A DNA stretch of 64,000 nt from an uncultured Woeseiaceae bacterium (GTDB lineage Bacteria; Pseudomonadota; Gammaproteobacteria; Steroidobacterales; Woeseiaceae): positions 1 to 64,000 of the forward strand of contig CAMYOJ010000019.1 in NCBI GenBank assembly GCA_947259985.1, given 5' to 3'. The first letter of the stretch is position 1. Every line of letters starts with the position of its first letter. Positions 1 to 64,000 of the stretch are shown here, in pieces. Below the pieces are notes generated by a model that was not told the DNA's origin, made no database searches, and saw nothing but the letters and a program-made list of their open reading frames with translations. The position numbers and the translations under genes were made by a program.

Positions 1-1
1 C

Positions 2-79
2 ACGGGTCCTCGCTTTCTCCGAGTAGCCACCGTCCACTCCCCGAAGGACCCCAAGATCGCCGGGCTGCCCAATATTTGA
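2..79 (+). CDS. possible 3' end of an upstream gene (partial)
   Basis: The second forward frame is open from the window edge to a TGA at 77-79. It would give a 25-residue C-terminus containing the stretch VHSPKDPKIAGLPNI. The gene body lies outside the window, so nothing can be said of its function. The first forward frame is also open here and cannot be excluded. Confidence 0.25.
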   Translation, partial: TGPRFLRVATVHSPKDPKIAGLPNI

Positions 80-95
80 CTAACAACGCTACCAC

Positions 96-111
96 CGTAG
101 TCATGACTACG
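96..111. repeat. 16-bp perfect palindrome upstream of the first complete gene
   Basis: CGTAGTCATGACTACG is a perfect palindrome 23 bp upstream of the ATG at 135. No T-run follows it, so an operator-like site is more likely than a terminator. No regulator is assigned. Confidence 0.4.
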
Positions 112-134
112 ACATCGGCAGCGAGGAGAGCGAG

Positions 135-710
135 ATGAAGACTTACCTTGTACATCTGTTTGTTATTCTGGCACTTATATTCGGAGTGTCAGCGCCTGTA
201 GTGGCCGACGAAGGCAATAAAGCGTTCAAGTTGGAAGGTGCTTGGGTCGCCAAAGCCCAATTGCCCTATTCTGGCCAATGGTCCTATGTGGTTAGCTCAG
301 ATCCCTCAGGAAAGCGCGGCTCGGGCCACGGAACAGTTGACGTAGGGTTCAGGGCGAATTTTGTCTGCGAGCTCAACGGATTCGAAACTGATTTTGAGAC
401 TTCCGATTCTGAGAGCCCTATACTCGTCAGCATGGTCATGACCGGGCCAGATACCATTTCCTACAACGCAATATGGTATGGGCTTAAAGAAATTGGCTAC
501 CCATTTTCGAACGAGATTGTGCTAATTGGTACGGTCACCGGTGAGCTCAACGTTGTTGCACCAGGGAAGATGCACGGTACACATAAATTTGCGCTTTACG
601 CACCGGACGCGGATTTGGACCCATATGATGGATTTCCTGACGCGGCTACATATCCAGAGTGTGAGTTCGAGATGAACACTGTGGATACACGCTTGCCAAT
701 GCCTGAGTAA
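135..710 (+). CDS. hypothetical secreted protein, 191 aa
   Basis: I do not recognise a family. Residues 1-24 form a clear Sec signal peptide: a Lys near the start, a hydrophobic core LFVILALIFGV, and small residues ending in VVA before DEGNK. The mature part (about 167 residues) is acidic and rich in beta-forming residues, with two cysteines (the FVCEL and PECEF segments) that could form a disulfide in the periplasm. The ATG at 135 is preceded by a purine-rich AGCGAGGAGAG ribosome-binding region. The gene is monocistronic, ending about 120 bp before a Rho-independent terminator. It lies in the AT-richer accessory patch, so horizontal acquisition is possible. No function is proposed. Confidence 0.7.
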   Translation: MKTYLVHLFVILALIFGVSAPVVADEGNKAFKLEGAWVAKAQLPYSGQWSYVVSSDPSGKRGSGHGTVDVGFRANFVCELNGFETDFETSDSESPILVSMVMTGPDTISYNAIWYGLKEIGYPFSNEIVLIGTVTGELNVVAPGKMHGTHKFALYAPDADLDPYDGFPDAATYPECEFEMNTVDTRLPMPE

Positions 711-780
711 GATAGATTCTCATGGTGCAGAGCAGTACGCTGTCGCTTGTTATACGGTGACAGGTGAAAGGCGCGATACG

Positions 781-807
781 TCGACCCCGGTTACGCGTCG
801 GGGTCGA
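781..807. repeat. 9-bp perfect inverted repeat
   Basis: TCGACCCCG and CGGGGTCGA are separated by 9 nt. There is no T-run. It sits just upstream of the terminator at 829-853 and may be part of the same transcript end. Confidence 0.5.
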
Positions 808-828
808 TACTGCCGGAGAGGCACGGCT

Positions 829-853
829 CTCGGCCGCACAAGCCGAGTTTTTT
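829..853 (+). terminator. Rho-independent terminator
   Basis: CTCGGC (829-834) pairs with GCCGAG (842-847) across a 7-nt loop and is followed at once by six T residues (848-853). It would end transcripts from the secreted-protein gene at 135-710. The rest of the 711-985 gap shows another imperfect inverted repeat, CAGCTTCTGG near 876 with CCGGAAGCTG near 905, and no convincing gene. Confidence 0.7.
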
Positions 854-985
854 CGGGCCTCAAACTCACAAAGGTCAGCTTCTGGCTGTTAGGCGACGTA
901 GCCCCGGAAGCTGAACGAACGGCCGCTATGTGCCTGAGCAGTCAGTCTCTGGATTTTGGCGCGTCATTCGGCTACAAGATCAACT

Positions 986-1333
986 ATGGCGCTTTCTGAA
1001 CATGAGCGATACCGATTTGAGAAGCCGATCAGAGCTTTTGTCGAAGCTCGACGTCCTCCTCCGCACATCAGGCCAGAGTTGGATATTGGATATCGATTTA
1101 ATAATCAGAGTATTGAGCTATTTGAGGTCCGACCGGCATTTGAGTGTACCGACGAGGTCATTGAGCACCCCATTGCCAGAGCCACGTACGTGAAATACGC
1201 AGATGCTTGGAAGATCTACTGGATGCGAGCAGATCTGAAGTGGCACCCCTATGAGCCGCAAGCCGTTGTCTCAACGATCGAGGAGTTCATTGCTGAAATA
1301 GACCGGGATTCCTATGGGTGTTTCTTCGGGTAA
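986..1333 (+). CDS. DUF3024 family protein
   Basis: About 115 residues. The pattern matches DUF3024: an N-terminal EHERYRFEK segment, ARRPPPHIRPELDIGYRF in the middle, and a C-terminal YWMRADLKWHPYEP block. The family is small, soluble and uncharacterised, and often sits next to mobile or defence-type genes. The start at 986 (MALSEHERYRF) is preferred over the in-frame ATG at 956 because family members begin just before the EHE segment. No signal peptide or membrane segment is present. It precedes a DUF1841-like gene on the same strand after a 48-bp gap. Its role is unknown. Confidence 0.7.
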   Translation: MALSEHERYRFEKPIRAFVEARRPPPHIRPELDIGYRFNNQSIELFEVRPAFECTDEVIEHPIARATYVKYADAWKIYWMRADLKWHPYEPQAVVSTIEEFIAEIDRDSYGCFFG

Positions 1334-1381
1334 AGTGCAGTGGCGTTGTGAGGCAAATTTAGACTAAGCGGCATCAGAAGT

Positions 1382-1756
1382 ATGCGTGAATATGACCCAA
1401 CCTTGAATCTCGACCCGGTGAAATGGAGCTCACTCGACGACGACCAGAAGTTGCAACTCGTCCAGGAGTATCACGAGCGATTTGATTCTGACTTGCCCGA
1501 TTTGGCGCTGCATTCTGTCGTTCATACAATTATTGAGAATCAGATTGCACTCGGGAACGAGACGCCCGTCGCCGCCACGTTGGCCAGATTAGAGAGTGGA
1601 GGGCTGGATCGGCACGACGCCGTCCACGCCATCGCAAGCGTTCTTGTGAACTATCTGCATGAAATGCTGAGCGCTTCGGACACCAAGAACCATAACGATC
1701 AATATTTTGAAGCTCTTGCCAAGCTGACTGCCGAGTCCTGGCGCTCACAAATATAG
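1382..1756 (+). CDS. DUF1841-like small soluble protein
   Basis: 124 residues, mostly helical and acidic. The middle carries LHSVVHTIIENQIALG followed about 25 residues on by DRHDAVHAIASVLV. The spaced histidines, the ENQ/E motif and the closing LHEML resemble the DUF1841 signature, in which a first helix has HxxxH and a second has HxxxH near an acidic end. The match is by pattern only and the N-terminus differs from classic members. The ATG at 1382 has no strong ribosome-binding site. It lies between the DUF3024 gene and the repeat-linked membrane protein gene. Function unknown; metal binding by the histidines is possible. Confidence 0.55.
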   Translation: MREYDPTLNLDPVKWSSLDDDQKLQLVQEYHERFDSDLPDLALHSVVHTIIENQIALGNETPVAATLARLESGGLDRHDAVHAIASVLVNYLHEMLSASDTKNHNDQYFEALAKLTAESWRSQI

Positions 1757-1783
1757 CGACGCCTCATGAAGAGCTCGGTCATG

Positions 1784-1863
1784 GACCGACCGCTTTAGTT
1801 CGCATAGCCGCCGGTCGCGCAGTTCGCGTTATACTTTCCGCTACTGACCCTAAGGAGACACTC
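1784..1863 (+). repeat. 80-bp repeated promoter element, copy 1
   Basis: This segment aligns without gaps to 2503-2582, with about 53 of 80 positions identical by eye. It begins with an inverted repeat (CGACCG near 1788 with CGGTCG near 1812) and ends with the shared block TTATACTTTCCGC-N3-TGACCC. TATACT (1830-1835) would serve as a -10 box. It lies directly upstream of the membrane protein gene at 1911. Confidence 0.6.
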
Positions 1864-1910
1864 AATTTTGCTTCGTGACATGGCGATACAGCTATTAGAA
1901 AGGCGCTAAC

Positions 1911-2453
1911 GTGTCGACTTTTGAATTCATTGCGGTTCTGCTCTCGATAATTTTTGGCCTGGCGATCGCCAATCTTCTGTCCGGGATGGTGCAAGCATTA
2001 TTTCGGGGTGAACTAACGGACACGCGTCTGGCTTGGTCAGTACTTGTTGGCAATATACTTTTAGTCAATTGGTGGGTGTTTTTTCAGTGGAGTGATCATG
2101 CGAACTGGCGATTTCATGAGTTTCTGTACCTCGCTATGTGGGCAACCGTGCATTATCTAATGGCTGTGGCTCTCTACCCGTACAGCTTCCTGACCGACTA
2201 TTCCGAAAAGCTGCAGCAAAAGTTCGTGCTCATAACTCTACTTGCGGCTGTCGCGCTGGATTGTGGAGAGAAGATTATTCGCGGCGACCTCTTAGACCCA
2301 TGGTATTTGCCATTATTCTATTTGTACTTCGTTGTTTTCGTTACGCTGCCGTTGATATTTGCCAAGCCATGGATCATGCGGATCAGCGGCTGGACCCTGG
2401 CTATTTCCACGTTGGCTTGGTCCGTAGTCGCAAGGAGTGTTCTTGCAAGTTGA
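1911..2453 (+). CDS. hypothetical multi-pass inner-membrane protein
   Basis: 180 residues with about six hydrophobic segments: the N-terminal FIAVLLSIIFGLAIANLL, segments near 47-60 (LVGNILLVNWWVFF), 75-90, 105-115, 130-150 and a C-terminal IMRISGWTLAISTLAWSV. No catalytic motif is recognisable. Short multi-pass proteins of this general look (TFEFIAVLLSIIFGL start) recur as uncharacterised genes in many bacteria. The start is a GTG at 1911, chosen because the first membrane helix follows at once. It is expressed probably from the repeat-borne promoter at 1784-1863. No partner gene suggests a role. Confidence 0.65.
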   Translation: MSTFEFIAVLLSIIFGLAIANLLSGMVQALFRGELTDTRLAWSVLVGNILLVNWWVFFQWSDHANWRFHEFLYLAMWATVHYLMAVALYPYSFLTDYSEKLQQKFVLITLLAAVALDCGEKIIRGDLLDPWYLPLFYLYFVVFVTLPLIFAKPWIMRISGWTLAISTLAWSVVARSVLAS

Positions 2454-2502
2454 ACATGAGGCCGCTATTGGCCGTACTGCCCCGGTCGTCCTGGCTCAAG
2501 AT

Positions 2503-2582
2503 GAGCGACCGCTAAGCCCTCGGAAGCGGCCGGCCAGACTTTTCACGCTATACTTTCCGCCTGTGACCCAAACGCGACACTC
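2503..2582 (+). repeat. 80-bp repeated promoter element, copy 2
   Basis: This is the second copy of the element at 1784-1863, with the same length and order. It has a stem (CCGCT with AGCGG across 11 nt), then CTATACTTTCCGC, TGACCC and GACACTC. It lies just upstream of the gene at 2600. A fragment of the same motif (TGACCCAAAC-N4-CACT) recurs at 3725-3742. Confidence 0.6.
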
Positions 2583-2599
2583 GAAAAAGGAGAGCTTCC

Positions 2600-3016
2600 A
2601 TGTCTCTTGCCGCAAACGATAGGGTCGTCGACTATGACGTCCGGCCCCCACAAAAGCAGCTAACAGCCTCTGATGCTCTTTCAATGTTACTGAGCTGGCA
2701 ATCAGGCGGAGTGAAGCTCGAATTTGGCTACTTTCGATCTGGCGGTGGTGTTTTGCAGACTGGGACTGCCAAGATACTTCGGGCAAAACCCGGCCTGTTG
2801 ACGCTCGATACAGAAGGGAGTCGACTTGCAGTTGGTTTGACCAACGCCAGATTCGAATTTGGAAATCTCGGTTTGCTTACACCAGACTTCCGCGCTGTTC
2901 ACGATATCGAAGGGCTTTCCATCATTTTGGGGAACCACGACTGGGTTTGCTTATCGTCGGACGCAAGTGAAGGCGATCTACTGTCGCTGGCAAAGCAGGT
3001 AGATCCGTTTCCGTAA
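2600..3016 (+). CDS. hypothetical cytosolic protein, 138 aa
   Basis: No recognised family. The protein is soluble with no signal peptide or membrane helix. Its middle (about 45-110) alternates hydrophobic and polar residues, suggesting a beta-barrel or sheet: KLEFGYFRSGG, TGTAKILRAKPGLLTLD and SIILGNHDWVCL. The ATG at 2600 follows a strong AAAAAGGAGAG ribosome-binding site. It sits 17 bp downstream of repeat copy 2, which probably supplies the promoter. It ends at 3016, and the following 94 bp before the convergent gene hold no gene that I can support. Confidence 0.6.
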   Translation: MSLAANDRVVDYDVRPPQKQLTASDALSMLLSWQSGGVKLEFGYFRSGGGVLQTGTAKILRAKPGLLTLDTEGSRLAVGLTNARFEFGNLGLLTPDFRAVHDIEGLSIILGNHDWVCLSSDASEGDLLSLAKQVDPFP

Positions 3017-3110
3017 GGACGTGACGCGTATGGCCGGTAATGGCTGTGACTTCAATCGGTCGTTGCAACACCTAGACTCTAACTTCAGAGAAGAGGATGT
3101 TGCAAATGAG

Positions 3111-3674
3111 TTATCCAACTCGTGTGACCACCGCGCCGGCGCCTCCTCCTTGCCTTAGTTCGAGCCCTTTCAGGCCCGCGTCTCTCGCAGTCTCGAGAAA
3201 TACCTCAGTTACGAACAGGACCTGGGTCCGAAACTGGGGAACCAGAAAGACCGGACCCGCCTCGCCAACACTATCGTGGAACACTGGTGTGATCAGCTGT
3301 TCGTATCCGGATGGCATCTTGAGTATTTCGGAAGCGGTGTAATTCAGACAATCAACAACTGTGTCTGGCCAGTATAACCAGTATTCGAGACCCTCCAGAT
3401 CGGCGCGCCGCAGGAGTCCTGTTGGTTCCAGCAGGGCTTGTAGTGCCGAAAAAGCACGCTTGCTTACGCATTTCGGGTAGGCGAGCCCTGTATTTGGAAA
3501 GTCGCCCATTCTTTCATTTGCATCACGTACCGGTTCCAGTCGGACCACTTCGTCCGGCTCGGGCACGCTCTGATCGAAGCGCATCGCTTTCCGATCATTC
3601 TTGGTGACGCCACGGACACCAGCGTAGTCGTCGCAGTTGCTGAACCACCCGAAAACCGAAACTATAGAGCCCAC
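3111..3674 (-). CDS. hypothetical protein, possibly immunity-type (Imm11/DUF1629-like)
   Basis: 187 residues, soluble. The C-terminal part (about 145-180) reads PQFRTQVLFVTEVFLETARDAG then LKGLELR. This resembles the closing VTDRF-x-eAlekAGltGvefr block of the Imm11/DUF1629 group of polymorphic-toxin immunity proteins. The middle holds a tryptophan/tyrosine-rich segment (LEYWLYWPDTVVDCLN). The assignment is by weak pattern only and no toxin gene is adjacent, so an orphan immunity gene or an unrelated protein are both possible. It runs convergently to the gene at 2600. The start at 3674 is uncertain; a start further in is possible. Confidence 0.45.
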   Translation of the reverse strand: MGSIVSVFGWFSNCDDYAGVRGVTKNDRKAMRFDQSVPEPDEVVRLEPVRDANERMGDFPNTGLAYPKCVSKRAFSALQALLEPTGLLRRADLEGLEYWLYWPDTVVDCLNYTASEILKMPSGYEQLITPVFHDSVGEAGPVFLVPQFRTQVLFVTEVFLETARDAGLKGLELRQGGGAGAVVTRVG

Positions 3675-3743
3675 TTCTTACCCTCGTGATGTCGACGCAT
3701 TAGAATACACCGAGCGGCGAGTCTTGACCCAAACTCTCCACTT

Positions 3744-3837
3744 GTCACGCAATGTGACGGAGTTATTTAAATGGTCTGACAGTTGATGTGGACTATGGAT
3801 CAGTAAGTTACGGTCTAGAAAGTGACGGAGTTAATTT
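3744..3837. repeat. direct and inverted repeats at the edge of the accessory patch
   Basis: GTGACGGAGTTATTT (3754-3768) recurs as GTGACGGAGTTAATTT (3822-3837), 68 bp apart. The first copy is also the right arm of an inverted repeat, GTCAC-GCAAT-GTGAC (3744-3758). The second copy ends 8 bp before the stop codon of the truncated EamA gene. This looks like the scar of an inserted or deleted element, but no transposase or complete insertion sequence is visible. Confidence 0.45.
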
Positions 3838-3844
3838 CCGCGGT

Positions 3845-4603
3845 TCAGCCGATCCACGCAAGCACGGAGCAGACCCCGGCGCCGACGAACAATGCCCAGC
3901 CCGCCGTGTCCGGATCGATCCAGCTGTCGCGGTCCAGCAGTCCCACGGACACCATTAGCGGACCGATAACGACATAAAAGGACAGCGCCAGTGTGGACTC
4001 CGTGCTGCCGAGCTTGCGCGCTGTGATGGCCTGGCAGGCGTAGCAGAACGCCGCGATGAGCACCGTAATTGCCGGGAACGTGATTTCTCCGGAGCCGGGT
4101 CGCAACATGATCAGCACGCCGACGAACCCGATTACGACCGCCGTCCAGCGTCGCCAGCCGACATGATCGCCGAGAAAAACGGCTGACAATGCGGTGACCA
4201 TGAGCGGCGCCGTGTAGCCCAGCGTCAGGGCATTGACGAGCGGCATCATCTTGAGCCCGTAGAAAAATCCGAACATTGCCCCGATTGCCAGGACCGTTCG
4301 CAGGGCGTGCCACGCTTTGTTGGCCGTTCCGAGCGAACGAATACCACCGAAGCGGGGGGCGATGATCAGCAATAGCGCGATCGCGATAAGGCTGCGCACC
4401 AGGACGAACTGTTGCAACGAAAAGGTACGCAGGATTTCCTTGGCGCATAGATCGAGGAACAATCCGCCGGCGATGCCGAGCATGAGCCACGCGGCGGCTC
4501 TGCCAATGGCATCGTTGTGAGTTTTCTGAATCACGGGTGAACGAGATGGCCGCAAATTAAACGCCGGCTGAACATATTCGCACGCTGTTCCCCGGAAGCC
4601 CAC
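3845..4603 (-). CDS. EamA/DMT-family transporter, C-terminally truncated
   Basis: This is an inner-membrane drug/metabolite transporter-type protein with about eight membrane helices. The first EamA repeat is complete (about residues 35-165: LMLGIAGGLFLDLCAKEIL, then VLRSLIAIALLLI, then YTAPLMVTALSAVFLGD). The second repeat begins at ITVLIAAFCYACQA but stops after VGAGVCSVLAWIG, roughly 50 residues before members usually end, so the last one or two helices are missing. The break coincides with the direct repeats at the accessory-patch edge. Both usable starts are GTG: 4603, or 4534, which lies closer to the first helix. The substrate is unknown. The gene may be a non-functional remnant. Confidence 0.65.
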   Translation of the reverse strand: MGFRGTACEYVQPAFNLRPSRSPVIQKTHNDAIGRAAAWLMLGIAGGLFLDLCAKEILRTFSLQQFVLVRSLIAIALLLIIAPRFGGIRSLGTANKAWHALRTVLAIGAMFGFFYGLKMMPLVNALTLGYTAPLMVTALSAVFLGDHVGWRRWTAVVIGFVGVLIMLRPGSGEITFPAITVLIAAFCYACQAITARKLGSTESTLALSFYVVIGPLMVSVGLLDRDSWIDPDTAGWALFVGAGVCSVLAWIG

Positions 4604-4668
4604 AGGTTCAGCATGGATTCAGTGTCCGAGGCTTCTAATGAAGTCGTAAGCAGAGAGAGGACACGCAC

Positions 4669-5385
4669 ATGAACAAGCGAATATTTACAACGACGATCTA
4701 CCTGTTGCTGCTGTTGTTGGTGGGCAGCCGGGGAGCACTGGCCGAGGACACGCGAATCAGCGTTTCGTCACAAGGTCCTGCCAGCGAACAGGGTGCGACC
4801 GCTCCCGGAACGCAGGACGAATATGCCGCCTTGAGCACCGGCGGCGACCGCGAAAAGTCGGCGCGTTCGGCTGAGCAGCAGAAAGGTGGTGTTTCCGCCG
4901 CGCCAAACGTGGATTTCTGGTTCTATGACGCACGAGTCGATCTGTATGCGGACGTCGACAACGACGGCTTCTTCTCGGGCATCGACCTGACATTCGATGC
5001 CGATACGATCTACGCAGTTGCGGACGTCTACGCCGTCGTCTACCTGAGCTACGAATACGGTCCCTGGAACGAGTATGCCGTGACCGAGGACTTCACAATC
5101 CTCGGCTCGTCGGGAACGGATGAGTATTTCATAGAGACCGACCTCGTGGCCGGCTACCCGACCGGCGACTACGACATCCTGATCGAACTCTTCGACACCT
5201 TCGACAACGCCTTTGTCGCAAGCATCGGGCCTGAGGATACTTCGCAGCTTTCGCTGCTGCCGCTCGAAGACATGGATCGGGACGCCGTGGAGACGACACA
5301 GATCGTGGTCAACTCTGGCGGCGGCGGTGCCTTTGGCTGGCTGTTATTGCTCGGCCTGGGCCTCGCAGCGCGCCTCCGCGGCTAG
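4669..5385 (+). CDS. choice-of-anchor H-like exported protein with GlyGly-CTERM signal
   Basis: 238 residues. Residues 1-25 are a Sec signal peptide (NKRIFTTTIYLLLLLLVGS, cleavage near ALA-EDT). A low-complexity linker follows, then an acidic, aromatic domain from about residue 80 (DFWFYDARVDLYADVDNDGF) with Asp-rich turns that may bind calcium. The C-terminus has three diagnostic parts: a glycine run, the helix AFGWLLLLGLGLAA, and a basic RLRG end. That is a GlyGly-CTERM sorting signal, cut by rhombosortase in gammaproteobacteria so the protein reaches the outer surface. The overall plan fits choice-of-anchor H proteins. The ATG at 4669 follows a strong AGAGAGAGGA site. The stop overlaps the convergent RND gene by 4 bp. 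Confidence 0.75.
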   Translation: MNKRIFTTTIYLLLLLLVGSRGALAEDTRISVSSQGPASEQGATAPGTQDEYAALSTGGDREKSARSAEQQKGGVSAAPNVDFWFYDARVDLYADVDNDGFFSGIDLTFDADTIYAVADVYAVVYLSYEYGPWNEYAVTEDFTILGSSGTDEYFIETDLVAGYPTGDYDILIELFDTFDNAFVASIGPEDTSQLSLLPLEDMDRDAVETTQIVVNSGGGGAFGWLLLLGLGLAARLRG

Positions 5386-8300
5386 GCCGTGGCATGCGCA
5401 CGGCGAGCCGTGCGCATGACCTTTCTGCCCCACGCAGCAAGGCTGTCAAAGTAAACGTAGAGAGCAGGGACGACCAGCAGCGAAACGACCGTAGAAAAGG
5501 CCAGGCCGCCAATGATGGCCCTGGCCATCGGGTAGTAGGGCGGGCCATCGCCACCGATCTGCGTCGTACCCATCGCCAGTGGCGTGAGCCCGACGATCGT
5601 GGTTGCGACAGTCATGAGGATCGGGCGCAGGCGATCGCGGCCCGCCAGCACTATGGCCTTGTCACGGGGCAGGCCTTCGAGGCGCAGGTTGTTGACATGA
5701 TCCACGAGCACGATGCCGTTGTTCACGACGACGCCGATCAGGATCATGATGCCGATCATCGCCATGAACGAGAACGTCGTACCGGTCGCCGCGAAGAACA
5801 GGAAAACGCCAAAAATAGAGAAGACGATCGAGCCCAGGATGATCGAGAACGGCAACAACAGTGACTCGAACAGCGCGGCCATCACCAGGAAGATGCAAGC
5901 GATACCGAGCAGGATATTCTGCGTCATCATCTGCGCCGTCTCGTCCTGACGCTCGAACCCACGTCCTTCCTTCCAGCTGTAACCCGGGGGCAGATCGATC
6001 TGCTCCATGAGACTGTTGACGCGCGGTCGCACGTCGTCGGCCGAGACATCCTCCTCGAGATTGGCCGACAGGATCACCGCGGTCTGGCGATCCGTGCGGC
6101 GAATGACGTCGGGAGCTTTGCCAATGTGCATGGTCGCGACGGCGCCGAGCGTAATGCGCTGTCCATCGGGCGTGTACAGGGGTAAGTCTGCGAGCTGTTC
6201 GACGTTTTGCTTGTCGTCGGCACGGAACGCGATACGCACCTCCACCTCGCCCGTTTCGCCACGGAACTCCCTGAGGTTCTCGCCGCGCATTGCGATCGCG
6301 ACGGACTGCGCGATATCGGCCGTCGTCAGCCCAACGGCTGCGGCGCGTGTGCGGTCGATCTGCACGCGGACCTCGCGGTCACCCGACTCGGCGTCGCTGC
6401 GTACATCCTTGAGACCTTTCACCGACGACAGCGCGCGTACGACGTTGACGCCCAGCTCGTTGAGCATCTCAGTCGAATCGCCACTGATCTGGATCGTGAA
6501 GCCCTCGCCACCGCCCTGTTGGTCGAACTGGAAACTCGGCTTGCCGATGGCGATGGTTGGCAGGTCTTTCTCGATACGCTCGATGACCTCCCGCGTGGAC
6601 AGCGTCGCGTCTTCTTCATCCGTCAGCAGCAGGGTCGACTCGGCGCGCTCGAGATCGTAATAGCTGTACACGGAGCGGATATTGAATTCATCCTGACGCG
6701 CGTACAGGTATTCCTCGATCGTGTTGACGGTTGCCTCGATGCGCTCGAGCGAGTGCTGCCCTTCGATGTGATAGGGCATGAAGAGGCGGCGGCCGACGTC
6801 CTGCGGGAACATATCGAACTTGACGAGCTGCAAGGCCATGGGCAGCACGCCTATGACACACACAAGGAATATGCCCAGCGCCGTCCACCAGCGATGCCCG
6901 ATGATCCACTCGAGACTCGCCACGTAGCGCCGCGTAATGCGCGAGATCAACGCCCCCGTCTTCGGCTGTGGCGGTACGGCAATGCGCGCAGCAAGCATCG
7001 GCACGAGCGTCTGCGCAATAAGCAGCGACGCCAGCAATGCGACGATGATCGTGATCGCGACGTGGGTCAGGAAGATCGTAATGTCGGTCTGGGCACCGAA
7101 TATGATCGGCGCGAATACGATGATCGTTGTCGCCGTTCCGGCGATGACGGCGAGTCCGACCTCGCGTACGCCGTCCAGCGTCGATTGGTGCGGCTCGCCT
7201 GGTTTCTCGTTGCGGTGCCTGAAGATGCTTTCGGTGACCACGACCGCGTTGTCGACGAGCATGCCGACCGCGAGCATGAGTCCCATCATCGAGAGGATGT
7301 TGAGCGTGAGGCCCGCGAAATACATCGCTCCGAGCGTGATCATGAGCGAAAACGGCACCGAGGCCGTGACGATGAGCGTCGTCGAGACCTGCCGCAGGAA
7401 CAGGTACAGCACAATCAGTGCCAGCAGGCCGCCAAGTGCGCCGGCGCCGAGCAAGTCCGACAGCGATTCGCGGACGCTGTCGCCCTGGTTATCGAGCGAG
7501 AAGATATTGATGCCGCGCATTTGCGGGAGCTTGCTGATCTCCTCGACTTCGGCGATGACCCGGTCGGTCACATCGACCAGGTTGGTCCCTGTCGTCTTGT
7601 TGATCGCGACACCGATCGCGTAGTCGCGATCGAGGTGTCGTCCGTAATTTCTTTCGGGGGTGACGAGTTCGACGTCGGCGATATCGCGCAGGCGTAGCCC
7701 CTCCGGGTTGATGACGAGCTCGCGAATTTCGTCGACCGATGAAAATTCGCCGCTCGGGCGGACGCTGAAGCGCTGGTTGCCCGCCGTGATTTTGCCTGCG
7801 CTGACCGCAAAGTTGCTGCTGATGAGCAGGTCGCGCAGCTGGGCGATATCGACACCGTGCGCGGCGAGCAGGTCCGGCTTCATCAGGATACGAATTTCCC
7901 TCGGGTCCACGCCGTGCAAATCGACACGAGAGACGCCGTCAATGCGCTCGAGGCGCCGTTTCAACAGCCGGTCGAGCAGGTCGTAGCTGTCCGACAGGTC
8001 GCGCTCGCTCGAGATGCGCAGTTGCAGTACGGGCTGGTCGCCGAGTGAACCCGTGAAAACGAAAATGCGCCGCACGTCTTCGGGTAGCAGGTGGCGTATG
8101 CCATCGACCTTGGCGCGCGCCTCGATGCCCCTGGTACCCATACTCTGGTCCCAGGCAAACTGCAGGAATATCTGCGACTGGCCCTCGCTCGAACTCGAGA
8201 ACATCTGCTCGACGCCTGCGAGCGTCGCGAGCGCCTCCTCGACGGGGCGGGTAATCAGTCGTTCGATTTCTTCGGGAGTCGATCCCTCGTAAGGAACTTG

Positions 8301-8441
8301 TATGAAGATGCCCGGGAACTCGATATCGGGAAATTTTTCGAGCGGCAACAGACGCGACGCGATGATGCCGACCAACGCCAGCGCAACGAAAACGACGACA
8401 GTCGTGACAGGGCGGCGCAGCGCGATCACGGTGTGCTTCAT
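5382..8441 (-). CDS. RND efflux permease (HAE-type), distal of the tandem pair
   Basis: 1019 residues, the normal length for an AcrB/MdtC-type proton-driven inner-membrane permease. The N-terminus is typical (ALRRPVTTVVVFVALALVG), then a first periplasmic porter loop, TM2-TM6 with GMLVDNAVVVTE in TM4 (the Asp being part of the proton relay), a second large porter loop (about 550-850), and the closing GVVVNNGIVLVDHVN helix. Its ATG overlaps the stop of the upstream permease by 4 bp, so the two are translationally coupled, as MdtB and MdtC are, and may form a mixed trimer. It is the last gene of the 13865-5382 operon. The substrate cannot be read from sequence. Confidence 0.9.
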   Translation of the reverse strand: MKHTVIALRRPVTTVVVFVALALVGIIASRLLPLEKFPDIEFPGIFIQVPYEGSTPEEIERLITRPVEEALATLAGVEQMFSSSSEGQSQIFLQFAWDQSMGTRGIEARAKVDGIRHLLPEDVRRIFVFTGSLGDQPVLQLRISSERDLSDSYDLLDRLLKRRLERIDGVSRVDLHGVDPREIRILMKPDLLAAHGVDIAQLRDLLISSNFAVSAGKITAGNQRFSVRPSGEFSSVDEIRELVINPEGLRLRDIADVELVTPERNYGRHLDRDYAIGVAINKTTGTNLVDVTDRVIAEVEEISKLPQMRGINIFSLDNQGDSVRESLSDLLGAGALGGLLALIVLYLFLRQVSTTLIVTASVPFSLMITLGAMYFAGLTLNILSMMGLMLAVGMLVDNAVVVTESIFRHRNEKPGEPHQSTLDGVREVGLAVIAGTATTIIVFAPIIFGAQTDITIFLTHVAITIIVALLASLLIAQTLVPMLAARIAVPPQPKTGALISRITRRYVASLEWIIGHRWWTALGIFLVCVIGVLPMALQLVKFDMFPQDVGRRLFMPYHIEGQHSLERIEATVNTIEEYLYARQDEFNIRSVYSYYDLERAESTLLLTDEEDATLSTREVIERIEKDLPTIAIGKPSFQFDQQGGGEGFTIQISGDSTEMLNELGVNVVRALSSVKGLKDVRSDAESGDREVRVQIDRTRAAAVGLTTADIAQSVAIAMRGENLREFRGETGEVEVRIAFRADDKQNVEQLADLPLYTPDGQRITLGAVATMHIGKAPDVIRRTDRQTAVILSANLEEDVSADDVRPRVNSLMEQIDLPPGYSWKEGRGFERQDETAQMMTQNILLGIACIFLVMAALFESLLLPFSIILGSIVFSIFGVFLFFAATGTTFSFMAMIGIMILIGVVVNNGIVLVDHVNNLRLEGLPRDKAIVLAGRDRLRPILMTVATTIVGLTPLAMGTTQIGGDGPPYYPMARAIIGGLAFSTVVSLLVVPALYVYFDSLAAWGRKVMRTARRAHATA
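5394..5417. other. perfect hairpin at convergent gene ends
   Basis: ATGCGCACGG and CCGTGCGCAT are 10-bp perfect arms with a 4-nt loop, at the very end of the permease gene where it meets the GlyGly-CTERM gene. No T-run follows on either strand, so it would act only as a weak bidirectional terminator or an mRNA 3'-end protector. Confidence 0.4.
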
Positions 8442-11400
8442 GGCGTCGCCCGGGCCTCGCCGGCCGCCACTGGCCAGCGCTTGCGATCCATGAGCGAATA
8501 AACCACGGGAATCACGAGCAGCGTGAGCATCGTCGATACGACGAGGCCACCGATAACCGTGATGGCCATGGGCGTCCTGACCTCCGAGCCTTCGCCGAAT
8601 CCCATTGCCATCGGCAGCAAGCCCAGCGCAGTCGTCAGAGACGTCATCAGGATCGGCCGCAGTCTTGCCGTGCCGGCCTCCATGATTGCGTCAACGCGTT
8701 CCATGCCCTGCGCTCGCAGCTGGTTAATCAGGTCGACGAGAACGATGGCATTGTTGACGACGATACCGGCGAGCATGATGACCCCGATTAGCGCCACGAT
8801 GTTGATCGTGGTACCCGTGATAAACAGTGCCAGCACGGCACCGACGAGTGCGAGCGGGATCGTGAACAGGATTACGAACGGATGGATCAGCGATTCGAAC
8901 TGGGACGCCATGACCAGGTAGACGAGGAAGACGGCGAGCAGCAGCGCGAACTGCATGGATTCAAAGGACTCCTGCATCTCGTCACTCTGGCCCGATACCA
9001 TTGCCGTGACGCCATTTGGCATCGGGATGCGGCTGACGATTTCACCGGCTTCGGCCGCCGCCGTGCCGAGGTCGCCATAGGCGATATTGGACGTGATGAT
9101 CGCGACCCTTTCCTGGGCAACGCGGCGAATCTCGGCGGGCCCCTCGGACACGACGACGTCGGCAACTGCCTCGAGCGTGACCGGCCTGTCCGACATCGGG
9201 TTCACGATCAGGCTTCGAACTTCTTCGATGCTCGAACGGCGCGTGTCGACGCTGCGAACGAGTACGTCGATCTTCTTGTCTCTCCACGTATAGCGTGTGG
9301 CCAGCTCACCGCGTACGTTGGCGACTACGCGATTCGCTATGTCCCGGACCGCCAGCCCCAGCTTCGCGGCGCGCTCCTGGTCGAAGACAATCTGGATCTC
9401 CGGATTGCCGCGCTCGACGGTCGTCTTGATGTCCGTAAACCGATCCGATGCGGACATGGCGTCGGTCACCAGTTGGCTGACACGCGCCAGTGCCTCCAGG
9501 TCATAGCCCGCGACCTCGATCTGCAAAGGGCTCGCGAACGACAGTAATGATGGGCGGCTGAATTCATACTGCACACCCGGCAGGCGCGCAAGTTCGGCAC
9601 GCATCGCGTCCATGGTGCGGTTTTCCGCCTCTCTGCCGCTACCCGGTCGCAGCGTGATGCTCATCGTGCCTGTGTTGTCGCCGGCGTCGACAGGGTTGGC
9701 GTCGAGGCGATTGCCCGTACCCGCGACCGAGTAGTCGAGCGCCACATCGTCTATGGCCGACGCGGCGCGCTGGGTCGCCTGGATCGCGCGATCGGTCTCG
9801 CTCAGCGGCGCGCCGGGCGGGAGCCTGAGATCGACGCTGAACTCGCCCTGTGAGAACTGCGGGATCAACTCGGTGCCGAGCCGCGGTATCAACGACATGG
9901 TCGCGACGAAAATGAAGGTCGCCATACCGACGACGATCCAGCGGTGACCCAGTGACCAGCGCAGCAGGCCCGGATACACGGCTGCGACGCCACCGTACAG
10001 GCGTTGCAGCAACCAGGTCGGCGCCCACAACAGTGCCCAGAATAATTTGCGGATGCCCAAGAACAGCGCGCCGAACAGGCGCACGACAAAGGCGATCGTA
10101 CGCGTGAACCAACCCGCCGGCTTGCCGTCGCCGCCATCGTCATAGCGACTGCGGGCGCCCAGCGAAGCGAGCATCGGGATCAGCGTCAGCGCTACCAGCA
10201 GCGAGAACAGCAGTGCAAAAGTGACCGTCAAAGCCTGGTCCCGGAAAAGCTGCCCTGCAACACCGCTGATAAATACCATCGGGAAGAACACGGCAATGGT
10301 AGTGAGCGTGGCGGCAACCACGGCCGAGCCGACTTCTGTCGTACCGTTTTTCGCCGCCGCAACGACATCCTGTCCCTGCTCTTTCTTGCGAACAATGTTT
10401 TCGAGCACGACGATGGAGTTGTCGACCAGCATGCCCACCGCGAGCGCAATGCCGCCCAGCGACATGATGTTGAGGGAGATGTCGTTCGTGTACATCAACA
10501 GGAACGTGCCGATGACGGATACGGGGATAGCGATACCCACGATCGTCGTGGCACGCGAATCACGCAGGAACCCGTAAAGCACGAATATCGCAATCAGGCC
10601 GCCGAGGACGGCTGCCGTTCGTACGTCGTTGACCGCTGACGATATGAAGGTCGACTGGTCGTAGATCTCAATGAGCTCGATGTCCTCGGGCAGCGACTCG
10701 CGAATGCGTTCAACGCGTTGCTGTATTCGCCTCGCCACCTGGACGGTGTTGGCATCGCCTTCCTTGTAGACAGCGAGTTCAACGGACTCACGACCTTTTA
10801 CTCTCGTGATGGCCTCGCGTTCCTTGTAACCGCGCTCGACAATGGCGACGTCGCGCAGATAGACAGGTCGATCGGCAACATAGGCGACGATCGCATCGCG
10901 AAATTCGTCAACGCTCTGGAACTCGTTGAGCGTCCTGACGAGGAAGCGCTGGTTGCCTTCCTCGAGCCGGCCACCCGACAGGTTGACGTTCTCGGCGCGA
11001 ATACGAGACGCGATTTGCTCGATGCTGAGCCCGAGTTGCGAAAGCTTTTGTTGATCGACGCGAATCTGTATCTCGTCCTCGAGGCCGCCGCTGACCTTGA
11101 CAGCCGCCGTGCCTTCCTCGGCTTCCAGGTCGGTCTTGATGCGGTCCTCGGCGAGCCGCCGAAGCGCTTTCAGGTCGGCCGTGGTTCCGTCGGCGTCATC
11201 CTTGTAGAGCAGACCCAGCCGCACGATGGGCTCGGATGACGGATCGAAGCGCAGCAATAACGGGCGCTCGGCTTCGAGCGGCAGGAACAATATGTCGAGC
11301 TTCTCGCGGACGTCGACACCGGCGATATCCATGTCGGTGCCCCACAGGAACTCGATCGTCACATCGGACTGGCCCGACCGCGACACCGATCGGACCAGGC

Positions 11401-11635
11401 GCACGTTGCGCACGACGCCAACGGATTCCTCGATCGGTTTCGTCAACAGGTTTTCGACTTCAACAGGCGCGGCGCCCGTAAGTTCGGTCCTGACTGTCAG
11501 CGTGGGGTAGGAAATATCCGGCAACAGGTTCAGTTTCAGGCGCGACAGCGACACCATACCGAAAAGCACGATCGCGACCATGAGCATGACGATCGTTACT
11601 CTACGTTCCGTGGCGATTTCGATAATGCGGCGCAT
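8438..11635 (-). CDS. RND efflux permease (HAE-type), proximal of the tandem pair
   Basis: 1065 residues. N-terminal RRVTIVMLMVAIVLFGMVSL is followed by LLPDISYPTLTV, the standard entry into the first porter loop. TM4 carries GMLVDNSIVVLE and the C-terminal half ends with GIVVNNAIVLVDLIN. Between the two halves (about 495-555) is an insertion of mostly hydrophobic and tryptophan-rich sequence (FFLGIRK-like helices, LFWALLWAPTWLLQRLY), making the protein longer than AcrB-class members. That probably adds an amphipathic segment at the membrane face. It overlaps the adaptor gene upstream by a single base and the next permease by 4 bp. Confidence 0.9.
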   Translation of the reverse strand: MRRIIEIATERRVTIVMLMVAIVLFGMVSLSRLKLNLLPDISYPTLTVRTELTGAAPVEVENLLTKPIEESVGVVRNVRLVRSVSRSGQSDVTIEFLWGTDMDIAGVDVREKLDILFLPLEAERPLLLRFDPSSEPIVRLGLLYKDDADGTTADLKALRRLAEDRIKTDLEAEEGTAAVKVSGGLEDEIQIRVDQQKLSQLGLSIEQIASRIRAENVNLSGGRLEEGNQRFLVRTLNEFQSVDEFRDAIVAYVADRPVYLRDVAIVERGYKEREAITRVKGRESVELAVYKEGDANTVQVARRIQQRVERIRESLPEDIELIEIYDQSTFISSAVNDVRTAAVLGGLIAIFVLYGFLRDSRATTIVGIAIPVSVIGTFLLMYTNDISLNIMSLGGIALAVGMLVDNSIVVLENIVRKKEQGQDVVAAAKNGTTEVGSAVVAATLTTIAVFFPMVFISGVAGQLFRDQALTVTFALLFSLLVALTLIPMLASLGARSRYDDGGDGKPAGWFTRTIAFVVRLFGALFLGIRKLFWALLWAPTWLLQRLYGGVAAVYPGLLRWSLGHRWIVVGMATFIFVATMSLIPRLGTELIPQFSQGEFSVDLRLPPGAPLSETDRAIQATQRAASAIDDVALDYSVAGTGNRLDANPVDAGDNTGTMSITLRPGSGREAENRTMDAMRAELARLPGVQYEFSRPSLLSFASPLQIEVAGYDLEALARVSQLVTDAMSASDRFTDIKTTVERGNPEIQIVFDQERAAKLGLAVRDIANRVVANVRGELATRYTWRDKKIDVLVRSVDTRRSSIEEVRSLIVNPMSDRPVTLEAVADVVVSEGPAEIRRVAQERVAIITSNIAYGDLGTAAAEAGEIVSRIPMPNGVTAMVSGQSDEMQESFESMQFALLLAVFLVYLVMASQFESLIHPFVILFTIPLALVGAVLALFITGTTINIVALIGVIMLAGIVVNNAIVLVDLINQLRAQGMERVDAIMEAGTARLRPILMTSLTTALGLLPMAMGFGEGSEVRTPMAITVIGGLVVSTMLTLLVIPVVYSLMDRKRWPVAAGEARATP

Positions 11636-12723
11636 CAGTCGTCACCCTCCGCGACGGCAGCCTCGCTATCATCATCCGCCGCATTGATCACGGTAACGCT
11701 CGCATCGGCTTTAAGGCCGACCTGGCCGACCGTTATTACGGCGTCGTTGTCGTCGAGGCCGGCGGTGATCTCGATCATGCCTTTCTCGCTGAACCCGGTT
11801 TCGACAAACTTGCGAATCGCGATGTTGTCCTCGACGACGAAAACGCTCGATTCGCCCGCGTCCTCGACAATTGCGCTGCGCGGCACCTGCAGCGCATTCG
11901 CATGCCGGTCATAGACGATACTCAGGCGCGCAAACATGCCGGGCTTGATGCGGCGCTCCTCGTCGCTGATCTCAACCGTGATCTTGAAAGTGCCGGTTTC
12001 GGGATCGACGATGGGGCTCACCCGTGTCACTTCCGCAATGGTGCGCTGTCCCGAGAGGGCATCGATATCGATGGCCACGGGCTGCCCCGGGGATAGTTGT
12101 CGGTATTCGCGTTCCGGCACGTGCAGGTAGGTAACGAGCGGATCAAGGCTTGTGACCCTGAAAAGCGGCTCGCCCACGTTGATCGTGTTGCCGAGCCTGA
12201 CGTAGCGTTCCGAAACCACGCCGTCGATCGGCGCCCTGATCTGCGTGTAGTCGAGCTCCAGGCTGGCAAGGTTGTAGGAGGCCTGCAACGCCTCGAGATC
12301 ATACTGGATCTTTTCGAAGTCACCTTCGCTGATCAGCCCTTTCTCTTTGAGATCCTCGTTGCGCTCGAAATCGCGCTGCAGCTTCTGGAGCCGCGCCCGG
12401 GACTCATTGAGTTCCAGCCGCAGGCGGTCGCCATCGAGGCGTGCGAGAACCTGGTTCTTCGTGACTTCATCACCTTCTTCGACGAGCAACTCGCGGATTT
12501 CGCCTTCGACCTTGGCAATGACGTCGGCTTCGGCGAAGGCTTCTATCGGTGCCGTGCCGGAGTAGACCGCGTAGATATCACCGCGAACAGGCTGGCTGAC
12601 CTCGACGGGAACGGGCGGCGTTTCGTCCTCTTCATCCTGTTCTTCCGCTTCCTCGCCGGCGCCACAGGCACTCAATAGAAAAAAGCCGGCCAGCACCACG
12701 CAGCCGATACGGTATAGCTTCAT
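11635..12723 (-). CDS. RND periplasmic adaptor (membrane fusion) lipoprotein
   Basis: 362 residues. The signal peptide ends in a lipobox (LLSAC), so the mature protein starts at a lipidated Cys near residue 20. A short acidic linker (EEAEEQDEEDE) follows, then the biotinyl-lipoyl half (VIAKVEGEIRELLVEEGDEV), a helical hairpin (about 95-150), the second lipoyl half (IRAPIDGVVSERYVRLG), a beta-barrel and a membrane-proximal domain. Adaptors link the permease to a TolC-type channel. It is one of two adaptors in this operon, suggesting that each permease has its own partner or that they form a mixed ring. Confidence 0.9.
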   Translation of the reverse strand: MKLYRIGCVVLAGFFLLSACGAGEEAEEQDEEDETPPVPVEVSQPVRGDIYAVYSGTAPIEAFAEADVIAKVEGEIRELLVEEGDEVTKNQVLARLDGDRLRLELNESRARLQKLQRDFERNEDLKEKGLISEGDFEKIQYDLEALQASYNLASLELDYTQIRAPIDGVVSERYVRLGNTINVGEPLFRVTSLDPLVTYLHVPEREYRQLSPGQPVAIDIDALSGQRTIAEVTRVSPIVDPETGTFKITVEISDEERRIKPGMFARLSIVYDRHANALQVPRSAIVEDAGESSVFVVEDNIAIRKFVETGFSEKGMIEITAGLDDNDAVITVGQVGLKADASVTVINAADDDSEAAVAEGDD

Positions 12724-12788
12724 TGAATCCTCCCCAGTACGTCCGCGATACGGGCGTCGCCCGGCTACACCCTTATTGGGTATTCGTA

Positions 12789-13865
12789 TCAGCCGGAGAA
12801 GCTGTCCTGAAATTTGTTGCTTGCGAGCACCTTGCTACCGTCGCGCAAACCGGAATGTCCAACGACAACGATACTCTCGTTTTCATCGAGGCCACCGAGG
12901 ATCTCGATCTTGCCGTCGGCTTCGATTCCCGTTTCCACGATACGACGCACAACCTCGCCGTCGCTGACAACATAGACACTCGTGAGGTCGTCTTCGTCCA
13001 GCAGGGCAGCGGCCGGAATCACGAGCGCGTCCGCGTGCTTTTCATAGGCAATCGTGAATCGCCCGAACATGCCCGGCGCCAGCCTGTGATCGCTGTTATC
13101 GATGACTGCCGTCGCGCGGAATGTACCGTTACGTGTATCGATCGTCGGACTGATGCGCACGATCGACGCGGGAAAATCGGTTTCGGGCATTGACGCGACT
13201 GTGAGCGTCGCGCTGTGCCCGGCCTGGAACTTCGGCAGCTGCGCCTGCGGAATCTGCAGGTAGGCAACGAGCTCTGCCGTATCCGTGATTCGGAATGCCA
13301 CCTGGTTGACGGTAACGTTCTGCCCCGGCTTGATTTCGCGGGCCGATACGACGCCAGGAATCGTTGCGCGGATCTTCGAGTAGTCGTAGTTGAGCGCCTT
13401 GAGTTCAAAGGTCGCCTCGAGTGCCGCGAGGTCATACTTCAGACCCTCGAACATCGATGTGCTGACCAGGCCACGCTTGTGAAGATCGACGTTTCTCTTG
13501 TACTCCTTGCGCGCCTGCTCGAGATTGGCTTTGGCGGCGAGCATTTCCAGCCGCAGGCGCTCACCATCGAGGCGCGCCAGTACCTGGCCGGCTTTGACGA
13601 CATCGCCTTCCTCGACGAGCAGCTCCACGACCTCACCGGCTACCCGCGCAAGAACGGGAGCGTCGGCGTCCGAGGCGATCGTCGCTGTAGCGTCGTAGGT
13701 CGCGAAGATATCCAGCCGGTACGGTTGCGCTACCTCAACGGGAACCGGTGTAGCGGCCTGTATCGTTTCGGCGTCATTGACACTGGCCTCGCCCGTTCCG
13801 CAACCCGAGAGGGTCGCCAGGCTGGCGAAAGTGAGTGCCGCAAATACTGTCGTCGGTGTTTTCAT
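12789..13865 (-). CDS. RND periplasmic adaptor lipoprotein, first gene of the four-gene operon
   Basis: 358 residues with a lipobox LSGC near residue 22, then the same adaptor plan as its neighbour: ARVAGEVVELLVEEGDVV (first lipoyl half), a helical hairpin of about 100-155, RATIPGVVSAREIKPGQNV (second lipoyl half), then beta-barrel and membrane-proximal domains ending at GGLDENESIVVVG. It resembles the protein at 11635-12723 throughout, so the pair probably arose by duplication. The ATG at 13865 lies about 30 bp from a good sigma-70 promoter with an embedded palindrome. A 65-bp gap separates it from the next adaptor. Confidence 0.88.
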   Translation of the reverse strand: MKTPTTVFAALTFASLATLSGCGTGEASVNDAETIQAATPVPVEVAQPYRLDIFATYDATATIASDADAPVLARVAGEVVELLVEEGDVVKAGQVLARLDGERLRLEMLAAKANLEQARKEYKRNVDLHKRGLVSTSMFEGLKYDLAALEATFELKALNYDYSKIRATIPGVVSAREIKPGQNVTVNQVAFRITDTAELVAYLQIPQAQLPKFQAGHSATLTVASMPETDFPASIVRISPTIDTRNGTFRATAVIDNSDHRLAPGMFGRFTIAYEKHADALVIPAAALLDEDDLTSVYVVSDGEVVRRIVETGIEADGKIEILGGLDENESIVVVGHSGLRDGSKVLASNKFQDSFSG

Positions 13866-13881
13866 AGTCGTTCAACTAATT

Positions 13882-13923
13882 TAGTGTTGTAGTGAAGTAT
13901 AACACTAGCTCGGTATAACGCAA
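13882..13923 (-). promoter_or_regulatory. promoter and operator-like palindrome of the four-gene RND operon
   Basis: On the minus strand TTGCGT (13918-13923) and TATACT (13896-13901) are 16 bp apart, a good sigma-70 promoter. The -10 box is embedded in an inverted repeat, TAGTGTT-N12-AACACTA (13882-13907), where a repressor would block transcription. The palindrome is of the size used by TetR-type repressors, but no such gene is adjacent. Confidence 0.6.
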
Positions 13924-13979
13924 CCCATTTTTTGGATTGCCCGCGGATCGCCCTGGCCATAAAAATCAAAGACTTAGCC

Positions 13980-14003
13980 AAAAACTATCGGCAGTTTCTG
14001 CCG
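13980..14003 (-). terminator. Rho-independent terminator of the padR-RND operon
   Basis: Read on the minus strand, CGGCAG-AAA-CTGCCG is followed by ATAG and five T residues. It lies 42 bp past the stop of the permease gene at 14045. It separates the two RND operons. Confidence 0.55.
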
Positions 14004-14044
14004 TTTCCTGACTATTAGATGCGCGAAATGCGGATTTGGATTGC

Positions 14045-17000
14045 CTAGGGCGCGGAAAAGTCTCCGCTGACGGGCAGGGTTTGGCGCGCATGCCAGCGTT
14101 TCAGCACGTTTGCCTGGACCATGAGAAGGCTCGGCGTGAGCAGCAGGGTCAGCAAGGTGGCGAATGCCAGGCCGCCTGCGACCGAGGAGGCCAGCTGCGT
14201 CCACCACTGGGAACTGGGTGCGCCGATCGAGACTTCACGATCGATGAGGTTGATATTGACCCCCAGCACCATGGGCATCAGGCCGACGATGGTCGTGACC
14301 GTCGTCAGCAGAACGGGACGAAGCCGAATGGCGCAGGTTCTGATTATGGCGTCGAACGCCTCCTCGCCACGACTGCGCAAAACGTTATAAGTGTCGATAA
14401 AGACGATGTTGTTGTTGACGACGATACCGGCCAGCGTAATGACGCCGACGCTCGACATGATCACGCCGAAAGGTTTGCCCATGATCAGGTGGCCCAGCAG
14501 CACGCCGCCCGTCGAGAACAGCACAGCCGTGAGTATCAGGCCGGCCTGGTAGATGCTGTTGAACTGCGTCACGAGAATAATGGCCATAATCGCCAGCGCC
14601 ATCATCATCGCGCGCGCTAGAAACGCCATGTCCTCTTCCTGGTCCTCGGTGCTACCGCCGAAACTCATCGCGACACGGGGGTCGATGCCGAGCGTTGGCA
14701 GTGCGTTCCTGAGTTCGGCGACGACATCGGTAACGAGATAGTCGCTGGCAACGTCGGCGTCGATCGCCAGGGTCCGTCGCATGTCGATGCGCCGAATCGA
14801 GCTGACCTTCTGCGCCGGCACACGTTCGATGAAGGTACTGATGGGCACCTGCCCGTTGTCGGTCGGAATTCGCAGCTCGTCGATTTGTGCGAGGCTGCGG
14901 CGATCCGCGGGGTAGCGGACGCGGATGTCGATCTCGTCATCGCTGTCATCGGGGCGGTACTCGCCAATCTTGATGCCGTTGGTAACGAGCTGCACCATCG
15001 CGCCAACCAGGGAGATATCCGCTCCGAAGCGCGCCGCCTCGGCACGGTCGACCTTGATCTGCCATTCGATACCGGGCAGCGGGCGGCTGTCCTCGATATT
15101 GACGATGCCGCCGTACTGCTCCATGAGACCGCGAACATCCGCCACGGCCTGGCTGAGCGCGTCGGGATAGCGTGACGTGAATTCGATGCGAATCGGCTTT
15201 CCGATCGGCGGGCCCGGGTCCGGTTTGCGCGTCTCTATCTTGATGCCGACCAGGTCGCTGGTCCTGTCGCGAATTTCGGCGAGTATCTCGTCGGCGGGCC
15301 GGTGGAGTTTCCAGTCGACATAGTTGAGCGTGAGTGACCCGATCTGGTCCTCGGCGCCATGGTCACCGCCGCCGGTCTTGGCGTAAAGGAACTCGATTTC
15401 GGGCATGTCGAGCACACGCTCCTCGACCTGCCGTACCAGGTAGTCGCGCTCATCGGTCGACAGGTCTCCGCGCGCGCGTATATCCACCATGCCGAAAGGC
15501 TGCTCCACGTCGGGGAAATACTCGATGCCCTTGCCAAACAGGAAAAATGTGGCATACACGGCCAGCAGCAACGCCGACACACCGCCGACGCTGATCCATG
15601 GGTGCCTGAGCGAACGCTTCAGAAACTGCACATAGCGACCGGTCAGGCCGGTCACCGTGTCGAGATCGCCGCGCTCGGCTGCCGCGAGATTGCGGCGCGC
15701 CTCTTCGGTGTTCGCTCCCGTGCGGCCAAAAATCGATCCGAGAGTCGGTACGAACAGCAGCGCCATGATCAGCGACGCCGACAGCACGGCGATCAGTGTG
15801 ATCGGCAGGTACTTCATGAACTCGCCCGATGTTCCGGGCCATAATGCCAGCGGCACGAAAGCGGCAAGCGTCGTGCAGGTTGAGGCGATGATGGGCCAGG
15901 ACATGCGAATGGCGGCGCGCGAGTAGGCGTCGTGCCGGGACTCGCCCTCGGCCAGGCGCCGGTCCGCCATCTCGGTAACGACGATCGCGCCGTCCACGAG
16001 CATGCCCACGGCCATGATCAGTGCGAACAGCACCATCATGTTGATCGTGATACCGAACGATCCGATCAGCAGGATACCCATCAGGAAGCTGCCGGGGATG
16101 GCGACGCCCACGAGTAAGGCGGAGCGAATACCGAGGATGCCGATAATCACGATGAACACCAGCAACACGGCGGCAAGCACGTTGTTCTGTAATTCACTCA
16201 GCATATCGTCGACGTCGTCGGATTTGTTGCGCGAGGCGACGACTTCTATGTCGACGGGCCAGTAGGCACGCTCTTCCTCGATGACCGAGAACACCTCGGC
16301 CACCGTATCGATGACATTGGCGCCCGAACGCTGCACGACTTCAATGGCGAGGGCCGGTTTACCGTTCAGCCGCGCCACGCTCTCGGCGTCCTTGTAGGTA
16401 CGTCGAACCTGGGCGATGTCCTTGAAATGCACGATGCGTTCGCCGACCGCCTTTATCGGCATCCGCAGCACGTCGTCGGCGCTCTCGAAGACGCCGGGCA
16501 CCTTGACGGGGAAGCGACCCTCGTCGGAGTGCAGCGCGCCGGCGGCAACGAGTCGATTGTTGCGCGTTACAAAGTTAATGATCTGTGCCTGGTCGAGACC
16601 GTAGCTCTCCATGGCCAGTGGATCGACAACCACTTCCATGAGCTCTTCGCGCGTGCCGACGAGATTGACTTCGAGTACGCCGCTCAGCGCCTCGAATTTC
16701 TCCTTGAGGTCCTTGGCTATGGTCGTCAGCGCACGTTCGGGCACGTTACCGGCAAGGTTGAGTACCAGCATCGGGTCGAAGCGCGACATCTTGACCTCGT
16801 GCACTATCGGTTCGTCGGTCTCGCCCGGCAGCTTGGCCTTGGCGAGATCCGCCTTCTCGCGTACATCCTGCAGTGCCTGCTTGGTGTCAATGCCTGCGTA
16901 AAACTCGACGTGTACATTGGCGCCGCCCTCGTAGGCACTGGCGATCATTTCCTTTATGCCTTCGATCGAGCGCAGTTCCTGCTCCATCGGCCGCACCAGC

Positions 17001-17185
17001 AGGCGCTCGGAATCCTCGGGCGAAATGCCGTCGTGTTCAATATTGATGTAGATGACCGGGATCTCGATGTCCGGCTCGGCTTCCTTGGGGATCGTCGAAT
17101 AGGCGACGATGCCGCCGGTCAGAATGACCAGCAGCGACAGGACCACGGTGCGTGATCGCCGCATTGCCGCATCAATGATGTCCAT
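14045..17185 (-). CDS. RND efflux permease, third of the cluster
   Basis: 1046 residues with the full two-repeat RND plan: an N-terminal helix (RTVVLSLLVILTGGIVAYST), PKEAEPDIEIPVIYI entering the first porter loop, TM4 with GMLVDGAIVVTE, a second porter loop (about 560-850) and GIVVNNNIVFIDTYN near the end. The TM4 motif has Gly where the two neighbouring permeases have Asn; the proton-relay Asp is kept. It belongs to a different RND branch from the other two, closer to single-permease systems. Its ATG overlaps the last base of the adaptor gene. It ends at 14045, before a terminator. Confidence 0.88.
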   Translation of the reverse strand: MDIIDAAMRRSRTVVLSLLVILTGGIVAYSTIPKEAEPDIEIPVIYINIEHDGISPEDSERLLVRPMEQELRSIEGIKEMIASAYEGGANVHVEFYAGIDTKQALQDVREKADLAKAKLPGETDEPIVHEVKMSRFDPMLVLNLAGNVPERALTTIAKDLKEKFEALSGVLEVNLVGTREELMEVVVDPLAMESYGLDQAQIINFVTRNNRLVAAGALHSDEGRFPVKVPGVFESADDVLRMPIKAVGERIVHFKDIAQVRRTYKDAESVARLNGKPALAIEVVQRSGANVIDTVAEVFSVIEEERAYWPVDIEVVASRNKSDDVDDMLSELQNNVLAAVLLVFIVIIGILGIRSALLVGVAIPGSFLMGILLIGSFGITINMMVLFALIMAVGMLVDGAIVVTEMADRRLAEGESRHDAYSRAAIRMSWPIIASTCTTLAAFVPLALWPGTSGEFMKYLPITLIAVLSASLIMALLFVPTLGSIFGRTGANTEEARRNLAAAERGDLDTVTGLTGRYVQFLKRSLRHPWISVGGVSALLLAVYATFFLFGKGIEYFPDVEQPFGMVDIRARGDLSTDERDYLVRQVEERVLDMPEIEFLYAKTGGGDHGAEDQIGSLTLNYVDWKLHRPADEILAEIRDRTSDLVGIKIETRKPDPGPPIGKPIRIEFTSRYPDALSQAVADVRGLMEQYGGIVNIEDSRPLPGIEWQIKVDRAEAARFGADISLVGAMVQLVTNGIKIGEYRPDDSDDEIDIRVRYPADRRSLAQIDELRIPTDNGQVPISTFIERVPAQKVSSIRRIDMRRTLAIDADVASDYLVTDVVAELRNALPTLGIDPRVAMSFGGSTEDQEEDMAFLARAMMMALAIMAIILVTQFNSIYQAGLILTAVLFSTGGVLLGHLIMGKPFGVIMSSVGVITLAGIVVNNNIVFIDTYNVLRSRGEEAFDAIIRTCAIRLRPVLLTTVTTIVGLMPMVLGVNINLIDREVSIGAPSSQWWTQLASSVAGGLAFATLLTLLLTPSLLMVQANVLKRWHARQTLPVSGDFSAP

Positions 17186-18330
17186 CAGTCGCCTTCCTCG
17201 GCATCCTTGATGGCGACAGCGGTTTCCGAGACTTCCTCGGGCACTGCATCGACGAGCGCGCCGCTCGCAACATAACCCTGGCCGACCGTAATGATCGTCG
17301 TAGTCTCGGGCAGGCCCGCGAGCCAGACCCCTTCATTGGAAGACAACGCAATGTCGGCCACCACAAATTCCACCTGGCCTTCGGTGTTGACGATCTTGAC
17401 GCCGACATTGCCGGCATCATCGAGCGTCAGCAGCGACGGAGAAATGCGGTGAGCGAGAACCTGCTCGGCCGGAATTCGAAGCTCGGCCGTGCCCCCCGCG
17501 CGCAGCGCACCATCACGATTGTCGACTTCGAGTTCGACTTCGAAGGTGCGTGTCGCCTCGTTCGCCACAGGCGCAACGTAGCGAATCCGGCCGCGCACTG
17601 TCTCGCCGGTTGCGAGAGATGCGGTTGCTTCATCGCCAACGCGAACATATCGCGCGTCGAACTCCGACAGGTTGGCTGAGACGATCACAGTGCGGTTGTC
17701 GACGAAGGTCGCAACCGGGTCGCCGAGTGAAACGAAATCGCCGATTTCCACGGCCCGTGCCTGAAGCGCGCCTGCGAACGGTGCACGTATCGTCATATAG
17801 GTCAGGTCGAGCCTGGCACGGGTCAGTTCGGCCTTTGCGGTTTCGAGCAACGCGATGGCTTCCTGCAGCTGCGCCTCGGATACGTAGCTCTCGGACTTCA
17901 GTCGTAACCGAGCATCGTACTCGACTTCGCGTTGTCGCACGGTCGCCTCGGCCTGGGCAAGCCGCGCCGAGCGATCGCGCTCGTCGAGTCGCACGATGAT
18001 GTCGCCTTTTTCGAGACTCGCGCCGCGCTCGGCACCTGTGTATACGATGCGACCGTCAGTCTCCGCCGCAAGGTTCACTATTCGGGCCGGGGCCGTCTTG
18101 CCGTTGACTACGATCGTCCGCATCACCGTCTCGGCGGATTGCGTGCGCACGCGCACGGCGTTCTCTGTTTCGGCTTTCCGCGCCTGGCTGCCCATGACCT
18201 GTTGCGCTTCCTCGTCGCCGCTGAGCTGACCGGACAGCAGCCAGATCGTGACGACCAGGACTATGCCGCCGGACATGAACCACGACTTGAATCGTTTGAT
18301 GCCGTTGTGTTGTTGCATCTTGTTGGTCAT
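17185..18330 (-). CDS. RND periplasmic adaptor with N-terminal membrane anchor
   Basis: 381 residues. Unlike the two other adaptors it has no lipobox. An uncleaved N-terminal helix (about 17-35, MSGGIVLVVTIWLLSG) anchors it. Then come the lipoyl halves (AAETDGRIVYTGAERGASLEKG and IRAPFAGALQARAVEIGDFV), a helical hairpin of about 125-165, and the beta-barrel. The start ATG overlaps the padR stop as ATGA, so translation is coupled to the repressor. It precedes its permease with a 1-bp overlap. Confidence 0.85.
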   Translation of the reverse strand: MTNKMQQHNGIKRFKSWFMSGGIVLVVTIWLLSGQLSGDEEAQQVMGSQARKAETENAVRVRTQSAETVMRTIVVNGKTAPARIVNLAAETDGRIVYTGAERGASLEKGDIIVRLDERDRSARLAQAEATVRQREVEYDARLRLKSESYVSEAQLQEAIALLETAKAELTRARLDLTYMTIRAPFAGALQARAVEIGDFVSLGDPVATFVDNRTVIVSANLSEFDARYVRVGDEATASLATGETVRGRIRYVAPVANEATRTFEVELEVDNRDGALRAGGTAELRIPAEQVLAHRISPSLLTLDDAGNVGVKIVNTEGQVEFVVADIALSSNEGVWLAGLPETTTIITVGQGYVASGALVDAVPEEVSETAVAIKDAEEGD

Positions 18331-18869
18331 CCCGTCGCCGATTTTTCCGCCTGCTCTTCGATGAGCGCGTGGCGGTTGTCGTTGATGTATTGCTCCATAG
18401 CGGCCGTCATGGCCTTGCCGAAGCCGAGCACGAATTGCATACCTTTCGACCAGTCGTTGGAATAGTTGGTTTCAATATCCCTGAACAGCTCCTGCAGGCG
18501 TTCGATGTCGCTGAGGCGGTTGTCGAGCACGGCCTCGACGTCTGCCGGGTCCATCAGGTCGGCGAAGCACATCATCGCGAGAAACTCGGAACGAACCTTG
18601 TGGCAAGGGGTGGTTTTCTGCAGCGCTTTCTGCAGGTACTGGCGGCCGTCGGCCGTTATGCGGTAGAGCTTGCGATCGGGCTTACCGTCCTGGGGGATCT
18701 CCTCACAGTCCACGAGTCCCTGCTCGGCCAGCGACGATAGCGCGGGGTAGATCGAGCCGTAACCGGCGGCGAAAAAATGCGCGAAGCTCGATTCGAACTG
18801 CTTCTTCAGGTCATAGCCCGAGGCCGCACCTTCGGTCAGCATGCCGAGACAAACAGTTTTTACGTCCAT
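18327..18869 (-). CDS. PadR-family transcriptional regulator
   Basis: 180 residues from the ATG at 18869 (MDVKTVCLGMLTEG), which is the usual PadR start; an in-frame start at 18899 would add ten residues that overlap the promoter. Residues 1-80 form the winged helix (GYDLKKQFESSF, GSIYPALSSLAEQGLV, DRKLYRITADGR). The C-terminal helical part (about 90-180) is the dimerisation arm of the PadR-s2 type. PadR proteins repress neighbouring genes and release DNA when they bind phenolic or drug-like ligands. As first gene of the padR-adaptor-permease operon it is most likely its autorepressor, controlling this RND pump. Confidence 0.88.
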   Translation of the reverse strand: MDVKTVCLGMLTEGAASGYDLKKQFESSFAHFFAAGYGSIYPALSSLAEQGLVDCEEIPQDGKPDRKLYRITADGRQYLQKALQKTTPCHKVRSEFLAMMCFADLMDPADVEAVLDNRLSDIERLQELFRDIETNYSNDWSKGMQFVLGFGKAMTAAMEQYINDNRHALIEEQAEKSATG

Positions 18870-18897
18870 CAGCCAATCGCGCGCGCGGCGCGACTCC

Positions 18898-18934
18898 ATA
18901 TATCGGGGCGATGTATAATATCAGTTCGATATAT
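18898..18934 (-). promoter_or_regulatory. PadR-operator-like inverted repeat and promoter region
   Basis: ATATATCG (18898-18905) and CGATATAT (18927-18934) are perfect 8-bp arms separated by 21 bp, immediately upstream of the padR start. The spacer contains TATTATAC on the minus strand, a -10-like box. PadR repressors usually bind AT-rich palindromes of this kind, so autoregulation is likely. Confidence 0.6.
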
Positions 18935-18964
18935 AAAGGCCAGTTTTTTTCGCGGAACTCCCTG

Positions 18965-20311
18965 CTAAGCGAAGCACTGCGCAAGGAACGGGTTCAGCAG
19001 GCGCTTCTCGGGGTCGAGCTGGCGGCGGATCTTGCGGAAAAACTCGAGCCGGCTGCCGTAAGCACGGGTCGCATATTCGGCTCGGAATGCCCGCGACTCG
19101 CTGAACAGCGGCGTGCCACCCCAGTTCTCGGCGAACTGGTTCAGGTCGATGACGAAGTCATCCCAGCCCTGGCGTTGTGTGGAGGTCGTCTGCAGCGCTA
19201 TGACGGCATCGTCGAAGGACGGCGACAACAACGCCGAGGGATCCTTGCCGACACGGAAACCGACGGCCGGCATGTCGCAGCGGTAGCCCGATCGCGCGAA
19301 GGTCTCCCGGCAGAATTCGGCGTAGGCTTTGACGACGAGCGAAAAATCGGAGGCCGGAAAGCACCAGGTCGAGTATTGCAGGTTGCCGGGTGTCTTGCGC
19401 CGGCGGCGGCCGCTGGCATTGTTGCCGTTCTTGACGAAACGCGTATTGACGAGTCCGTGTGTCGCCGCCGAGATGCTGTCGATAAGCTGGTAGCGCACTG
19501 AAGGTATTGGCACGACCCGGCTCAGGGATTTGAACACCTGCGGCAGGACGGTGCTTTCACCCCAGTCCTTGATTTTCCATGGCGCCTGGTAGGCATTCCC
19601 CGGCTCGGCTTCGTAGCGACGCAGGTCAAGGTAGACGCGATCCCGGTGTGGCAGCACGTAGAACTTCAGACCCACGTTAGCGTTGGATAAACGGTCCATA
19701 ACGTCGGCGAACTTGCCGGTGCTGACGCTGCGATGGCTGGCCGTAAACGTCGTAATCGGGCGAACCCGCAAGGTCGCTTCGTAAATGATGCCGAGCATCC
19801 CGTAACTGATGCGAAATGCGTGCAACAGGTGTTGCTGCTCTTCCGAGACGTTCATAACTCTGCCGCTGACCGTAATGACTTTCATGCTGACGACCTGGCT
19901 CGACAGGTAGCTGGCTTGCTCTCCGATTCCGGGCCCCATGCATGGCGCCGCCAGTGCGCCACCCAGGGTGCGTTCCGTCTGGTCGTGGCTGCCAATCAAT
20001 TCGAGCCCTTGATCGGCCAGCGCCGCCACGAGCGTGCCGAGACGCACGCCGGCTTCGGCCGTGACCGTGTGATTGTAGTTATCAATACTGATGATCCGGT
20101 CCAGTCCGGTCGTGTGGAGCACGGTGCCCGCAGGGCTTTCGTTGCAGTCGGTCGCTGCGCTGCCGGCGCCGCGGACGCGAATCGGCAGCGCGACGTTGGC
20201 GTCGGGCTCGAGGCAGCGCATGAGTTTTGCGAGGTTGGCGGGCGTGAAAATGCCCGGACTGGCGGCGCGCCGCACAAACCTTCCGGTGTCACGAAATCCA
20301 GTTGATTGCAT
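18965..20311 (-). CDS. FAD-linked oxidase, aldonolactone-oxidase-like (PCMH fold)
   Basis: 448 residues. The N-terminal FAD-binding PCMH domain (about 20-195) shows IRVRGAGSAATDC, a VTAEAGVRLGTLVAAL block and TLGGALAAPCMGPG, all typical of the VAO/GULO group. The C-terminal part (about 200-440) fits the D-arabinono-1,4-lactone oxidase cap and ends in LDPEKRLLNPFL, the usual closing motif. No His or Cys clearly placed for covalent flavin is evident; the usual site would be in the RVRGAGSA loop. The likely reaction is oxidation of an aldono- or sugar lactone/alcohol, substrate unknown. The predicted protein has no signal peptide and is cytosolic. It stands alone upstream of padR. Confidence 0.8.
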   Translation of the reverse strand: MQSTGFRDTGRFVRRAASPGIFTPANLAKLMRCLEPDANVALPIRVRGAGSAATDCNESPAGTVLHTTGLDRIISIDNYNHTVTAEAGVRLGTLVAALADQGLELIGSHDQTERTLGGALAAPCMGPGIGEQASYLSSQVVSMKVITVSGRVMNVSEEQQHLLHAFRISYGMLGIIYEATLRVRPITTFTASHRSVSTGKFADVMDRLSNANVGLKFYVLPHRDRVYLDLRRYEAEPGNAYQAPWKIKDWGESTVLPQVFKSLSRVVPIPSVRYQLIDSISAATHGLVNTRFVKNGNNASGRRRRKTPGNLQYSTWCFPASDFSLVVKAYAEFCRETFARSGYRCDMPAVGFRVGKDPSALLSPSFDDAVIALQTTSTQRQGWDDFVIDLNQFAENWGGTPLFSESRAFRAEYATRAYGSRLEFFRKIRRQLDPEKRLLNPFLAQCFA

Positions 20312-20352
20312 CGATGTCTCCAGCCGTAATGATCCCTTGCCAAAGACACCTT

Positions 20353-20372
20353 CCGGACGCGGCCGCGTCCGG
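20353..20372. repeat. 20-bp perfect palindrome
   Basis: CCGGACGCGGCCGCGTCCGG is a perfect 20-bp palindrome. It lies in the 231-bp gap between the divergent oxidase and phospholipase D genes. It may be an operator or a DNA hairpin. The remainder of the gap shows no gene. Confidence 0.55.
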
Positions 20373-20542
20373 TTTCGCTCGGTAACCCCGCTGTCGTAGG
20401 TAGGACCCTTAGACCGGTGGCTTTGCGACGCTGTCTTTCGACAGGTGTGCCTTTGTCATACGAGGCCTGATCGTTGCATAGTCACACCAAGCTTGCAATG
20501 AAACCGGTTCACGAAAAGTTATTCTGTTAAATTCGCAATCGA

Positions 20543-22048
20543 ATGGGGATGTTAACGACACTGGTCGGCACACGCCTGCCGCCGAAATACCAGAAGTTCT
20601 TCAAGTTGCCGAAGCGCCAGGCGTCCTGGAAGTACCCGGACACGGACGACACGCTTCTCGGCAAGGCGGCCATTCGCTGGCTCGGTCGTCACGACACCGG
20701 CAGCGGTGTGTTGCGGCTCGATTCCGGCGGGGATGCACTCGGCATGCGGCTTGGCCTGATCGACCGCGCCGAGCGCTCGATCGATATCCAGAGTTACCTT
20801 GTAAAGGACGACATCAGCGGTAATTTAGTCGGGCTGCGGCTGGCTGCGGCAGCAGACCGCGGTGTCCGCGTGCGCCTGTTGATGGACGACGCGCTGACCC
20901 AGGAGGTCGATGCGGGCCTGCTTTCACTGGACGATCACGACAACATCGAGGTCCGCGTGTTCAACCCTTTCCCGCGGCGTCGCTCGCGACTGATCAGTTT
21001 CATCGCGAACTTCAATATCCTGAACCGCCGCATGCACAACAAGTCGTTCACGGTCGATAACCAGGTGACGATTGTCGGCGGCAGGAATATCGCCGATGAG
21101 TACTTTCAGTCGGGCGGCGAATCCGAGTTTATCGACGAGGACCTGCTCGCCATCGGCCCGGTCGTCGACGATGTCTCGGACGGTTTCGACGAATACTGGA
21201 ATTCACCGGAAGCGATTCCCATGAATGTGTTCGATGCGATAGTGCCGCACAGCTCAGTCAAAGAATCGGCCGAGGAAGGCCGCAAATTCCTCGAACGGCA
21301 CAGCGACACCGCGTTCCTGCAGAGCATCAATGGCGACCTCGCGGAGCAATTGGTCAACGGGGACCTGGTGCTGCTGCCCGCCGAGGCCGCCGTCGTTCTC
21401 GACTACCCCGACACGATCCGCCGGCTGCTGCCGCGGTCCGCGAGTATCACCAGCACGTTCCTGAGACAGATGGCGGTGGCCGCGTCGGATGAACTGATCG
21501 TCATATCGCCGTACTTCGTGCCCCAGCAGCGGGGCGTCGAACTATTCGCGGAGCTGGTGAAGAGGGGCGTACGTGTGGTGATCATCAGCAACTCGCTGGC
21601 GTCGACCAATCACCTGAGCGTGCACGCCGTTTACGCGCGCTATCGCAAACCGCTGTTGAAACAAGGCGTGGAACTGTACGAGCTTCGTCCACATGCCGGC
21701 GGTGGCGAGTCGACGACCCAGCTAACCCTGCACTCCAAGGTCGCAACGGTAGATCGCAGCAAGGTGTTCGTCGGTTCCTTCAATCTCGATCCACGGTCCC
21801 TGTACCTGAACACCGAGATGGGCATGGTCGTTGACTGCAGCGAACTGGCAAGTTCCATGGCCGAGAGTATCCTCGATACGCTGCCCGATTTTGCGTACAA
21901 GCTGCAGCTGTCCGAGAAGGGTCGTCTCGAGTGGCTGTTGCAGGCAGCGAGTGGTGACGAAGTGATCACGACCGAGCCGAGAACGACCTGGTGGCGCCGT
22001 TTCAAGACGAAGTTGCTGAGTTTCCTGCCAATCGAAGGCCAGATGTAA
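20543..22048 (+). CDS. phospholipase D family protein, cardiolipin synthase C-like
   Basis: 501 residues with two HKD motifs: HNKSFTVD (H165, K167, D172) and HSKVATVD (H397, K399, D404), each followed by the GG/GSFN glycine-asparagine segment. The opening LRLDSGGDALGMRLGLIDRAERSIDIQ and DRGVRVRLLMDDA are characteristic of the YmdC/ClsC branch, which makes cardiolipin from phosphatidylglycerol and phosphatidylethanolamine at the inner membrane. There is no signal peptide or clear membrane helix, so it is peripheral. Two ATG codons (20543, 20549) are usable. E. coli ClsC acts with an adjacent ymdB gene, absent here, so the assignment of reaction is by homology pattern only. Confidence 0.8.
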   Translation: MGMLTTLVGTRLPPKYQKFFKLPKRQASWKYPDTDDTLLGKAAIRWLGRHDTGSGVLRLDSGGDALGMRLGLIDRAERSIDIQSYLVKDDISGNLVGLRLAAAADRGVRVRLLMDDALTQEVDAGLLSLDDHDNIEVRVFNPFPRRRSRLISFIANFNILNRRMHNKSFTVDNQVTIVGGRNIADEYFQSGGESEFIDEDLLAIGPVVDDVSDGFDEYWNSPEAIPMNVFDAIVPHSSVKESAEEGRKFLERHSDTAFLQSINGDLAEQLVNGDLVLLPAEAAVVLDYPDTIRRLLPRSASITSTFLRQMAVAASDELIVISPYFVPQQRGVELFAELVKRGVRVVIISNSLASTNHLSVHAVYARYRKPLLKQGVELYELRPHAGGGESTTQLTLHSKVATVDRSKVFVGSFNLDPRSLYLNTEMGMVVDCSELASSMAESILDTLPDFAYKLQLSEKGRLEWLLQAASGDEVITTEPRTTWWRRFKTKLLSFLPIEGQM

Positions 22049-22113
22049 CGAGTTGTCAACGCGCCTCGCAATGCCTGACAATGGCTGCCCCGAAGAATGT
22101 CGAGGAGCATGCC

Positions 22114-22971
22114 ATGCGATGGCGAGGCGGCAGGCGCAGTTCGAATATTGAGGACCGGCGTGGCGCGCGCAGGACCCCGAAACTACTGGGCGGCGGCATC
22201 GGTACGATCGTGTTGATCCTCGTCGCGATGTATTTCGGTGTCGATCCGACCCCTTTGCTGCAGGGCATGCAAAGCAGCCAGTCTGCGTCCACGAGCGGCA
22301 CGCGGCCGACGGCCGACGAACTCAGGAACGATCCACTCGCAGACATGGTCTCCGTGGTCATCGCGGACACCGAAGACGTCTGGAGCGAGATATTCGCGCG
22401 CCAGGGCCGGCGTTACGAGGAACCGGTCCTGGTACTGTTTACGGGCGCGACGCGCTCGGCCTGCGGGCTTGGCCAGGCCGCGATGGGGCCGTTCTATTGC
22501 CCGGCCGACCAAAAAGCCTACATTGACCTCGGCTTTTACGAGCAAATGCGTACTCGATTCCGGGCCCCGGGGGACTTTGCCCAGGCTTACGTCATCGCCC
22601 ACGAAATCGGTCACCATGTGCAAAACCTGCTCGGGATCTCTGGCGAGGTACACAGGATGAAGCAGAATCTGAGCGAGGCCGAAGGCAACGCGCTCTCGGT
22701 AAAGCTCGAACTGCAGGCAGACTGCCTCGCCGGAGTCTGGGCGAACCAGGCGGACCGTGCGCGCAGTATCCTCGAGGCGGGTGATGTCGACGAAGCGCTC
22801 AACGCTGCGAGCGCGATCGGTGACGACACGCTGCAAAGACAGAGCCGCGGTACAGTCGTGCCCGAGTCGTTCACGCACGGCACGTCGGCGCAGCGAAAAC
22901 GCTGGTTCCGTACGGGGCTGGAAAGCGGCGATCCTGACAGCTGCGATACTTTCAGTGCCGAACGTAGCTGA
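22114..22971 (+). CDS. YpfJ-type neutral zinc metallopeptidase
   Basis: 285 residues. The ATG at 22114 (MRWRGGRRSSNIEDRRG) matches the family's conserved start. A single membrane helix (about 27-42) follows, then a periplasmic domain with the zinc motif HEIGHHVQN (H163, E164, H167), plus the family's ADQKAYIDLGFY and ELQADCLAGVWA, the latter giving the third zinc ligand. The cysteines in the CGLG and FYCP segments (about 117 and 129) are conserved in the family. The function of YpfJ proteins is not established; they are predicted membrane-anchored proteases. It overlaps the start of the dehydratase gene by 17 bp. Confidence 0.85.
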   Translation: MRWRGGRRSSNIEDRRGARRTPKLLGGGIGTIVLILVAMYFGVDPTPLLQGMQSSQSASTSGTRPTADELRNDPLADMVSVVIADTEDVWSEIFARQGRRYEEPVLVLFTGATRSACGLGQAAMGPFYCPADQKAYIDLGFYEQMRTRFRAPGDFAQAYVIAHEIGHHVQNLLGISGEVHRMKQNLSEAEGNALSVKLELQADCLAGVWANQADRARSILEAGDVDEALNAASAIGDDTLQRQSRGTVVPESFTHGTSAQRKRWFRTGLESGDPDSCDTFSAERS

Positions 22972-23932
22972 GTCCACTGTCGATCGTGTAGCGCGCGAGT
23001 CCCGCGAGGCGGCGCGTCGAATCGCGGACTTCGTGCGGCGTACGCCTCTCGTTTTTTCAGAGGCTTTCAGCGACGAGCTCGGCGCGAAAGTCTATTTCAA
23101 GCTCGAGAATCGGCAGACGACAGGGTCGTTCAAGCTTCGAGGCGCCACCAATCGACTCATGCTGCTCGACGAACAGCATCGAGCATCCGGTTGTGTCGCC
23201 GCTTCGAGTGGCAATCACGGCGCCGCAGTCGCGTCGGCGATGCAACGGCTCGGAATAAGCGGCGTCATCTTCGTTCCGGAACAGACGTCGACCGCAAAGG
23301 TGGCGGCGATACGCGGATACGGTGGTGACGTCCGCTTCTTCGGCACCGATGGTCTCGACACCGAGGAACATGCGCGCCGATTTGCCGTCGAAAACGGCAT
23401 GACTTACCTGTCCCCCTATAACGATGAGGCTGTAATCGTGGGACAAGGCAGCTGCGGCGTCGAGATCCTCGAGGATCTTCCGGATGTCGACATGGCTTTC
23501 GTCGCCGTCGGCGGCGGCGGCCTGATCGGGGGCGTCGGCAGCGTGCTCAAGGCGCATGACGCCGGGATTCGCGTCATCGGCTGCCAGCCCGCGGCGTCCC
23601 CGGTCATGGCGCGTTCGATCGAGGCCGGCGAAATCCTCGAGATGCCCAGTGAAGCAACGCTGTCGGACGGCACCGCCGGCGGGATCGAGGCTGGTGCCAT
23701 TACGTTTCCCCTCAACCAGGCCGTCGTCGACGAATTCGTGATCGTCGACGAAGAACAGATCGCATCTGCAATGCGTCATTACATGGATCAGGAGGGCGAT
23801 CGCATAGAGGGCGCGGCGGGTGTCGCGGTCGCTGCTCTGCAAATGACTGAAGTCCGCGGTCGCACGGTTGTGGTCGTCATCTGTGGTGGCAATATCAGCG
23901 ACGAGATACTCGAGAGCGTGAGGACAGGATGA
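22955..23932 (+). CDS. threonine/serine dehydratase-type PLP enzyme
   Basis: 325 residues. It is fold type II, with the PLP lysine in TTGSFKLRGA (K60), the phosphate-binding glycine loop VAVGGGGLIGG and SSGNHGAAVA. The length and lack of an ACT domain fit the catabolic TdcB/serine racemase group, which deaminates L-threonine or L-serine to the 2-oxo acid. I chose the GTG at 22955 as start because translation from any earlier codon passes through the metallopeptidase gene in another frame and looks random. The start therefore lies inside the upstream gene by 17 bp and the stop overlaps the amidohydrolase ATG by 4 bp, so all three are coupled. Serine racemase activity cannot be ruled out. Confidence 0.8.
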   Translation: MPNVAESTVDRVARESREAARRIADFVRRTPLVFSEAFSDELGAKVYFKLENRQTTGSFKLRGATNRLMLLDEQHRASGCVAASSGNHGAAVASAMQRLGISGVIFVPEQTSTAKVAAIRGYGGDVRFFGTDGLDTEEHARRFAVENGMTYLSPYNDEAVIVGQGSCGVEILEDLPDVDMAFVAVGGGGLIGGVGSVLKAHDAGIRVIGCQPAASPVMARSIEAGEILEMPSEATLSDGTAGGIEAGAITFPLNQAVVDEFVIVDEEQIASAMRHYMDQEGDRIEGAAGVAVAALQMTEVRGRTVVVVICGGNISDEILESVRTG

Positions 23933-25281
23933 CGAAGCGGTTTCTTATATTCCTCATGGGGATGACGGCAATTGGCACTGCGAATTTGTCCATCGCGGAC
24001 ACAACGGCATTCGTCAACGTCAATGTCGTTCCGATGTCGACCGAGACGGTCCTCGAAAAACAGACCGTGATCGTCGAGAACGGCCTTATTACGCGTGTCG
24101 GCAGCGTCGACCAGGTGCGGATTCCCGAGGAGGCGCGCGCCGTCGACGGCACCGATCGTTTCCTGATGCCGGGCCTGGCCGAAATGCATGCACACGTGCC
24201 CGATACGCAGTCCAGCGAGCTCGATCGCTATTTCAGCCTGTTTGTTGCCAACGGCGTCACGACAATTCGTGGGATGCTGGGGCGCCCATCGCACCTCGAG
24301 TTGCGCCGACAACTGCGCGACGGCGAGGTTTTCGGCCCACGGCTGATTACGTCGGGTCCGTCGCTGAACGGTCGTTCCGTGTCGGGCGAAGCGGACGCAC
24401 GTCGACAGGTGCGCGAGCAAGCGGCGGCCGGATACGATTTCATCAAGGTACACCCCGGTCTCAGTGGCGAGGAATTCAAGGCGCTGGCGGAGACTGCCAA
24501 TGAGCTCGGCATCCCGTTCGCCGGGCATGTTCCGGTAGCCGCCGGCCTCGATACGGCGCTCCGGCTGAATATGGCGACTATCGATCATCTCGACGGCTAC
24601 CTCGTTGCGCTGCTGCCGCCCGACAGCCACGAGTCCGGCGGTTACGGCGGCTTCTTCGATGTGCTGCTGGCCGCCGATCTCGAGGCGGATAAGATCGACG
24701 AAGTCGCGGCGGCGACTGCCGCAGCCGGTACCTGGAACGTGCCCACCCAGGTACTGATCGAGCAGCGCGTCGATGCAACGCCCGTCGAGGAATTGAGACT
24801 GCGCCCGGAAATGAAATACATGCCGGCCGAGACGGTGGACAGCTGGGTTGCGGCCAAGAACGGGCAGCTTGCCGAGCGTGGCTTCGATGCGGAAACGGCG
24901 GCACTGGCGATCAAGCTGCGGCGCAGCCTGATACTGGCACTGCACGAGGCAGGCGCGGGTTTGTTGCTCGGATCCGACGCACCGCAGGTCTTCAACGTGC
25001 CCGGCTTCTCGCTGCACCGCGAGCTCGATGTCCTCGTGCAGTCAGGGCTTACGCCGTACGAAGCACTCAGCACGGGCACGACAGCCGTAGCCGAATTCCT
25101 CGGCACCAACACCGGGACGGTCGAGGCCGGCAAGTCCGCGGACTTGCTACTCCTCGATGCAAACCCACTCGAGGACATTCGCAATAGCCATCGGATCCAC
25201 GGCGTCATGTTGCGCGGCAAGTGGCTCTCTGCGACGCGTCTCGACGAAATGCTCGCCGCCTATGCCATGGGTCTTCCCTAG
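23929..25281 (+). CDS. exported amidohydrolase-family protein
   Basis: 450 residues with a cleavable signal peptide (about 1-23, ending SIADT). The metal-dependent amidohydrolase barrel shows HxH in EMHAHV (H87, H89), a Lys in FIKVHPG (the usual carbamylated-lysine position), FAGHVP and TIDHLDGY for the next histidines, and the Asp of LLLGSDAPQ. The C-terminal FLGTNTGTVEAGKSADLLLLDANPL is the typical closing beta-sandwich strand. The nearest known activities are peptidases and imidazolone or prolidase-like hydrolases exported to the periplasm. Substrate unknown. Its ATG overlaps the dehydratase stop, but a metabolic link is not evident. Confidence 0.82.
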   Translation: MTKRFLIFLMGMTAIGTANLSIADTTAFVNVNVVPMSTETVLEKQTVIVENGLITRVGSVDQVRIPEEARAVDGTDRFLMPGLAEMHAHVPDTQSSELDRYFSLFVANGVTTIRGMLGRPSHLELRRQLRDGEVFGPRLITSGPSLNGRSVSGEADARRQVREQAAAGYDFIKVHPGLSGEEFKALAETANELGIPFAGHVPVAAGLDTALRLNMATIDHLDGYLVALLPPDSHESGGYGGFFDVLLAADLEADKIDEVAAATAAAGTWNVPTQVLIEQRVDATPVEELRLRPEMKYMPAETVDSWVAAKNGQLAERGFDAETAALAIKLRRSLILALHEAGAGLLLGSDAPQVFNVPGFSLHRELDVLVQSGLTPYEALSTGTTAVAEFLGTNTGTVEAGKSADLLLLDANPLEDIRNSHRIHGVMLRGKWLSATRLDEMLAAYAMGLP

Positions 25282-25345
25282 ATTGCAACCAAAACGCCAC
25301 GACGAGCGTCTAATCGGTATCAATCGTCAAGACGAGGGATTCCTT

Positions 25346-26056
25346 ATGCGCAGCTTTATCGTAATGGCCATGTTTCTGGCCAGTTTTGCACACGCGGCAT
25401 GGACCGACTATGAAGAGGTTCGCGATCTTGCGCTCGATGCCGAGGGCATAAGCGAACTGGATATCCGCGCCGGTGCCGGGAGTCTGGATGTCCGGGGTGT
25501 TGACGGTCAGGACAGCATCATCGTCAAGGCAACGATCATCGTCGTGGACGCCGACGAGGATGAGGCCGCCAGGATTATCGCCAGGAAGTTGGAGCTGTCG
25601 CTCGACGAGCGTGACGGAAAAGCCATTCTGAAATCGGACTTCGACGGTGGCTTCATGGGTTCCGGTCCAAATGCGAGAATCGATCTCGAGGTAAGCATGC
25701 CGGCCGGGCTGGCCCTGAATGTCGACGATGGTTCCGGCTCTGTCGATGTCAGGGACGTGGCGGCCGACGTGAGGATCGACGATGGCTCGGGTTCGATCGA
25801 CGTTGAGAACGTCGCGAATCTCGTCATCGACGACGGCTCGGGTTCGATCGACGTCGAAGGCGCGGCCGGCGATGTCAATATCACGGACGGTTCGGGCAGC
25901 ATCAGCGTACGCGGTGTGGCGGGCAGCGTCACGATTGACGATGGTTCCGGTAGCATCAAGGTCAGCGATGTCGAAGAAGACCTGATTATCGTCGATGATG
26001 GCAGTGGCGGACTCAAATTCTCCGACATCCGTGGCAAGGTCGAGCAGGATACCTGA
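25346..26056 (+). CDS. DUF4097-type periplasmic beta-helix protein with DDGSGS repeats
   Basis: 236 residues. Residues 1-18 are a signal peptide ending in AHA. Residues 38-120 hold the DUF4097-like beta-strand domain. From residue 127 there are six repeats of about 18 residues, each beginning (D/T)DGSGS followed by a V/I-rich strand, e.g. DDGSGSIDVENVANLVI, which fit one rung of a right-handed beta-helix. DUF4097 proteins are putative adhesins or envelope-stress components. The DNA repeats are near-identical in places (GGCTCGGGTTCGATCGACGT occurs twice about 57 bp apart), so recombination could change the repeat number. The ATG at 25346 is preceded by a GAGGGATTCCTT site. A terminator follows. 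Confidence 0.75.
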   Translation: MRSFIVMAMFLASFAHAAWTDYEEVRDLALDAEGISELDIRAGAGSLDVRGVDGQDSIIVKATIIVVDADEDEAARIIARKLELSLDERDGKAILKSDFDGGFMGSGPNARIDLEVSMPAGLALNVDDGSGSVDVRDVAADVRIDDGSGSIDVENVANLVIDDGSGSIDVEGAAGDVNITDGSGSISVRGVAGSVTIDDGSGSIKVSDVEEDLIIVDDGSGGLKFSDIRGKVEQDT

Positions 26057-26090
26057 GTCGATACACTCATAACTCACTGTGATCGTTAAC

Positions 26091-26124
26091 AAAAAGGGCC
26101 CGCAGCATGCTGCGAGCCCTTTTC
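26091..26124 (+). terminator. Rho-independent terminator
   Basis: AAGGGC-C-CGCAG-CATG-CTGCG-A-GCCCTT forms an 11-bp stem with one opposed mismatch and is followed by a T-run (26120-26123). A-rich sequence on the left would let it work in both directions. It ends the DUF4097 transcript. Confidence 0.85.
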
Positions 26125-26192
26125 TCATGCCCGGCACATCGAGCGTGCTGCTAGAATTGAATCAAACACGGCAATCTGCATGGGGAGGCTCA

Positions 26193-26621
26193 ATGAAACT
26201 CGTGAAGCATCTGCTCGATTCCAAGGGCGCGGAGATCATATCGATAGCTGCGAACGCCTCGGTGCTCGATGCCATCAAACTGATGGCGGAACGGGCCGTC
26301 GGATCCCTGCTCGTCATGGATGGCGATGCGCTGAAGGGCATCGTCACCGAACGCGACTACGCCCGCAAAGTCATTATCAAGGGGCGCGCATCGGATTCAA
26401 CAGAGGTCGGAGAGATCATGACGGCGGAAGTCGTCACGGCGACGACCGATCAGACCGTCTCCAATTGTATGAGTGTCATGACGGACCGCCGGATTCGACA
26501 CTTGCCCGTCGTCGACGCTGGAAAAGTCGTCGGCATGATTTCGATCGGCGACCTCGTCCAGGCGATCATCTCCGATCAGCAGGAAGAGATAGAGCAGCTC
26601 GAGCAATATATCAGCGGCTGA
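26193..26621 (+). CDS. CBS-pair domain protein
   Basis: 142 residues, made of two CBS motifs (about 8-60 and 78-130) with the conserved DAIKLMAERAVGSLLV, GIVTERDYARKV and MTDRRIRHLPVVD, GMISIGDLV segments. CBS pairs bind AMP/ATP or S-adenosylmethionine and act as stand-alone sensors. The short C-terminal helix (EEIEQLEQYISG) is typical of stand-alone gammaproteobacterial members. The ATG at 26193 has a strong GGGGAGG site 6 bp upstream. It lies 15 bp before the dienelactone hydrolase gene, probably in one transcript with it. Confidence 0.85.
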   Translation: MKLVKHLLDSKGAEIISIAANASVLDAIKLMAERAVGSLLVMDGDALKGIVTERDYARKVIIKGRASDSTEVGEIMTAEVVTATTDQTVSNCMSVMTDRRIRHLPVVDAGKVVGMISIGDLVQAIISDQQEEIEQLEQYISG

Positions 26622-26636
26622 CTCTCTGGAGTAACA

Positions 26637-27512
26637 ATGGCGGACAAATACGATCGTCAGGTAATGCGTCTGTTCGACGGTTATGTCCACGGGCAGATTA
26701 CACGTCGTGAATTCCTGGATCGCGCGGCGAAATTCACAACGGCCGGCGTCAGCGCGGCTGCCGTCCTCGCAAGCCTGAGTCCCGATTATGCGCTCGCACA
26801 GCAGGTAGACCCTGACGACCCGTCGATCCGGGCCAGCTACAAGAAATATGCCTCGCCAAAAGGCGCCGGCGTCATGCAGGGCTATTTTGCGCGTCCCGCC
26901 GTGACTCAGCACAAGCTGCCCGGCGTTGTCGTCATACACGAGAACCGTGGCCTGAATCCCTATATCGAAGACGTGGCGCGGCGGCTTGCCATTGCCGGCT
27001 TTATTGCGTTTGCTCCCGACGCATTGACACCGCTGGGCGGCTACCCGGGCAACGATGACGACGGCCGCGCCATGCAGCGGCAAAGAGACCGCGATGAAAT
27101 GGTCGAGGACTTCGTTGCCGCCGTCGAATTCCTGAAAAAACACCCGGATTGCACGGGCAAGGTCGGTGCCGTCGGATTTTGCTTCGGCGGCGGAATGTCG
27201 ATGCGCCTGGCCGTGCGCCTGTCAGACCTGAGCGCCGCCGTCGCTTTCTACGGACGTCATCCGTCTGCCGAAGAAGCCGAATCGATCGAGGCACCGCTGA
27301 TGATTCATCACGCGAGCCTGGACGAGCGCGTCAACGCGTCGTGGCCGGAGTTCGAGAAAGGGCTCAAGAAAGCGGGCCGGCACTACGTCAATCATGACTA
27401 TGCCGACGTCAATCATGGTTTCCACAACGATACGACGCCGCGATACGACAAGGACGCGGCGGAACTTGCCTGGCAGCGGACCGTGGAGTTCTTCGAGCGC
27501 TACCTCACGTAA
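26637..27512 (+). CDS. YghX-type dienelactone hydrolase, exported
   Basis: 291 residues. The alpha/beta hydrolase carries the full triad: Cys182 in GFCFGG, Asp229 in ASLDERV and His260 in VNHGFHND, plus HENRGLNPYIEDVARR characteristic of the E. coli YghX group. The N-terminus has a twin-arginine motif (TRREFLDRA, Arg23-Arg24) and a hydrophobic stretch (about 35-46) before ALAQQ, so Tat export is likely. The physiological substrate of YghX proteins is unknown, with lactone/ester hydrolysis expected. The gene lies in a likely CBS-DLH-TPR-TonB transcript. Confidence 0.85.
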   Translation: MADKYDRQVMRLFDGYVHGQITRREFLDRAAKFTTAGVSAAAVLASLSPDYALAQQVDPDDPSIRASYKKYASPKGAGVMQGYFARPAVTQHKLPGVVVIHENRGLNPYIEDVARRLAIAGFIAFAPDALTPLGGYPGNDDDGRAMQRQRDRDEMVEDFVAAVEFLKKHPDCTGKVGAVGFCFGGGMSMRLAVRLSDLSAAVAFYGRHPSAEEAESIEAPLMIHHASLDERVNASWPEFEKGLKKAGRHYVNHDYADVNHGFHNDTTPRYDKDAAELAWQRTVEFFERYLT

Positions 27513-27519
27513 CGGGACA

Positions 27520-28050
27520 ATGTCAAAGCTACGCTTTTCTGCACTGTTGGCCCTGATGCTGCTGGCGAGCGTGCGTGCGGCCGCGGCCGATGAAGTGAAG
27601 ACCGTGCTCGGCCCCCGAAACGTCCAACTTCACGACGGCGCGCAGGCGCTCATGGCCGGTGACGGCGAGGAGGGCGTGCGCCTGACGCGGCTCGGGCTCG
27701 CGTCCGCCCAGGGCATTCGCGAGACGCGGTCGGCGCACAGCAATCTCTGCGCCGGGTACATAATGATCGATCGCCCCGAGGAAGCGCTGGTCCACTGCGA
27801 CTGGGTGCTGGAGCGACATCCTGATCACTGGAAGGCGTATAACAATCGTGCGCTGGCTTACATGGCGCTCGGGCGACTCGAGGAGGCCGAAGCGGATATC
27901 CGCAGGGGGCAGGAGATCAACCCGAACTCGAGGACACTGAAAATCATCAAGGGAATGTACCTCGACAAGACCGAACCGGTTATGCCGCATATTGAAATTG
28001 ACGAGCGCCGTAATCAGGCTGCCGGGAATAAGGGTGACAAACCGACCTAG
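27520..28050 (+). CDS. exported tetratricopeptide repeat protein
   Basis: 176 residues. A signal peptide spans residues 1-22 (LRFSALLALMLLASVRAAAA). The rest contains about three TPR units: AQALMAGDGEEGVRLTRLGL, then HSNLCAGYIMIDRPEEALVHC, then AYNNRALAYMALGRLEEAE. TPR proteins mediate protein-protein contacts in the periplasm. The ATG at 27520 is 7 bp past the upstream stop. It overlaps the start of the TonB-like gene by 17 bp, suggesting coupling. Confidence 0.8.
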   Translation: MSKLRFSALLALMLLASVRAAAADEVKTVLGPRNVQLHDGAQALMAGDGEEGVRLTRLGLASAQGIRETRSAHSNLCAGYIMIDRPEEALVHCDWVLERHPDHWKAYNNRALAYMALGRLEEAEADIRRGQEINPNSRTLKIIKGMYLDKTEPVMPHIEIDERRNQAAGNKGDKPT

Positions 28051-28420
28051 TTCACTGCGAACGCTGCTGGTCATGGCCGCCGCTGGTATCCTGGTGCCCG
28101 CCGCGGCGACGGAGGTGCTCGAGACCGCGACGACTGATCGCAAGCCGGTCTATACCGTTGTGCCGGACTATCCCGAGGAGGCGCGCCGCGATCGCATCGA
28201 GGGCGAGGTACAGGTGTGCTTCGAGATCACCCGCGAAGGACGCACGCGACGCGTCGCGGTGCGCAAGAGCACACACCGCGTCTTCGAGAAGCCCGCCCGG
28301 CGCGCCGTGAAGCAGTCGACGTATGCGCCGCTGCCGAAGGATGCCGAGGTTCCGGCCGTAAAGGCCTGTCGGACGTTTCGATTCTCGCTCGAGCCCGTGG
28401 TGACCGAAAAAGTCAGCTAG
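28034..28420 (+). CDS. TonB C-terminal-domain protein
   Basis: 128 residues from the GTG at 28034, which lies within the TPR gene. A signal sequence or N-terminal anchor (about 10-26, LLVMAAAGILVPAAA) is followed by a TonB C-terminal domain: VVPDYPEEARRDRIEGEVQVCF, a conserved Gly/Val strand, KSTHRVFEKPARRAVKQSTYAP, ending FRFSLEP. There is no ExbB/ExbD nearby and no proline-rich spacer, so it is not a classic energy transducer; single-domain TonB-like proteins of this size are common and their role is unclear. Two cysteines (CF and CRTF) may pair. Confidence 0.78.
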   Translation: MTNRPSSLRTLLVMAAAGILVPAAATEVLETATTDRKPVYTVVPDYPEEARRDRIEGEVQVCFEITREGRTRRVAVRKSTHRVFEKPARRAVKQSTYAPLPKDAEVPAVKACRTFRFSLEPVVTEKVS

Positions 28421-29085
28421 TTCTCTTCGCGGTAGCGCGTGCCGAACAGATAGTCGCAGATGGGGTAAGTGATGTTGAAGTTGTAGCGTGTCATCAGGCG
28501 CTTGTCGTGATGCGTCAAGTGATGCTTGCGGAGATTCTCGATCAAGGGCAACCGCCCCAGCCAGGACTCTGGACCGCAGTGATAGGCAAAGTGCAACAAC
28601 TCGTAATTCAGGAAATAGAGGATCGAAGTCAGCACGAACAGATAGCCGATATTCGGTGACGCGACGTAGTAGAGTACGGCGGCGGCCGGCAGCGCGAAGC
28701 AGCCAAAGAAGAAGATCAGCAGTATCGGCGGAAACAGGACGGCCCGGTAGTCCTTCGTCGACTCGAAGCTTGCGGCTTCGTTTGTGAAGAACGAATGATG
28801 TTCGATCGTATGGCGCTGGAATATACCCGCCAGCATCCGGGTCTTGTGGTGCATCGGGCCACGATGTCCCAGGTATTCACTCAGGTTGGCGTACAGGAAC
28901 GTCACTGGAATTGTCAGCCATTCCAGCGGTTTCACATCTTCGAGCATCATGCCGCTCGCCAACGCGATCAGGACGCTGATGCCGACCGTTGTCGCGAGGT
29001 GCAGCGGCCCCGAATAGTGCGGCGAGATGCGGCGTTCCCTGAACACAGCCCGTGCCTGCCTGACGGGCTCCGGGATCGTTGTCAT
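28417..29085 (-). CDS. sterol desaturase/fatty acid hydroxylase-family membrane protein
   Basis: 222 residues from the ATG at 29085 (a GTG at 29100 would add five). It is integral, with about four to five membrane helices (first at about 30-47). The four di-iron histidine clusters of the superfamily are present: HRGPMHH, HTIEHH, HFAYHCG and HHLTHH. These enzymes use O2 to hydroxylate or desaturate lipid tails, including lipid A, ornithine lipids or sterols. The length fits the small bacterial subfamily. It is convergent with the TonB-like gene (4-bp overlap) and divergent from the radical SAM gene. The lipid substrate is unknown. Confidence 0.82.
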   Translation of the reverse strand: MTTIPEPVRQARAVFRERRISPHYSGPLHLATTVGISVLIALASGMMLEDVKPLEWLTIPVTFLYANLSEYLGHRGPMHHKTRMLAGIFQRHTIEHHSFFTNEAASFESTKDYRAVLFPPILLIFFFGCFALPAAAVLYYVASPNIGYLFVLTSILYFLNYELLHFAYHCGPESWLGRLPLIENLRKHHLTHHDKRLMTRYNFNITYPICDYLFGTRYREEN

Positions 29086-29150
29086 TGTTGAGTTCTGCAC
29101 AGCGGAGACTCCGTATTGATCTTCGCGACACGTGAGCTACAGTTTCCCAT

Positions 29151-30080
29151 ATGGCTACCGCCTCGTCTTCCAGGGCTTCTTCGCCGCCACTGTCCGGGCT
29201 GCACCTGTTGCTGACCTACCAGTGCACCTTCGAGTGCGATCACTGCTTCGTCTGGGGCGGGCCGTTCCAGACCGGGACGATGACTCTCGACACCATCGAG
29301 CACACCCTCGACCAGGCAGGGCTGCTCGGCACGATTGAATGGATCTACTTCGAGGGCGGCGAGGCTTTTCTCTATTACGCGATCCTAAAGAGCGGCGTTC
29401 TCCGAGCCAAACAACGTGGATTCAAGGTCGGCATCGTCACGAACGCGTACTGGGCCAACTCGGAAGGCGATGCCCTGGAGTGGCTGCGGCCGCTCGCGGG
29501 ATCGATCGACGATCTCTCCATCAGCAGCGACAGCTACCACGGCAGTGGCGAAACCAGCGGGAACCCGGAAACCGCCCGCGAGGCTGCCCGACAGCTTGAT
29601 ATCCCGGTGGACTTCATCAGCATCGCCGAGCCTGAAGCATCACACGTGTCCGGCGCTGCCGGCACGCTGCCGGCCGGTGAGTCGGCCGTGCTGTACCGGG
29701 GACGTGCGGCCGAATTGCTTGCGTCACGAGTGCCGTCGACGTCCTGGCAGCAGTTTACGGTATGCCCGTGGGAGGAACTGCGGCATCCGGAGCGAGTGCA
29801 CGTAGACCCGTTCGGACACCTGCACATCTGCCAGGGCATCTCCATCGGCAATCTGCTCGAGCGTCCGCTGACGAAGATCATGGCGGATTTCCGCCCGGAC
29901 GAGCATCCCGTTATCGGGCCGCTGCTCGACGGCGGTCCTGCAGAGATAGTTCGTCGGTACGAACTCGCGCACGAAGACGGCTATGCGGATCACTGTCACC
30001 TTTGCTACGAGTCCCGGCGTGCCTTGCGGTCAAAGTTCCCGGCCGAACTGACGCCGGATCAGATGTACGGTGAAACCTAG
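29151..30080 (+). CDS. radical SAM protein with auxiliary-cluster cysteines
   Basis: 309 residues. The N-terminus carries the radical SAM cluster motif CTFECDHC (Cys25, Cys29, Cys32), followed by the YFEGGEAF glycine-rich SAM-binding segment. A second set of four cysteines lies in the C-terminal third (Cys205, Cys227, Cys282, Cys285), consistent with a SPASM/twitch-like auxiliary iron-sulfur cluster as found in peptide-modifying enzymes. No precursor peptide, transporter or protease lies next to it. It runs convergent with the class II aldolase gene, overlapping by 4 bp. Substrate unknown; roles in peptide or cofactor modification are possible. Confidence 0.82.
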   Translation: MATASSSRASSPPLSGLHLLLTYQCTFECDHCFVWGGPFQTGTMTLDTIEHTLDQAGLLGTIEWIYFEGGEAFLYYAILKSGVLRAKQRGFKVGIVTNAYWANSEGDALEWLRPLAGSIDDLSISSDSYHGSGETSGNPETAREAARQLDIPVDFISIAEPEASHVSGAAGTLPAGESAVLYRGRAAELLASRVPSTSWQQFTVCPWEELRHPERVHVDPFGHLHICQGISIGNLLERPLTKIMADFRPDEHPVIGPLLDGGPAEIVRRYELAHEDGYADHCHLCYESRRALRSKFPAELTPDQMYGET

Positions 30081-30688
30081 TTCGCGGTCCCCATAAGGTT
30101 CAGGACTCTCGTCGCCGCTTCTTCGAGCGACCGTCCGTAGCTAAGGATGCCGTCCTCGTGACCGCCCATGACGGCAAGCTGCGTCTTGCGGAAATCGGTA
30201 TCGACGTACAGGCGGCGAAACTCGTTGGCCATCCCGGGCGTGCCGTATGGCACATCCGGCGACGTCGTCGGTAGTTGGTTCAGATATTGCCGCCACAGGT
30301 CCGCGCTGTGCACATGCACGATGGCGCCGATGTGTTGGTCGAGCTGGTAAATTGCGGCGTGCGTCATGGCTTCCGAGGACGCCTGCGAGAGGCCCACGCA
30401 GCAAACGCGGTTGCCATGAACGTTCCATGACGTCACGACGGCATAGTGAGACTTGTCTGTTGTGGCGAGGTGTCCGGTCTGGGTGCCACTGATCATGAAC
30501 TGACCGGGTTCGCCGCAACGCACGCTGATGTTACCGTAGCCGATGCCGTGCTCCTCGTATTCGCCGATCAGACCAGCGTCAAACAACGGTCGGCGCCAGG
30601 TCTCGAGCTCGTCCACGGCTGCGGCGTGAGGTGCCGGCGCCCTGGTCCAGAAGCTCTGGTACTTGACGACACCTTCGTCGATCGTCAC
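30077..30688 (-). CDS. class II aldolase/adducin-family protein (MtnB- or Ald2-like)
   Basis: 203 residues. It has the zinc-binding HVHS pair, a third His in GGHEDG, the catalytic Glu of ASSEAMTHAAIY, and GYGNISVR near the start. Its ATG lies directly behind mtnA, overlapping it by 4 bp. In methionine salvage a protein of this family (MtnB) dehydrates methylthioribulose-1-phosphate. In the DHAP shunt, a related aldolase cleaves methylthioribulose- or deoxyribulose-1-phosphate to DHAP and an aldehyde. The sequence alone does not decide between them, and mtnC and mtnD are not in the window. Confidence 0.8.
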   Translation of the reverse strand: MTIDEGVVKYQSFWTRAPAPHAAAVDELETWRRPLFDAGLIGEYEEHGIGYGNISVRCGEPGQFMISGTQTGHLATTDKSHYAVVTSWNVHGNRVCCVGLSQASSEAMTHAAIYQLDQHIGAIVHVHSADLWRQYLNQLPTTSPDVPYGTPGMANEFRRLYVDTDFRKTQLAVMGGHEDGILSYGRSLEEAATRVLNLMGTAN

Positions 30689-31785
30689 ATCGACGCCTTC
30701 TCGGGAAACAGCCCGAGCAGCCCGTCTTCCGATGCTTCGCAGATGCCGCGCTCGGTGATGAGCCCGGTCACGAGGCGCGCCGGTGTCACGTCGAAGGCGG
30801 GATTGCTCACAGGCGTGTCTGATCCCGTCGTGCGTACTGTAAGTCGTGCGCCGTCATGTACGCCAGGGACGTCGGTTACTTCGGCTGCATCACGTTCCTC
30901 GATGGGGATCTCGGCGACGCCGTCGCGGCTGGTCCAGTCGATCGTCGTCGACGGCAAACCCACGTAAAACGGTATGCCATTGTCGTGCGCGGCCAGTGCT
31001 TTAAGGTAGGTGCCGATCTTGTTGGCGACATCGCCGCAGCGCGTCGTGCGATCCGTCCCCGTGATTACGATGTCGACCTGGCCATGCTGCATCAGGTGCC
31101 CGCCTGCATTATCGACAATCAGCGTGTGTGGTACGCCGCTCTCAGCGAGTTCCCATGCCGTGAGTTGCGAGCCCTGGTTGCGCGGCCGCGTCTCGTCGAC
31201 CCAGACATGCACGTCGATGCCGCGTTGCTGCGCGAAATATATCGGCGCCGTCGCCGTACCCCAGTTGATCGTTGCCAGTGCGCCGGCATTGCAATGCGTC
31301 AGAACATTGACAGTGCCGCCATTCTTCTTTTTCGAGATCGCCTCGAGCAGCGTGACACCGTGCTCGCCGATGCCGCGACTGATCTCGATGTCCTCGTCGC
31401 AGATCGCCTGCGCATCGGCGCGAATAAGTTCAATCAGGCGAGGGTCGTCCTGTGCAGCATCGACGATGCGGAGTATGCGCTCCACGCCCCAGCGCAGGTT
31501 GACCGCCGTCGGGCGCGAGGCGAGTAAGGTGACTGCCGCCTCTCGCACGCCGTCCGCAGGGGACGACGCATGCAGCGCGGCGAGGTACAGGCTCCATGCG
31601 GCAGTGGCGCCGATCAGTGGCGCGCCGCGCACGTACATATCGCTGATGGCCTCGACGCCGTCCTGCCAGGTTGTGAGATCGTGAATGCGGTATTCGTGTG
31701 GCAGCAGGCGCTGGTCGATGATCTGCACGACCGACGGGTCGTCGGGCTTCAGCCAGATGGTGCGGAAGTCCTCGCCGCCCGGCAC
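30685..31785 (-). CDS. mtnA: S-methyl-5-thioribose-1-phosphate isomerase
   Basis: 366 residues from the GTG at 31785, three bases after the folD stop; a longer reading from further upstream would run through folD in another frame. It belongs to the eIF2B-like family: MYVRGAPLIGATAAWSL near the start, LTHCNAGALATINWGTATAP in the middle, then VITGTDRTTRCGDVANKIGTY and HDNGIPFYVGLPSTTID. It isomerises methylthioribose-1-phosphate (or deoxyribose-1-phosphate analogues) to the ribulose form in the cytosol. It is followed by the class II aldolase. The pair handles the nucleoside by-products of SAM use. Confidence 0.9.
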   Translation of the reverse strand: MPGGEDFRTIWLKPDDPSVVQIIDQRLLPHEYRIHDLTTWQDGVEAISDMYVRGAPLIGATAAWSLYLAALHASSPADGVREAAVTLLASRPTAVNLRWGVERILRIVDAAQDDPRLIELIRADAQAICDEDIEISRGIGEHGVTLLEAISKKKNGGTVNVLTHCNAGALATINWGTATAPIYFAQQRGIDVHVWVDETRPRNQGSQLTAWELAESGVPHTLIVDNAGGHLMQHGQVDIVITGTDRTTRCGDVANKIGTYLKALAAHDNGIPFYVGLPSTTIDWTSRDGVAEIPIEERDAAEVTDVPGVHDGARLTVRTTGSDTPVSNPAFDVTPARLVTGLITERGICEASEDGLLGLFPEKASM

Positions 31786-31787
31786 CG

Positions 31788-32684
31788 TTACCCCTCGAGG
31801 CCGGCCGCGAGGCGCGCCGAACGCAGCGTGTTGAACATGAGCATCGTGATCGTCATCGGACCGACGCCTCCGGGGACGGGCGTAACGGCTTTCGCGACCG
31901 AGCACACGTCGTCGTAGTCGACGTCGCCGACGAGCTTCGACTTGGTTTCGCCGTCGATGGTCTTTTCCACGCGGTTGATGCCCACGTCGATGACGACCGC
32001 ACCCGGTTTGACCCAGTCTGCCTTGACCATTTCGGCTCGCCCGATGGCCGCAATGACGATATCGGCCCCGGCGACGACTTGCGGCAGGTCCTTCGTCCTG
32101 CTGTGCGTGATCGTAACTGTTGCGTTCTGCTTCATCAGCAGGCTCGCCATCGGCTTGCCAACAATATTCGATCGTCCCATGACCACGGCGTTGAGCCCCG
32201 ACAGGTCCTTGCCGAGCTCGTCCTCGATCATGAGCATGCAGCCAGCCGGTGTGCAGGGTATGAAGGCATCGTCCGTATGTCCGGCCGTGAGTTTGCCGAT
32301 GTTGACGAAATGAAATCCGTCCACGTCCTTGGATGGGGAGATCGACTGCGTGATCGTCTGCTCGTCGAGGTGATCGGGGAGCGGCAGCTGCACGAGGATG
32401 CCGTGGATGGCGTCGTCGTTGTTCAGTTCGTCGATGAGGCGAAGAACCTCTTCCTGTGTAGTGTCTGCCGGGATCGAATGCTGCACCGAATAGAAACCAC
32501 AGGACTCGGCGCGGCGCTTCTTGTTGCGCACGTAGACCTGGCTGGCCGGGTCTTCGCCGATGATGACGACGGCCAGACCGGGCTTGATCCCGTGCTCGCT
32601 CAGCAGGCTGGCGGTCTGTTCGGTAATGGTGCCGGCGAGTTGCTCGGCCTTGGCTTTGCCGTCGATCCGTTTTGCAGTAGTCAT
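31788..32684 (-). CDS. folD: methylenetetrahydrofolate dehydrogenase/cyclohydrolase
   Basis: 298 residues, standard FolD length. It carries the catalytic [10 protein letters not shown] region, [14 protein letters not shown] and the [13 protein letters not shown]-terminal motif with the Rossmann [14 protein letters not shown] segment. It converts 5,10-methylene-THF to 10-formyl-THF in the cytosol, using NADP. It is preceded by the ceramidase-like gene (10-bp gap) and followed by mtnA, with adjacent stop and start. The order links one-carbon folate with the salvage of methylthio compounds. Confidence 0.93.
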
Positions 32685-32694
32685 CTTGGCATTC

Positions 32695-33471
32695 TCACAG
32701 CATTAATGGGCGCGGCGCATGGTAACGCCGCTCTCTGAGGCCGTAAAGCAGGCTGGCCGGCGCCATGGCCGCAAACACGTGCTTCAGGGAGTGGCCGCTG
32801 ACGATGCCGCCCGCCGCGAACACGGCGCCGTCGAAAAACTCCAGCAGTTTCGCGGCGATATAGAAAACGATCATCAATCCAACGTAAGGCCCCAGGTTGC
32901 TGCGATCACGGTACAGCAGCACGACCAGGGGAATCAGCAGCATCGGCAGGAACTGCACGAGCGCATAGGCGCGCAGGTCCCCGCGCCCGAGTGCCTCGGT
33001 ATGAGCCCAGTAAAATACTGACGCGGCGCCTGCCACGAGCAGCGGCAGCAGCAGGCGCTTTGCCAACGGTTCGGACAGGTATTCCCCGATGACGATTGAG
33101 ACGAAACCCATGAAGGCAATCGTCATGGGCAGCCGGTCCCAGACCAGCGTGTCGTTGTCGGGCGCCAGGTGGTAGTAGCCTGAGCCGAATGCCGTCAGAA
33201 AGACGCCGACGAAGAATATGTGCCACGCGAGTCTGTTCGAAGGGATGCCCGCGTCGCGAGACATGAAATACAGGCCGGCGGCTCCTACTATTGCGAACGG
33301 CAGGTTCGATATGACATCGAGGAAATTCGGTATCCCGAACATCGAGCGCTGGTCGGCAAACAGGTGATAAGCCAGGTCCTGCGCAATCGGGTCGGCGACG
33401 AACGCGGCCAACATGCCGCCGGAGAAGACCGCGAGCAGCAGCGCGTAACGCCAGGATATGCCGTTCACCAT
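32695..33471 (-). CDS. ceramidase-like (CREST superfamily) membrane protein
   Basis: 258 residues with about seven membrane helices, the layout of alkaline ceramidases. Family motifs include a D-rich first region ([17 protein letters not shown]), [31 protein letters not shown] (with its metal-ligand His) and [10 protein letters not shown] near the C-terminus. The enzyme family cleaves ceramides or related amide bonds at the membrane; in bacteria the substrate is unproven. It starts the ceramidase-folD-mtnA-aldolase operon on the minus strand. Its divergent neighbour is an acyltransferase gene at 33543. A pure lipid role is plausible but inferred. Confidence 0.75.
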
Positions 33472-33542
33472 TCAGGCACGTTACTGGAGGCAATGCGGCT
33501 CGGCAAGCCGGTCGATTTCACGCCCTGCGGTTTCGGGATAGA

Positions 33543-34475
33543 ATGCGAGCTACAACGTCAGGCGGCCTACACGTGTCAGCAATCTTTCGCAATCTCCGCG
33601 GCATACTCGTCCTCTCGGGCTTCGCGATCAACACGATATTCTGGTTCGTGCCGATCTTCCTGTTGGCTATCGTCAAGTTGCTGATTCCGATCGCCGGGCC
33701 ACGGCGGTTCGTCACCAGGATAATCATGAAGCTCGGCGAGATCTGGATCAGCGTTAATACGGCGAACCTGACCCTCGGCGCGTCGATCGACTGGCAAGCG
33801 CGCGGTACCGAGAACCTGCGCCCCGACGCCTGGTACCTGGTCATGGCCAACCACCAGACCTGGGTTGACATCCTGGTGCTGCAGAAGGTTTTCAATCGCC
33901 GCATCCCGTTCCTCAAGTTCTTCATCAAGCAGCAACTGATCTGGTTCCCGGTTCTCGGCATCGCCTGGTGGGCAATGGACATGCCGTTCATGAAGCGCTA
34001 TTCGAATTCGTACCTCGCAAAGAATCCGCACATGAAAGGCAAGGATCTCGAGACGACGCGTGCCGCCTGCGAGAAGTTCCGGCATACGCCGACCTCCGTA
34101 ATCAACTTCGTTGAGGGCACCCGTTTCAGCGAGGAAAAGCGAGATCGACGCAACTCACCCTACCAGCGCCTTCTGATTCCGCGAGCCGGCGGTTTCGCCG
34201 TTGCAATGTCATCGATGGGCAGCCTGTTCGACAGTATTCTCGACGTAACGCTTGCTTATCCCGATGGTCCCGCAGGATTCTGGGAGATGTGCTGCGGCCG
34301 GCACGTCCAGGTCATCGTGGATGTGCGCGAACGGCCCGTCGAAGAGTGGCTGGTCGCCGGGGATTACCAGCAAGACCGTGAATTCAGGCGGCGCGTGCAC
34401 CGCTGGCTCGGTGATATTTGGCAAGAGAAGGACGAACTGTTACAACAGTTACTCGAAAACGCGAGAAGCCAATGA
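33543..34475 (+). CDS. YihG/PlsC-type membrane acyltransferase
   Basis: 310 residues. An N-terminal membrane helix (about 20-50, VLSGFAINTIFWFVPIFLL) is followed by the PlsC domain with NHQTWVDI (the HX4D catalytic motif), FVEGTRFSEEKR and the usual substrate-binding block. It matches the YihG/inner-membrane 1-acyl-glycerol-3-phosphate acyltransferase-like group that acylates phospholipid intermediates. The ATG at 33543 was kept; a GTG at 33573 would start closer to the helix. It is divergent from the ceramidase-like gene and is followed by two tiny overlapping genes. Confidence 0.82.
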   Translation: MRATTSGGLHVSAIFRNLRGILVLSGFAINTIFWFVPIFLLAIVKLLIPIAGPRRFVTRIIMKLGEIWISVNTANLTLGASIDWQARGTENLRPDAWYLVMANHQTWVDILVLQKVFNRRIPFLKFFIKQQLIWFPVLGIAWWAMDMPFMKRYSNSYLAKNPHMKGKDLETTRAACEKFRHTPTSVINFVEGTRFSEEKRDRRNSPYQRLLIPRAGGFAVAMSSMGSLFDSILDVTLAYPDGPAGFWEMCCGRHVQVIVDVRERPVEEWLVAGDYQQDREFRRRVHRWLGDIWQEKDELLQQLLENARSQ

Positions 34476-34843
34476 CCGACAGCCGACAATACGACACCGT
34501 CGCCTTTGACGTGCGCGACAACGCGACCATGCTGTTCTTCGCCAAGACGTCCGAGATCGGCGATATCAAGGACTACCTGCTACTCATGCGTACGGTCGAC
34601 GAGGACTTCGACGAATCGATCTATATCGAGATCAATGAACAGCAGTTCGGCGGACATAACCTGATCAAGGAAGCAGCCCTGACAGGAAATGTTCTCACGC
34701 TCAGGTTGCACGAGCCCGCCGAAGAGCTGGGCGGTGTTTCCGACATCGTCCTGACCTATTCCGAGACGACCGAAAACCTCGAGAGTATCGAGGCCGGCGC
34801 CTTTCGCGTCTTTGGAGATACGCTGGTCGGCGGCAACGCGTGA
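34472..34843 (+). CDS. hypothetical protein, 123 aa
   Basis: No family recognised. It starts at ATG 34472, overlapping the acyltransferase stop by 4 bp. It is soluble and acidic, with beta-rich segments (TVAFDVRDNATMLFFAKTS; SIYIEINEQQFGG; ENLESIEAGAFRVFGD). It looks like a small alpha/beta domain with no catalytic residues that I can name. The stop overlaps the GIY-YIG start by 4 bp. Translational coupling with a lipid acyltransferase and a nuclease domain protein is odd, and tells little about function. Confidence 0.65.
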   Translation: MTDSRQYDTVAFDVRDNATMLFFAKTSEIGDIKDYLLLMRTVDEDFDESIYIEINEQQFGGHNLIKEAALTGNVLTLRLHEPAEELGGVSDIVLTYSETTENLESIEAGAFRVFGDTLVGGNA

Positions 34844-35151
34844 TCGATTCCCCGTTCAGCCTCTACATCGTGCGCTGCGCGGACGATACGCTGTACACGG
34901 GTATTGCGACCAATGTTCCGAATCGTATCGCCGAGCACGAAAGTGGCGCGCGCGGCGCCAAGTACCTGCGCGGCAAGGGACCTTTGAGACTGGAATTCAA
35001 CGAGCAGGTCGGTGATCGTTCCTGCGCGTCGCAACTCGAGTATCGCGTGAAGCAGCTCAGCCGGGCGCAAAAAGAGGCGCTGATACGTGGCGATCAATCG
35101 CTCTCGGCGCTGCTCGATACTCCCGACTCCGAAGAGTCAGCGACGGGCTGA
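34840..35151 (+). CDS. GIY-YIG domain protein (YhbQ-like)
   Basis: 103 residues from the GTG at 34840. The GIY-YIG core is present: SLYIVRCADDTLYTGIATN followed by RIAEHESGARGAKYLRGKGP, the catalytic-type arrangement of Tyr/Arg/Glu, then the closing helix QLSRAQKEALI. The length matches YhbQ/UPF0213 proteins, a group of GIY-YIG nucleases of unknown substrate. It overlaps the preceding gene by 4 bp and the convergent MBL gene by 58 bp. Confidence 0.82.
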   Translation: MIDSPFSLYIVRCADDTLYTGIATNVPNRIAEHESGARGAKYLRGKGPLRLEFNEQVGDRSCASQLEYRVKQLSRAQKEALIRGDQSLSALLDTPDSEESATG

Positions 35152-36158
35152 GCATAAATAGCGATCGGCTGACCGAACTCGGGGACGAATAGCTGGACAT
35201 CCCTGTCCCACCTGTCGCGCAGGGTTTCGAACCACTGCGCCGTTTGCTCGAAATCACCAAGGAAGCGCGCGCTGGCGATCGTCTCACCAAAAGGTCTCGT
35301 GAGATCGTCAAAGTGGATCGGATACACGCTTTGTCCGCCCGTGGCCGTCACGAGCGACTGCCAGTACTGTTCCGCGTATTCGAAACCGAGACTCTCGAGG
35401 CCGCCGACGCCCAGCATGACGACGTCCGTCGACACTTTAGCCAGGGACTTTCCGGGCATTCCGGCGCTCCCCTGGACGATGGTCGTGCCTTGTGGATGTG
35501 CGATCACGATCGTGTAGCTGCCGCCTTCGCGAAAGGCGCTGACGGGCTGCGGCAGCGGCAGCGGCGCATCGATGCTGCCTGGGAACACCACGCTGCCGCG
35601 CCAGCCCAGCGACGCATGGCTGGACGCAAGCAGCGTAACGTCAAAGCGGCCGAATTCGTAGGCTTTGCCGACTTCGACGAGTGTCATCTGGTCCTCAGGC
35701 ACCCCGGCACCGCGCGCGATCTGCAAAGTTGACTCGGACCCGAGCACCGAAGCGCTGGTGCGGTTGGCGATTGCGCCAACGTCCATGGCGTGGTCGAAAT
35801 GCGAATGCACTGGAATGATCGCGGCGAGCCGCCGCATGCGGTACTCGTCAAGGGCGTAATTAATTGTCGCCGCGTCGTTGTCAACGGGACGGTCGAAAAT
35901 TATGTCGTCGAGCGTCGGCCGCGAAAAAAAGCCGTCAACGAGAATCTGTGTTTCGCCATCGTCGAACAACAGGGTCGCGACGCCGAGCCAGGTCGCGGTA
36001 ACCGAATCCGTTGCCGACGCGGCCGCAATGACGGGAGGCGCCCAATCGATGTTATCGAGACTGGGTCGATCGCGCCACAGCCACACCGAAATGGCTGCGC
36101 CGACAGCGAGTACTGCTGCGACAACAATTGCTGTGCGCTGGACCCGCTGTTTCCACAT
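35094..36158 (-). CDS. membrane-anchored metallo-beta-lactamase-fold hydrolase
   Basis: 354 residues. One N-terminal helix (about 8-30, VVAAVLAVGAAISVWLW) anchors the protein, facing the periplasm. The MBL core has HSHFDHAMD (metal-binding HxHxDH), further metal ligands in ASSHASLGWRG and the final IHFDDLTRP. The fold fits UlaG/lipid-phosphohydrolase-like Zn-hydrolases. The C-terminus extends into the convergent GIY-YIG gene. It starts 2 bp after the stop of the DUF819 gene, so the two form one operon. Confidence 0.78.
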   Translation of the reverse strand: MWKQRVQRTAIVVAAVLAVGAAISVWLWRDRPSLDNIDWAPPVIAAASATDSVTATWLGVATLLFDDGETQILVDGFFSRPTLDDIIFDRPVDNDAATINYALDEYRMRRLAAIIPVHSHFDHAMDVGAIANRTSASVLGSESTLQIARGAGVPEDQMTLVEVGKAYEFGRFDVTLLASSHASLGWRGSVVFPGSIDAPLPLPQPVSAFREGGSYTIVIAHPQGTTIVQGSAGMPGKSLAKVSTDVVMLGVGGLESLGFEYAEQYWQSLVTATGGQSVYPIHFDDLTRPFGETIASARFLGDFEQTAQWFETLRDRWDRDVQLFVPEFGQPIAIYAQPVADSSESGVSSSAESD

Positions 36159-36160
36159 GT

Positions 36161-37363
36161 CTACTGGCCTGCGGCGATTCTCGCGAGCTGCCCCGTCATC
36201 GGCGCAAGGTAATTACCGAGGGCGTAACCGAGCAGCGCCATGAGAATCGAAGCGGGCACCAGGTTGGGTCGATGGTGCGCGGCCACGATCGGTGCCGATG
36301 CGGCCGCGCCTATATTTGCGGCTGACGCGATGGCGACGCTGTGAACATCCACGCGGAAGATCCACGCGCCGGCGAGACAGAATAGACCGTGGATGAAAAT
36401 CCAGATGAAGGCACCCAGCACGAATGCCGGCGCTTCGGCGAGGCCTGCTACCGATGCGCGCGCACCCATACCGGCGACAAAAATGTACACAAGCGCCGTG
36501 CCGATCGCCGTCGCATTTGGCAGCTTCGAAGCCGCCGTTGTCGACAAGATCAGTGCCAGCGTCGTGACGAGCAGTATGCGCGTCGTGGTTTCCGAGAAGA
36601 TCCCTGCGGCGTCGGGCGATGTCTCCGCGATCCATCGTGCGAGGCCCGGTGCGAGCGCATGACCGATCGCCGCGACACCGAATACAACTGCGGCGAGGAA
36701 CAAGTACTCCGGCATCGTTGGCGCCGTATCTTCCTCGGCGTGTATGTCTGCTGCCGCATCCATGGCTGCGAGCCGATCGGCCGGCACGCGCGCCCACTTG
36801 TTGAACTTCTCGGCGAAGTCACGCGACATCAGCAACAGCGGCAGCCAGACGATATAAATGACGTTGTCAGCGATGACGGCGAGTCCCAGCTGCGCCTCTG
36901 AAGCCCCGAGCATTTCCTTGGTGGCGAGCATGTTGGCCGTGCCGCCGATCCAGCTGCCTGCGAGCGCGCCGAAACCCTTCCAGGCGTCGTCCGAGAGCCA
37001 GCCGTGAACGATCAGGTACGCAACCACGCCACCGACGACGACTCCCGCGGTACCCATCAGCATCACGAGCACACCCTTGCCCATGACACGCACAACGGCG
37101 GGTACGTTTACCTTGATCAGCATCAATACGATGAACACGGGCAACGCATACTGGCTCAGGCCCGTATAGATAATCGATTTGCTGGGGATTACGTCGAAAT
37201 TGTTGAGAAAAACCGGGGTTGCGTAGATGAACAACAGTGGCGGAACGTAATTGAAGAGCTTTGCTTCACTGACCTGGGCCAACAAGAAGAAAAAGGCCGC
37301 GACGGCACACAAAACAGCCAGCACGCCGATTGGCGATGAAATCAGGGTTTGGGTGGTTTCCAT
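36161..37363 (-). CDS. DUF819-family membrane protein
   Basis: 400 residues with about ten to eleven membrane helices in a two-half arrangement. The region GGTANMLATKEMLGAS and its repeat partner in the second half (SAANIGAAASAPIVAAH, about 345-362) fit the DUF819 family, whose members (YjcL-type) are thought to be transporters. The gap upstream (37364-37437) holds a TATACT box about 39 bp before the ATG on the minus strand. It precedes the MBL hydrolase gene. The substrate is unknown. Confidence 0.82.
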   Translation of the reverse strand: METTQTLISSPIGVLAVLCAVAAFFFLLAQVSEAKLFNYVPPLLFIYATPVFLNNFDVIPSKSIIYTGLSQYALPVFIVLMLIKVNVPAVVRVMGKGVLVMLMGTAGVVVGGVVAYLIVHGWLSDDAWKGFGALAGSWIGGTANMLATKEMLGASEAQLGLAVIADNVIYIVWLPLLLMSRDFAEKFNKWARVPADRLAAMDAAADIHAEEDTAPTMPEYLFLAAVVFGVAAIGHALAPGLARWIAETSPDAAGIFSETTTRILLVTTLALILSTTAASKLPNATAIGTALVYIFVAGMGARASVAGLAEAPAFVLGAFIWIFIHGLFCLAGAWIFRVDVHSVAIASAANIGAAASAPIVAAHHRPNLVPASILMALLGYALGNYLAPMTGQLARIAAGQ

Positions 37364-37437
37364 GCAACGCGCCTCGGGCCGTGAAGTCGCCGCCGAGTAT
37401 AAAGCATCAGCCGAAGCGCCGCGTGGCGTCCGATGGA

Positions 37438-38145
37438 TCAGCTGAAGCTAAGCTGCGCGGCGTGGTCCTTACGCGAAGATTCATCCGTTAGCGCGGCCGC
37501 TTTGACGGTCAGCCAGACCGCATCCCAGTCCTCGATCTTGCTGGGACCGAAAACGAATTTCGCGATGAAGCTCTCGAGATCCCGAACGTGAATGACGTTC
37601 TGCGGCGGCGCCGACGTGAACTCGACGGATCCCGTGAAAATGACGAGATTCGCCACCGGCACGTCGGGCACGACTTTCGTCAACGCGCGCCTGCGGCCCT
37701 CGTTCTGGATCAGGGGATTGAGAAAGCGACGACGTTTGACACCATCGACGTTGGTCCACTGAGCCTCGTCTTCGCCACCGAAAACGATGCCATTGTAGTG
37801 CTTGGTCTGTATGCAAAGGATGCCGCCGGCGGTCAGGATGGCATGATCAATTTTCGCCAGGCCGCCGTAAGCGCCGGGCAGGATGAAATCGTGCAATACA
37901 TCCGGGCTGCGCTTGTCGAGCGCCGTGCGGATGCGCCACTGGCCGATTTGCGCCGTGACGAAACGCGCCGCGTGGTTGGCCGCCGAACGAAATATAAGGG
38001 TCAGCAACAGGGCACCAGCGATCGTGAAGATGAACATGGCGGGGCCGACACTCGTAATCCCGGTCTGGTAGTTGGCGTCCGCCGCCAGCGCGGGCAGCGC
38101 AACGAGCGGCATGCTGGTGAGAACTGTGCGCGCCTGTTTCAACAT
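37438..38145 (-). CDS. NERD-domain protein
   Basis: 235 residues from the ATG at 38145 (MLKQARTVLTSMPL); an upstream ATG at 38181 would add twelve poor residues. An N-terminal signal or anchor helix is followed by a second membrane helix (about 40-56). Then comes a NERD domain (about 85-195): DFILPGAYGGLAKIDHAI, ILCIQTKHYNGIVFGG and a closing helix. NERD is a nuclease-related fold, common in proteins with DNA-processing or phage-related roles. It is monocistronic, between the DUF819 gene and an ABC ATPase. Confidence 0.78.
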   Translation of the reverse strand: MLKQARTVLTSMPLVALPALAADANYQTGITSVGPAMFIFTIAGALLLTLIFRSAANHAARFVTAQIGQWRIRTALDKRSPDVLHDFILPGAYGGLAKIDHAILTAGGILCIQTKHYNGIVFGGEDEAQWTNVDGVKRRRFLNPLIQNEGRRRALTKVVPDVPVANLVIFTGSVEFTSAPPQNVIHVRDLESFIAKFVFGPSKIEDWDAVWLTVKAAALTDESSRKDHAAQLSFS

Positions 38146-38206
38146 AAAGCACAGATTAGACCTGTTCGCGCCTCGAAGCATTGTATCAGGTCACGTTTTT
38201 GCATCT

Positions 38207-39004
38207 TTACCCCGGGTAGGCGAGGTAATAACCGTCCAATTCGGCCACGCGGACGCAGGTTTCGTACACATCGCTGAGCAACTCGCTGGTCAATACCTCG
38301 AATTTCGGCCCGTCGGCGACGATCCGGCCCTGCTTCAACAGCACGACACGGTCGATGGCGGGCGGGATCTCATTGAGATGGTGCGTGACGATGATGATGT
38401 TGCATCCGTCATCCGCGAGTCTCTGCAGTCGACCGAGGTAATCGAAACTTGCGGCAAAATCGAGTCCCGCAGTGGGTTCATCAAGAATCAGCGTATCGGG
38501 CTCGTGCACGAGCGCGCGCGCCAGCAGACAGCGACGTTGTTGCCCCGTGGACATGGATTTCAGGGCTGTGCCGGCGAGACTTTCGACGCCGAGTTCGGCC
38601 ATCGTCGCTCGAGCCGCTTCGAGCTGTTGTGCGTTGACGCGGCTTGCCAGCGTGCCGTGCACGCCGATGCTGGAATGAAATCCCGAGACGACGACTTCGA
38701 GCGCAGTCGTTGTCGGCGTGTAGCGTTGCTGCAGGTCATGGGAGACGACACCGATGTGTTTCCTCAGCTCCCAGACGTTCCAGTGCTCCAAACCCAGGAT
38801 GCGCAATGACGACCCGTCCTGCACGACCGGGTAGAGTTCGCGGTTGATGACCTTCAGCAGCGTCGTCTTGCCAGCGCCGTTTGGCCCGACAATGGCAACA
38901 CGCTCATGCTGCGCGATTTCGAGGTCGAGGCCGTCGAAGACGCAGGTTGTACCGCGCCAGATCGTCGCGTTCTGAATCTCGATGAGCTTGGCTTCAGGCT
39001 GCAT
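38207..39004 (-). CDS. orphan ABC transporter ATP-binding protein
   Basis: 265 residues. Walker A GPNGAGKTT, Q-loop SHDLQQR, Walker B TLILDEPTAGLDF and switch His VTHHLNEIP are all present. The signature is MSTGQQRR rather than the usual LSGGQ. The family is that of small stand-alone ATPases of the metal/siderophore type, but no permease or binding-protein gene flanks it. It may serve a distant permease or work without one. Confidence 0.88.
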   Translation of the reverse strand: MQPEAKLIEIQNATIWRGTTCVFDGLDLEIAQHERVAIVGPNGAGKTTLLKVINRELYPVVQDGSSLRILGLEHWNVWELRKHIGVVSHDLQQRYTPTTTALEVVVSGFHSSIGVHGTLASRVNAQQLEAARATMAELGVESLAGTALKSMSTGQQRRCLLARALVHEPDTLILDEPTAGLDFAASFDYLGRLQRLADDGCNIIIVTHHLNEIPPAIDRVVLLKQGRIVADGPKFEVLTSELLSDVYETCVRVAELDGYYLAYPG

Positions 39005-39109
39005 GGGTATCCCGGGTCAGGAGACGGAACACTACCACGCTCAGGACCGTCGTCATCTGTGTCGTCCCGGTGCTAAGCTCACGTAATCCGTTGCATCCGG
39101 ACCTGCGAT

Positions 39110-39262
39110 ATGCCCGACGGCCTGATATTTCTGCTTGTCATGATTGCCCTGATCATCGTCTACACAATTGCGAAGGTGCTGCAATACATGCGCCTTAGCG
39201 ATAAGCAATGGAAAGAGGTCGACAAGAGCAAGCTCAGGGACTGGGATGACGAAGACGATTGA
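39110..39262 (+). CDS. small single-helix membrane protein, 50 aa
   Basis: A short gene easily missed. It encodes an N-terminal membrane helix (about 4-23, GLIFLLVMIALIIVYTIAKV), then a charged cytosolic tail with MRLSDKQWKEVDKSK and an acidic end (DWDDEDD). No family is recognised. It lies alone between the ABC ATPase and antiporter genes, convergent with the latter. The 39005-39109 gap has no clear promoter. Confidence 0.6.
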   Translation: MPDGLIFLLVMIALIIVYTIAKVLQYMRLSDKQWKEVDKSKLRDWDDEDD

Positions 39263-39265
39263 TCG

Positions 39266-41035
39266 TCATGCATTCGCGTCTCCTCTGAGCAGCGACTCGA
39301 GCTCATCGGCTGAATCCCTGGCCGACTGAATCAGTTTTTCTTCCGAGTCGTGAATGGCGTGCTGTTCGATGAGCAGTCTCGAATCGCGCTCGCAGAATGT
39401 ACCGATTACGTGTTTCGCCTGCTCGTCCGAATACCCGAGGCTCGTCAGGACGAGCTCGGTCATGGCCAGGCTCGATAGCAGCGTCTCGCGGAAGATGTGC
39501 TTCACACCGAGGTCCATGAGCTTGTGTGCGTGCCGCCTGTTGCGCGCTCGCGCAATGATCGTCAGGTTCGGGAAATGCCGCGTAACGGCCTCGGCGATAC
39601 GCATTGACTGCTCCAGGTCAGAGATTGCGAGCACGAATATCTTCGCGTGATCGGCGCCGGCGGCACGCAACAGGTCCAGGCGTGATGCGTCGCCATAGTG
39701 CACCGCGGAACCGTAGCGACGCACCACGTCGACCTGCAGCGAGTCGCTCTCGAGCGCCGTGAACGGCTTGTTCATGATTCGCAACAGGCGCCCGACGATT
39801 TGCCCCACGCGTCCGAATCCGGCTATCAGGACCTCGTGCTGATGATCCTCGGGCATCTCGTCGTACTGCGGCGCTTCCGGAGTCTCTTTCTTTTGCGTGA
39901 GTCGCTCGGCCAGCGCGTAGAGCAGCGGAGTCATCATCATCGATACGGCCACTGCGAGCACCAGCTCGTCGATCAGACCAGGGGCGAGCACCTGCTCGGC
40001 ACGTGCGATGGCCAGCAGCACGAACGCAAATTCGCCGCCCTGTGACAGCACGACCGCGGTCTTGAGAGCGGCACCGGAATCGCACATGCCGAACAGCCGG
40101 GCCAGTGGAAACAGTACGAGCACCTTTGCCGTCATCAGGAGAGCGACGATAAGCAGGATTCTGCCAGGGATTTCGAGCAACAATTCGATGTTCACCGACA
40201 TGCCGACGGCGATGAAGAACAGGCCCAGGAGCAGTCCCTTGAACGGCGCGATGTCTGCCTCGAGCTGGTGGCGATACTCCGAATCCGCGAGCAGCATGCC
40301 CGCGATGAAGGCGCCGAGAACCATCGACATGCCCGCAAACTGCATCAAGAGTGCGCTGCTGATCACGATGAGCAGCGCCGTCGCCGTGGAGATCTCGGGG
40401 ATACCGGATCGCGCCGCCGTCTGCAGGATGGGCTTTTGCAACAGGCGGCCGCCGATTATCAGTCCGCCGATCGTACCGATCATAATGCCTATCCTGGTGA
40501 AACTGATCCCTTCGTCGAAAGACGCGTTTTGTCCGAGCAGAGGCAGCACGGCGATAAGCGGTATTGCGGCAAGGTCCTGGAACAACAGTATCGAAAAAGA
40601 GGCACGGCCCTGGTGCGTCGCAAGCTGCTTTTTTTCGGCGAGCATCTGCAGGACAAATGCAGTCGACGAAAGCGCGAGTACCAGCCCCACGACGATTGCC
40701 GCATTGCCGGAGAGGCCAAGAACCCAGGCGATGAGGCCGATAGCCACTACGCTGCAGACTACCTGCGCCGTGCCGAGACCGAACACCATGCGACGCATCA
40801 CCCAAAGGCGCGATGGCTGCAATTCCAGCCCGACGATGAACAGCAGGAACACGACACCGAGTTCCGCGAAGTGCAGGATATGCTCGGCATCCGTTACAAC
40901 CGCCAGGCCGAATGGACCGATAACGATGCCGGCGGCAAGGTATCCGAGCACGGATCCGAGGCCCAGGCGCCGACTCAAAGGCACACAGACAACGGCCGCA
41001 AGCAGATAGACCAGGGTTTGCGCAAGTAAACTCAT
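39266..41035 (-). CDS. CPA2-family cation/proton antiporter (KefB/KefC type)
   Basis: 589 residues from the ATG at 41035 (MSLLAQTLVYLLAA); the upstream extension reads poorly. About twelve membrane helices (1-380) show the CPA2 fold: GSVLGYLAAGIVIGP, ELGVVFLLFIVGLEL, and in the middle the GLVLALSSTAFVLQ and LFQDLAAIPLI motifs. The C-terminal RCK/TrkA-N domain (about 395-510) carries GFGRVGQIVGRLL for NAD binding. It expels K+ (or Na+) against H+ and is gated by glutathione adducts in E. coli; a Kef ancillary protein is not present here. Confidence 0.9.
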   Translation of the reverse strand: MSLLAQTLVYLLAAVVCVPLSRRLGLGSVLGYLAAGIVIGPFGLAVVTDAEHILHFAELGVVFLLFIVGLELQPSRLWVMRRMVFGLGTAQVVCSVVAIGLIAWVLGLSGNAAIVVGLVLALSSTAFVLQMLAEKKQLATHQGRASFSILLFQDLAAIPLIAVLPLLGQNASFDEGISFTRIGIMIGTIGGLIIGGRLLQKPILQTAARSGIPEISTATALLIVISSALLMQFAGMSMVLGAFIAGMLLADSEYRHQLEADIAPFKGLLLGLFFIAVGMSVNIELLLEIPGRILLIVALLMTAKVLVLFPLARLFGMCDSGAALKTAVVLSQGGEFAFVLLAIARAEQVLAPGLIDELVLAVAVSMMMTPLLYALAERLTQKKETPEAPQYDEMPEDHQHEVLIAGFGRVGQIVGRLLRIMNKPFTALESDSLQVDVVRRYGSAVHYGDASRLDLLRAAGADHAKIFVLAISDLEQSMRIAEAVTRHFPNLTIIARARNRRHAHKLMDLGVKHIFRETLLSSLAMTELVLTSLGYSDEQAKHVIGTFCERDSRLLIEQHAIHDSEEKLIQSARDSADELESLLRGDANA

Positions 41036-41128
41036 ATTGGTTCCCGCACGATAGTTTCGATTACACTTACGCCATTCGGCGGCGAGCCGAATAGCGGTGG
41101 ATTGGCGAGAATACTTCAGGTTGATGGT

Positions 41129-42031
41129 ATGCACATAACCAGGCTCGGGACAGGCAGGACCCTCATGGCGCTAATCGCCGGCAGTCTTGTGCTTGCGGCG
41201 TGCGGCTCGGGCGAGCCGGAACAGGAAGCAGCCGTCGCTCCGGCCGCCGCTACCCCGCAGTCTCAGGCGGTTGATGCGGGGGCCACGCCGGGTCGCGAGT
41301 CGCAGGCCCGGGCGGTCATCTCCGAGGACATGCCCTATGCAGAAGTCGGGGACGAGCTTGTTTATGGTTACTTCGTGGCGCCGTCCGACATGTTTGAGCC
41401 GCTGCCCGCGGTCATCATGATCCACGAATGGTGGGGCCTGACGGACGAGATGCGTGCGCGCGCGGATCGTCTCGCCGCAGAGGGCTACATCGTACTCGCG
41501 ATCGACCTTTTCGGCGGGCAGACGGCGTCTGATCCGGCGTCGGCTCGCAAGCTGATGCTGTCGGTGGTCGAGGACCCCGATTCGGCCAACCAGAATATCC
41601 GCGGGGCTTTCGAGTTCGTGAGCGAGACAGCCGGCGCGCCTCGCGTCGGCGCCATCGGCTGGCGTTTCGGCGGTACCTGGGCCCTGAACACCGCGCTACT
41701 GCTTCCCGACGATTTGGATGCCAGCGTTATCTACTACGGTCCGGTGACGAGTGACGAGGACAAACTGCGTCCCGTCAATGCGCCCATACTGGGCTTGTTT
41801 GCGGGTGACGACATCAGCATAAAAGTAGATTCGGTCGACGCTTTCAAGACCGCGCTCGAATCCTTGCGTAAGGACTACGACATCCAGGTCTACGCGGGTG
41901 TCGGGCAGCGCTTCGCGAGTGAATCAGCGAAAACCTACGATGCAATAGCGACCAACGATGCCTGGAACCGGACGCTGGATTTTCTCAGCCTTCACCTGGC
42001 CGGTGATGGTACTCCGACGGATGGGTCCTGA
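41129..42031 (+). CDS. dienelactone-hydrolase-fold lipoprotein lacking two catalytic residues
   Basis: 300 residues from the ATG at 41129, with a lipobox LAAC (Cys25), so the protein is lipid-anchored. The fold and flanking motifs are those of dienelactone hydrolases: HEWWGL (Glu100), IDLFGG, and LFAGDD with the Asp kept (about 227). But the nucleophile region reads GWRFGG, with Arg179 where the family has Cys, and the His region reads VGQRFAS, with Gln260 where the family has His (compare VNHGFHND in the protein at 26637). The mutations are in two well-separated codons, so a sequencing error is unlikely. It is probably a pseudoenzyme. It overlaps the convergent gene by 40 bp. Confidence 0.8.
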   Translation: MHITRLGTGRTLMALIAGSLVLAACGSGEPEQEAAVAPAAATPQSQAVDAGATPGRESQARAVISEDMPYAEVGDELVYGYFVAPSDMFEPLPAVIMIHEWWGLTDEMRARADRLAAEGYIVLAIDLFGGQTASDPASARKLMLSVVEDPDSANQNIRGAFEFVSETAGAPRVGAIGWRFGGTWALNTALLLPDDLDASVIYYGPVTSDEDKLRPVNAPILGLFAGDDISIKVDSVDAFKTALESLRKDYDIQVYAGVGQRFASESAKTYDAIATNDAWNRTLDFLSLHLAGDGTPTDGS

Positions 42032-42510
42032 TCCGTATCGCTTTTGCACACGAGCCGCACAGGCAGTGCCAGGCTCGCAAAGCTGACGAAGCGACCGCTT
42101 TGGTTGAGACAACGTAAAGACAGCTGGGCCGTCGCGACCCCTGCAAGCAGTAACTCTTCGCCCCCGCTGTTGCCGTCCATGCAGAAGTCACCCGTTGCAA
42201 TCGGCGCAATCTGGTTCGCTGGCACCGCAACTACGGCTTCGAGGCTATTGTCGTCTTCGTTCGGGGCGTAGCGTTTGTGAGCGTCCGCAATACTGATCGT
42301 GACAGATTCGGCCACGGCATCGTCCGGACAAGCGAACTTGGCACGCACGGAGAAGTCGAGTTGCGGCAGCCGGACCTGCCGGCGCGCGCCACGGGGCGAG
42401 ACTTCGGCACGCGCCTCGCTGGCGACTGCGATGAGTTCCGCATCGGCGAGGGCTGGCTGCATCAGCCAGACAACCCACAGGATGGCTGTAATAGGGATTT
42501 GTTGTCGCAT
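41992..42510 (-). CDS. hypothetical secreted protein, 172 aa
   Basis: No family recognised. A signal peptide spans about 1-22 (IPITAILWVVWLMQPALA). The mature protein contains four cysteines (AKFACPDD, GDFCMDG, SLRCLNQ, RLVCKSD) that could form two disulfides in a periplasmic beta-rich domain. The 3' end lies within the convergent lipoprotein gene by 40 bp. Confidence 0.65.
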   Translation of the reverse strand: MRQQIPITAILWVVWLMQPALADAELIAVASEARAEVSPRGARRQVRLPQLDFSVRAKFACPDDAVAESVTISIADAHKRYAPNEDDNSLEAVVAVPANQIAPIATGDFCMDGNSGGEELLLAGVATAQLSLRCLNQSGRFVSFASLALPVRLVCKSDTDQDPSVGVPSPAR

Positions 42511-42560
42511 AATTGCACTAAGGCTACGGCTGCGTGTCGTAAAATCAAGAAAAACGGGGA

Positions 42561-42836
42561 TTGCGTTTGATCAAGAGAGCCGTGCACCTGACGTACAAAG
42601 CCGCTCGCCGCGTCGTTATCGGCGTCGTCGGTGCAACGGTATTGCTGATCGGCCTTGTGATGATCGTGACGCCGGGACCGGCGATCGTTGTCGTGCCTGT
42701 GGGCCTGGCAATACTCAGTATCGAATTCACCTGGGCACGCATATGGCTCAAGCGCCTGCGCAGGTCGATCAGCAATCGCAACTCGAATAAGCGTGGTAAT
42801 CGCGCCGCCGCACACCGCCAACGCGTCGAAGACTAG
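42561..42836 (+). CDS. PGPGW-family small membrane protein
   Basis: 91 residues from the TTG at 42561, preceded by an ACGGGGA site. Two helices flank the diagnostic TPGPAIVVVPVGLAIL segment, followed by SIEFTWARIW and a strongly basic tail (RRSISNRNSNKRG). PGPGW proteins are uncharacterised inner-membrane proteins. The stop at 42836 abuts the structured region that follows. Confidence 0.7.
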   Translation: MRLIKRAVHLTYKAARRVVIGVVGATVLLIGLVMIVTPGPAIVVVPVGLAILSIEFTWARIWLKRLRRSISNRNSNKRGNRAAAHRQRVED

Positions 42837-42912
42837 AAAAGAAAAGGCGCCGGAGAGCTGAATCCTTGATCAATACAGCGGGCCGATCCGACACGGAGCG
42901 GTCTCCGGCGCC
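42836..42912 (-). terminator. long-loop terminator of the predicted sigma-54 transcript
   Basis: On the minus strand, GGCGCCGGAGA (42902-42912) pairs with TCTCCGGCGCC (42846-42856) as an 11-bp stem and is followed by a T-rich tract, TTTTCTTTTC, at 42836-42845. The loop is 45 nt. On the plus strand no T-run follows, so it is directional and would end transcripts arriving from 43248. Confidence 0.65.
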
Positions 42913-42920
42913 CAAGCTAA

Positions 42921-43039
42921 CGGCAGGGGGGGTGCCGCCGGGCCTTCCAGGGCCCGTTTCGGCCGGAATCCAGTCCGGCCTTGCCCGGTGGTGCCGCCAG
43001 GTCGTCAGGGGGAGAGAGACCTGGCCGGCTTGCCGCCGG
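42921..43039 (-). ncRNA. five tandem hairpins, predicted structured RNA
   Basis: Five perfect stems follow the peptide reading frame on the minus strand. They are (in forward coordinates) 43025-43039 (5-bp arms), 42997-43024 (7-bp), 42961-42980 (7-bp), 42940-42955 (5-bp) and 42921-42937 (5-bp). The two hairpins at 42961-42980 and 42940-42955 have six-base loops reading CTGGAT and CTGGAA on the minus strand, so both expose GGA, the core of CsrA/RsmA sites. The segment is very GC-rich and holds no gene that I can support. It may be a regulatory 3' untranslated region or a small RNA with its own function. Confidence 0.5.
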
Positions 43040-43052
43040 GTAAAGCAACGCC

Positions 43053-43205
43053 TTACTCGGCGTCGGTAAGAGAGATGCGGTCGTGAATCTCGATATCAAG
43101 GTTCGTTTCGGCCGCGAAAGCCGAGCTCGCCGCGGTGGAGACGCCGATCAATACGATCAGTGCGGCCACGAGGGTAAGACCGTTTTCAATGTGTTTGCTC
43201 TTCAT
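43053..43205 (-). CDS. 50-aa secreted peptide precursor
   Basis: This short gene lies divergent from the sigma-54 activator. It encodes a signal peptide (about 1-31: ENGLTLVAALIVLIGVSTAA, with cleavage expected after AFAA) and an 18-residue mature peptide, ETNLDIEIHDRISLTDAE, which is acidic with two Ile/His-rich turns. The ATG at 43205 follows an AAGGACAG ribosome-binding region. A -24/-12 promoter lies about 50 bp upstream. No homologue is recognised. It could be a signalling peptide, or the reading frame may be a short upstream element of a structured RNA. Confidence 0.55.
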   Translation of the reverse strand: MKSKHIENGLTLVAALIVLIGVSTAASSAFAAETNLDIEIHDRISLTDAE

Positions 43206-43253
43206 GATTCTGTCCTTAGAGGTTAATAGTAAAAGATTTAACGCTATGGCTAG

Positions 43254-43276
43254 CTAATTGCACAATGCGTGCCAAC
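43254..43276 (-). promoter_or_regulatory. sigma-54 (-24/-12) promoter
   Basis: On the minus strand the sequence TTGGCACG-CATT-GTGCA differs from the sigma-54 consensus only at the first T of TTGC. The GG (at 43272-43273) and GC (at 43260-43261) dinucleotides are separated by exactly 10 bp, as required. It predicts a start near 43248, about 43 nt before the peptide ATG at 43205. Confidence 0.75.
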
Positions 43277-43298
43277 TCGATAAACTGTTTTAAATCAG

Positions 43299-43311
43299 TA
43301 ATTTATCGATT
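43299..43311 (-). promoter_or_regulatory. IHF-like site
   Basis: AATCGATAAATTA on the minus strand fits the IHF consensus WATCAANNNNTTR at 12 of 13 positions. It lies between the upstream palindromes and the -24/-12 promoter, where IHF usually bends DNA at sigma-54 promoters. Confidence 0.5.
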
Positions 43312-43320
43312 GTTCGGCAG

Positions 43321-43374
43321 TAACGGAATTTCGTAAGTAACGAAATTCCGTTATGTTATTTACGAATTTTCGTA
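43321..43374. promoter_or_regulatory. upstream activating palindromes of the sigma-54 activator
   Basis: TAACGGAATTTCGT (43321-43334) and ACGAAATTCCGTTA (43340-43353) are perfect 14-bp arms with a 5-bp spacer. A second palindrome, TACGAATTTTCGTA (43361-43374), follows 7 bp later. Both share the half-site TTTCGTA/TACGAAA. They sit about 75-125 bp upstream of the predicted sigma-54 start site, the usual enhancer distance, and end 12 bp before the activator's own start codon, so they may also serve autoregulation. Confidence 0.7.
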
Positions 43375-43386
43375 TATCATCGCGGC

Positions 43387-45186
43387 GTGATCACCCAGGA
43401 CGACTATCAATGGCTGTTTCGCAAGGCCCCGGTCATGGCGACCTCGATTGCCGAGGACGGCGTCTATCTCGATGTCAACGACACGATGCTGGAGCGACTG
43501 GGCTACCAGCGCGACGAGATGGTCGGACGGCGGCCCGAGGAATTTGCGACGCCCGACAGCGCGAAACGCGTTGCCGAGGAATTGCGCCCGGCCCTGCGCC
43601 GTATGGGCAAGCTCGAAAACAAGCCGGTCAGCCTTGTCGCCCGCTCGGGGGAAGTCGTCGACTGTGTGACGAACGCGTTCATCGAGTTTGACCGCGAAGG
43701 CGAGTTCCTCAGGACAGTGGCAATGTATGCCGAGGTCTCGGATCAGGCCAGGGTCAACTTCAAGTACCGCACGCTCTACCGCCACACGCCGGCCATGTTG
43801 CACACGGTCGACGACGATGGGTTGATTGTGACCGTCACCGATCACTGGCTGCAGAAACTCGGTTATTCACGTGAGGAGGTTGTCGGTCGCCCGATTACCG
43901 ACTTCTTCAGCGCGGCCGACCGTCGCCTGTATGTGGACGGACGGCTCCAGGAAACCATCCGCGAGGGCGGTTTCAACAACCTCAAGCGCCAGATGGTGAC
44001 AAAAAACGGCAAGGTTATTGACCTTGTCATGTCCGCGATCGCACACCGCGACGCCAGCGGCAAAGTTGTTAACATGCTGGTGGCGTCGAAAGACGTGACC
44101 GAGCGCAATCGCGCCGAGCGCGAGCTGCGGCGCACGCTTGCCGAAAACGCGCGACTGCGCGAGGAACTCGAGCTCGAGCGCGACTACCTGCGTGAAGAGG
44201 TCAACGTCGCGATGAATTTCGGCCGTATCGTCGGCACGAGCTCGGCGTTAAGACGCATGCTGAAGCGTGTCGAAGCCGTTGCAAGTACTCCGGCCACCGT
44301 ACTTGTGCAGGGAGAATCCGGTGTCGGCAAGGAACTGATCGCGCATGCTATCCACGTTCGTAGCCCGCGTGCCGACAACGCACTGGTCAAGGTCAACTGC
44401 GCGTCGATTCCCAAGGAGCTGTTCGAGAGCGAGTTCTTCGGCCACGCGAAGGGCGCATTCACGGGCGCGCACCGTGATCGAATCGGCCGTTTTCAGCTCG
44501 CCGATGGCGGCACGATTTTCCTCGACGAGGTCAGCGAGATCCCGTTCGAACTGCAGGGCAAGCTGCTGCGCGTACTGCAGGAGAGCGAGTTCGAACGAGT
44601 CGGTGAGGACGTAACCCGGTCTGTCGACGTGCGTGTTATCGCGGCTACGAATCGCAACCTCGAGCGACTGATTGTCGATGGCGAATTCCGCGAAGACCTG
44701 TTCTACCGACTCAGCGTCTTCCCCGTCGATGTGCCGCCTTTGAGGGAACGCGGTGAGGACATTGTGCAGCTCGCGCAGAATTTCCTCGAGCAAACCTGCA
44801 AGGACTTTGGACGCGATGTGCTGACGTTGACACGAGCGCAGACCGAGATCCTGCGCGGTTACCGCTGGCCCGGTAACGTGCGTGAGCTCAAGAACGTAAT
44901 CGAACGGGCCGTCATCCTGTCGCCGGGCAAGGTACTTCGCCTGGACCTTTCAATGCCGGACCTTGCGGCCGACAGCGGGCCTGGCGCGGCCGTGGCCAGC
45001 GGCGACGAGGGCATCCTTACCGAAAAAGCGATGAAGGAATTTCAGAAAACGAATATTGTCAGAGCACTCAAGCAAGCCAACTGGCGCGTGTCGGGTAAAG
45101 GTGGCGCCGCGGAGTTACTCGGCGTGCGCCCAACCACGCTCGCCGATCGAATTCGTACCTACAACATCAAACGGCCGTCAAGATAA
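43387..45186 (+). CDS. PAS-PAS-AAA+-Fis sigma-54-dependent activator
   Basis: 599 residues from the GTG at 43387. Two PAS domains (about 1-120 and 125-240) form the sensor part; there is no receiver domain. A coiled-coil (about 240-272) links to the AAA+ domain: Walker A GESGVGKE (309-316), GAFTGA (356-361, the sigma-54 contact loop), Walker B TIFLDE (376-381), and WPGNVREL (494-501). A Fis-type helix-turn-helix ends the protein (about 566-594). The sensed signal is unknown. The direct neighbour is a divergent peptide gene with a -24/-12 promoter, presumably its target. It is followed at once by the TVP38 gene, with no gap. Confidence 0.92.
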   Translation: MITQDDYQWLFRKAPVMATSIAEDGVYLDVNDTMLERLGYQRDEMVGRRPEEFATPDSAKRVAEELRPALRRMGKLENKPVSLVARSGEVVDCVTNAFIEFDREGEFLRTVAMYAEVSDQARVNFKYRTLYRHTPAMLHTVDDDGLIVTVTDHWLQKLGYSREEVVGRPITDFFSAADRRLYVDGRLQETIREGGFNNLKRQMVTKNGKVIDLVMSAIAHRDASGKVVNMLVASKDVTERNRAERELRRTLAENARLREELELERDYLREEVNVAMNFGRIVGTSSALRRMLKRVEAVASTPATVLVQGESGVGKELIAHAIHVRSPRADNALVKVNCASIPKELFESEFFGHAKGAFTGAHRDRIGRFQLADGGTIFLDEVSEIPFELQGKLLRVLQESEFERVGEDVTRSVDVRVIAATNRNLERLIVDGEFREDLFYRLSVFPVDVPPLRERGEDIVQLAQNFLEQTCKDFGRDVLTLTRAQTEILRGYRWPGNVRELKNVIERAVILSPGKVLRLDLSMPDLAADSGPGAAVASGDEGILTEKAMKEFQKTNIVRALKQANWRVSGKGGAAELLGVRPTTLADRIRTYNIKRPSR

Positions 45187-45900
45187 GTGAACCGAGCGCT
45201 GATAAACCGGATCGTCATAAGTGCAGTCTTCCTCGCGCTTGTATTCAGCTTGTACTTTTTCCCGTTTGCCGAATGGGTCGCTGCCGTCGTTGCCTGGGCC
45301 GGGCAGCACCCCGCGATCGGACCCGCGATCTATGTCGTGTGCGTCGTCGTTGCCACCGTGCTCTTCGTGCCCGGCTCCGGATCGATGATGATCGCCGGAT
45401 TCCTGTTCGGATTGATACCGGGCATCGTGCTCGCGGCGATCGGGATCTCGGCCGGTGCGCAATGTGCCTTCCTGGTGGGCAGGAAAGGCGCGCGACACTG
45501 GGTGGAGAATAAGGTCGCATCGAATCGCCGGCTGCTGGCGATCGAAAAGGGATTGCGTGAAGAGGCCTTCCTGATCGTTGTCCTGACAAGGCTCTCGCTC
45601 GTGATTCCGTTCAACCTTCTTAACTACGCATACGGCGTCACCTCGGTGCGGCCGAGAGTACATTTTCTCGCAACCGCCCTCGGTATGCTGCCGGCCGTCG
45701 CGCTGTACGTCTATCTCGGTACGCTCGCTCGCGACCTCGGTCAGATCCTGTCCGGAGAAGCTGCGCCGACGGAACTCGGTTACTGGATCGCCGCCGCCGG
45801 CATTACGGCGATAATTGTCCTGACCTGGACGATTCATCGTACAGCGAGTCGCGCCCTCGAGCGTCATTTGCCGAAACTGGAGACCGGCGATGCGGATTAG
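45187..45900 (+). CDS. TVP38/TMEM64 (DedA-related) membrane protein
   Basis: 237 residues from the GTG at 45187. It has about five to six membrane helices and the family's VTAPGSGSMMIAGFLFG-like block (here LFVPGSGSMMIAGFLFG), AGAQCAFLVGRKGARHW, and an RLSLVIPFNLLNYAYGVT segment. TVP38/DedA proteins act as lipid or ion transporters/scramblases at the inner membrane. It starts directly at the stop of the activator gene, and its stop overlaps the dacB start by 11 bp, so the activator, TVP38 and dacB are probably co-transcribed. Confidence 0.85.
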   Translation: MNRALINRIVISAVFLALVFSLYFFPFAEWVAAVVAWAGQHPAIGPAIYVVCVVVATVLFVPGSGSMMIAGFLFGLIPGIVLAAIGISAGAQCAFLVGRKGARHWVENKVASNRRLLAIEKGLREEAFLIVVLTRLSLVIPFNLLNYAYGVTSVRPRVHFLATALGMLPAVALYVYLGTLARDLGQILSGEAAPTELGYWIAAAGITAIIVLTWTIHRTASRALERHLPKLETGDAD

Positions 45901-47302
45901 CTGGCCATTGGGAATTGTCATGTTGTTTGTCGTTTCGGGGGCGGCGCTGGCCGACTTGCCGGCGGCTGTGCTCAACGCGCTCGAAGTTCGCAACGTGCCG
46001 GCCGAGTCATTGAGCATTTATGTCGAGGACGTGGATTCCGGTGAGGTCGTCTTGCGTTGGCACGATGAGGAAACGCGCAATCCGGCGTCAACGATCAAGC
46101 TCCTGACGACGCTGGCGGCGCTCGATATCCTGGGCCCCGCCTATCGCTGGAAGACCGAGGTCTATGCCAACGGCAGCATCACCGGAGACGCGCTCGACGG
46201 CGACCTGTTGCTCAAAGGCCATGGCGACCCTTTCCTCGTAACGGAGCGCGTCTGGCAGCTGTTGCGCAATATTCGCAACCGCGGCATTCGTGAGATCAAG
46301 GGCGACCTGCTGATCGATGACAGCTACTTCGACGTCGGCGATTACGACCCGGCGGCATTCGATCGCCAGCCGCTCAGGGCCTACAACGTAGCGCCCAATG
46401 CCCTCCTTATGAACTTCAAGGTCGTGCGCTACTGGTTCGAGCCCGACGAGGAAGCGGGCGCGGTCAGCGTCAGGCTGGATCCACAACTCGATAATCTGCA
46501 GGTCGAAAACCGGCTCAGCCTCAGGACGGGGAGCTGTCGCGGCTACCAGCGCGGCATCACGATCACGGCGAACGGTCCCGTCGACCAGGTGACGTTTTCG
46601 GGCAAGTTCCCGAACGGTTGCGAGCGCTACGCAATGGACCGCACGGCACTGTCTCATAACGAGTTCGTCTACGGACTGTTCCGAAGCCTCTGGCGAGAGT
46701 CGGGTGGCGTGTTTGACGGCGGGTGGAAGAACGTCGTTGCGGAAGAAGAGGCTGAGCCGCTGCTGGTTTTCGATTCCCTGCCGCTCAGGGAAATGATCGC
46801 GCGCGTCAACAAGCACAGCAACAACGTCATGGCCAGGCAACTGCTTTACACGCTATCGGCCGAAGCCGACGGACATCCGGGCACCGAGCAGGGCGGCAAG
46901 AAGGTCATCTCCGATTGGCTGGTCGACAACGGCCTCGACTCGTGCAAGCTGGCGATCGAGAACGGTGCGGGTTTGTCGCGTGATGCGCGTATCACGGCAG
47001 CGGATCTCGGGTCCCTGTTGAGATTTGCCTGGCGGCAACCGTATATGCCCGAGTACCTGGCATCGATGTCCTTATCCGGCCTCGACGGAACACTGTCGCG
47101 TCGCTTTCGCAATACTGAACTGATCGGCAAGGCCCATCTGAAGACAGGCTCGATGGACCACGTAACGGCGATTGCCGGCTACCTGCAGACGCGCTCGGGC
47201 CGGCGTTTTGCCGTGGTCGCGTTGCAGAACTACGAGGACATCCATCGCGGCCCCGGCGAAGAAGTGCAGTTTGCCCTCTTGCGCTGGCTTTACGAGCAGT
47301 AG
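45890..47302 (+). CDS. dacB: D-alanyl-D-alanine carboxypeptidase/endopeptidase (PBP4)
   Basis: 470 residues. A signal peptide (about 1-21) leads to the penicillin-binding domain with SxxK at PASTIKLL (Ser67, Lys70), SxN at KHSNNVMA and KTG at LKTGSMDH. The long insertion between SxxK and SxN is the class C feature of PBP4. It removes terminal D-Ala from and cleaves cross-links in peptidoglycan in the periplasm. It lies behind the TVP38 gene with an 11-bp overlap. Confidence 0.9.
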   Translation: MRISWPLGIVMLFVVSGAALADLPAAVLNALEVRNVPAESLSIYVEDVDSGEVVLRWHDEETRNPASTIKLLTTLAALDILGPAYRWKTEVYANGSITGDALDGDLLLKGHGDPFLVTERVWQLLRNIRNRGIREIKGDLLIDDSYFDVGDYDPAAFDRQPLRAYNVAPNALLMNFKVVRYWFEPDEEAGAVSVRLDPQLDNLQVENRLSLRTGSCRGYQRGITITANGPVDQVTFSGKFPNGCERYAMDRTALSHNEFVYGLFRSLWRESGGVFDGGWKNVVAEEEAEPLLVFDSLPLREMIARVNKHSNNVMARQLLYTLSAEADGHPGTEQGGKKVISDWLVDNGLDSCKLAIENGAGLSRDARITAADLGSLLRFAWRQPYMPEYLASMSLSGLDGTLSRRFRNTELIGKAHLKTGSMDHVTAIAGYLQTRSGRRFAVVALQNYEDIHRGPGEEVQFALLRWLYEQ

Positions 47303-47360
47303 CGCACATCGCATTTCGCGGGGCTTGTAGTACACTCGCGGCGGGTAACGGAGACCGACC

Positions 47361-47948
47361 ATGCGTTCCTTATGCGCAATTCTGCTGTTATTGCCGCTGC
47401 TGGCGGCGGCTGAAACAGCGTACGTAACAGACAACCTGAGACTCGGGCTGCACCAGGCCGAGGATACGAGCGACAGAGCGTTCCGCATGCTCGAGAGCGG
47501 GCAGGCGCTAGAAATCCTTTCACGCGATCGAAACTACGCTAACGTGCAGTTGCCCGACGGCGTGCAGGGTTACGTCAAAGTCGCCTACCTCGTCGACGAA
47601 AAGCCGGCCAAACTGATTGTTGCCGAGACGATTGCCGAGCGTGACGCGCTGGTGGCCGAGCTCGAGGAAACCCGGCAGGCGTTCGCTGGCCCGGCGGCCA
47701 CGATCCAGGGCCTGAAAGACGAGGCCGCCGAACTCACGTCGAAACTCGACGTTGCAGAATCGCAAATTGCCGAACTGCAGGAAGAGAATGCAAACATCCA
47801 GGGCATGAAGGAACGCTACAAGGGCAGCCTGCCGCTGAGCTGGGTTTCCGGTGCGACGGCCGTGTGCCTGATCGGCGGGTTCCTGCTCGGGTTGTGGTGG
47901 GTCGATCGCCGCAGCCGCAAGCGCCACGGTGGCATCCGAATTTACTGA
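47361..47948 (+). CDS. SH3-domain protein of the YgiM type
   Basis: 195 residues. A signal peptide (about 1-17) is followed by a bacterial SH3 domain (about 20-80: YVTDNLRLGLHQ, then a beta-strand pattern ending GYVKVAYLVDE), a coiled-coil (about 90-152), one membrane helix (about 160-178) and a short basic cytosolic tail. The YgiM type shows the same order. The family is of unknown role, linked with the cell envelope. It is monocistronic with the ATG at 47361. Confidence 0.85.
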   Translation: MRSLCAILLLLPLLAAAETAYVTDNLRLGLHQAEDTSDRAFRMLESGQALEILSRDRNYANVQLPDGVQGYVKVAYLVDEKPAKLIVAETIAERDALVAELEETRQAFAGPAATIQGLKDEAAELTSKLDVAESQIAELQEENANIQGMKERYKGSLPLSWVSGATAVCLIGGFLLGLWWVDRRSRKRHGGIRIY

Positions 47949-47980
47949 TTGGTGTCAGAGTGAGCCGGGGGTCCGGCGGA

Positions 47981-48991
47981 TTATGCCGCCGCGGTAACGC
48001 CGTCGACGCAGCCCCCACGCACCGGCAGATCCGTGTCCGCGAACAGTCGATCAACGTCATCCTGCGATCGCGCATTACGAATTTCCTTGACGTGATTTGG
48101 CGTGACGTGTGGAGCAAATAGCTGCAGGAAGTCGAACATGTAGCGTCGCAGGACCGCGTCCTTGCGAAAGCCGATCCAGGTTGTGCTTTGCGGGAATAAT
48201 TGCTCCGCCTCGACCACCTGAAGGTCCTTCTTGTCGGCGCAGTCGGCTGCCATGCCGGCGACGATGCCAACACCGAGCCCCATTCGCACGTAGGTCTTGA
48301 TGACGTCGGCGTCTCTCGCCGTGAACACGACATCGGGCTCCAGACCCTCGTCCGCGAAAGCGCGTTTCAGCGAAGACTGCCCCCCGAAGCTGAAGACGTA
48401 AGTGACGAGCGGATGCCTGGCAAGGTCGTGGAGCGTAATTTTCCGATCCAGCGTCGCGAGTTCGTGCCCTTTTGGAACGATGATCGAGCGGCTCCAGTGG
48501 TACCCGGGCACGAGGATCAGGTCTGAGAACAGTTCCTGCGACCCGGTCGCAATGGCGAAGTCGATTTCGTTCGCGGCGACCATGTCGGCAATCTGCTCCG
48601 AAGTGCCCTGATGCAGGTTGAGCGTGATCTTCGGGTAGCGAGCACGGAACTCACCGATGATCTCGGGCAACACGTAGCGGGCCTGCGTGTGCGTCGTCGC
48701 GATCGACAAGGAGCCCTCTTCTTCCCCGAAGTAGTCCGACGCGAGATTCCGGATGTTCTCGACTTCCTGCATGATGACGCGGGCTCTTTCTATGACTTTC
48801 GCGCCCCCATCGGTTACGCCGCCGAGGCTTTTGCCCTTACGCGTAAAGATCTGCAGACCGAGTTCCTCCTCGAGCAGCTTGAGTTGCTTGCTGACGCCGG
48901 GCTGGGAGGTATACAGGCGCTCGGCCGCGGCGGTTATGTTCAAACCGTTGTCCACGATCGCCAGAAGGTACTTCAATTGTTGCAGTTTCAT
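47981..48991 (-). CDS. cysB: CysB-type LysR regulator
   Basis: 336 residues. The N-terminal HTH (about 1-65, with AAAERLYTSQPGVSKQLKLLEEEL) and the effector domain match CysB: FTRKGKSLGGVTDGG, THTQARYVLPEIIGEFR, and LHQGTSEQIADMVAANEIDFAIAT. CysB activates cysteine synthesis and sulfate uptake genes with O-acetylserine or N-acetylserine. It is transcribed divergently from the cysteine synthase gene at 49185, as in the cys regulon. The 192-bp gap between them is AT-rich toward the synthase and would hold the CysB sites. Confidence 0.85.
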   Translation of the reverse strand: MKLQQLKYLLAIVDNGLNITAAAERLYTSQPGVSKQLKLLEEELGLQIFTRKGKSLGGVTDGGAKVIERARVIMQEVENIRNLASDYFGEEEGSLSIATTHTQARYVLPEIIGEFRARYPKITLNLHQGTSEQIADMVAANEIDFAIATGSQELFSDLILVPGYHWSRSIIVPKGHELATLDRKITLHDLARHPLVTYVFSFGGQSSLKRAFADEGLEPDVVFTARDADVIKTYVRMGLGVGIVAGMAADCADKKDLQVVEAEQLFPQSTTWIGFRKDAVLRRYMFDFLQLFAPHVTPNHVKEIRNARSQDDVDRLFADTDLPVRGGCVDGVTAAA

Positions 48992-49184
48992 GTTGACCCG
49001 CGCTCGAACTTCCCATTATGGGACCGCAAACTGCCTCGTCAGTTTCACCCGGCTGCAGCGGCGCACCGCTCTACGTATAACAGATTCATATAACTCAGGG
49101 CTATATCCGGGAAACCGCCGGTCACACGAACCCACGCTTTTTGTGCTAAACAATAGATAACGATCGAACAATAAGGACAATCCA

Positions 49185-50138
49185 ATGATCTACGACAGTA
49201 TTCTCGAAACTATTGGCAATACGCCGGTCGTGCGCCTTAATCGCATGGCGCCTGATCATGTGGAAATGTACGTCAAGGTCGAGTCCTTCAACCCGATGGC
49301 CTCGGTCAAGGACCGTCTCGCGTTCGCGATAATCAACGATGCCGAGAAAAAGGGCGCGCTGGCGCCGGGTCAGACCGTCGTCGAGGCGACCTCGGGCAAC
49401 ACGGGAATAGCGCTGGCCATGGTCTGTGCAGCCAAGGGCCACCCGTTCGTGGCGACCATGGCCGATTCGTTTTCAATCGAGCGCCGCAAGGTCATGCGGG
49501 GACTCGGCGCAAAAGTGATTTTGACCCCGGCCGCCGAGCGCGGCACCGGCATGGTGAAAAAGGCCGAAGAGCTGGCGGAGAAATACGGCTGGTTCCTGGC
49601 GAGGCAGTTCGAGAACCCGGCGAATCCCGAATTTCACCGGCAGACGACGGCGGCCGAAATATTGTCCGACTTTGCCGGCCGGCGTCTCGATTACTGGGTA
49701 ACAGGCTATGGCACGGGCGGCACCATGACAGGCGTCGGTGAAGTGCTCAAGACCGCAAGGCCCGAGGTCAAGGTCGTTGCGACGGAACCGACGGCCGCGC
49801 CACTCCTGGCCGGCAAGGACTGGAGCCCGCACAAGATCCAGGGCTGGACACCTGATTTCATTCCCGATGTGCTGAATCGCGAGGTCTTCGATGAGCTGCG
49901 CAGCGTCAGCGATGATCGCGCCATCGAGGTGTCGCGCGAGCTGGCCGCGACAGAGGGGATATTCACGGGCATCTCGGCCGGCGCAACACTCGCAACGGCA
50001 CTCGACGTCGCTCGCGATGCGCCCGACGGAGCGGTGATCCTGGCTATGTTGCCCGACACGGGCGAGCGTTACCTGACTACGCCGCTGTTCGAAGGTGTCA
50101 ACGAAGGCTCCGACGACGAGTGGCTGGCTACCCAGTAA
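49185..50138 (+). CDS. cysK: cysteine synthase A-type
   Basis: 317 residues. It is a fold-type II PLP enzyme with the Schiff-base Lys in NPMASVKDRLA (Lys42), the substrate loop EATSGNTGIA, the phosphate-binding GTGGTMTG and HKIQGWTPDFIPDVL. MASVKDR plus the MADSFSIERRKVMRGLGA stretch fit CysK more than CysM. It makes L-cysteine from O-acetylserine and sulfide in the cytosol. The ATG at 49185 has an AATAAGGACAA site. It is divergent from the cysB-like gene. Confidence 0.88.
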   Translation: MIYDSILETIGNTPVVRLNRMAPDHVEMYVKVESFNPMASVKDRLAFAIINDAEKKGALAPGQTVVEATSGNTGIALAMVCAAKGHPFVATMADSFSIERRKVMRGLGAKVILTPAAERGTGMVKKAEELAEKYGWFLARQFENPANPEFHRQTTAAEILSDFAGRRLDYWVTGYGTGGTMTGVGEVLKTARPEVKVVATEPTAAPLLAGKDWSPHKIQGWTPDFIPDVLNREVFDELRSVSDDRAIEVSRELAATEGIFTGISAGATLATALDVARDAPDGAVILAMLPDTGERYLTTPLFEGVNEGSDDEWLATQ

Positions 50139-50222
50139 TCTGAGACTCAAGTCGCAGCGTTTCGGTGTGGCTGCTGGCATCGTGGTGCACTGAATAACAA
50201 GCATCATGGTGGCGGAGTCCAC

Positions 50223-52439
50223 GTGGCAGCGGAAGTACACAGCCTCAATTCAGGGAAGAACGTGGGCAGGGCGGCCGGGCTATTGCGGTCCCTGGTGCCC
50301 AGGGCGCAGGTGTTCTGTTATTACGATCTCGAAAGAAGCTGTGCCTGGAGCAGCGACGGCGCGGAAGACTACGAAATCGACGCGTTCGTGGCGGAATTGC
50401 CCGAGGAAATCATCGCCGGGTTACGGGACAGCGACGAACCCCTGAAGCGCACACTGCCGTCGGGTCGCACGGCACTGGCTTTGCCGGTCCACGGCGACGA
50501 AGACAAGTTGCTCGGCTTGCTTGTCTCCCTGTTCTCGAAGAATGCGGGCAAGTCCTCATCGTTCAATCCCAGCCTGCTGAAAAACATTCTCGAACCGGCG
50601 GCCGATCTTATCGGTGAGAACCTTTGCTCGGGGCAGGAGCTGGCCGCGGCCTCGCACCGGTTCAACGGCGTGGAGAAAGAACTCGAGCTCGTTTACGAGA
50701 TAGACGAGAAGATCCACGGTGCTTCGAGGCGGCATTCGAACCTCGCCCAGCTCGTCGGGCAGAGCGGCCGCTATCTCGGCATCAACTACAGCGTCCTGTT
50801 GATTCCGTCCAAACGCATTCGAATCAGCGCGACGCATTCCACCTGGAAGAACGTCAATCGCAAGGTGCTCGATCGTTACCTCGTTGATCAGCTGCTGCCG
50901 AAGCTGGATGGCCAGAGGCGGTCGGTCATATTCGATATCCCGGCCATCGAAGGTTCCGAAAATGTGGCCGAGCAGGGCTACCAGGCGCTACTGAGTCCGA
51001 TCGTGGACAAGCAGGGCAATGTCGAAGGCGTCTTCGCGCAGCTGGGTCGCGTCGACAAGCGCGAATTCACGAAGAATGACATGCGCTTCATGTCGCACAT
51101 CGTGCGCAAGGTCGAGTATGTCATCGAGCAATCGTTCGATGCGATGACCGGGCTCATGAATCGGGCCGGCTTCGAGGCGCAGCTGCACGAATCCTGGAAG
51201 GCGCTGTCCTCCGATGAAGACAAGCACCAGCTCATCTATTTCGATCTGGACAACCTGCAATTGGTCAACGACAGTTTCAGCCATGAGGCCGGCGACGCCG
51301 TGATCATGCGCTTCGCTCGCCTGCTCGAAGAAGACCTGCCGAAGAGCGCCGTGCTGTCGCGCCTGACGGGCGACGATTTCTGCATGCTGCTGACGCATGC
51401 CGATTCCGAAAAGGCACTGGAGTATGCCAACCTGATACGTGAAAAAGGCAAGGTCCTGCGTTATCTCGAAGGTGACAGGTCGTTGCAGGTGACGATGAGC
51501 ATCGGCATCGCCGAGTTTTCCCGCGCCGGCAGCGACGAGAGTCATGCCCTGACGACGGCTCGCATGGCCTGCGAATCGGCCAAGGACCATGGCCGTGATC
51601 GCGTCGAGGTTTACAACGAGTGTAACCAGAGCATCATCCGCCGTTTCGACGATATGCAGCTGGTCGCCGAGATTCAGCAGGCGCTGGACGGCGACGAGTT
51701 CGAACTGCTGGCCCAGCCCATAGAGAGCCTGCACAAGGACAGTGACGTGCCGCGCTTCGAGGTACTGTTGCGGATGAAAGATTCGGACGGCAATCGGCTG
51801 GCAACCAAGGCGCTGTTCTCGGCCGCTGAACGCTACAACCTGATGCCGCAGATTGATCGCTGGGTAGTATCTTCCGTGTTGGCGAAGCTGACGGAGGTCC
51901 GAGAGTTCATCGAGGAGCACGCGGCGGTTTTCGCGATCAACCTGTCGGGCCAGTCCCTGGGCGACGACCAGATACTCGAGTTCATCGAGGAGGAACTGGC
52001 CCATAGTGAACTGCCGGCTTCGTCGCTGTGCTTCGAGATCACTGAATCGGCCGCTGTGTCCAACCTCGCCAAGGCGCAGCTGTTCATCGACCGGCTGCAG
52101 GAACTGGGTTGCAGCATTGCGCTCGACGATTTCGGTGCGGGACTGAGTTCCTTTGCCTACCTCAAGAACTTCAACGTCGATACGCTGAAGATCGACGGCA
52201 GTTTTATCCACGATATCACTGACAACCGGATCTCGGAGTCGATGGTGGCGGCGATTACGCAGGTAGCAAAAGTCATGGAACTCGATACGGTTGCCGAATT
52301 TGTCGAAACCGACAAAGCGCGCAGGCTGCTCAGGAAGATGGGCGTCGATTACGCCCAGGGGCATATCGTCGGCAAGCCTGCTGCATTCGAATCGGCGCTG
52401 GCGGAACTCGATGAAGAATCGCGCGTCGCCGCGAACTAG
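50223..52439 (+). CDS. GAF-like/GGDEF/EAL protein with degenerate GGDEF
   Basis: 738 residues from the GTG at 50223. The N-terminal half has two GAF-like sensor regions (about 1-140 and 160-305). The GGDEF domain (about 307-465) has FDLDNLQLVND but the active site reads LTGDDF (381-386) instead of GGDEF, so it is likely inactive as a cyclase. The EAL domain (about 480-735) shows EVLLRM in place of EALLR, AINLSGQSL, FEITES, DDFGAG, LKIDG, and the YAQGH closing motif. The metal and catalytic residues mostly match active phosphodiesterases. It is probably a c-di-GMP phosphodiesterase controlled by its GAF domains. The 3' end overlaps the convergent flavodoxin-like gene by 4 bp. Confidence 0.85.
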   Translation: MAAEVHSLNSGKNVGRAAGLLRSLVPRAQVFCYYDLERSCAWSSDGAEDYEIDAFVAELPEEIIAGLRDSDEPLKRTLPSGRTALALPVHGDEDKLLGLLVSLFSKNAGKSSSFNPSLLKNILEPAADLIGENLCSGQELAAASHRFNGVEKELELVYEIDEKIHGASRRHSNLAQLVGQSGRYLGINYSVLLIPSKRIRISATHSTWKNVNRKVLDRYLVDQLLPKLDGQRRSVIFDIPAIEGSENVAEQGYQALLSPIVDKQGNVEGVFAQLGRVDKREFTKNDMRFMSHIVRKVEYVIEQSFDAMTGLMNRAGFEAQLHESWKALSSDEDKHQLIYFDLDNLQLVNDSFSHEAGDAVIMRFARLLEEDLPKSAVLSRLTGDDFCMLLTHADSEKALEYANLIREKGKVLRYLEGDRSLQVTMSIGIAEFSRAGSDESHALTTARMACESAKDHGRDRVEVYNECNQSIIRRFDDMQLVAEIQQALDGDEFELLAQPIESLHKDSDVPRFEVLLRMKDSDGNRLATKALFSAAERYNLMPQIDRWVVSSVLAKLTEVREFIEEHAAVFAINLSGQSLGDDQILEFIEEELAHSELPASSLCFEITESAAVSNLAKAQLFIDRLQELGCSIALDDFGAGLSSFAYLKNFNVDTLKIDGSFIHDITDNRISESMVAAITQVAKVMELDTVAEFVETDKARRLLRKMGVDYAQGHIVGKPAAFESALAELDEESRVAAN

Positions 52440-52903
52440 AAAACCCCGGCCTCGAGGCCGGCTGCCATCGTCATGCCGAGCTCACGGCACTCGCCGAGTC
52501 GTGATTCATCAAATTCACCCGCGATAAGCACGGGTTCCTGCACCTCGCGCACGGCAAGTCCCGTCAGTATGCGGCGAACGCTCGAGATTGCGCCGCTGCC
52601 ATCGTTGCCGGCGCGAACGAACAGCGCCCAGGGGCGCCCGTCGATCCTGCCCTCGCAAGGATAGTAAACGCGATCCAGGAAATACTTCATCGCGCCACTC
52701 ATGTAGCCAAAATTCTCGGGCGTGCCCAGTATGAAGGCGTCGGCCCACAAAAGGTCGTCGGCGTCCGCATCGAGTGGCGACCTGACGCGGACTTCGACGC
52801 CTTCAATATCGGAATGCCGCGCCCCATCGATGACCGCATCGGCCATGCGGGTCGTCGTTCCCGACTGAGAGTGGTAAACGATTAGCAGGTGTTTGTCTGA
52901 CAC
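52436..52903 (-). CDS. flavodoxin-like NAD(P)H-dependent oxidoreductase
   Basis: 155 residues from the GTG at 52903. The N-terminal VYHSQSGTTTRMADAV binds FMN phosphate. GTPENFGYMSGAMKYFLD holds the second FMN loop. The short length and VRAGNDGSGA segment fit the NADPH-dependent FMN reductase/WrbA-like group. The longer in-frame extension upstream (to 53515) passes through glnE in the antisense direction and is rejected. It is convergent with the GGDEF/EAL gene and divergent from glnE, the two starts being about 50 bp apart. Confidence 0.82.
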   Translation of the reverse strand: MSDKHLLIVYHSQSGTTTRMADAVIDGARHSDIEGVEVRVRSPLDADADDLLWADAFILGTPENFGYMSGAMKYFLDRVYYPCEGRIDGRPWALFVRAGNDGSGAISSVRRILTGLAVREVQEPVLIAGEFDESRLGECRELGMTMAAGLEAGVF

Positions 52904-52952
52904 CTTGCGAATAGTGCCGGAGTCGTGGCGATTTTTCGATAGACTGCGGGCC

Positions 52953-55808
52953 ATGGGAATCACGGCCGAACAGCGCAAAGCCGTAGCGGCGCTGCCAGCA
53001 GCGCTCCACGATCCCGTCAGCCGCTGGCTGGAGCGGATTGGGTCGGACCACGAGATCCCGGCAGAACTCGTCGAGCCGCTGCTGCGGGTCGCTGCGTGCA
53101 GCGAATTCGCAGGCAATGCCATGGACCGCCACTGGGAGTGGTTGCTCGATAATGTCCTTACGTTCGATTCCGGCAAGCCATCTGATGAGGCGGAACTGGC
53201 CGCGGGCGTCGGAGATGACGTCGAAGAGCTCAAGGCCCTGCTGCGGCACGTACGAAATCGGGCGATGCTGCGCATAGTCTGGCGAGAAGTGCAGGGAACC
53301 GCGGGCCTCGACGACACGCTTTCCGAACTCTCGGATCTGGCCGATGCCATGTTGCGAGTCGCGACACAGTTCGCGGAGCGTCTGCTCGAACCGCGTTTTG
53401 GCACCGTGAGAAACGCAGGCGGGCAGCGCATACCGCTGGTCATTCTCGGCATGGGCAAACTCGGTGGTCGGGAGCTCAACTTCTCGTCAGATGTCGACCT
53501 CGTATTCCTGTTCACCGAAGAAGGCCAGACCGACGGCGCCCGCAGTGTGAGCGCTCAGGAGTATTTCGGCCGCCTGTCGCGGCAGATCATCGCGCTCATC
53601 GACGAGGTGACTGCCGACGGTTTCGTATTTCGCATCGATACGCGTCTGCGCCCGTTCGGTGAAAGCGGCCCACCCGTCGTCAGCTTTGCGGCGCTCGAGT
53701 CTTACCTGCTGCATCACGGCAGGGACTGGGAACGCTATGCTTACGTGAAGGCACGCGTCGTGGGATTGCAGCCGGGCGATGCCGTGACGGCTGACTTGTA
53801 TGACAACCTGATTCGGCCGTTCGTCTACCGTCGCTACCTCGACTATGGGGTATTCGAATCGCTGCGCGATATGCACGCGATGATCGCGGCCGAGGTCAAG
53901 CGCCGCGAACTCAAGGACAATATCAAGCTGGGCCCCGGCGGGATCCGCGAGGCCGAGTTTATCGTGCAGTCGCTGCAGCTCGTTCGCGGTGGTAACGACC
54001 CGGCGTTACGGCAGCGCTCCCTGCAAAAGGTCCTGCCGTGTCTCATAGGCAGTCGCGGATTGGCTGCCGGGGATGCAGATCAATTGCTCCAGGCGTACCG
54101 CTTCCTGCGCCGACTCGAAAACCTCATACAGGCACTCCGCGACCAACAGACTCATGACTTACCACCGGGAGACGCGGACAGGGCGCGCCTTTGCCTCGCA
54201 ATGGGCTATGCGGACTGGGCGTCGCTGCAAGCCGACCTCGACCGGCATCGCGCCGCGATCGCCGGGCAGTTCGATGCCGTCGCCTTTCGTGACCGCAGCG
54301 ACGACACGCCGTTTCGCAGGCAGGTTGAAAGGGCCTGGGATGCCGACGAGGACGAGGCGCACTGGACCGGGCTGCTGCAAGAAGAGGGCTGTGCCGATGC
54401 GGCTGAGGTCGCGGCGACGCTACTCGCTTTCGTGCCGACGACGCGACAGATCGATGCGGTTGCACGCGACCGACTGCGGCGCTTCGTGCCGGAATTGCTG
54501 ATCGAAGTCATGGCGGCCGCAAGACCGGTCGGAGCACTCAGGCGTACGCTCGGTGTCGTCGAGCGAATTCTGCGCCGCAGTGCCTACATAGCCCTGCTGA
54601 ACGAGAACAGGTCGGCGCTCACGCGCCTTGTCGATTTGTGTGGCCGTAGTCGTTACATCGCGGCCCAGATCGCGCGCTCACCGGTATTGCTGGACGAGCT
54701 GCTTGATCCGCGTATTTTCTCGGGGAGTGTCACGAAGGACGAGCTCGTCGCCGAACTGCGGCAACGCGTGCTGCTCGAAGAGCAGGGTGACAGCGAGGGC
54801 GAAATGAGCTCGATCGTGCAATTCCAGCGATCGACGATGTTTCGGGTTGCGGTCGCCGACTTCAACGGTGATCTGCCGATAATGAAGGTGAGTGATGCGC
54901 TGACGTGGCTTGCCGAGGCCGTGCTCGATGAGGCACTGAGGATTACCTGGAGAGACATGACGGAGCGCCATGGTGTGCCGTGCTATGTCGTCGACGGCGA
55001 GACGCACGAAGCGGGATTCGGCATCGTCGGCTACGGCAAGCTCGGTGGACTCGAGCTTTCCTATGGCTCGGATCTCGATATCGTGTTCCTGCACGACTCG
55101 CGCGGCGGCCAGCGCATGACCAACGGCGACAAGCCGCTGGACAACACGCGCTTCTTCGCAAGGCTCGTACGCAGGCTCGTGCTGTTCCTGACGACGCAGA
55201 CCGGTTCCGGCGAGCTCTACGAGATAGACACTCGCCTGCGCCCGGACGGCATCTCGGGCCTGCTGGTTTCGAGCACGGAGGCTTTCGAACGCTACCAGGA
55301 AGACAATGCGTGGACCTGGGAGCATCAGGCACTATTGCGCGCGCGCCCCGTTGCCGGCAGTGACGCGATAGCCGCGGAGTTTTCGCGTATTCGCCGCGAC
55401 ACGCTGATTAAGCGCGTCAAGCGCGAGACTTTGCGTGACGACGTCATCGCGATGCGACGCCGTATGCGCAAGCAGCTCGACCGCAGCGACAAGGAACGAT
55501 TCGACCTCAAGCACGGCACAGGGGGCATCGGCGATATCGAGTTCCTCGTGCAATACCTGGTGCTCAAACATGCAGCGAGCGAACCCGACGTCATCTATTT
55601 CTCGGACAATATTCGGCAGCTCGACGCGCTCGTCAGTACGGGCTGCCTCGAGGCGACCCTCGGGGACCGCTTGCAGGACTGTTACAAGCACTACCGGCTG
55701 CGCCTGCATCATCTTGCGCTCGATGAGCAGGACCCGCTGGTTGGAGCAGACGAATTCGGCGAACAACGACAATTCGTCGCGGCTGCGTGGGCTCAGTTTC
55801 TGGACTGA
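52953..55808 (+). CDS. glnE: bifunctional glutamine synthetase adenylyltransferase/deadenylylase
   Basis: 951 residues from the ATG at 52953. The two nucleotidyltransferase domains show the conserved GKLGGRELNFSSDVDL (about 170-185) and GKLGGLELSYGSDLDI (about 695-710) motifs, each followed by a helical PII-uridylyltransferase-type domain. GlnE adds and removes AMP on glutamine synthetase in response to PII. An in-frame upstream start at 52893 would overlap the divergent oxidoreductase gene and is less likely. Confidence 0.92.
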   Translation: MGITAEQRKAVAALPAALHDPVSRWLERIGSDHEIPAELVEPLLRVAACSEFAGNAMDRHWEWLLDNVLTFDSGKPSDEAELAAGVGDDVEELKALLRHVRNRAMLRIVWREVQGTAGLDDTLSELSDLADAMLRVATQFAERLLEPRFGTVRNAGGQRIPLVILGMGKLGGRELNFSSDVDLVFLFTEEGQTDGARSVSAQEYFGRLSRQIIALIDEVTADGFVFRIDTRLRPFGESGPPVVSFAALESYLLHHGRDWERYAYVKARVVGLQPGDAVTADLYDNLIRPFVYRRYLDYGVFESLRDMHAMIAAEVKRRELKDNIKLGPGGIREAEFIVQSLQLVRGGNDPALRQRSLQKVLPCLIGSRGLAAGDADQLLQAYRFLRRLENLIQALRDQQTHDLPPGDADRARLCLAMGYADWASLQADLDRHRAAIAGQFDAVAFRDRSDDTPFRRQVERAWDADEDEAHWTGLLQEEGCADAAEVAATLLAFVPTTRQIDAVARDRLRRFVPELLIEVMAAARPVGALRRTLGVVERILRRSAYIALLNENRSALTRLVDLCGRSRYIAAQIARSPVLLDELLDPRIFSGSVTKDELVAELRQRVLLEEQGDSEGEMSSIVQFQRSTMFRVAVADFNGDLPIMKVSDALTWLAEAVLDEALRITWRDMTERHGVPCYVVDGETHEAGFGIVGYGKLGGLELSYGSDLDIVFLHDSRGGQRMTNGDKPLDNTRFFARLVRRLVLFLTTQTGSGELYEIDTRLRPDGISGLLVSSTEAFERYQEDNAWTWEHQALLRARPVAGSDAIAAEFSRIRRDTLIKRVKRETLRDDVIAMRRRMRKQLDRSDKERFDLKHGTGGIGDIEFLVQYLVLKHAASEPDVIYFSDNIRQLDALVSTGCLEATLGDRLQDCYKHYRLRLHHLALDEQDPLVGADEFGEQRQFVAAAWAQFLD

Positions 55809-55853
55809 GCATGGCCGCGACTGCCGAGAGTGCTTATAATTCAGCGTCCACCG

Positions 55854-56093
55854 ATGCAGCGTTACGAGGATGCCGTGGCAGCCAAAGCAGGAACCGTCGA
55901 CCAGAACCTTATTCCGGCGAACGCACAACACAGGTACGCGGTCAGGCCCGCGGACTTGCCCTTGAGTTGCCCGATGCCGGGAATGTACCTCTGGAATTCG
56001 CACCCGAAGGTATTCCTGCCGGTCGAGGCGGCCGGCGAGACCAAGTGCCCGTATTGTGGCGCGCAGTATCACATGATCGAAGGTGACGAATAG
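55854..56093 (+). CDS. zf-CHCC zinc-finger domain protein
   Basis: 79 residues from the ATG at 55854. The zinc site reads LSCPMPG-x3-WNSHP-x14-CPYCG, with C, H, C, C as ligands, the pattern of the zf-CHCC family (related to the NDUFS6 zinc site). Proteins of this type are often next to LPS or respiratory genes. A TATAAT box at 55835-55840 could start it. It precedes hldD by 1 bp and is probably co-transcribed with glnE and hldD. Confidence 0.82.
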
Positions 56094-56094
56094 C

Positions 56095-57051
56095 ATGTAT
56101 ATCGTTACTGGCGGGGCCGGTTTCATTGGCAGCAACCTCGTTCGTGCGCTGATCGAGCGCGGCCGCGGCGATGTGATCGTCGTCGACGATATGGAGGACG
56201 GTCACAAGTTCGTCAATATTTCCGATCTTGCGATCGCGGACTATCTCGACAAGGACGATTTTCTCGACAAGATCGAGGCAGACAAGGATTTCGCCGGCAA
56301 CATCGCTGCGATTTTTCACCAGGGGGCCTGTTCCGAGACGACTGAGTGGGACGGCCGCTACATGATGAAAAACAACTATGCTTATTCCCAGACCCTGCTG
56401 CATCATTGCCTGCGGCAGGGCACGCCATACATCTATGCGTCGTCGGCAGCCGTCTACGGCGGCTCGAAGCAATTCGTCGAAGACCCGCTGTTCGAGAATC
56501 CACTCAACGTCTACGGGTATTCGAAGCTGCAGTTCGACCGCTACGTCAGGCGTGTGGCGGCCAGTCCCGATAGCCAGGTTGTCGGTTTGCGATATTTCAA
56601 CGTCTACGGGCCCAGGGAGCAACACAAGGGCGCGATGGCGAGTGTCGCGTTTCATTTCAATAAGCAGGTGCTCGATGACGGTGAAGCGCGCCTGTTCACG
56701 GGCACTGATGGCTACGGCGACGGCGAACAGCTGCGAGATTTCGTCTACGTCGACGATGTCTGCGACGTCAACCTGTGGTTTCTCGACAATCCCGGAGTCT
56801 CGGGCATCTTCAATACGGGCACCGGGCGGGCGCAAAGTTTCAACGACGTCGCCAAAGCCGTCCTCGACTGGCACGGCAGGGGCAAGATTCGTTACATCCC
56901 GTTCCCCGATCACCTTGAAGGTGCTTACCAGAGCTTCACTCAGGCGGACCTCACACAGCTCCGGGAGTCAGGTTGCGACGTCGAGTTCCGGCCCGTCGAA
57001 GACGGCGTCAGGGATTACCTGGACCAGCTTTGCAAACGCCCAGAACGCTGA
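56095..57051 (+). CDS. hldD: ADP-glyceromanno-heptose 6-epimerase
   Basis: 318 residues from the ATG at 56095. The N-terminal NAD site [10 protein letters not shown] and the YxxxK pair in NVYGYSK mark an extended short-chain dehydrogenase. The [31 protein letters not shown]-type ([12 protein letters not shown]) segments and FVYVDDVC motif are specific for HldD. It inverts C6 of ADP-D-glycero-D-manno-heptose, the donor for LPS inner-core heptose. Its 3' end overlaps the waaF start by 22 bp. The short distance from the zinc-finger gene suggests co-transcription. Confidence 0.93.
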
Positions 57052-58031
57052 TCGTCGGACCGTCCTGGGTCGGCGACATGGTCATGGCCCAGGCCCTGTT
57101 CAAACTCATCGGGGCCGAAGGGCACGTCATCGACGTGCTGGCGCCGGAATGGTCGCTGCCGATCGTGGCGCGCATGCCCGAGGTGCGGGACGGCATCGCT
57201 TCCGAGACGGGCCACGGCGAGCTTGGATTCGGCAAGCGACGACGCATTGCAAAATCATTGCGCGACAGGGGCTACGACCGCGCCATCGTTATGCCGCGCT
57301 CGTTCAAGTCGGCGCTGATCCCGTGGATAGCGGGCATACCGCGGCGCACCGGGTTTCGCGGCGAAGCGAGATTCGGTCTCATCAATGACGTGCGCGCGCT
57401 CGATCGCAAGGTGCTCGACCAGACCGTCAAGCGTTTCGTGGCGCTGGGCATCGAGGAGGGTGAGCCGCTGCCGCCCGCGCCGCAACCAGCGCTCGAGATC
57501 GATACGATCCGCCAGCGCGAGCTCAGGGAGCGGCTTGCGCTGGATACCCGTCGACCCGTTATCGCGATGATGCCCGGGGCCGAGTACGGCGCAGCCAAGT
57601 GCTGGCCGCTCGATCACTTCGCCGAGTTGGCCGCAAAACTCGATCAGAGTGGCTACCGGGTCTGGGTGCTGGGTTCCGAAAAAGACGCCGCAGCCGGGCA
57701 GGCTATTGCTGCAGACAGCGCCGCCGTGAACCTTTGCGGCAAGACCTCACTGGAGGACGTCATCGACCTGCTGGGTCTCTGCGAGCAGGCGGTCAGCAAT
57801 GACTCCGGGCTCATGCACGTGGCGGCAGCCGTGGGTATTCATGTGCATGCCGTCTACGGCTCGTCGTCGCCCGACTTCACGCCGCCGCTGACTGACAGGC
57901 GTGACATCCATTATCTTCGGCTCGATTGCAGCCCGTGCTTCAAACGCGAGTGCCCGCTCGGGCACCTGGATTGCCTCAACGGCATTCGCGCCGAGGCGAT
58001 ACACGACAGCATTGTCAGGCGCCGGCCATAA
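57030..58031 (+). CDS. waaF: lipopolysaccharide heptosyltransferase II
   Basis: 333 residues from the TTG at 57030, which lies within the hldD gene; no ATG or GTG in the frame lies nearer. It is a GT9 enzyme: [20 protein letters not shown] at the start, [31 protein letters not shown] and [14 protein letters not shown] at the ADP-heptose site. It transfers the second heptose onto the inner core at the cytosolic face. It is convergent with the second GT9 gene (17-bp overlap). Confidence 0.9.
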
Positions 58032-59082
58032 AGTCGTCGATCTTGCCCGTAACGTCGTCGATCGTGATCAGATCCATGGCGTCGGGATGACGTACGCGAC
58101 GACCCCAGCGAATCTCGTCCACGCCCTTGTGAAGGTATTGCAGGACGGCGTCGGGATAGCGGTCGACGGTCAGGTGACGCGACAGGTATGGCCCGGTGCG
58201 CGCGGGATTGGACGTGGCGTACAGCCCGATGACCGCCGTCCCGAGTGCGGTCGCCATGTGCGCCGGGCCCGAATCCGGGCAGATCAGTAAATCCGCGGCC
58301 TCAATAGTGGCTGCAACTTCGGTCAGCGAGGTCTTGCCGACCAGGTTGACAACCCCGGGGTCGGCGGTCGCGGCCAGCACCTGCCCGTACTCCTGCTCGA
58401 GTTTGGTGCTTCCTCCGGTCAGCACGACCGTGCAATCGTGCGCTCGCTGCAGGTGGCTGATCGTGGCGGCGTAACTGGCGATGCTCCAGTTGCGGAAATT
58501 ACGGCTACGCTGGCTGCTGCAGGGACTGATTACGACGAGCCGCCTGCCTGGGTCGACATACTGCGCTGCGAATTCTCTTGCGGCCGACGGCAACGGCAGA
58601 TCCCAGCGGAGTTCGCGGGACTCGGCGCCAATGGCCGTCGCAAAACCCATCATGGCCTCGAGTGCGTGTTCACCCGCTGCGGCCGGAATACGTCGGTTCG
58701 TGAACAGCCATTGGAAATCGCGCGCACGGGCACGGTCGAAGCCCAGGCGAATTTCGGCGGGTATCGAACGACTCAGCAGATTTATTCGCATCGACGCATG
58801 CATGCACAGCGCCACATCGAAGCGCCTGCCTTCGAATTGCGACTGCACGTCGTCGTACGCCCGACGGCCTCTGGACTTGTCGAACAGGATCAACTCGACG
58901 TCCTGTATCCCTGCCATAAGCGATGCTTCGGTCTTGCCGATGATCCAGGTGATGCGCGTATCGGGCCAGTTGTCCTGCAGGCGGCGAACGACGGTGAGCG
59001 CGTGGCAGGTATCGCCGATGGCGGACACGCGCACGAGACAGATGCTTTGCGGCTTCGATTGAATGGCTAATTCAGGCATCAT
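58015..59082 (-). CDS. GT9-family glycosyltransferase, heptosyltransferase-like
   Basis: 355 residues from the ATG at 59082 (a second ATG at 59079). The N-terminal ICLVRVSAIGDTCHAL, CPDSGPAHMATALG and YATSNPARTGPY segments define glycosyltransferase family 9. It is likely a heptosyltransferase of the WaaC type, acting on Kdo or the first heptose, though other GT9 activities are possible. The long upstream extension of the frame does not read like protein and is rejected. It is divergent from the Kdo kinase gene. Confidence 0.85.
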   Translation of the reverse strand: MMPELAIQSKPQSICLVRVSAIGDTCHALTVVRRLQDNWPDTRITWIIGKTEASLMAGIQDVELILFDKSRGRRAYDDVQSQFEGRRFDVALCMHASMRINLLSRSIPAEIRLGFDRARARDFQWLFTNRRIPAAAGEHALEAMMGFATAIGAESRELRWDLPLPSAAREFAAQYVDPGRRLVVISPCSSQRSRNFRNWSIASYAATISHLQRAHDCTVVLTGGSTKLEQEYGQVLAATADPGVVNLVGKTSLTEVAATIEAADLLICPDSGPAHMATALGTAVIGLYATSNPARTGPYLSRHLTVDRYPDAVLQYLHKGVDEIRWGRRVRHPDAMDLITIDDVTGKIDDFMAGA

Positions 59083-59113
59083 CAACACCAGTCGACAATA
59101 AAGGACGGGAAGT

Positions 59114-59845
59114 TTGACTGAAACCGTCGAGACAACCGCGACCGGCGCCATCCTATACGATAAGGCCATTATCAACCAGATTTCCGAAGAGCGATTCACG
59201 CCCGGGGGCTGGTTGCATGCCGAGATTCTGACGGGCGAGTTGCGTTCGGGTGGCCGTGGCAACACGATGTTCGTCGGCAATGTGCCGCGCCAGTTCGTGT
59301 TGCGTCATTACATGCGAGGCGGCCTCGTCGGCAAGCTCGTGCGCGACACCTACATATTCTCGGGCGCCGACAAGACGCGTTCATTCCGGGAATGGCGTTT
59401 GCTGGACAAACTGTCTTCGAACAATCTGCGCGTGCCGCGTCCCGCTGCTGCCCGCTATCGCCGCAGCGGGACCTTCTATACGGCCGACATCATCACGGTG
59501 CGCATTCCGGATGTCGTGTCTTTGTCTCAGTACATCGCGGCCAACAATCCTGACGAGGGTTTCTGGCAATCCGTCGGAGCGGCCATCGAAGAGTTTCATG
59601 CGGCCGGCGTTTATCATGCCGACATGAATGCCTATAACCTGCAAATCGACAAGGACGGTTTGCTGTGGATGCTGGATTTCGACAAGGGTTCGCTAAAACC
59701 ACCCGGTCCCTGGCAACAGCAGACGCTGAGTCGCCTGCACCGCTCGCTGCACAAGATCAAGAATCTCGATCCGAAACTCAATTTCGGGGCTGCGAACTGG
59801 GAACAGCTGCTCGAAGGCTATTTCAACGCGTCGAGATCGGAGTAG
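59114..59845 (+). CDS. kdkA: 3-deoxy-D-manno-octulosonic acid kinase
   Basis: 243 residues from the TTG at 59114. It is a small protein-kinase-like fold with HADMNAYN as the catalytic loop (Asp in HADMN), LDFDKG as the metal-binding segment, and FVLRHYMRGG in the N-lobe. KdkA phosphorylates the single Kdo of the inner core, replacing a second Kdo in organisms such as Haemophilus. Its presence suggests a mono-Kdo, phosphorylated inner core. The 3' end overlaps the convergent acyltransferase gene by 28 bp. Confidence 0.88.
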   Translation: MTETVETTATGAILYDKAIINQISEERFTPGGWLHAEILTGELRSGGRGNTMFVGNVPRQFVLRHYMRGGLVGKLVRDTYIFSGADKTRSFREWRLLDKLSSNNLRVPRPAAARYRRSGTFYTADIITVRIPDVVSLSQYIAANNPDEGFWQSVGAAIEEFHAAGVYHADMNAYNLQIDKDGLLWMLDFDKGSLKPPGPWQQQTLSRLHRSLHKIKNLDPKLNFGAANWEQLLEGYFNASRSE

Positions 59846-60756
59846 TAGTCGGGGTAATCGTCGGGCAGGCTCTTGAACTTGCGATGCACCCAGAAATACT
59901 GCTCGGGGCACGCTTGAATATGTTTTTCGAGCACCTCGATGTAGCGCCGCGTATCCGCAGCCGGGTCGTCGCCCGGGAATCCGTCAAAGGCCGGTAGCAG
60001 CGTCAGTTCGTAGGTCGAATCCTCCAGCCTGCGCGGGAAGAACGGCACGACCGCGGCGTCGCCCAGGCGAGCCAGCGCCGAGGTTGCGGTCGTATGCAGG
60101 GCCGGCACGCCGAAAAACGGCAGGATCTCTGCGCCCTTGCGGTTGTAGCTCTGGTCCGGCGCATACCAGACAGCGCGGCCGGTGCGCAGGCTGCGGACCA
60201 TCTTCTTGATATCCCGCTTTTCGATCGTCGTTTCGGCGGAGCGCTCGCGCCCGGAGCGCTGTAACTCAGTCATGAACTCGCTGCGGTTCCTGCGGTAGAC
60301 CGCGTCAAAGGGCGGCATGTTCAGGGCCAGCACGCGGCCCATGATCTCGAGAGTCGTGAAGTGTGCGCTCAGCAGGATGACGCCTTTGCCCGAGTCGAGC
60401 GCGTTGTGGACATTTTCGATCCCTTTTAGCCGGGTTATCGACAGCAGATGCCTGTCGCTGGCCCAGCGGCCGAGGCCCATTTCGATGAGCATCATGCCGA
60501 GCGCCTTGAAGTGCTCGAGCGCCAGCGCATTGCGTTCGTGCGGCGACAGATCGGGAAAACACAGTTCAATGTTGCGGCGTACTACGGCGCGCCGTTGGCC
60601 GCCAACGGAATGCATCAGTCGACCCAGGACGCTGCCGATGGAGAGAGCGATGCGATGTGGCAACAGGCAAATCAGTCGTAATACGCCCATGCCGAGCCAG
60701 ACAGGCCAATAGCGGGGACTCCAGTAACTGGAGAGGGGTTTGCGTTCACGGCTCAT
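59818..60756 (-). CDS. lipid A late acyltransferase (LpxL/HtrB family)
   Basis: 312 residues. An N-terminal membrane helix (about 15-40) leads to the LpxL domain with HFTTLE (HX4E motif), YRRNRSEFM and APDQSYNRKGAEILPFFG. It transfers a secondary acyl chain (laurate-type) onto Kdo-lipid A at the inner membrane. LpxL and LpxM paralogues share these motifs, so the exact chain position is not fixed. It lies antiparallel between kdkA and the aspartoacylase-family gene. Confidence 0.87.
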   Translation of the reverse strand: MSRERKPLSSYWSPRYWPVWLGMGVLRLICLLPHRIALSIGSVLGRLMHSVGGQRRAVVRRNIELCFPDLSPHERNALALEHFKALGMMLIEMGLGRWASDRHLLSITRLKGIENVHNALDSGKGVILLSAHFTTLEIMGRVLALNMPPFDAVYRRNRSEFMTELQRSGRERSAETTIEKRDIKKMVRSLRTGRAVWYAPDQSYNRKGAEILPFFGVPALHTTATSALARLGDAAVVPFFPRRLEDSTYELTLLPAFDGFPGDDPAADTRRYIEVLEKHIQACPEQYFWVHRKFKSLPDDYPDYYSDLDALK

Positions 60757-60768
60757 CGAGAACGCAGT

Positions 60769-62067
60769 TTACTCGGACATGCCGTCTACGTAACCACCGG
60801 GAGTTGGTTTTTGCGCAACATCGACGGCATCGTCCTGCACGGCGACGTCATTGGCTTCGATGCCGACATGGAAAGCTGCAAAACCGGGCATGACGACCTG
60901 GTTGCGCGCCAGGCCGATAATGCGGCCCGAATACGGCGAGTACAGCTCAGTCCTCGCGTTGCTCATCGGGTCGGTAATTGTACCGAGCAAATCGCCCTTT
61001 CTGACCGTGCTGCCGAGGCTGACGTTGGCCAGCAGTATGCCGCCATTATCCGCACGCACCCAGGACGATCGGTAATAGACGGGCTCCGGGTCGCCCCAGA
61101 AACGGATTTTCCTGAGCATGCCCAGGGTCGTCAGCAAGGTCTCGATTCCCTTGACGCCATGCTTTACCTCGGCGAGTTCGAGCTGTGAGGGCCCGCCGGC
61201 CTCAACCGTAACGGCCGGGATACCGGCCCGGGTTGCCGCATGCCGCAATGTGCCGATCGTCGGTTTACTGTGCAGTACCACCATCGAGCCGAAACCCTGG
61301 GTCAGCGTTACTACATCCGGGTTCCTGAGGTCGGCGCGTATCTGCGGCAGGTTGGCTCGCTCGAAAGAGCCCGTATGCAGGTCAATCAGCGCGTCGCAGT
61401 GAGCGACGACCTCTGTGAACAACGCGTGCGCGATTCGGGCAGCAGCACTGCCGTTGGGGTTGCCCGGGAAGTAGCGGTTGAGGTCGCGCCGATCGGGCAG
61501 GTATCGTGAACCGCGGCGGAAGCCCTGTACGTTGACGATCGGTACGCCGATAACGGCTCCCGAGAGCTTCTGCGGCTCGATCTCGTGCAATACACGTCGC
61601 ACCATCTCGATGCCATTGAGCTCGTCACCGTGCACGGCCGCCGTCAGACACAGCGTGGGACCGGGCGATGTACCGTTGACGACGAGAACCGGTGTCGATA
61701 CCGGTACGCCCTCGAACAGTTCGGTCGCATTCCACGACAGGCGATGCGCAGTGCCAGGCAGGATTTCGTTGTCCAGCAGGATAAGCGGTTCCGCCTGGCC
61801 TTCGGCGGTTATGACGGCGTCGGCCAACGGCACGAGGTGCTCGTGCGCGGGCACGGGTTCGACAAGTTGTTCTGCGGCGGCGGTCGTCTCGCTGGAACGC
61901 GAATCGGTATCGACGGTCGAATCCTCGCGAATGTCGGTGCCATTGTCGGACGGCTCGACCGCCGCCTCGCTGGCCAGTGCATGACTGGCGGGCAGCAGCA
62001 GCAGCAGGCAGGCCAGGTATTGGCAAATGCCCGGTGAAGTGAGAGATTGTCGTGTCGATGCGCGCAT
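60769..62067 (-). CDS. exported succinylglutamate desuccinylase/aspartoacylase-family protein
   Basis: 432 residues from the ATG at 62067 (MRASTRQSL); the start at 62100 would add eleven residues. A signal peptide (about 1-33) and a Ser/Thr/Glu-rich linker precede the zinc carboxypeptidase-like domain: VHGDELNGIEMV (His and Glu zinc ligands), DRRDLNRYFPGNP, ALIDLHTGSFER (third ligand) and VTVEAGG. The family removes N-acyl groups or acts as a peptidoglycan peptidase. It lies divergent from the LysM transglycosylase with an 83-bp gap, suggesting a role in envelope metabolism. Substrate unproven. Confidence 0.82.
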   Translation of the reverse strand: MRASTRQSLTSPGICQYLACLLLLLPASHALASEAAVEPSDNGTDIREDSTVDTDSRSSETTAAAEQLVEPVPAHEHLVPLADAVITAEGQAEPLILLDNEILPGTAHRLSWNATELFEGVPVSTPVLVVNGTSPGPTLCLTAAVHGDELNGIEMVRRVLHEIEPQKLSGAVIGVPIVNVQGFRRGSRYLPDRRDLNRYFPGNPNGSAAARIAHALFTEVVAHCDALIDLHTGSFERANLPQIRADLRNPDVVTLTQGFGSMVVLHSKPTIGTLRHAATRAGIPAVTVEAGGPSQLELAEVKHGVKGIETLLTTLGMLRKIRFWGDPEPVYYRSSWVRADNGGILLANVSLGSTVRKGDLLGTITDPMSNARTELYSPYSGRIIGLARNQVVMPGFAAFHVGIEANDVAVQDDAVDVAQKPTPGGYVDGMSE

Positions 62068-62150
62068 ATTTGAGACAAAAAATACGCCATATAGGCGCAT
62101 TTTTCTGTGAACTAATCAATAATTTACGATTGAAACTTGAATTGGTACAA

Positions 62151-64000
62151 ATGACAAGTATTTGCCGGAACTTTTTTCTGCTCATCGCCCTGGCCAGCGC
62201 CGCTGCCACAGCTGACGATATTTTCCCACAGCCGCCCGAACTCGAGCCGGACGTCGACTTCTGGATCTCCATTTTCACGGAATATTCGACCGATGAGGGC
62301 GTGCTGCATGACAACCGCAACCTGGCCGTTGTTTATGCGCGACTGCAGATGCCGTCGAAGCTGTCGCGCCGCGAAAGACAGCGCCGCGTGGCGGCCCGTC
62401 GCAAGCAATTGCAGGTCGTGTTGCAGACGCTCGCCTCCGGCAAAAGAGACAATCTCAGCGAAGAGGAAAGTCGCGTACTGGCGCTATGGCCGGACAACGT
62501 GAGCAACGACACGCTGGCAGCCGCGACGAGGCGTATTCGCTTCCAGCAGGGACTCCGTGACCGTTTTCGCGAAGGACTCGAGCGCTCCGGCCGCTGGCGC
62601 GCTTTTGTCAATGAGCAATTTACCGCACTCGGCGTGCCCGTGGAGATCGCGGCGTTGCCGCACGTCGAGTCGTCCTACAACCCCGATGCCCGCTCGCACG
62701 TCGGCGCATCGGGCATCTGGCAGTTCACGCGCAGCACGGGTCGCCGCTTCATGCGCGTCGACCACGTCGTCGACGAACGCAACGACCCGTTTGCGGCGAC
62801 TCGCGCGGCTGGCCAGCTCATGGCGTACAACTACTCGATCACGGGCAACTGGCCGATGGCCATTACGGCCTACAACCATGGGCTCGCGGGCGTGCGCCGC
62901 GCGATGCGCAAGTACGGCGATACGGCCTATGTCGATATCCTCAGGAACTACAAAGGGCGTACCTTCGGTTTTGCCTCGAGGAATTTTTACGTCGCATTCC
63001 TGGCCGCCAAGGAGGTCGACCAGAACGCCGAGCGTTATTTTCCGGGAATCGTCTACGAGCAACCCACGGATTACTCGACGGCAAGCCTGCCGGCCTATGT
63101 GCCGGCACCGGAATTGACCCAGGCCCTGGGCGTTTCCCAGGTACAGCTGGCCAGGCACAACCGCGGCCTCCAGCCTACGATCTGGCAGGGCAGCAAGTAC
63201 CTGCCAAAAGGCTACGAGCTGCGACTGCCCGCCGACAGCGTTTCTCAGCCACTGGCGACGGCATTTGCGGGTTTGCCGGCCGATGTCCGTTTCGATAAGC
63301 AGCTGCCCGACATGTTCCACACGGTCGCACGCGGCGACACCTTGTCACAGATCGCGGCATCCTACGATACGCGTGTCTCGACGCTCGTGGCGCTCAATGG
63401 CCTGCGCAGCAGTCATCGCATTCGAGCCGGTCAACGACTGCGGCTCCCGGCCGCAGGCCCGGCCCCCACCGTAGCCAGTGCGGCTCCTGCAGAACCCGAG
63501 CCGGCTATCGTGGCTGCTGTCGTCGAACCCGAGCCGGCTATTGTCGCGGCTGTCGCCGAACCCGTTGTGGAGGAGGTGACGCCACCCACGATGGCGGGCG
63601 ACTACGCCAGCACCCTGATTGGCACCATCCAGACGGCGCTGTTGTCGGATCCCAGCGACTACAGCGTGGCGGCTGACAACACGATCGAGGTGCAGCCGCT
63701 CGAAACGCTGGGCCACTACGGCGACTGGCTCGAGATAAAGACGCAGCGGCTGCGCGACGTCAACGGGCTCGCATTTCGCTCGCCCGTCGAGGTCGGTCAG
63801 CGCATCAAGCTCGACCTGAACACGGTGGATGCCAGGCGTTTCGAGGAGCGCCGGATCGCCTATCACCGCACACAACAGGACAGTTTCTTCAGGCAGCACA
63901 TTATTTCGTCCGTCACCGAACATACGATCCGTCGGGGCGAGTCGATCTGGGTGCTCTCGTTGCGCGAATACGAGGTGCCGATATGGCTGTTCCGGCAATA
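62151..64000 (+). CDS. LysM-containing membrane-bound lytic transglycosylase (MltD-like), cut by window end
   Basis: The gene begins at the ATG at 62151 and is open to the window end, so its 3' end is missing (617 codons seen). A signal peptide spans about 1-21. The lytic transglycosylase domain (about 155-320) has PHVESSYNP with catalytic Glu173, GIWQFTRSTG and TAYNHGLAGVR. A LysM domain (about 389-432: HTVARGDTLSQIAASYDTR) and, after an Ala/Pro/Glu-rich linker, a degenerate LysM-like unit (about 515-560) and the start of another LysM (from about 591: HTIRRGESIWVL) follow. MltD cleaves glycan strands; LysM anchors the enzyme to peptidoglycan. It is divergent from the aspartoacylase-family gene. 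Confidence 0.9.
   Translation, partial: MTSICRNFFLLIALASAAATADDIFPQPPELEPDVDFWISIFTEYSTDEGVLHDNRNLAVVYARLQMPSKLSRRERQRRVAARRKQLQVVLQTLASGKRDNLSEEESRVLALWPDNVSNDTLAAATRRIRFQQGLRDRFREGLERSGRWRAFVNEQFTALGVPVEIAALPHVESSYNPDARSHVGASGIWQFTRSTGRRFMRVDHVVDERNDPFAATRAAGQLMAYNYSITGNWPMAITAYNHGLAGVRRAMRKYGDTAYVDILRNYKGRTFGFASRNFYVAFLAAKEVDQNAERYFPGIVYEQPTDYSTASLPAYVPAPELTQALGVSQVQLARHNRGLQPTIWQGSKYLPKGYELRLPADSVSQPLATAFAGLPADVRFDKQLPDMFHTVARGDTLSQIAASYDTRVSTLVALNGLRSSHRIRAGQRLRLPAAGPAPTVASAAPAEPEPAIVAAVVEPEPAIVAAVAEPVVEEVTPPTMAGDYASTLIGTIQTALLSDPSDYSVAADNTIEVQPLETLGHYGDWLEIKTQRLRDVNGLAFRSPVEVGQRIKLDLNTVDARRFEERRIAYHRTQQDSFFRQHIISSVTEHTIRRGESIWVLSLREYEVPIWLFRQ

Follow-up and report, generated by a model that had tools for sequence, protein, structure and literature searches.

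Organization of the locus

The window analysed here is a stretch of 64,000 nucleotides from an uncultured Woeseiaceae bacterium (contig CAMYOJ010000019.1, positions 1 to 64,000), in which a small peptide gene, a series of hairpins and a divergent regulator gene were found side by side. The features referred to below are:

42561..42836, plus strand: gene of a PGPGW transmembrane protein, convergent, ending at the RNA end (ORF; PF09656, 1.1e-18)
42836..42845, minus strand: T-rich tail TTTTCTTTTC (sequence)
42846..42912, minus strand: branched terminator with the 11-bp stem GGCGCCGGAGA/TCTCCGGCGCC (fold)
42921..42937, minus strand: HP4, stem CGGCA/TGCCG, loop of seven C (fold; CCCC in 66/68 relatives)
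42939..42956, minus strand: HP3, 6-bp stem CGGGCC/GGCCCG, loop CTGGAA (fold; covariation; GGA in 43/68)
42961..42980, minus strand: HP2, 7-bp stem GGCCGGA/TCCGGCC, loop CTGGAT (fold; covariation; GGA in 52/68)
42984..43040, minus strand: HP1, outer stem CCCGG/CCGGG, inner stem CCAGGTC/GACCTGG (fold; covariation)
43004-43017, minus strand: C-rich loop of HP1, TCTCTCCCCCTGAC (CCCC in 68/68)
43053..43205, minus strand: 50-aa peptide with a signal/TM-like N-terminus and the C-terminus LDIEIHDRISL (ORF; relatives in 29 other genomes)
43259..43275, minus strand: sigma-54 promoter TTGGCACGCATTGTGCA (-24/-12) (pattern match; conserved in relatives)
43323..43334: palindrome ACGAAATTCCGT, proposed activator site (ACG-N6-CGT, kept in related loci)
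43340..43351: palindrome ACGGAATTTCGT, proposed activator site (ACG-N6-CGT, kept in related loci)
43361..43374: palindrome TACGAAAATTCGTA, proposed activator site adjoining the activator's own start (ACG-N6-CGT, kept in related loci)
43387..45186, plus strand: divergent activator with PAS domains and a sigma-54 AAA+ domain (ORF; PF00158, 1.9e-69; PAS; AAA_lid_14)

Read along the minus strand, the sigma-54 promoter (43275-43259) is followed by the peptide gene (43205-43053) and by HP1 to HP4 with the 11-bp terminator (43040-42836), the hairpins forming the 3' part of the implied transcript behind the peptide gene. A sequence-only reading had placed the stems at 42836-43052 and left the strand unsaid; they were found at this position, on the minus strand, and its estimate of an implied transcript of about 415 nt agrees with the 413 nt between position 42836 and a sigma-54 start assumed at 43248. 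From this arrangement we infer that the stretch represents the 3' half of one sigma-54-dependent transcript, on which peptide and RNA would be co-transcribed.

Two sets of relatives were compared. A search with the peptide (MKSKHIENGLTLVAALIVLIGVSTAASSAFAAETNLDIEIHDRISLTDAE) gave matches at E ≤ 1 in 37 of 60 genomes, of which the 30 best loci (a single locus from each genome, with the window among them) were taken for study and the weaker matches left out; the peptide alignment comprised 22 chosen relatives and the window peptide. For a query with the N-terminus of the activator, the best 80 of 85 loci were taken. One of these, L153 (Aerophobetes, activator with 29% identity), was dropped, and the activators of the other 79 are 55–83% identical and come from sequences labelled Woeseiaceae, Woeseia or more broadly. 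According to the covariance model described below, promoter, ORF and RNA follow each other in this order in 28 of the 30 peptide loci, and the same holds for most of the 68 activator-query loci in which the model finds the element, the choice of ORF being doubtful in a few.

Structure and covariation of the RNA

On the single sequence, the number of stems alone is weak evidence, since the window element holds three perfect local stems of at least 6 bp and 56 of 1000 shuffles of this GC-rich stretch reach that count. The minus strand folds with an MFE z of -3.36 (0 of 200 shuffles as stable) and the plus strand with an even lower z of -4.42, so that folding energy gives no choice of strand. Over 68 relatives the mean z was -3.86 (40 shuffles each), with values under -2 in 61 of them.

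A covariance model built from nine peptide loci recovers 28 of the 30 peptide loci (L015 and L030 are missed) and a single copy in its own genome. Among the 28 loci, 95.9% of cells were paired compared to 82.6% after shuffling (0/500), 19 of 26 pairs had changed on both sides compared to 9.3 (0/500), and sliding the partners by 1 to 3 columns reduced pairing to at most 52.5%. Similar values were obtained for the 68 sequences, for which the shuffles leave relatedness in: here, 95.5% of cells were paired (78.5% shuffled), 264 cells with a double change still paired (shuffled mean 61.9), 19 of 26 pairs showed a double change (14.5 shuffled) and the covariation score was 0.456 (0.145 shuffled), in each case with 0/500 shuffles reaching the observed value. 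The alignments behind both counts were fitted to the covariance model and lean towards it, and the two sets are not independent, as nine of the 28 loci trained the model and many contigs are common to both. Single-sequence folds of the 68 relatives, which are independent of the model in folding, returned at least 60% of the pairs of inner HP1 in 66, of HP2 in 56, of HP3 in 66 and of HP4 in 59 of the 68 sequences.

The support is distributed unevenly over the hairpins. In the 68 sequences, changes on both sides affected all 11 modelled pairs of HP1, all five of HP2 and three of the six of HP3; none of the four pairs of HP4 changes on both sides, which hardly supports or refutes this stem. A MAFFT alignment alone misplaces HP2 and the outer stem of HP1, and RNAalifold on this alignment recovered inner HP1, HP3 and HP4, missed HP2 and proposed a different small helix at the outer strand of HP1, with double-sided changes in 5 of its 22 pairs. 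In paired cells, G-U outnumbered A-C by 80 to 23 in the 68 sequences and by 28 to 7 in the smaller set, an excess which fits transcription of the minus strand, the strand to which the alignment was fitted. The varying lengths of the C runs and the compensating stems would further speak against a coding explanation. Covariation across relatives was the check named in the sequence-only reading, and the compensatory changes are present; the comparison supports a structured, conserved RNA downstream of a peptide gene with a conserved sigma-54 site.

The 11-bp stem of the terminator encloses CCG-C-TCCG TGT CGGA-T-CGG and a second small helix and is thus not a simple hairpin; a simple terminator scan did not include it among its calls. 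The 23-nt inner motif of this terminator is found a single time in the genome with up to three mismatches allowed, and among relatives its sequence is strongly conserved. Covariation of the branched terminator is weak (6 of 24 pairs; 93.1% paired compared to 91.0% shuffled) because its sequence hardly varies. By eye, several members carry a plain terminator in place of the branched one. An additional hairpin, CCGGGCCTTGCCCGG, is inserted between HP1 and HP2 in L013 and L101.

The activator and the control region

The divergent gene encodes a protein in whose sequence the GAFTGA motif could be read. A Fis-type HTH is weakly indicated (HTH_8, 0.00041, 20.5 bits, under the 22-bit cut-off), and none of the 11 families matched is a receiver domain. 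The control region was scored in 76 of the 79 activator-query loci (L109, L135 and L145 were left out). Between promoter and activator gene the window has three ACG-N6-CGT palindromes, and such sites number at least two in all 76 loci and at least three in 69 of them.

The promoter TTGGCACGCATTGTGCA differs by one base from TGGCACN5TTGC. Scanning the window for the sigma-54 pattern at two mismatches gave 63 matches compared to a chance mean of 66, so that a single promoter match is by itself no evidence; the evidence lies in its conservation. A sigma-54 site was present upstream of the peptide in all 30 peptide loci, and the pattern was found in 74 of the 76 scored activator-query loci, L097 and L140 showing a variant by eye. 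An rpoN gene is present in the genome.

The activator-proximal palindrome merges at 43361-43387 with a TATA-like element which ends about 6 bases before the activator start codon, an arrangement also seen by eye in loci of the peptide set. The activator may be leaderless and autorepressed.

Occurrence among relatives

When run on 296 genomes of the order, the model had matches at E ≤ 0.1 in 62: 57 of the 63 from the same genus, 3 of at least 17 genomes belonging to other genera of the family, and 2 from another family. The match in G157 (E 0.048) lacks the locus context altogether and was rejected as spurious. The match in G207, assigned to another family, lies on a 6.2-kb contig that seems identical to that of L074 and whose activator is 83% identical; this contig may have been misbinned or transferred. 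Among 369 genomes of the class, only two matches, both from this genus, were obtained with strict filters that distant members could escape.

In 68 of the 79 activator-query loci, the model places the element next to this divergent PAS-PAS-sigma-54 activator, always upstream of the activator gene and on the other strand. As for the remaining 11 loci, the contig of L127 ends before the element, and the other ten (L131, L136–L140, L142, L143, L146 and L150), missed by the model, show the C-rich hairpin HP1 by eye. Several of these keep more than HP1; L137 appears as a reduced member, and L140 and L142 seemingly retain HP1 alone. A crude pattern for the C-rich motif was found in 69 of 76 loci, and the seven misses comprise L127 with its contig end, L131, where the motif was seen by eye, and five loci that are model matches.

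The peptide

Peptide length ranges from 30 to about 100 residues across the 68 loci, the long forms having LDI-like and TS-like C-terminal ends. At least 12 of the 68 loci (L112 included) have the peptide down to a hydrophobic stretch of 30–37 codons and retain the RNA; in this survey, the ORF choice is wrong or doubtful in some loci, L102, L106 and L112 among them. Inspection of L106 (2240-2800) by eye revealed a peptide ORF apparently without a stop, reading into the RNA. The peptide C-termini of L131, L136, L138 and L143, which represent a divergent branch, are near-identical (LDLDIRLIGPTSVK(I/V)A), and the exported part of the peptide in this branch looks to be under selection, unlike the eroded forms elsewhere.

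Conserved loops and the CsrA and CrcZ analogies

The most constant parts of the loops are runs of C. HP1 carries CCCC in 68 of 68 sequences, as CUC(U/C)CCCC in 60, and HP4 in 66. An extra run of CCC or longer, coinciding with the beginning of HP1 or lying immediately ahead of it, was found in 48 of 68; at this place, the window's sole CCC belongs to the outer stem of HP1 itself. GGA is displayed by the HP2 loop in 52 and by the HP3 loop in 43 of the 68 sequences, and the counts of both C runs and GGA exceed all 2000 shuffles of the unique loops, which leave relatedness in. In the divergent members L131, L136, L139 and L143, the HP4 loop contains a run of C that gives way to a run of U (for example, CCCCCCUUUUUU in L136).

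The sequence-only reading had pointed to the GGA loops as a hint of CsrA/RsmA binding and, by analogy, to sigma-54-driven CrcZ-like RNAs. CsrB/RsmZ have many GGA hairpins, and CrcZ-type RNAs have repeated CA motifs. A decoy titrating CsrA/RsmA via HP2 and HP3, or an mRNA controlled by CsrA, would be in line with the GGA counts above every loop shuffle and with the two CsrA-family genes in the genome. The GGA is, however, absent in 16 (HP2) and 25 (HP3) of the 68 sequences, ANGGA occurs in 18 and 0, respectively, and the HP3 loops without GGA (GAAAC, GUAAC, AUGAA and UCGAU, among others) would equally suit a need for stable loops. Moreover, only two hairpins are concerned, as opposed to the many conserved (A)NGGA hairpin loops of CsrB/RsmZ, and the C runs of HP1 and HP4 would be left unexplained. 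CsrA as the leading idea is thus weakened, because GGA is imperfectly kept and the C runs are nearly invariant, and we regard this explanation as distinctly unlikely; CsrA binding to HP2 and HP3 could operate in addition to pairing by the C-rich loops. As for a CrcZ-like Hfq/Crc sponge, the only part of the analogy that held concerns its control: the sigma-54 promoter (74/76 loci), the palindromes and the activator domains predict activation by an enhancer-binding protein, and an hfq gene is present. In contrast, the defining CA motif AANAANAA was found neither in the implied transcript nor in any of the 68 core elements (0 and 0/68), which makes such a sponge highly improbable.

Relation to known RNAs

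RNAs with C-rich loops, RNAs derived from 3' UTRs and dual-function RNAs have all been described before. The 6C RNA of Actinobacteria has hairpin loops with six C and resembles the Woeseiaceae RNA in its C-run loops, albeit in another phylum; we know of no sigma-54 link or peptide for 6C RNA, nor of a peptide linked to the Cuckoo / alpha-r14 RNAs. The latter group is discussed below together with GlnZ, a 3' UTR RNA of the glnA mRNA, and glnA has a sigma-54 promoter. The Woeseiaceae RNA shares GGA loops with CsrB/RsmZ, from which it differs by its few and imperfectly kept GGA sites, and a sigma-54 promoter with CrcZ, from which it differs by the lack of CA motifs.

Among tested systems, sX13 of Xanthomonas comes nearest, an intergenic RNA of 115 nt with three stem-loops bearing apical C runs of 4C, 4C and 5C (PMC3771888). 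It acts on G-rich motifs near translation starts, and its regulatory effect is reported to depend on both the C-rich loops and the G-rich motifs of the targets but not on Hfq; compensating mutants failed to restore regulation (PMC3771888). The Woeseiaceae RNA likewise has stem-loops with apical C runs, and, unlike the intergenic sX13, it follows a peptide ORF under a sigma-54 promoter (PMC3771888). In the Cuckoo / alpha-r14 RNAs, including NfeR1 of Sinorhizobium, hairpins repeat an anti-Shine-Dalgarno loop and stems vary in a similar way, with CCUCCUCCC as motif in place of the CUCUCCCCC of the Woeseiaceae RNA; NfeR1 is repressed by NtrC, whereas a switch-on by a sigma-54 activator is proposed here (PMC10746234). 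GlnZ also resides at an mRNA 3' end, and its parent mRNA is induced under nitrogen limitation; it is an Hfq-dependent RNA with a conserved seed that is released by RNase E, in contrast to the structured C-rich loops and the tiny peptide ORF of the Woeseiaceae RNA (PMC9731577).

Eleven of the 30 peptide loci were compared with Rfam and gave no match at E ≤ 1. For sX13 and 6C as Rfam families, the window gave no match to a curated model at gathering score, which bears on sX13 only if the library contains it; the sole Rfam match listed in the window at this score is a c-di-GMP-I riboswitch at 20378-20461 (minus strand, 75.5 bits). No small RNA of Woeseiaceae was found in the literature, of which the part naming Woeseia oceani was judged in part, by title, and a Woeseiales transcript study made no mention of the terms searched. 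In the part of the literature covered, we did not meet these kinds of RNA joined to both a linked sigma-54 PAS activator and a peptide undergoing erosion. Woeseiales (JTB255) make up 1–22% of the 16S sequences retrieved from marine sediments (PMC7082342).

Proposed function and alternatives

We propose a sigma-54-switched dual transcript, which would provide a membrane or exported peptide together with a C-rich-loop base-pairing RNA working like Xanthomonas sX13, and we consider this reading to stand at an even balance between right and wrong. The activator would sense a signal via its PAS domains, bind the palindromes and, together with RpoN, switch on the promoter at 43275-43259. The resulting transcript of about 410 nt would encode the small peptide, destined for the membrane or beyond, and continue into the four hairpins and the branched terminator. 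Its RNA part, acting either within the mRNA or cut out of it, would expose the C-rich loops of HP1 (CUCUCCCCC(U)GA) and HP4 (CCCCC), which would most likely base-pair with other mRNAs in G-rich regions around the translation start and so repress them, in the manner of sX13. In line with a C-rich-loop sRNA, at least two stable and conserved hairpins display C runs in their loops (HP1 in 68/68, HP4 in 66/68).

An alternative option is a 3' UTR acting in cis only, which would protect the mRNA from decay or bind Rho or cold-shock proteins, without base-pairing targets. The position of the element directly 3' of the peptide ORF and the lack of a convincing trans target in our searches would agree with this, and C/U-rich single strands suit Rho and cold-shock proteins. 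On the other hand, the loops are more conserved in sequence than stability would require, and loci whose peptide has shrunk to 30–37 codons still retain the RNA; a role restricted to cis is consequently regarded as unlikely, albeit worth considering. From the stem count, which shuffles also reach, one could have suspected hairpins formed by chance, or else a repeated mobile element in this GC-rich gap, but the covariation, the single copy of both the core and the terminator motif in the genome and the fixed place beside the activator leave this option almost negligible.

Based on the proposed dual transcript, a wider role is conceivable, which we put forward tentatively and hold to be possible rather than probable: a Woeseiaceae-wide riboregulator, by which one PAS sensor would set both envelope and post-transcriptional outputs. 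In such a system, a single sigma-54-switched transcript might deliver an exported membrane peptide and a C-rich-loop RNA reprogramming the translation of many mRNAs, and in some lineages, where the peptide would have eroded to a bare transmembrane helix, the RNA might be the main product. The element itself offers a testable handle, consisting of the activator, its palindromes, the promoter and an RNA whose pairs and loops are supported, and it would extend control by C-rich loops to a system coupled to a sigma-54 sensor and a peptide.

Candidate targets

The pairing of the C-rich loops with G-rich start regions of other mRNAs is kept at about one half, because the target searches yielded no convincing target. 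The pattern GGGGGAGAG-N2-11-ATG, searched in 40 genomes, had 0 occurrences in the own genome and showed no excess in the genus, with 26 occurrences (two of them the same site) in 25 genomes compared to 21 occurrences in 15 genomes from the order's other families. The reversed-pattern control gave 6 and 3, respectively, and since the excess over this control is common to genomes outside the family, it reads as ordinary ribosome-binding sites. At up to two mismatches, TCAGGGGGAGAGA has 21 sites in the own genome, one of them opposite the RNA gene itself, compared to 13 for the reversed control.

The best-placed candidate is a Crp/Fnr-family gene of the same genome (L198, 1500-1524) with UCAGGGGGAG eleven bases before the start, ten bases of which are complementary to the HP1 loop. 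The protein had 15 further matches in 60 genomes. Nine of the 15 starts were unreadable, and GGGG within 25 bases of the start was present in one of the six readable relatives (L222) and absent in L210, L211, L213, L214 and L216, a weak negative for this candidate.

By eye, the ribosome-binding sites of hfq and the two csrA genes showed no GGGG; one csrA gene has GGGG about 31 bases upstream and the other further up. A transporter-like gene of this genome (L197) carries AGGGGAGAGA at its ribosome-binding site, with a GTG start about 2 bases after ACAAGGGGAGAGA, and this AGGGGAGAGA is possibly another match to the HP1 loop.
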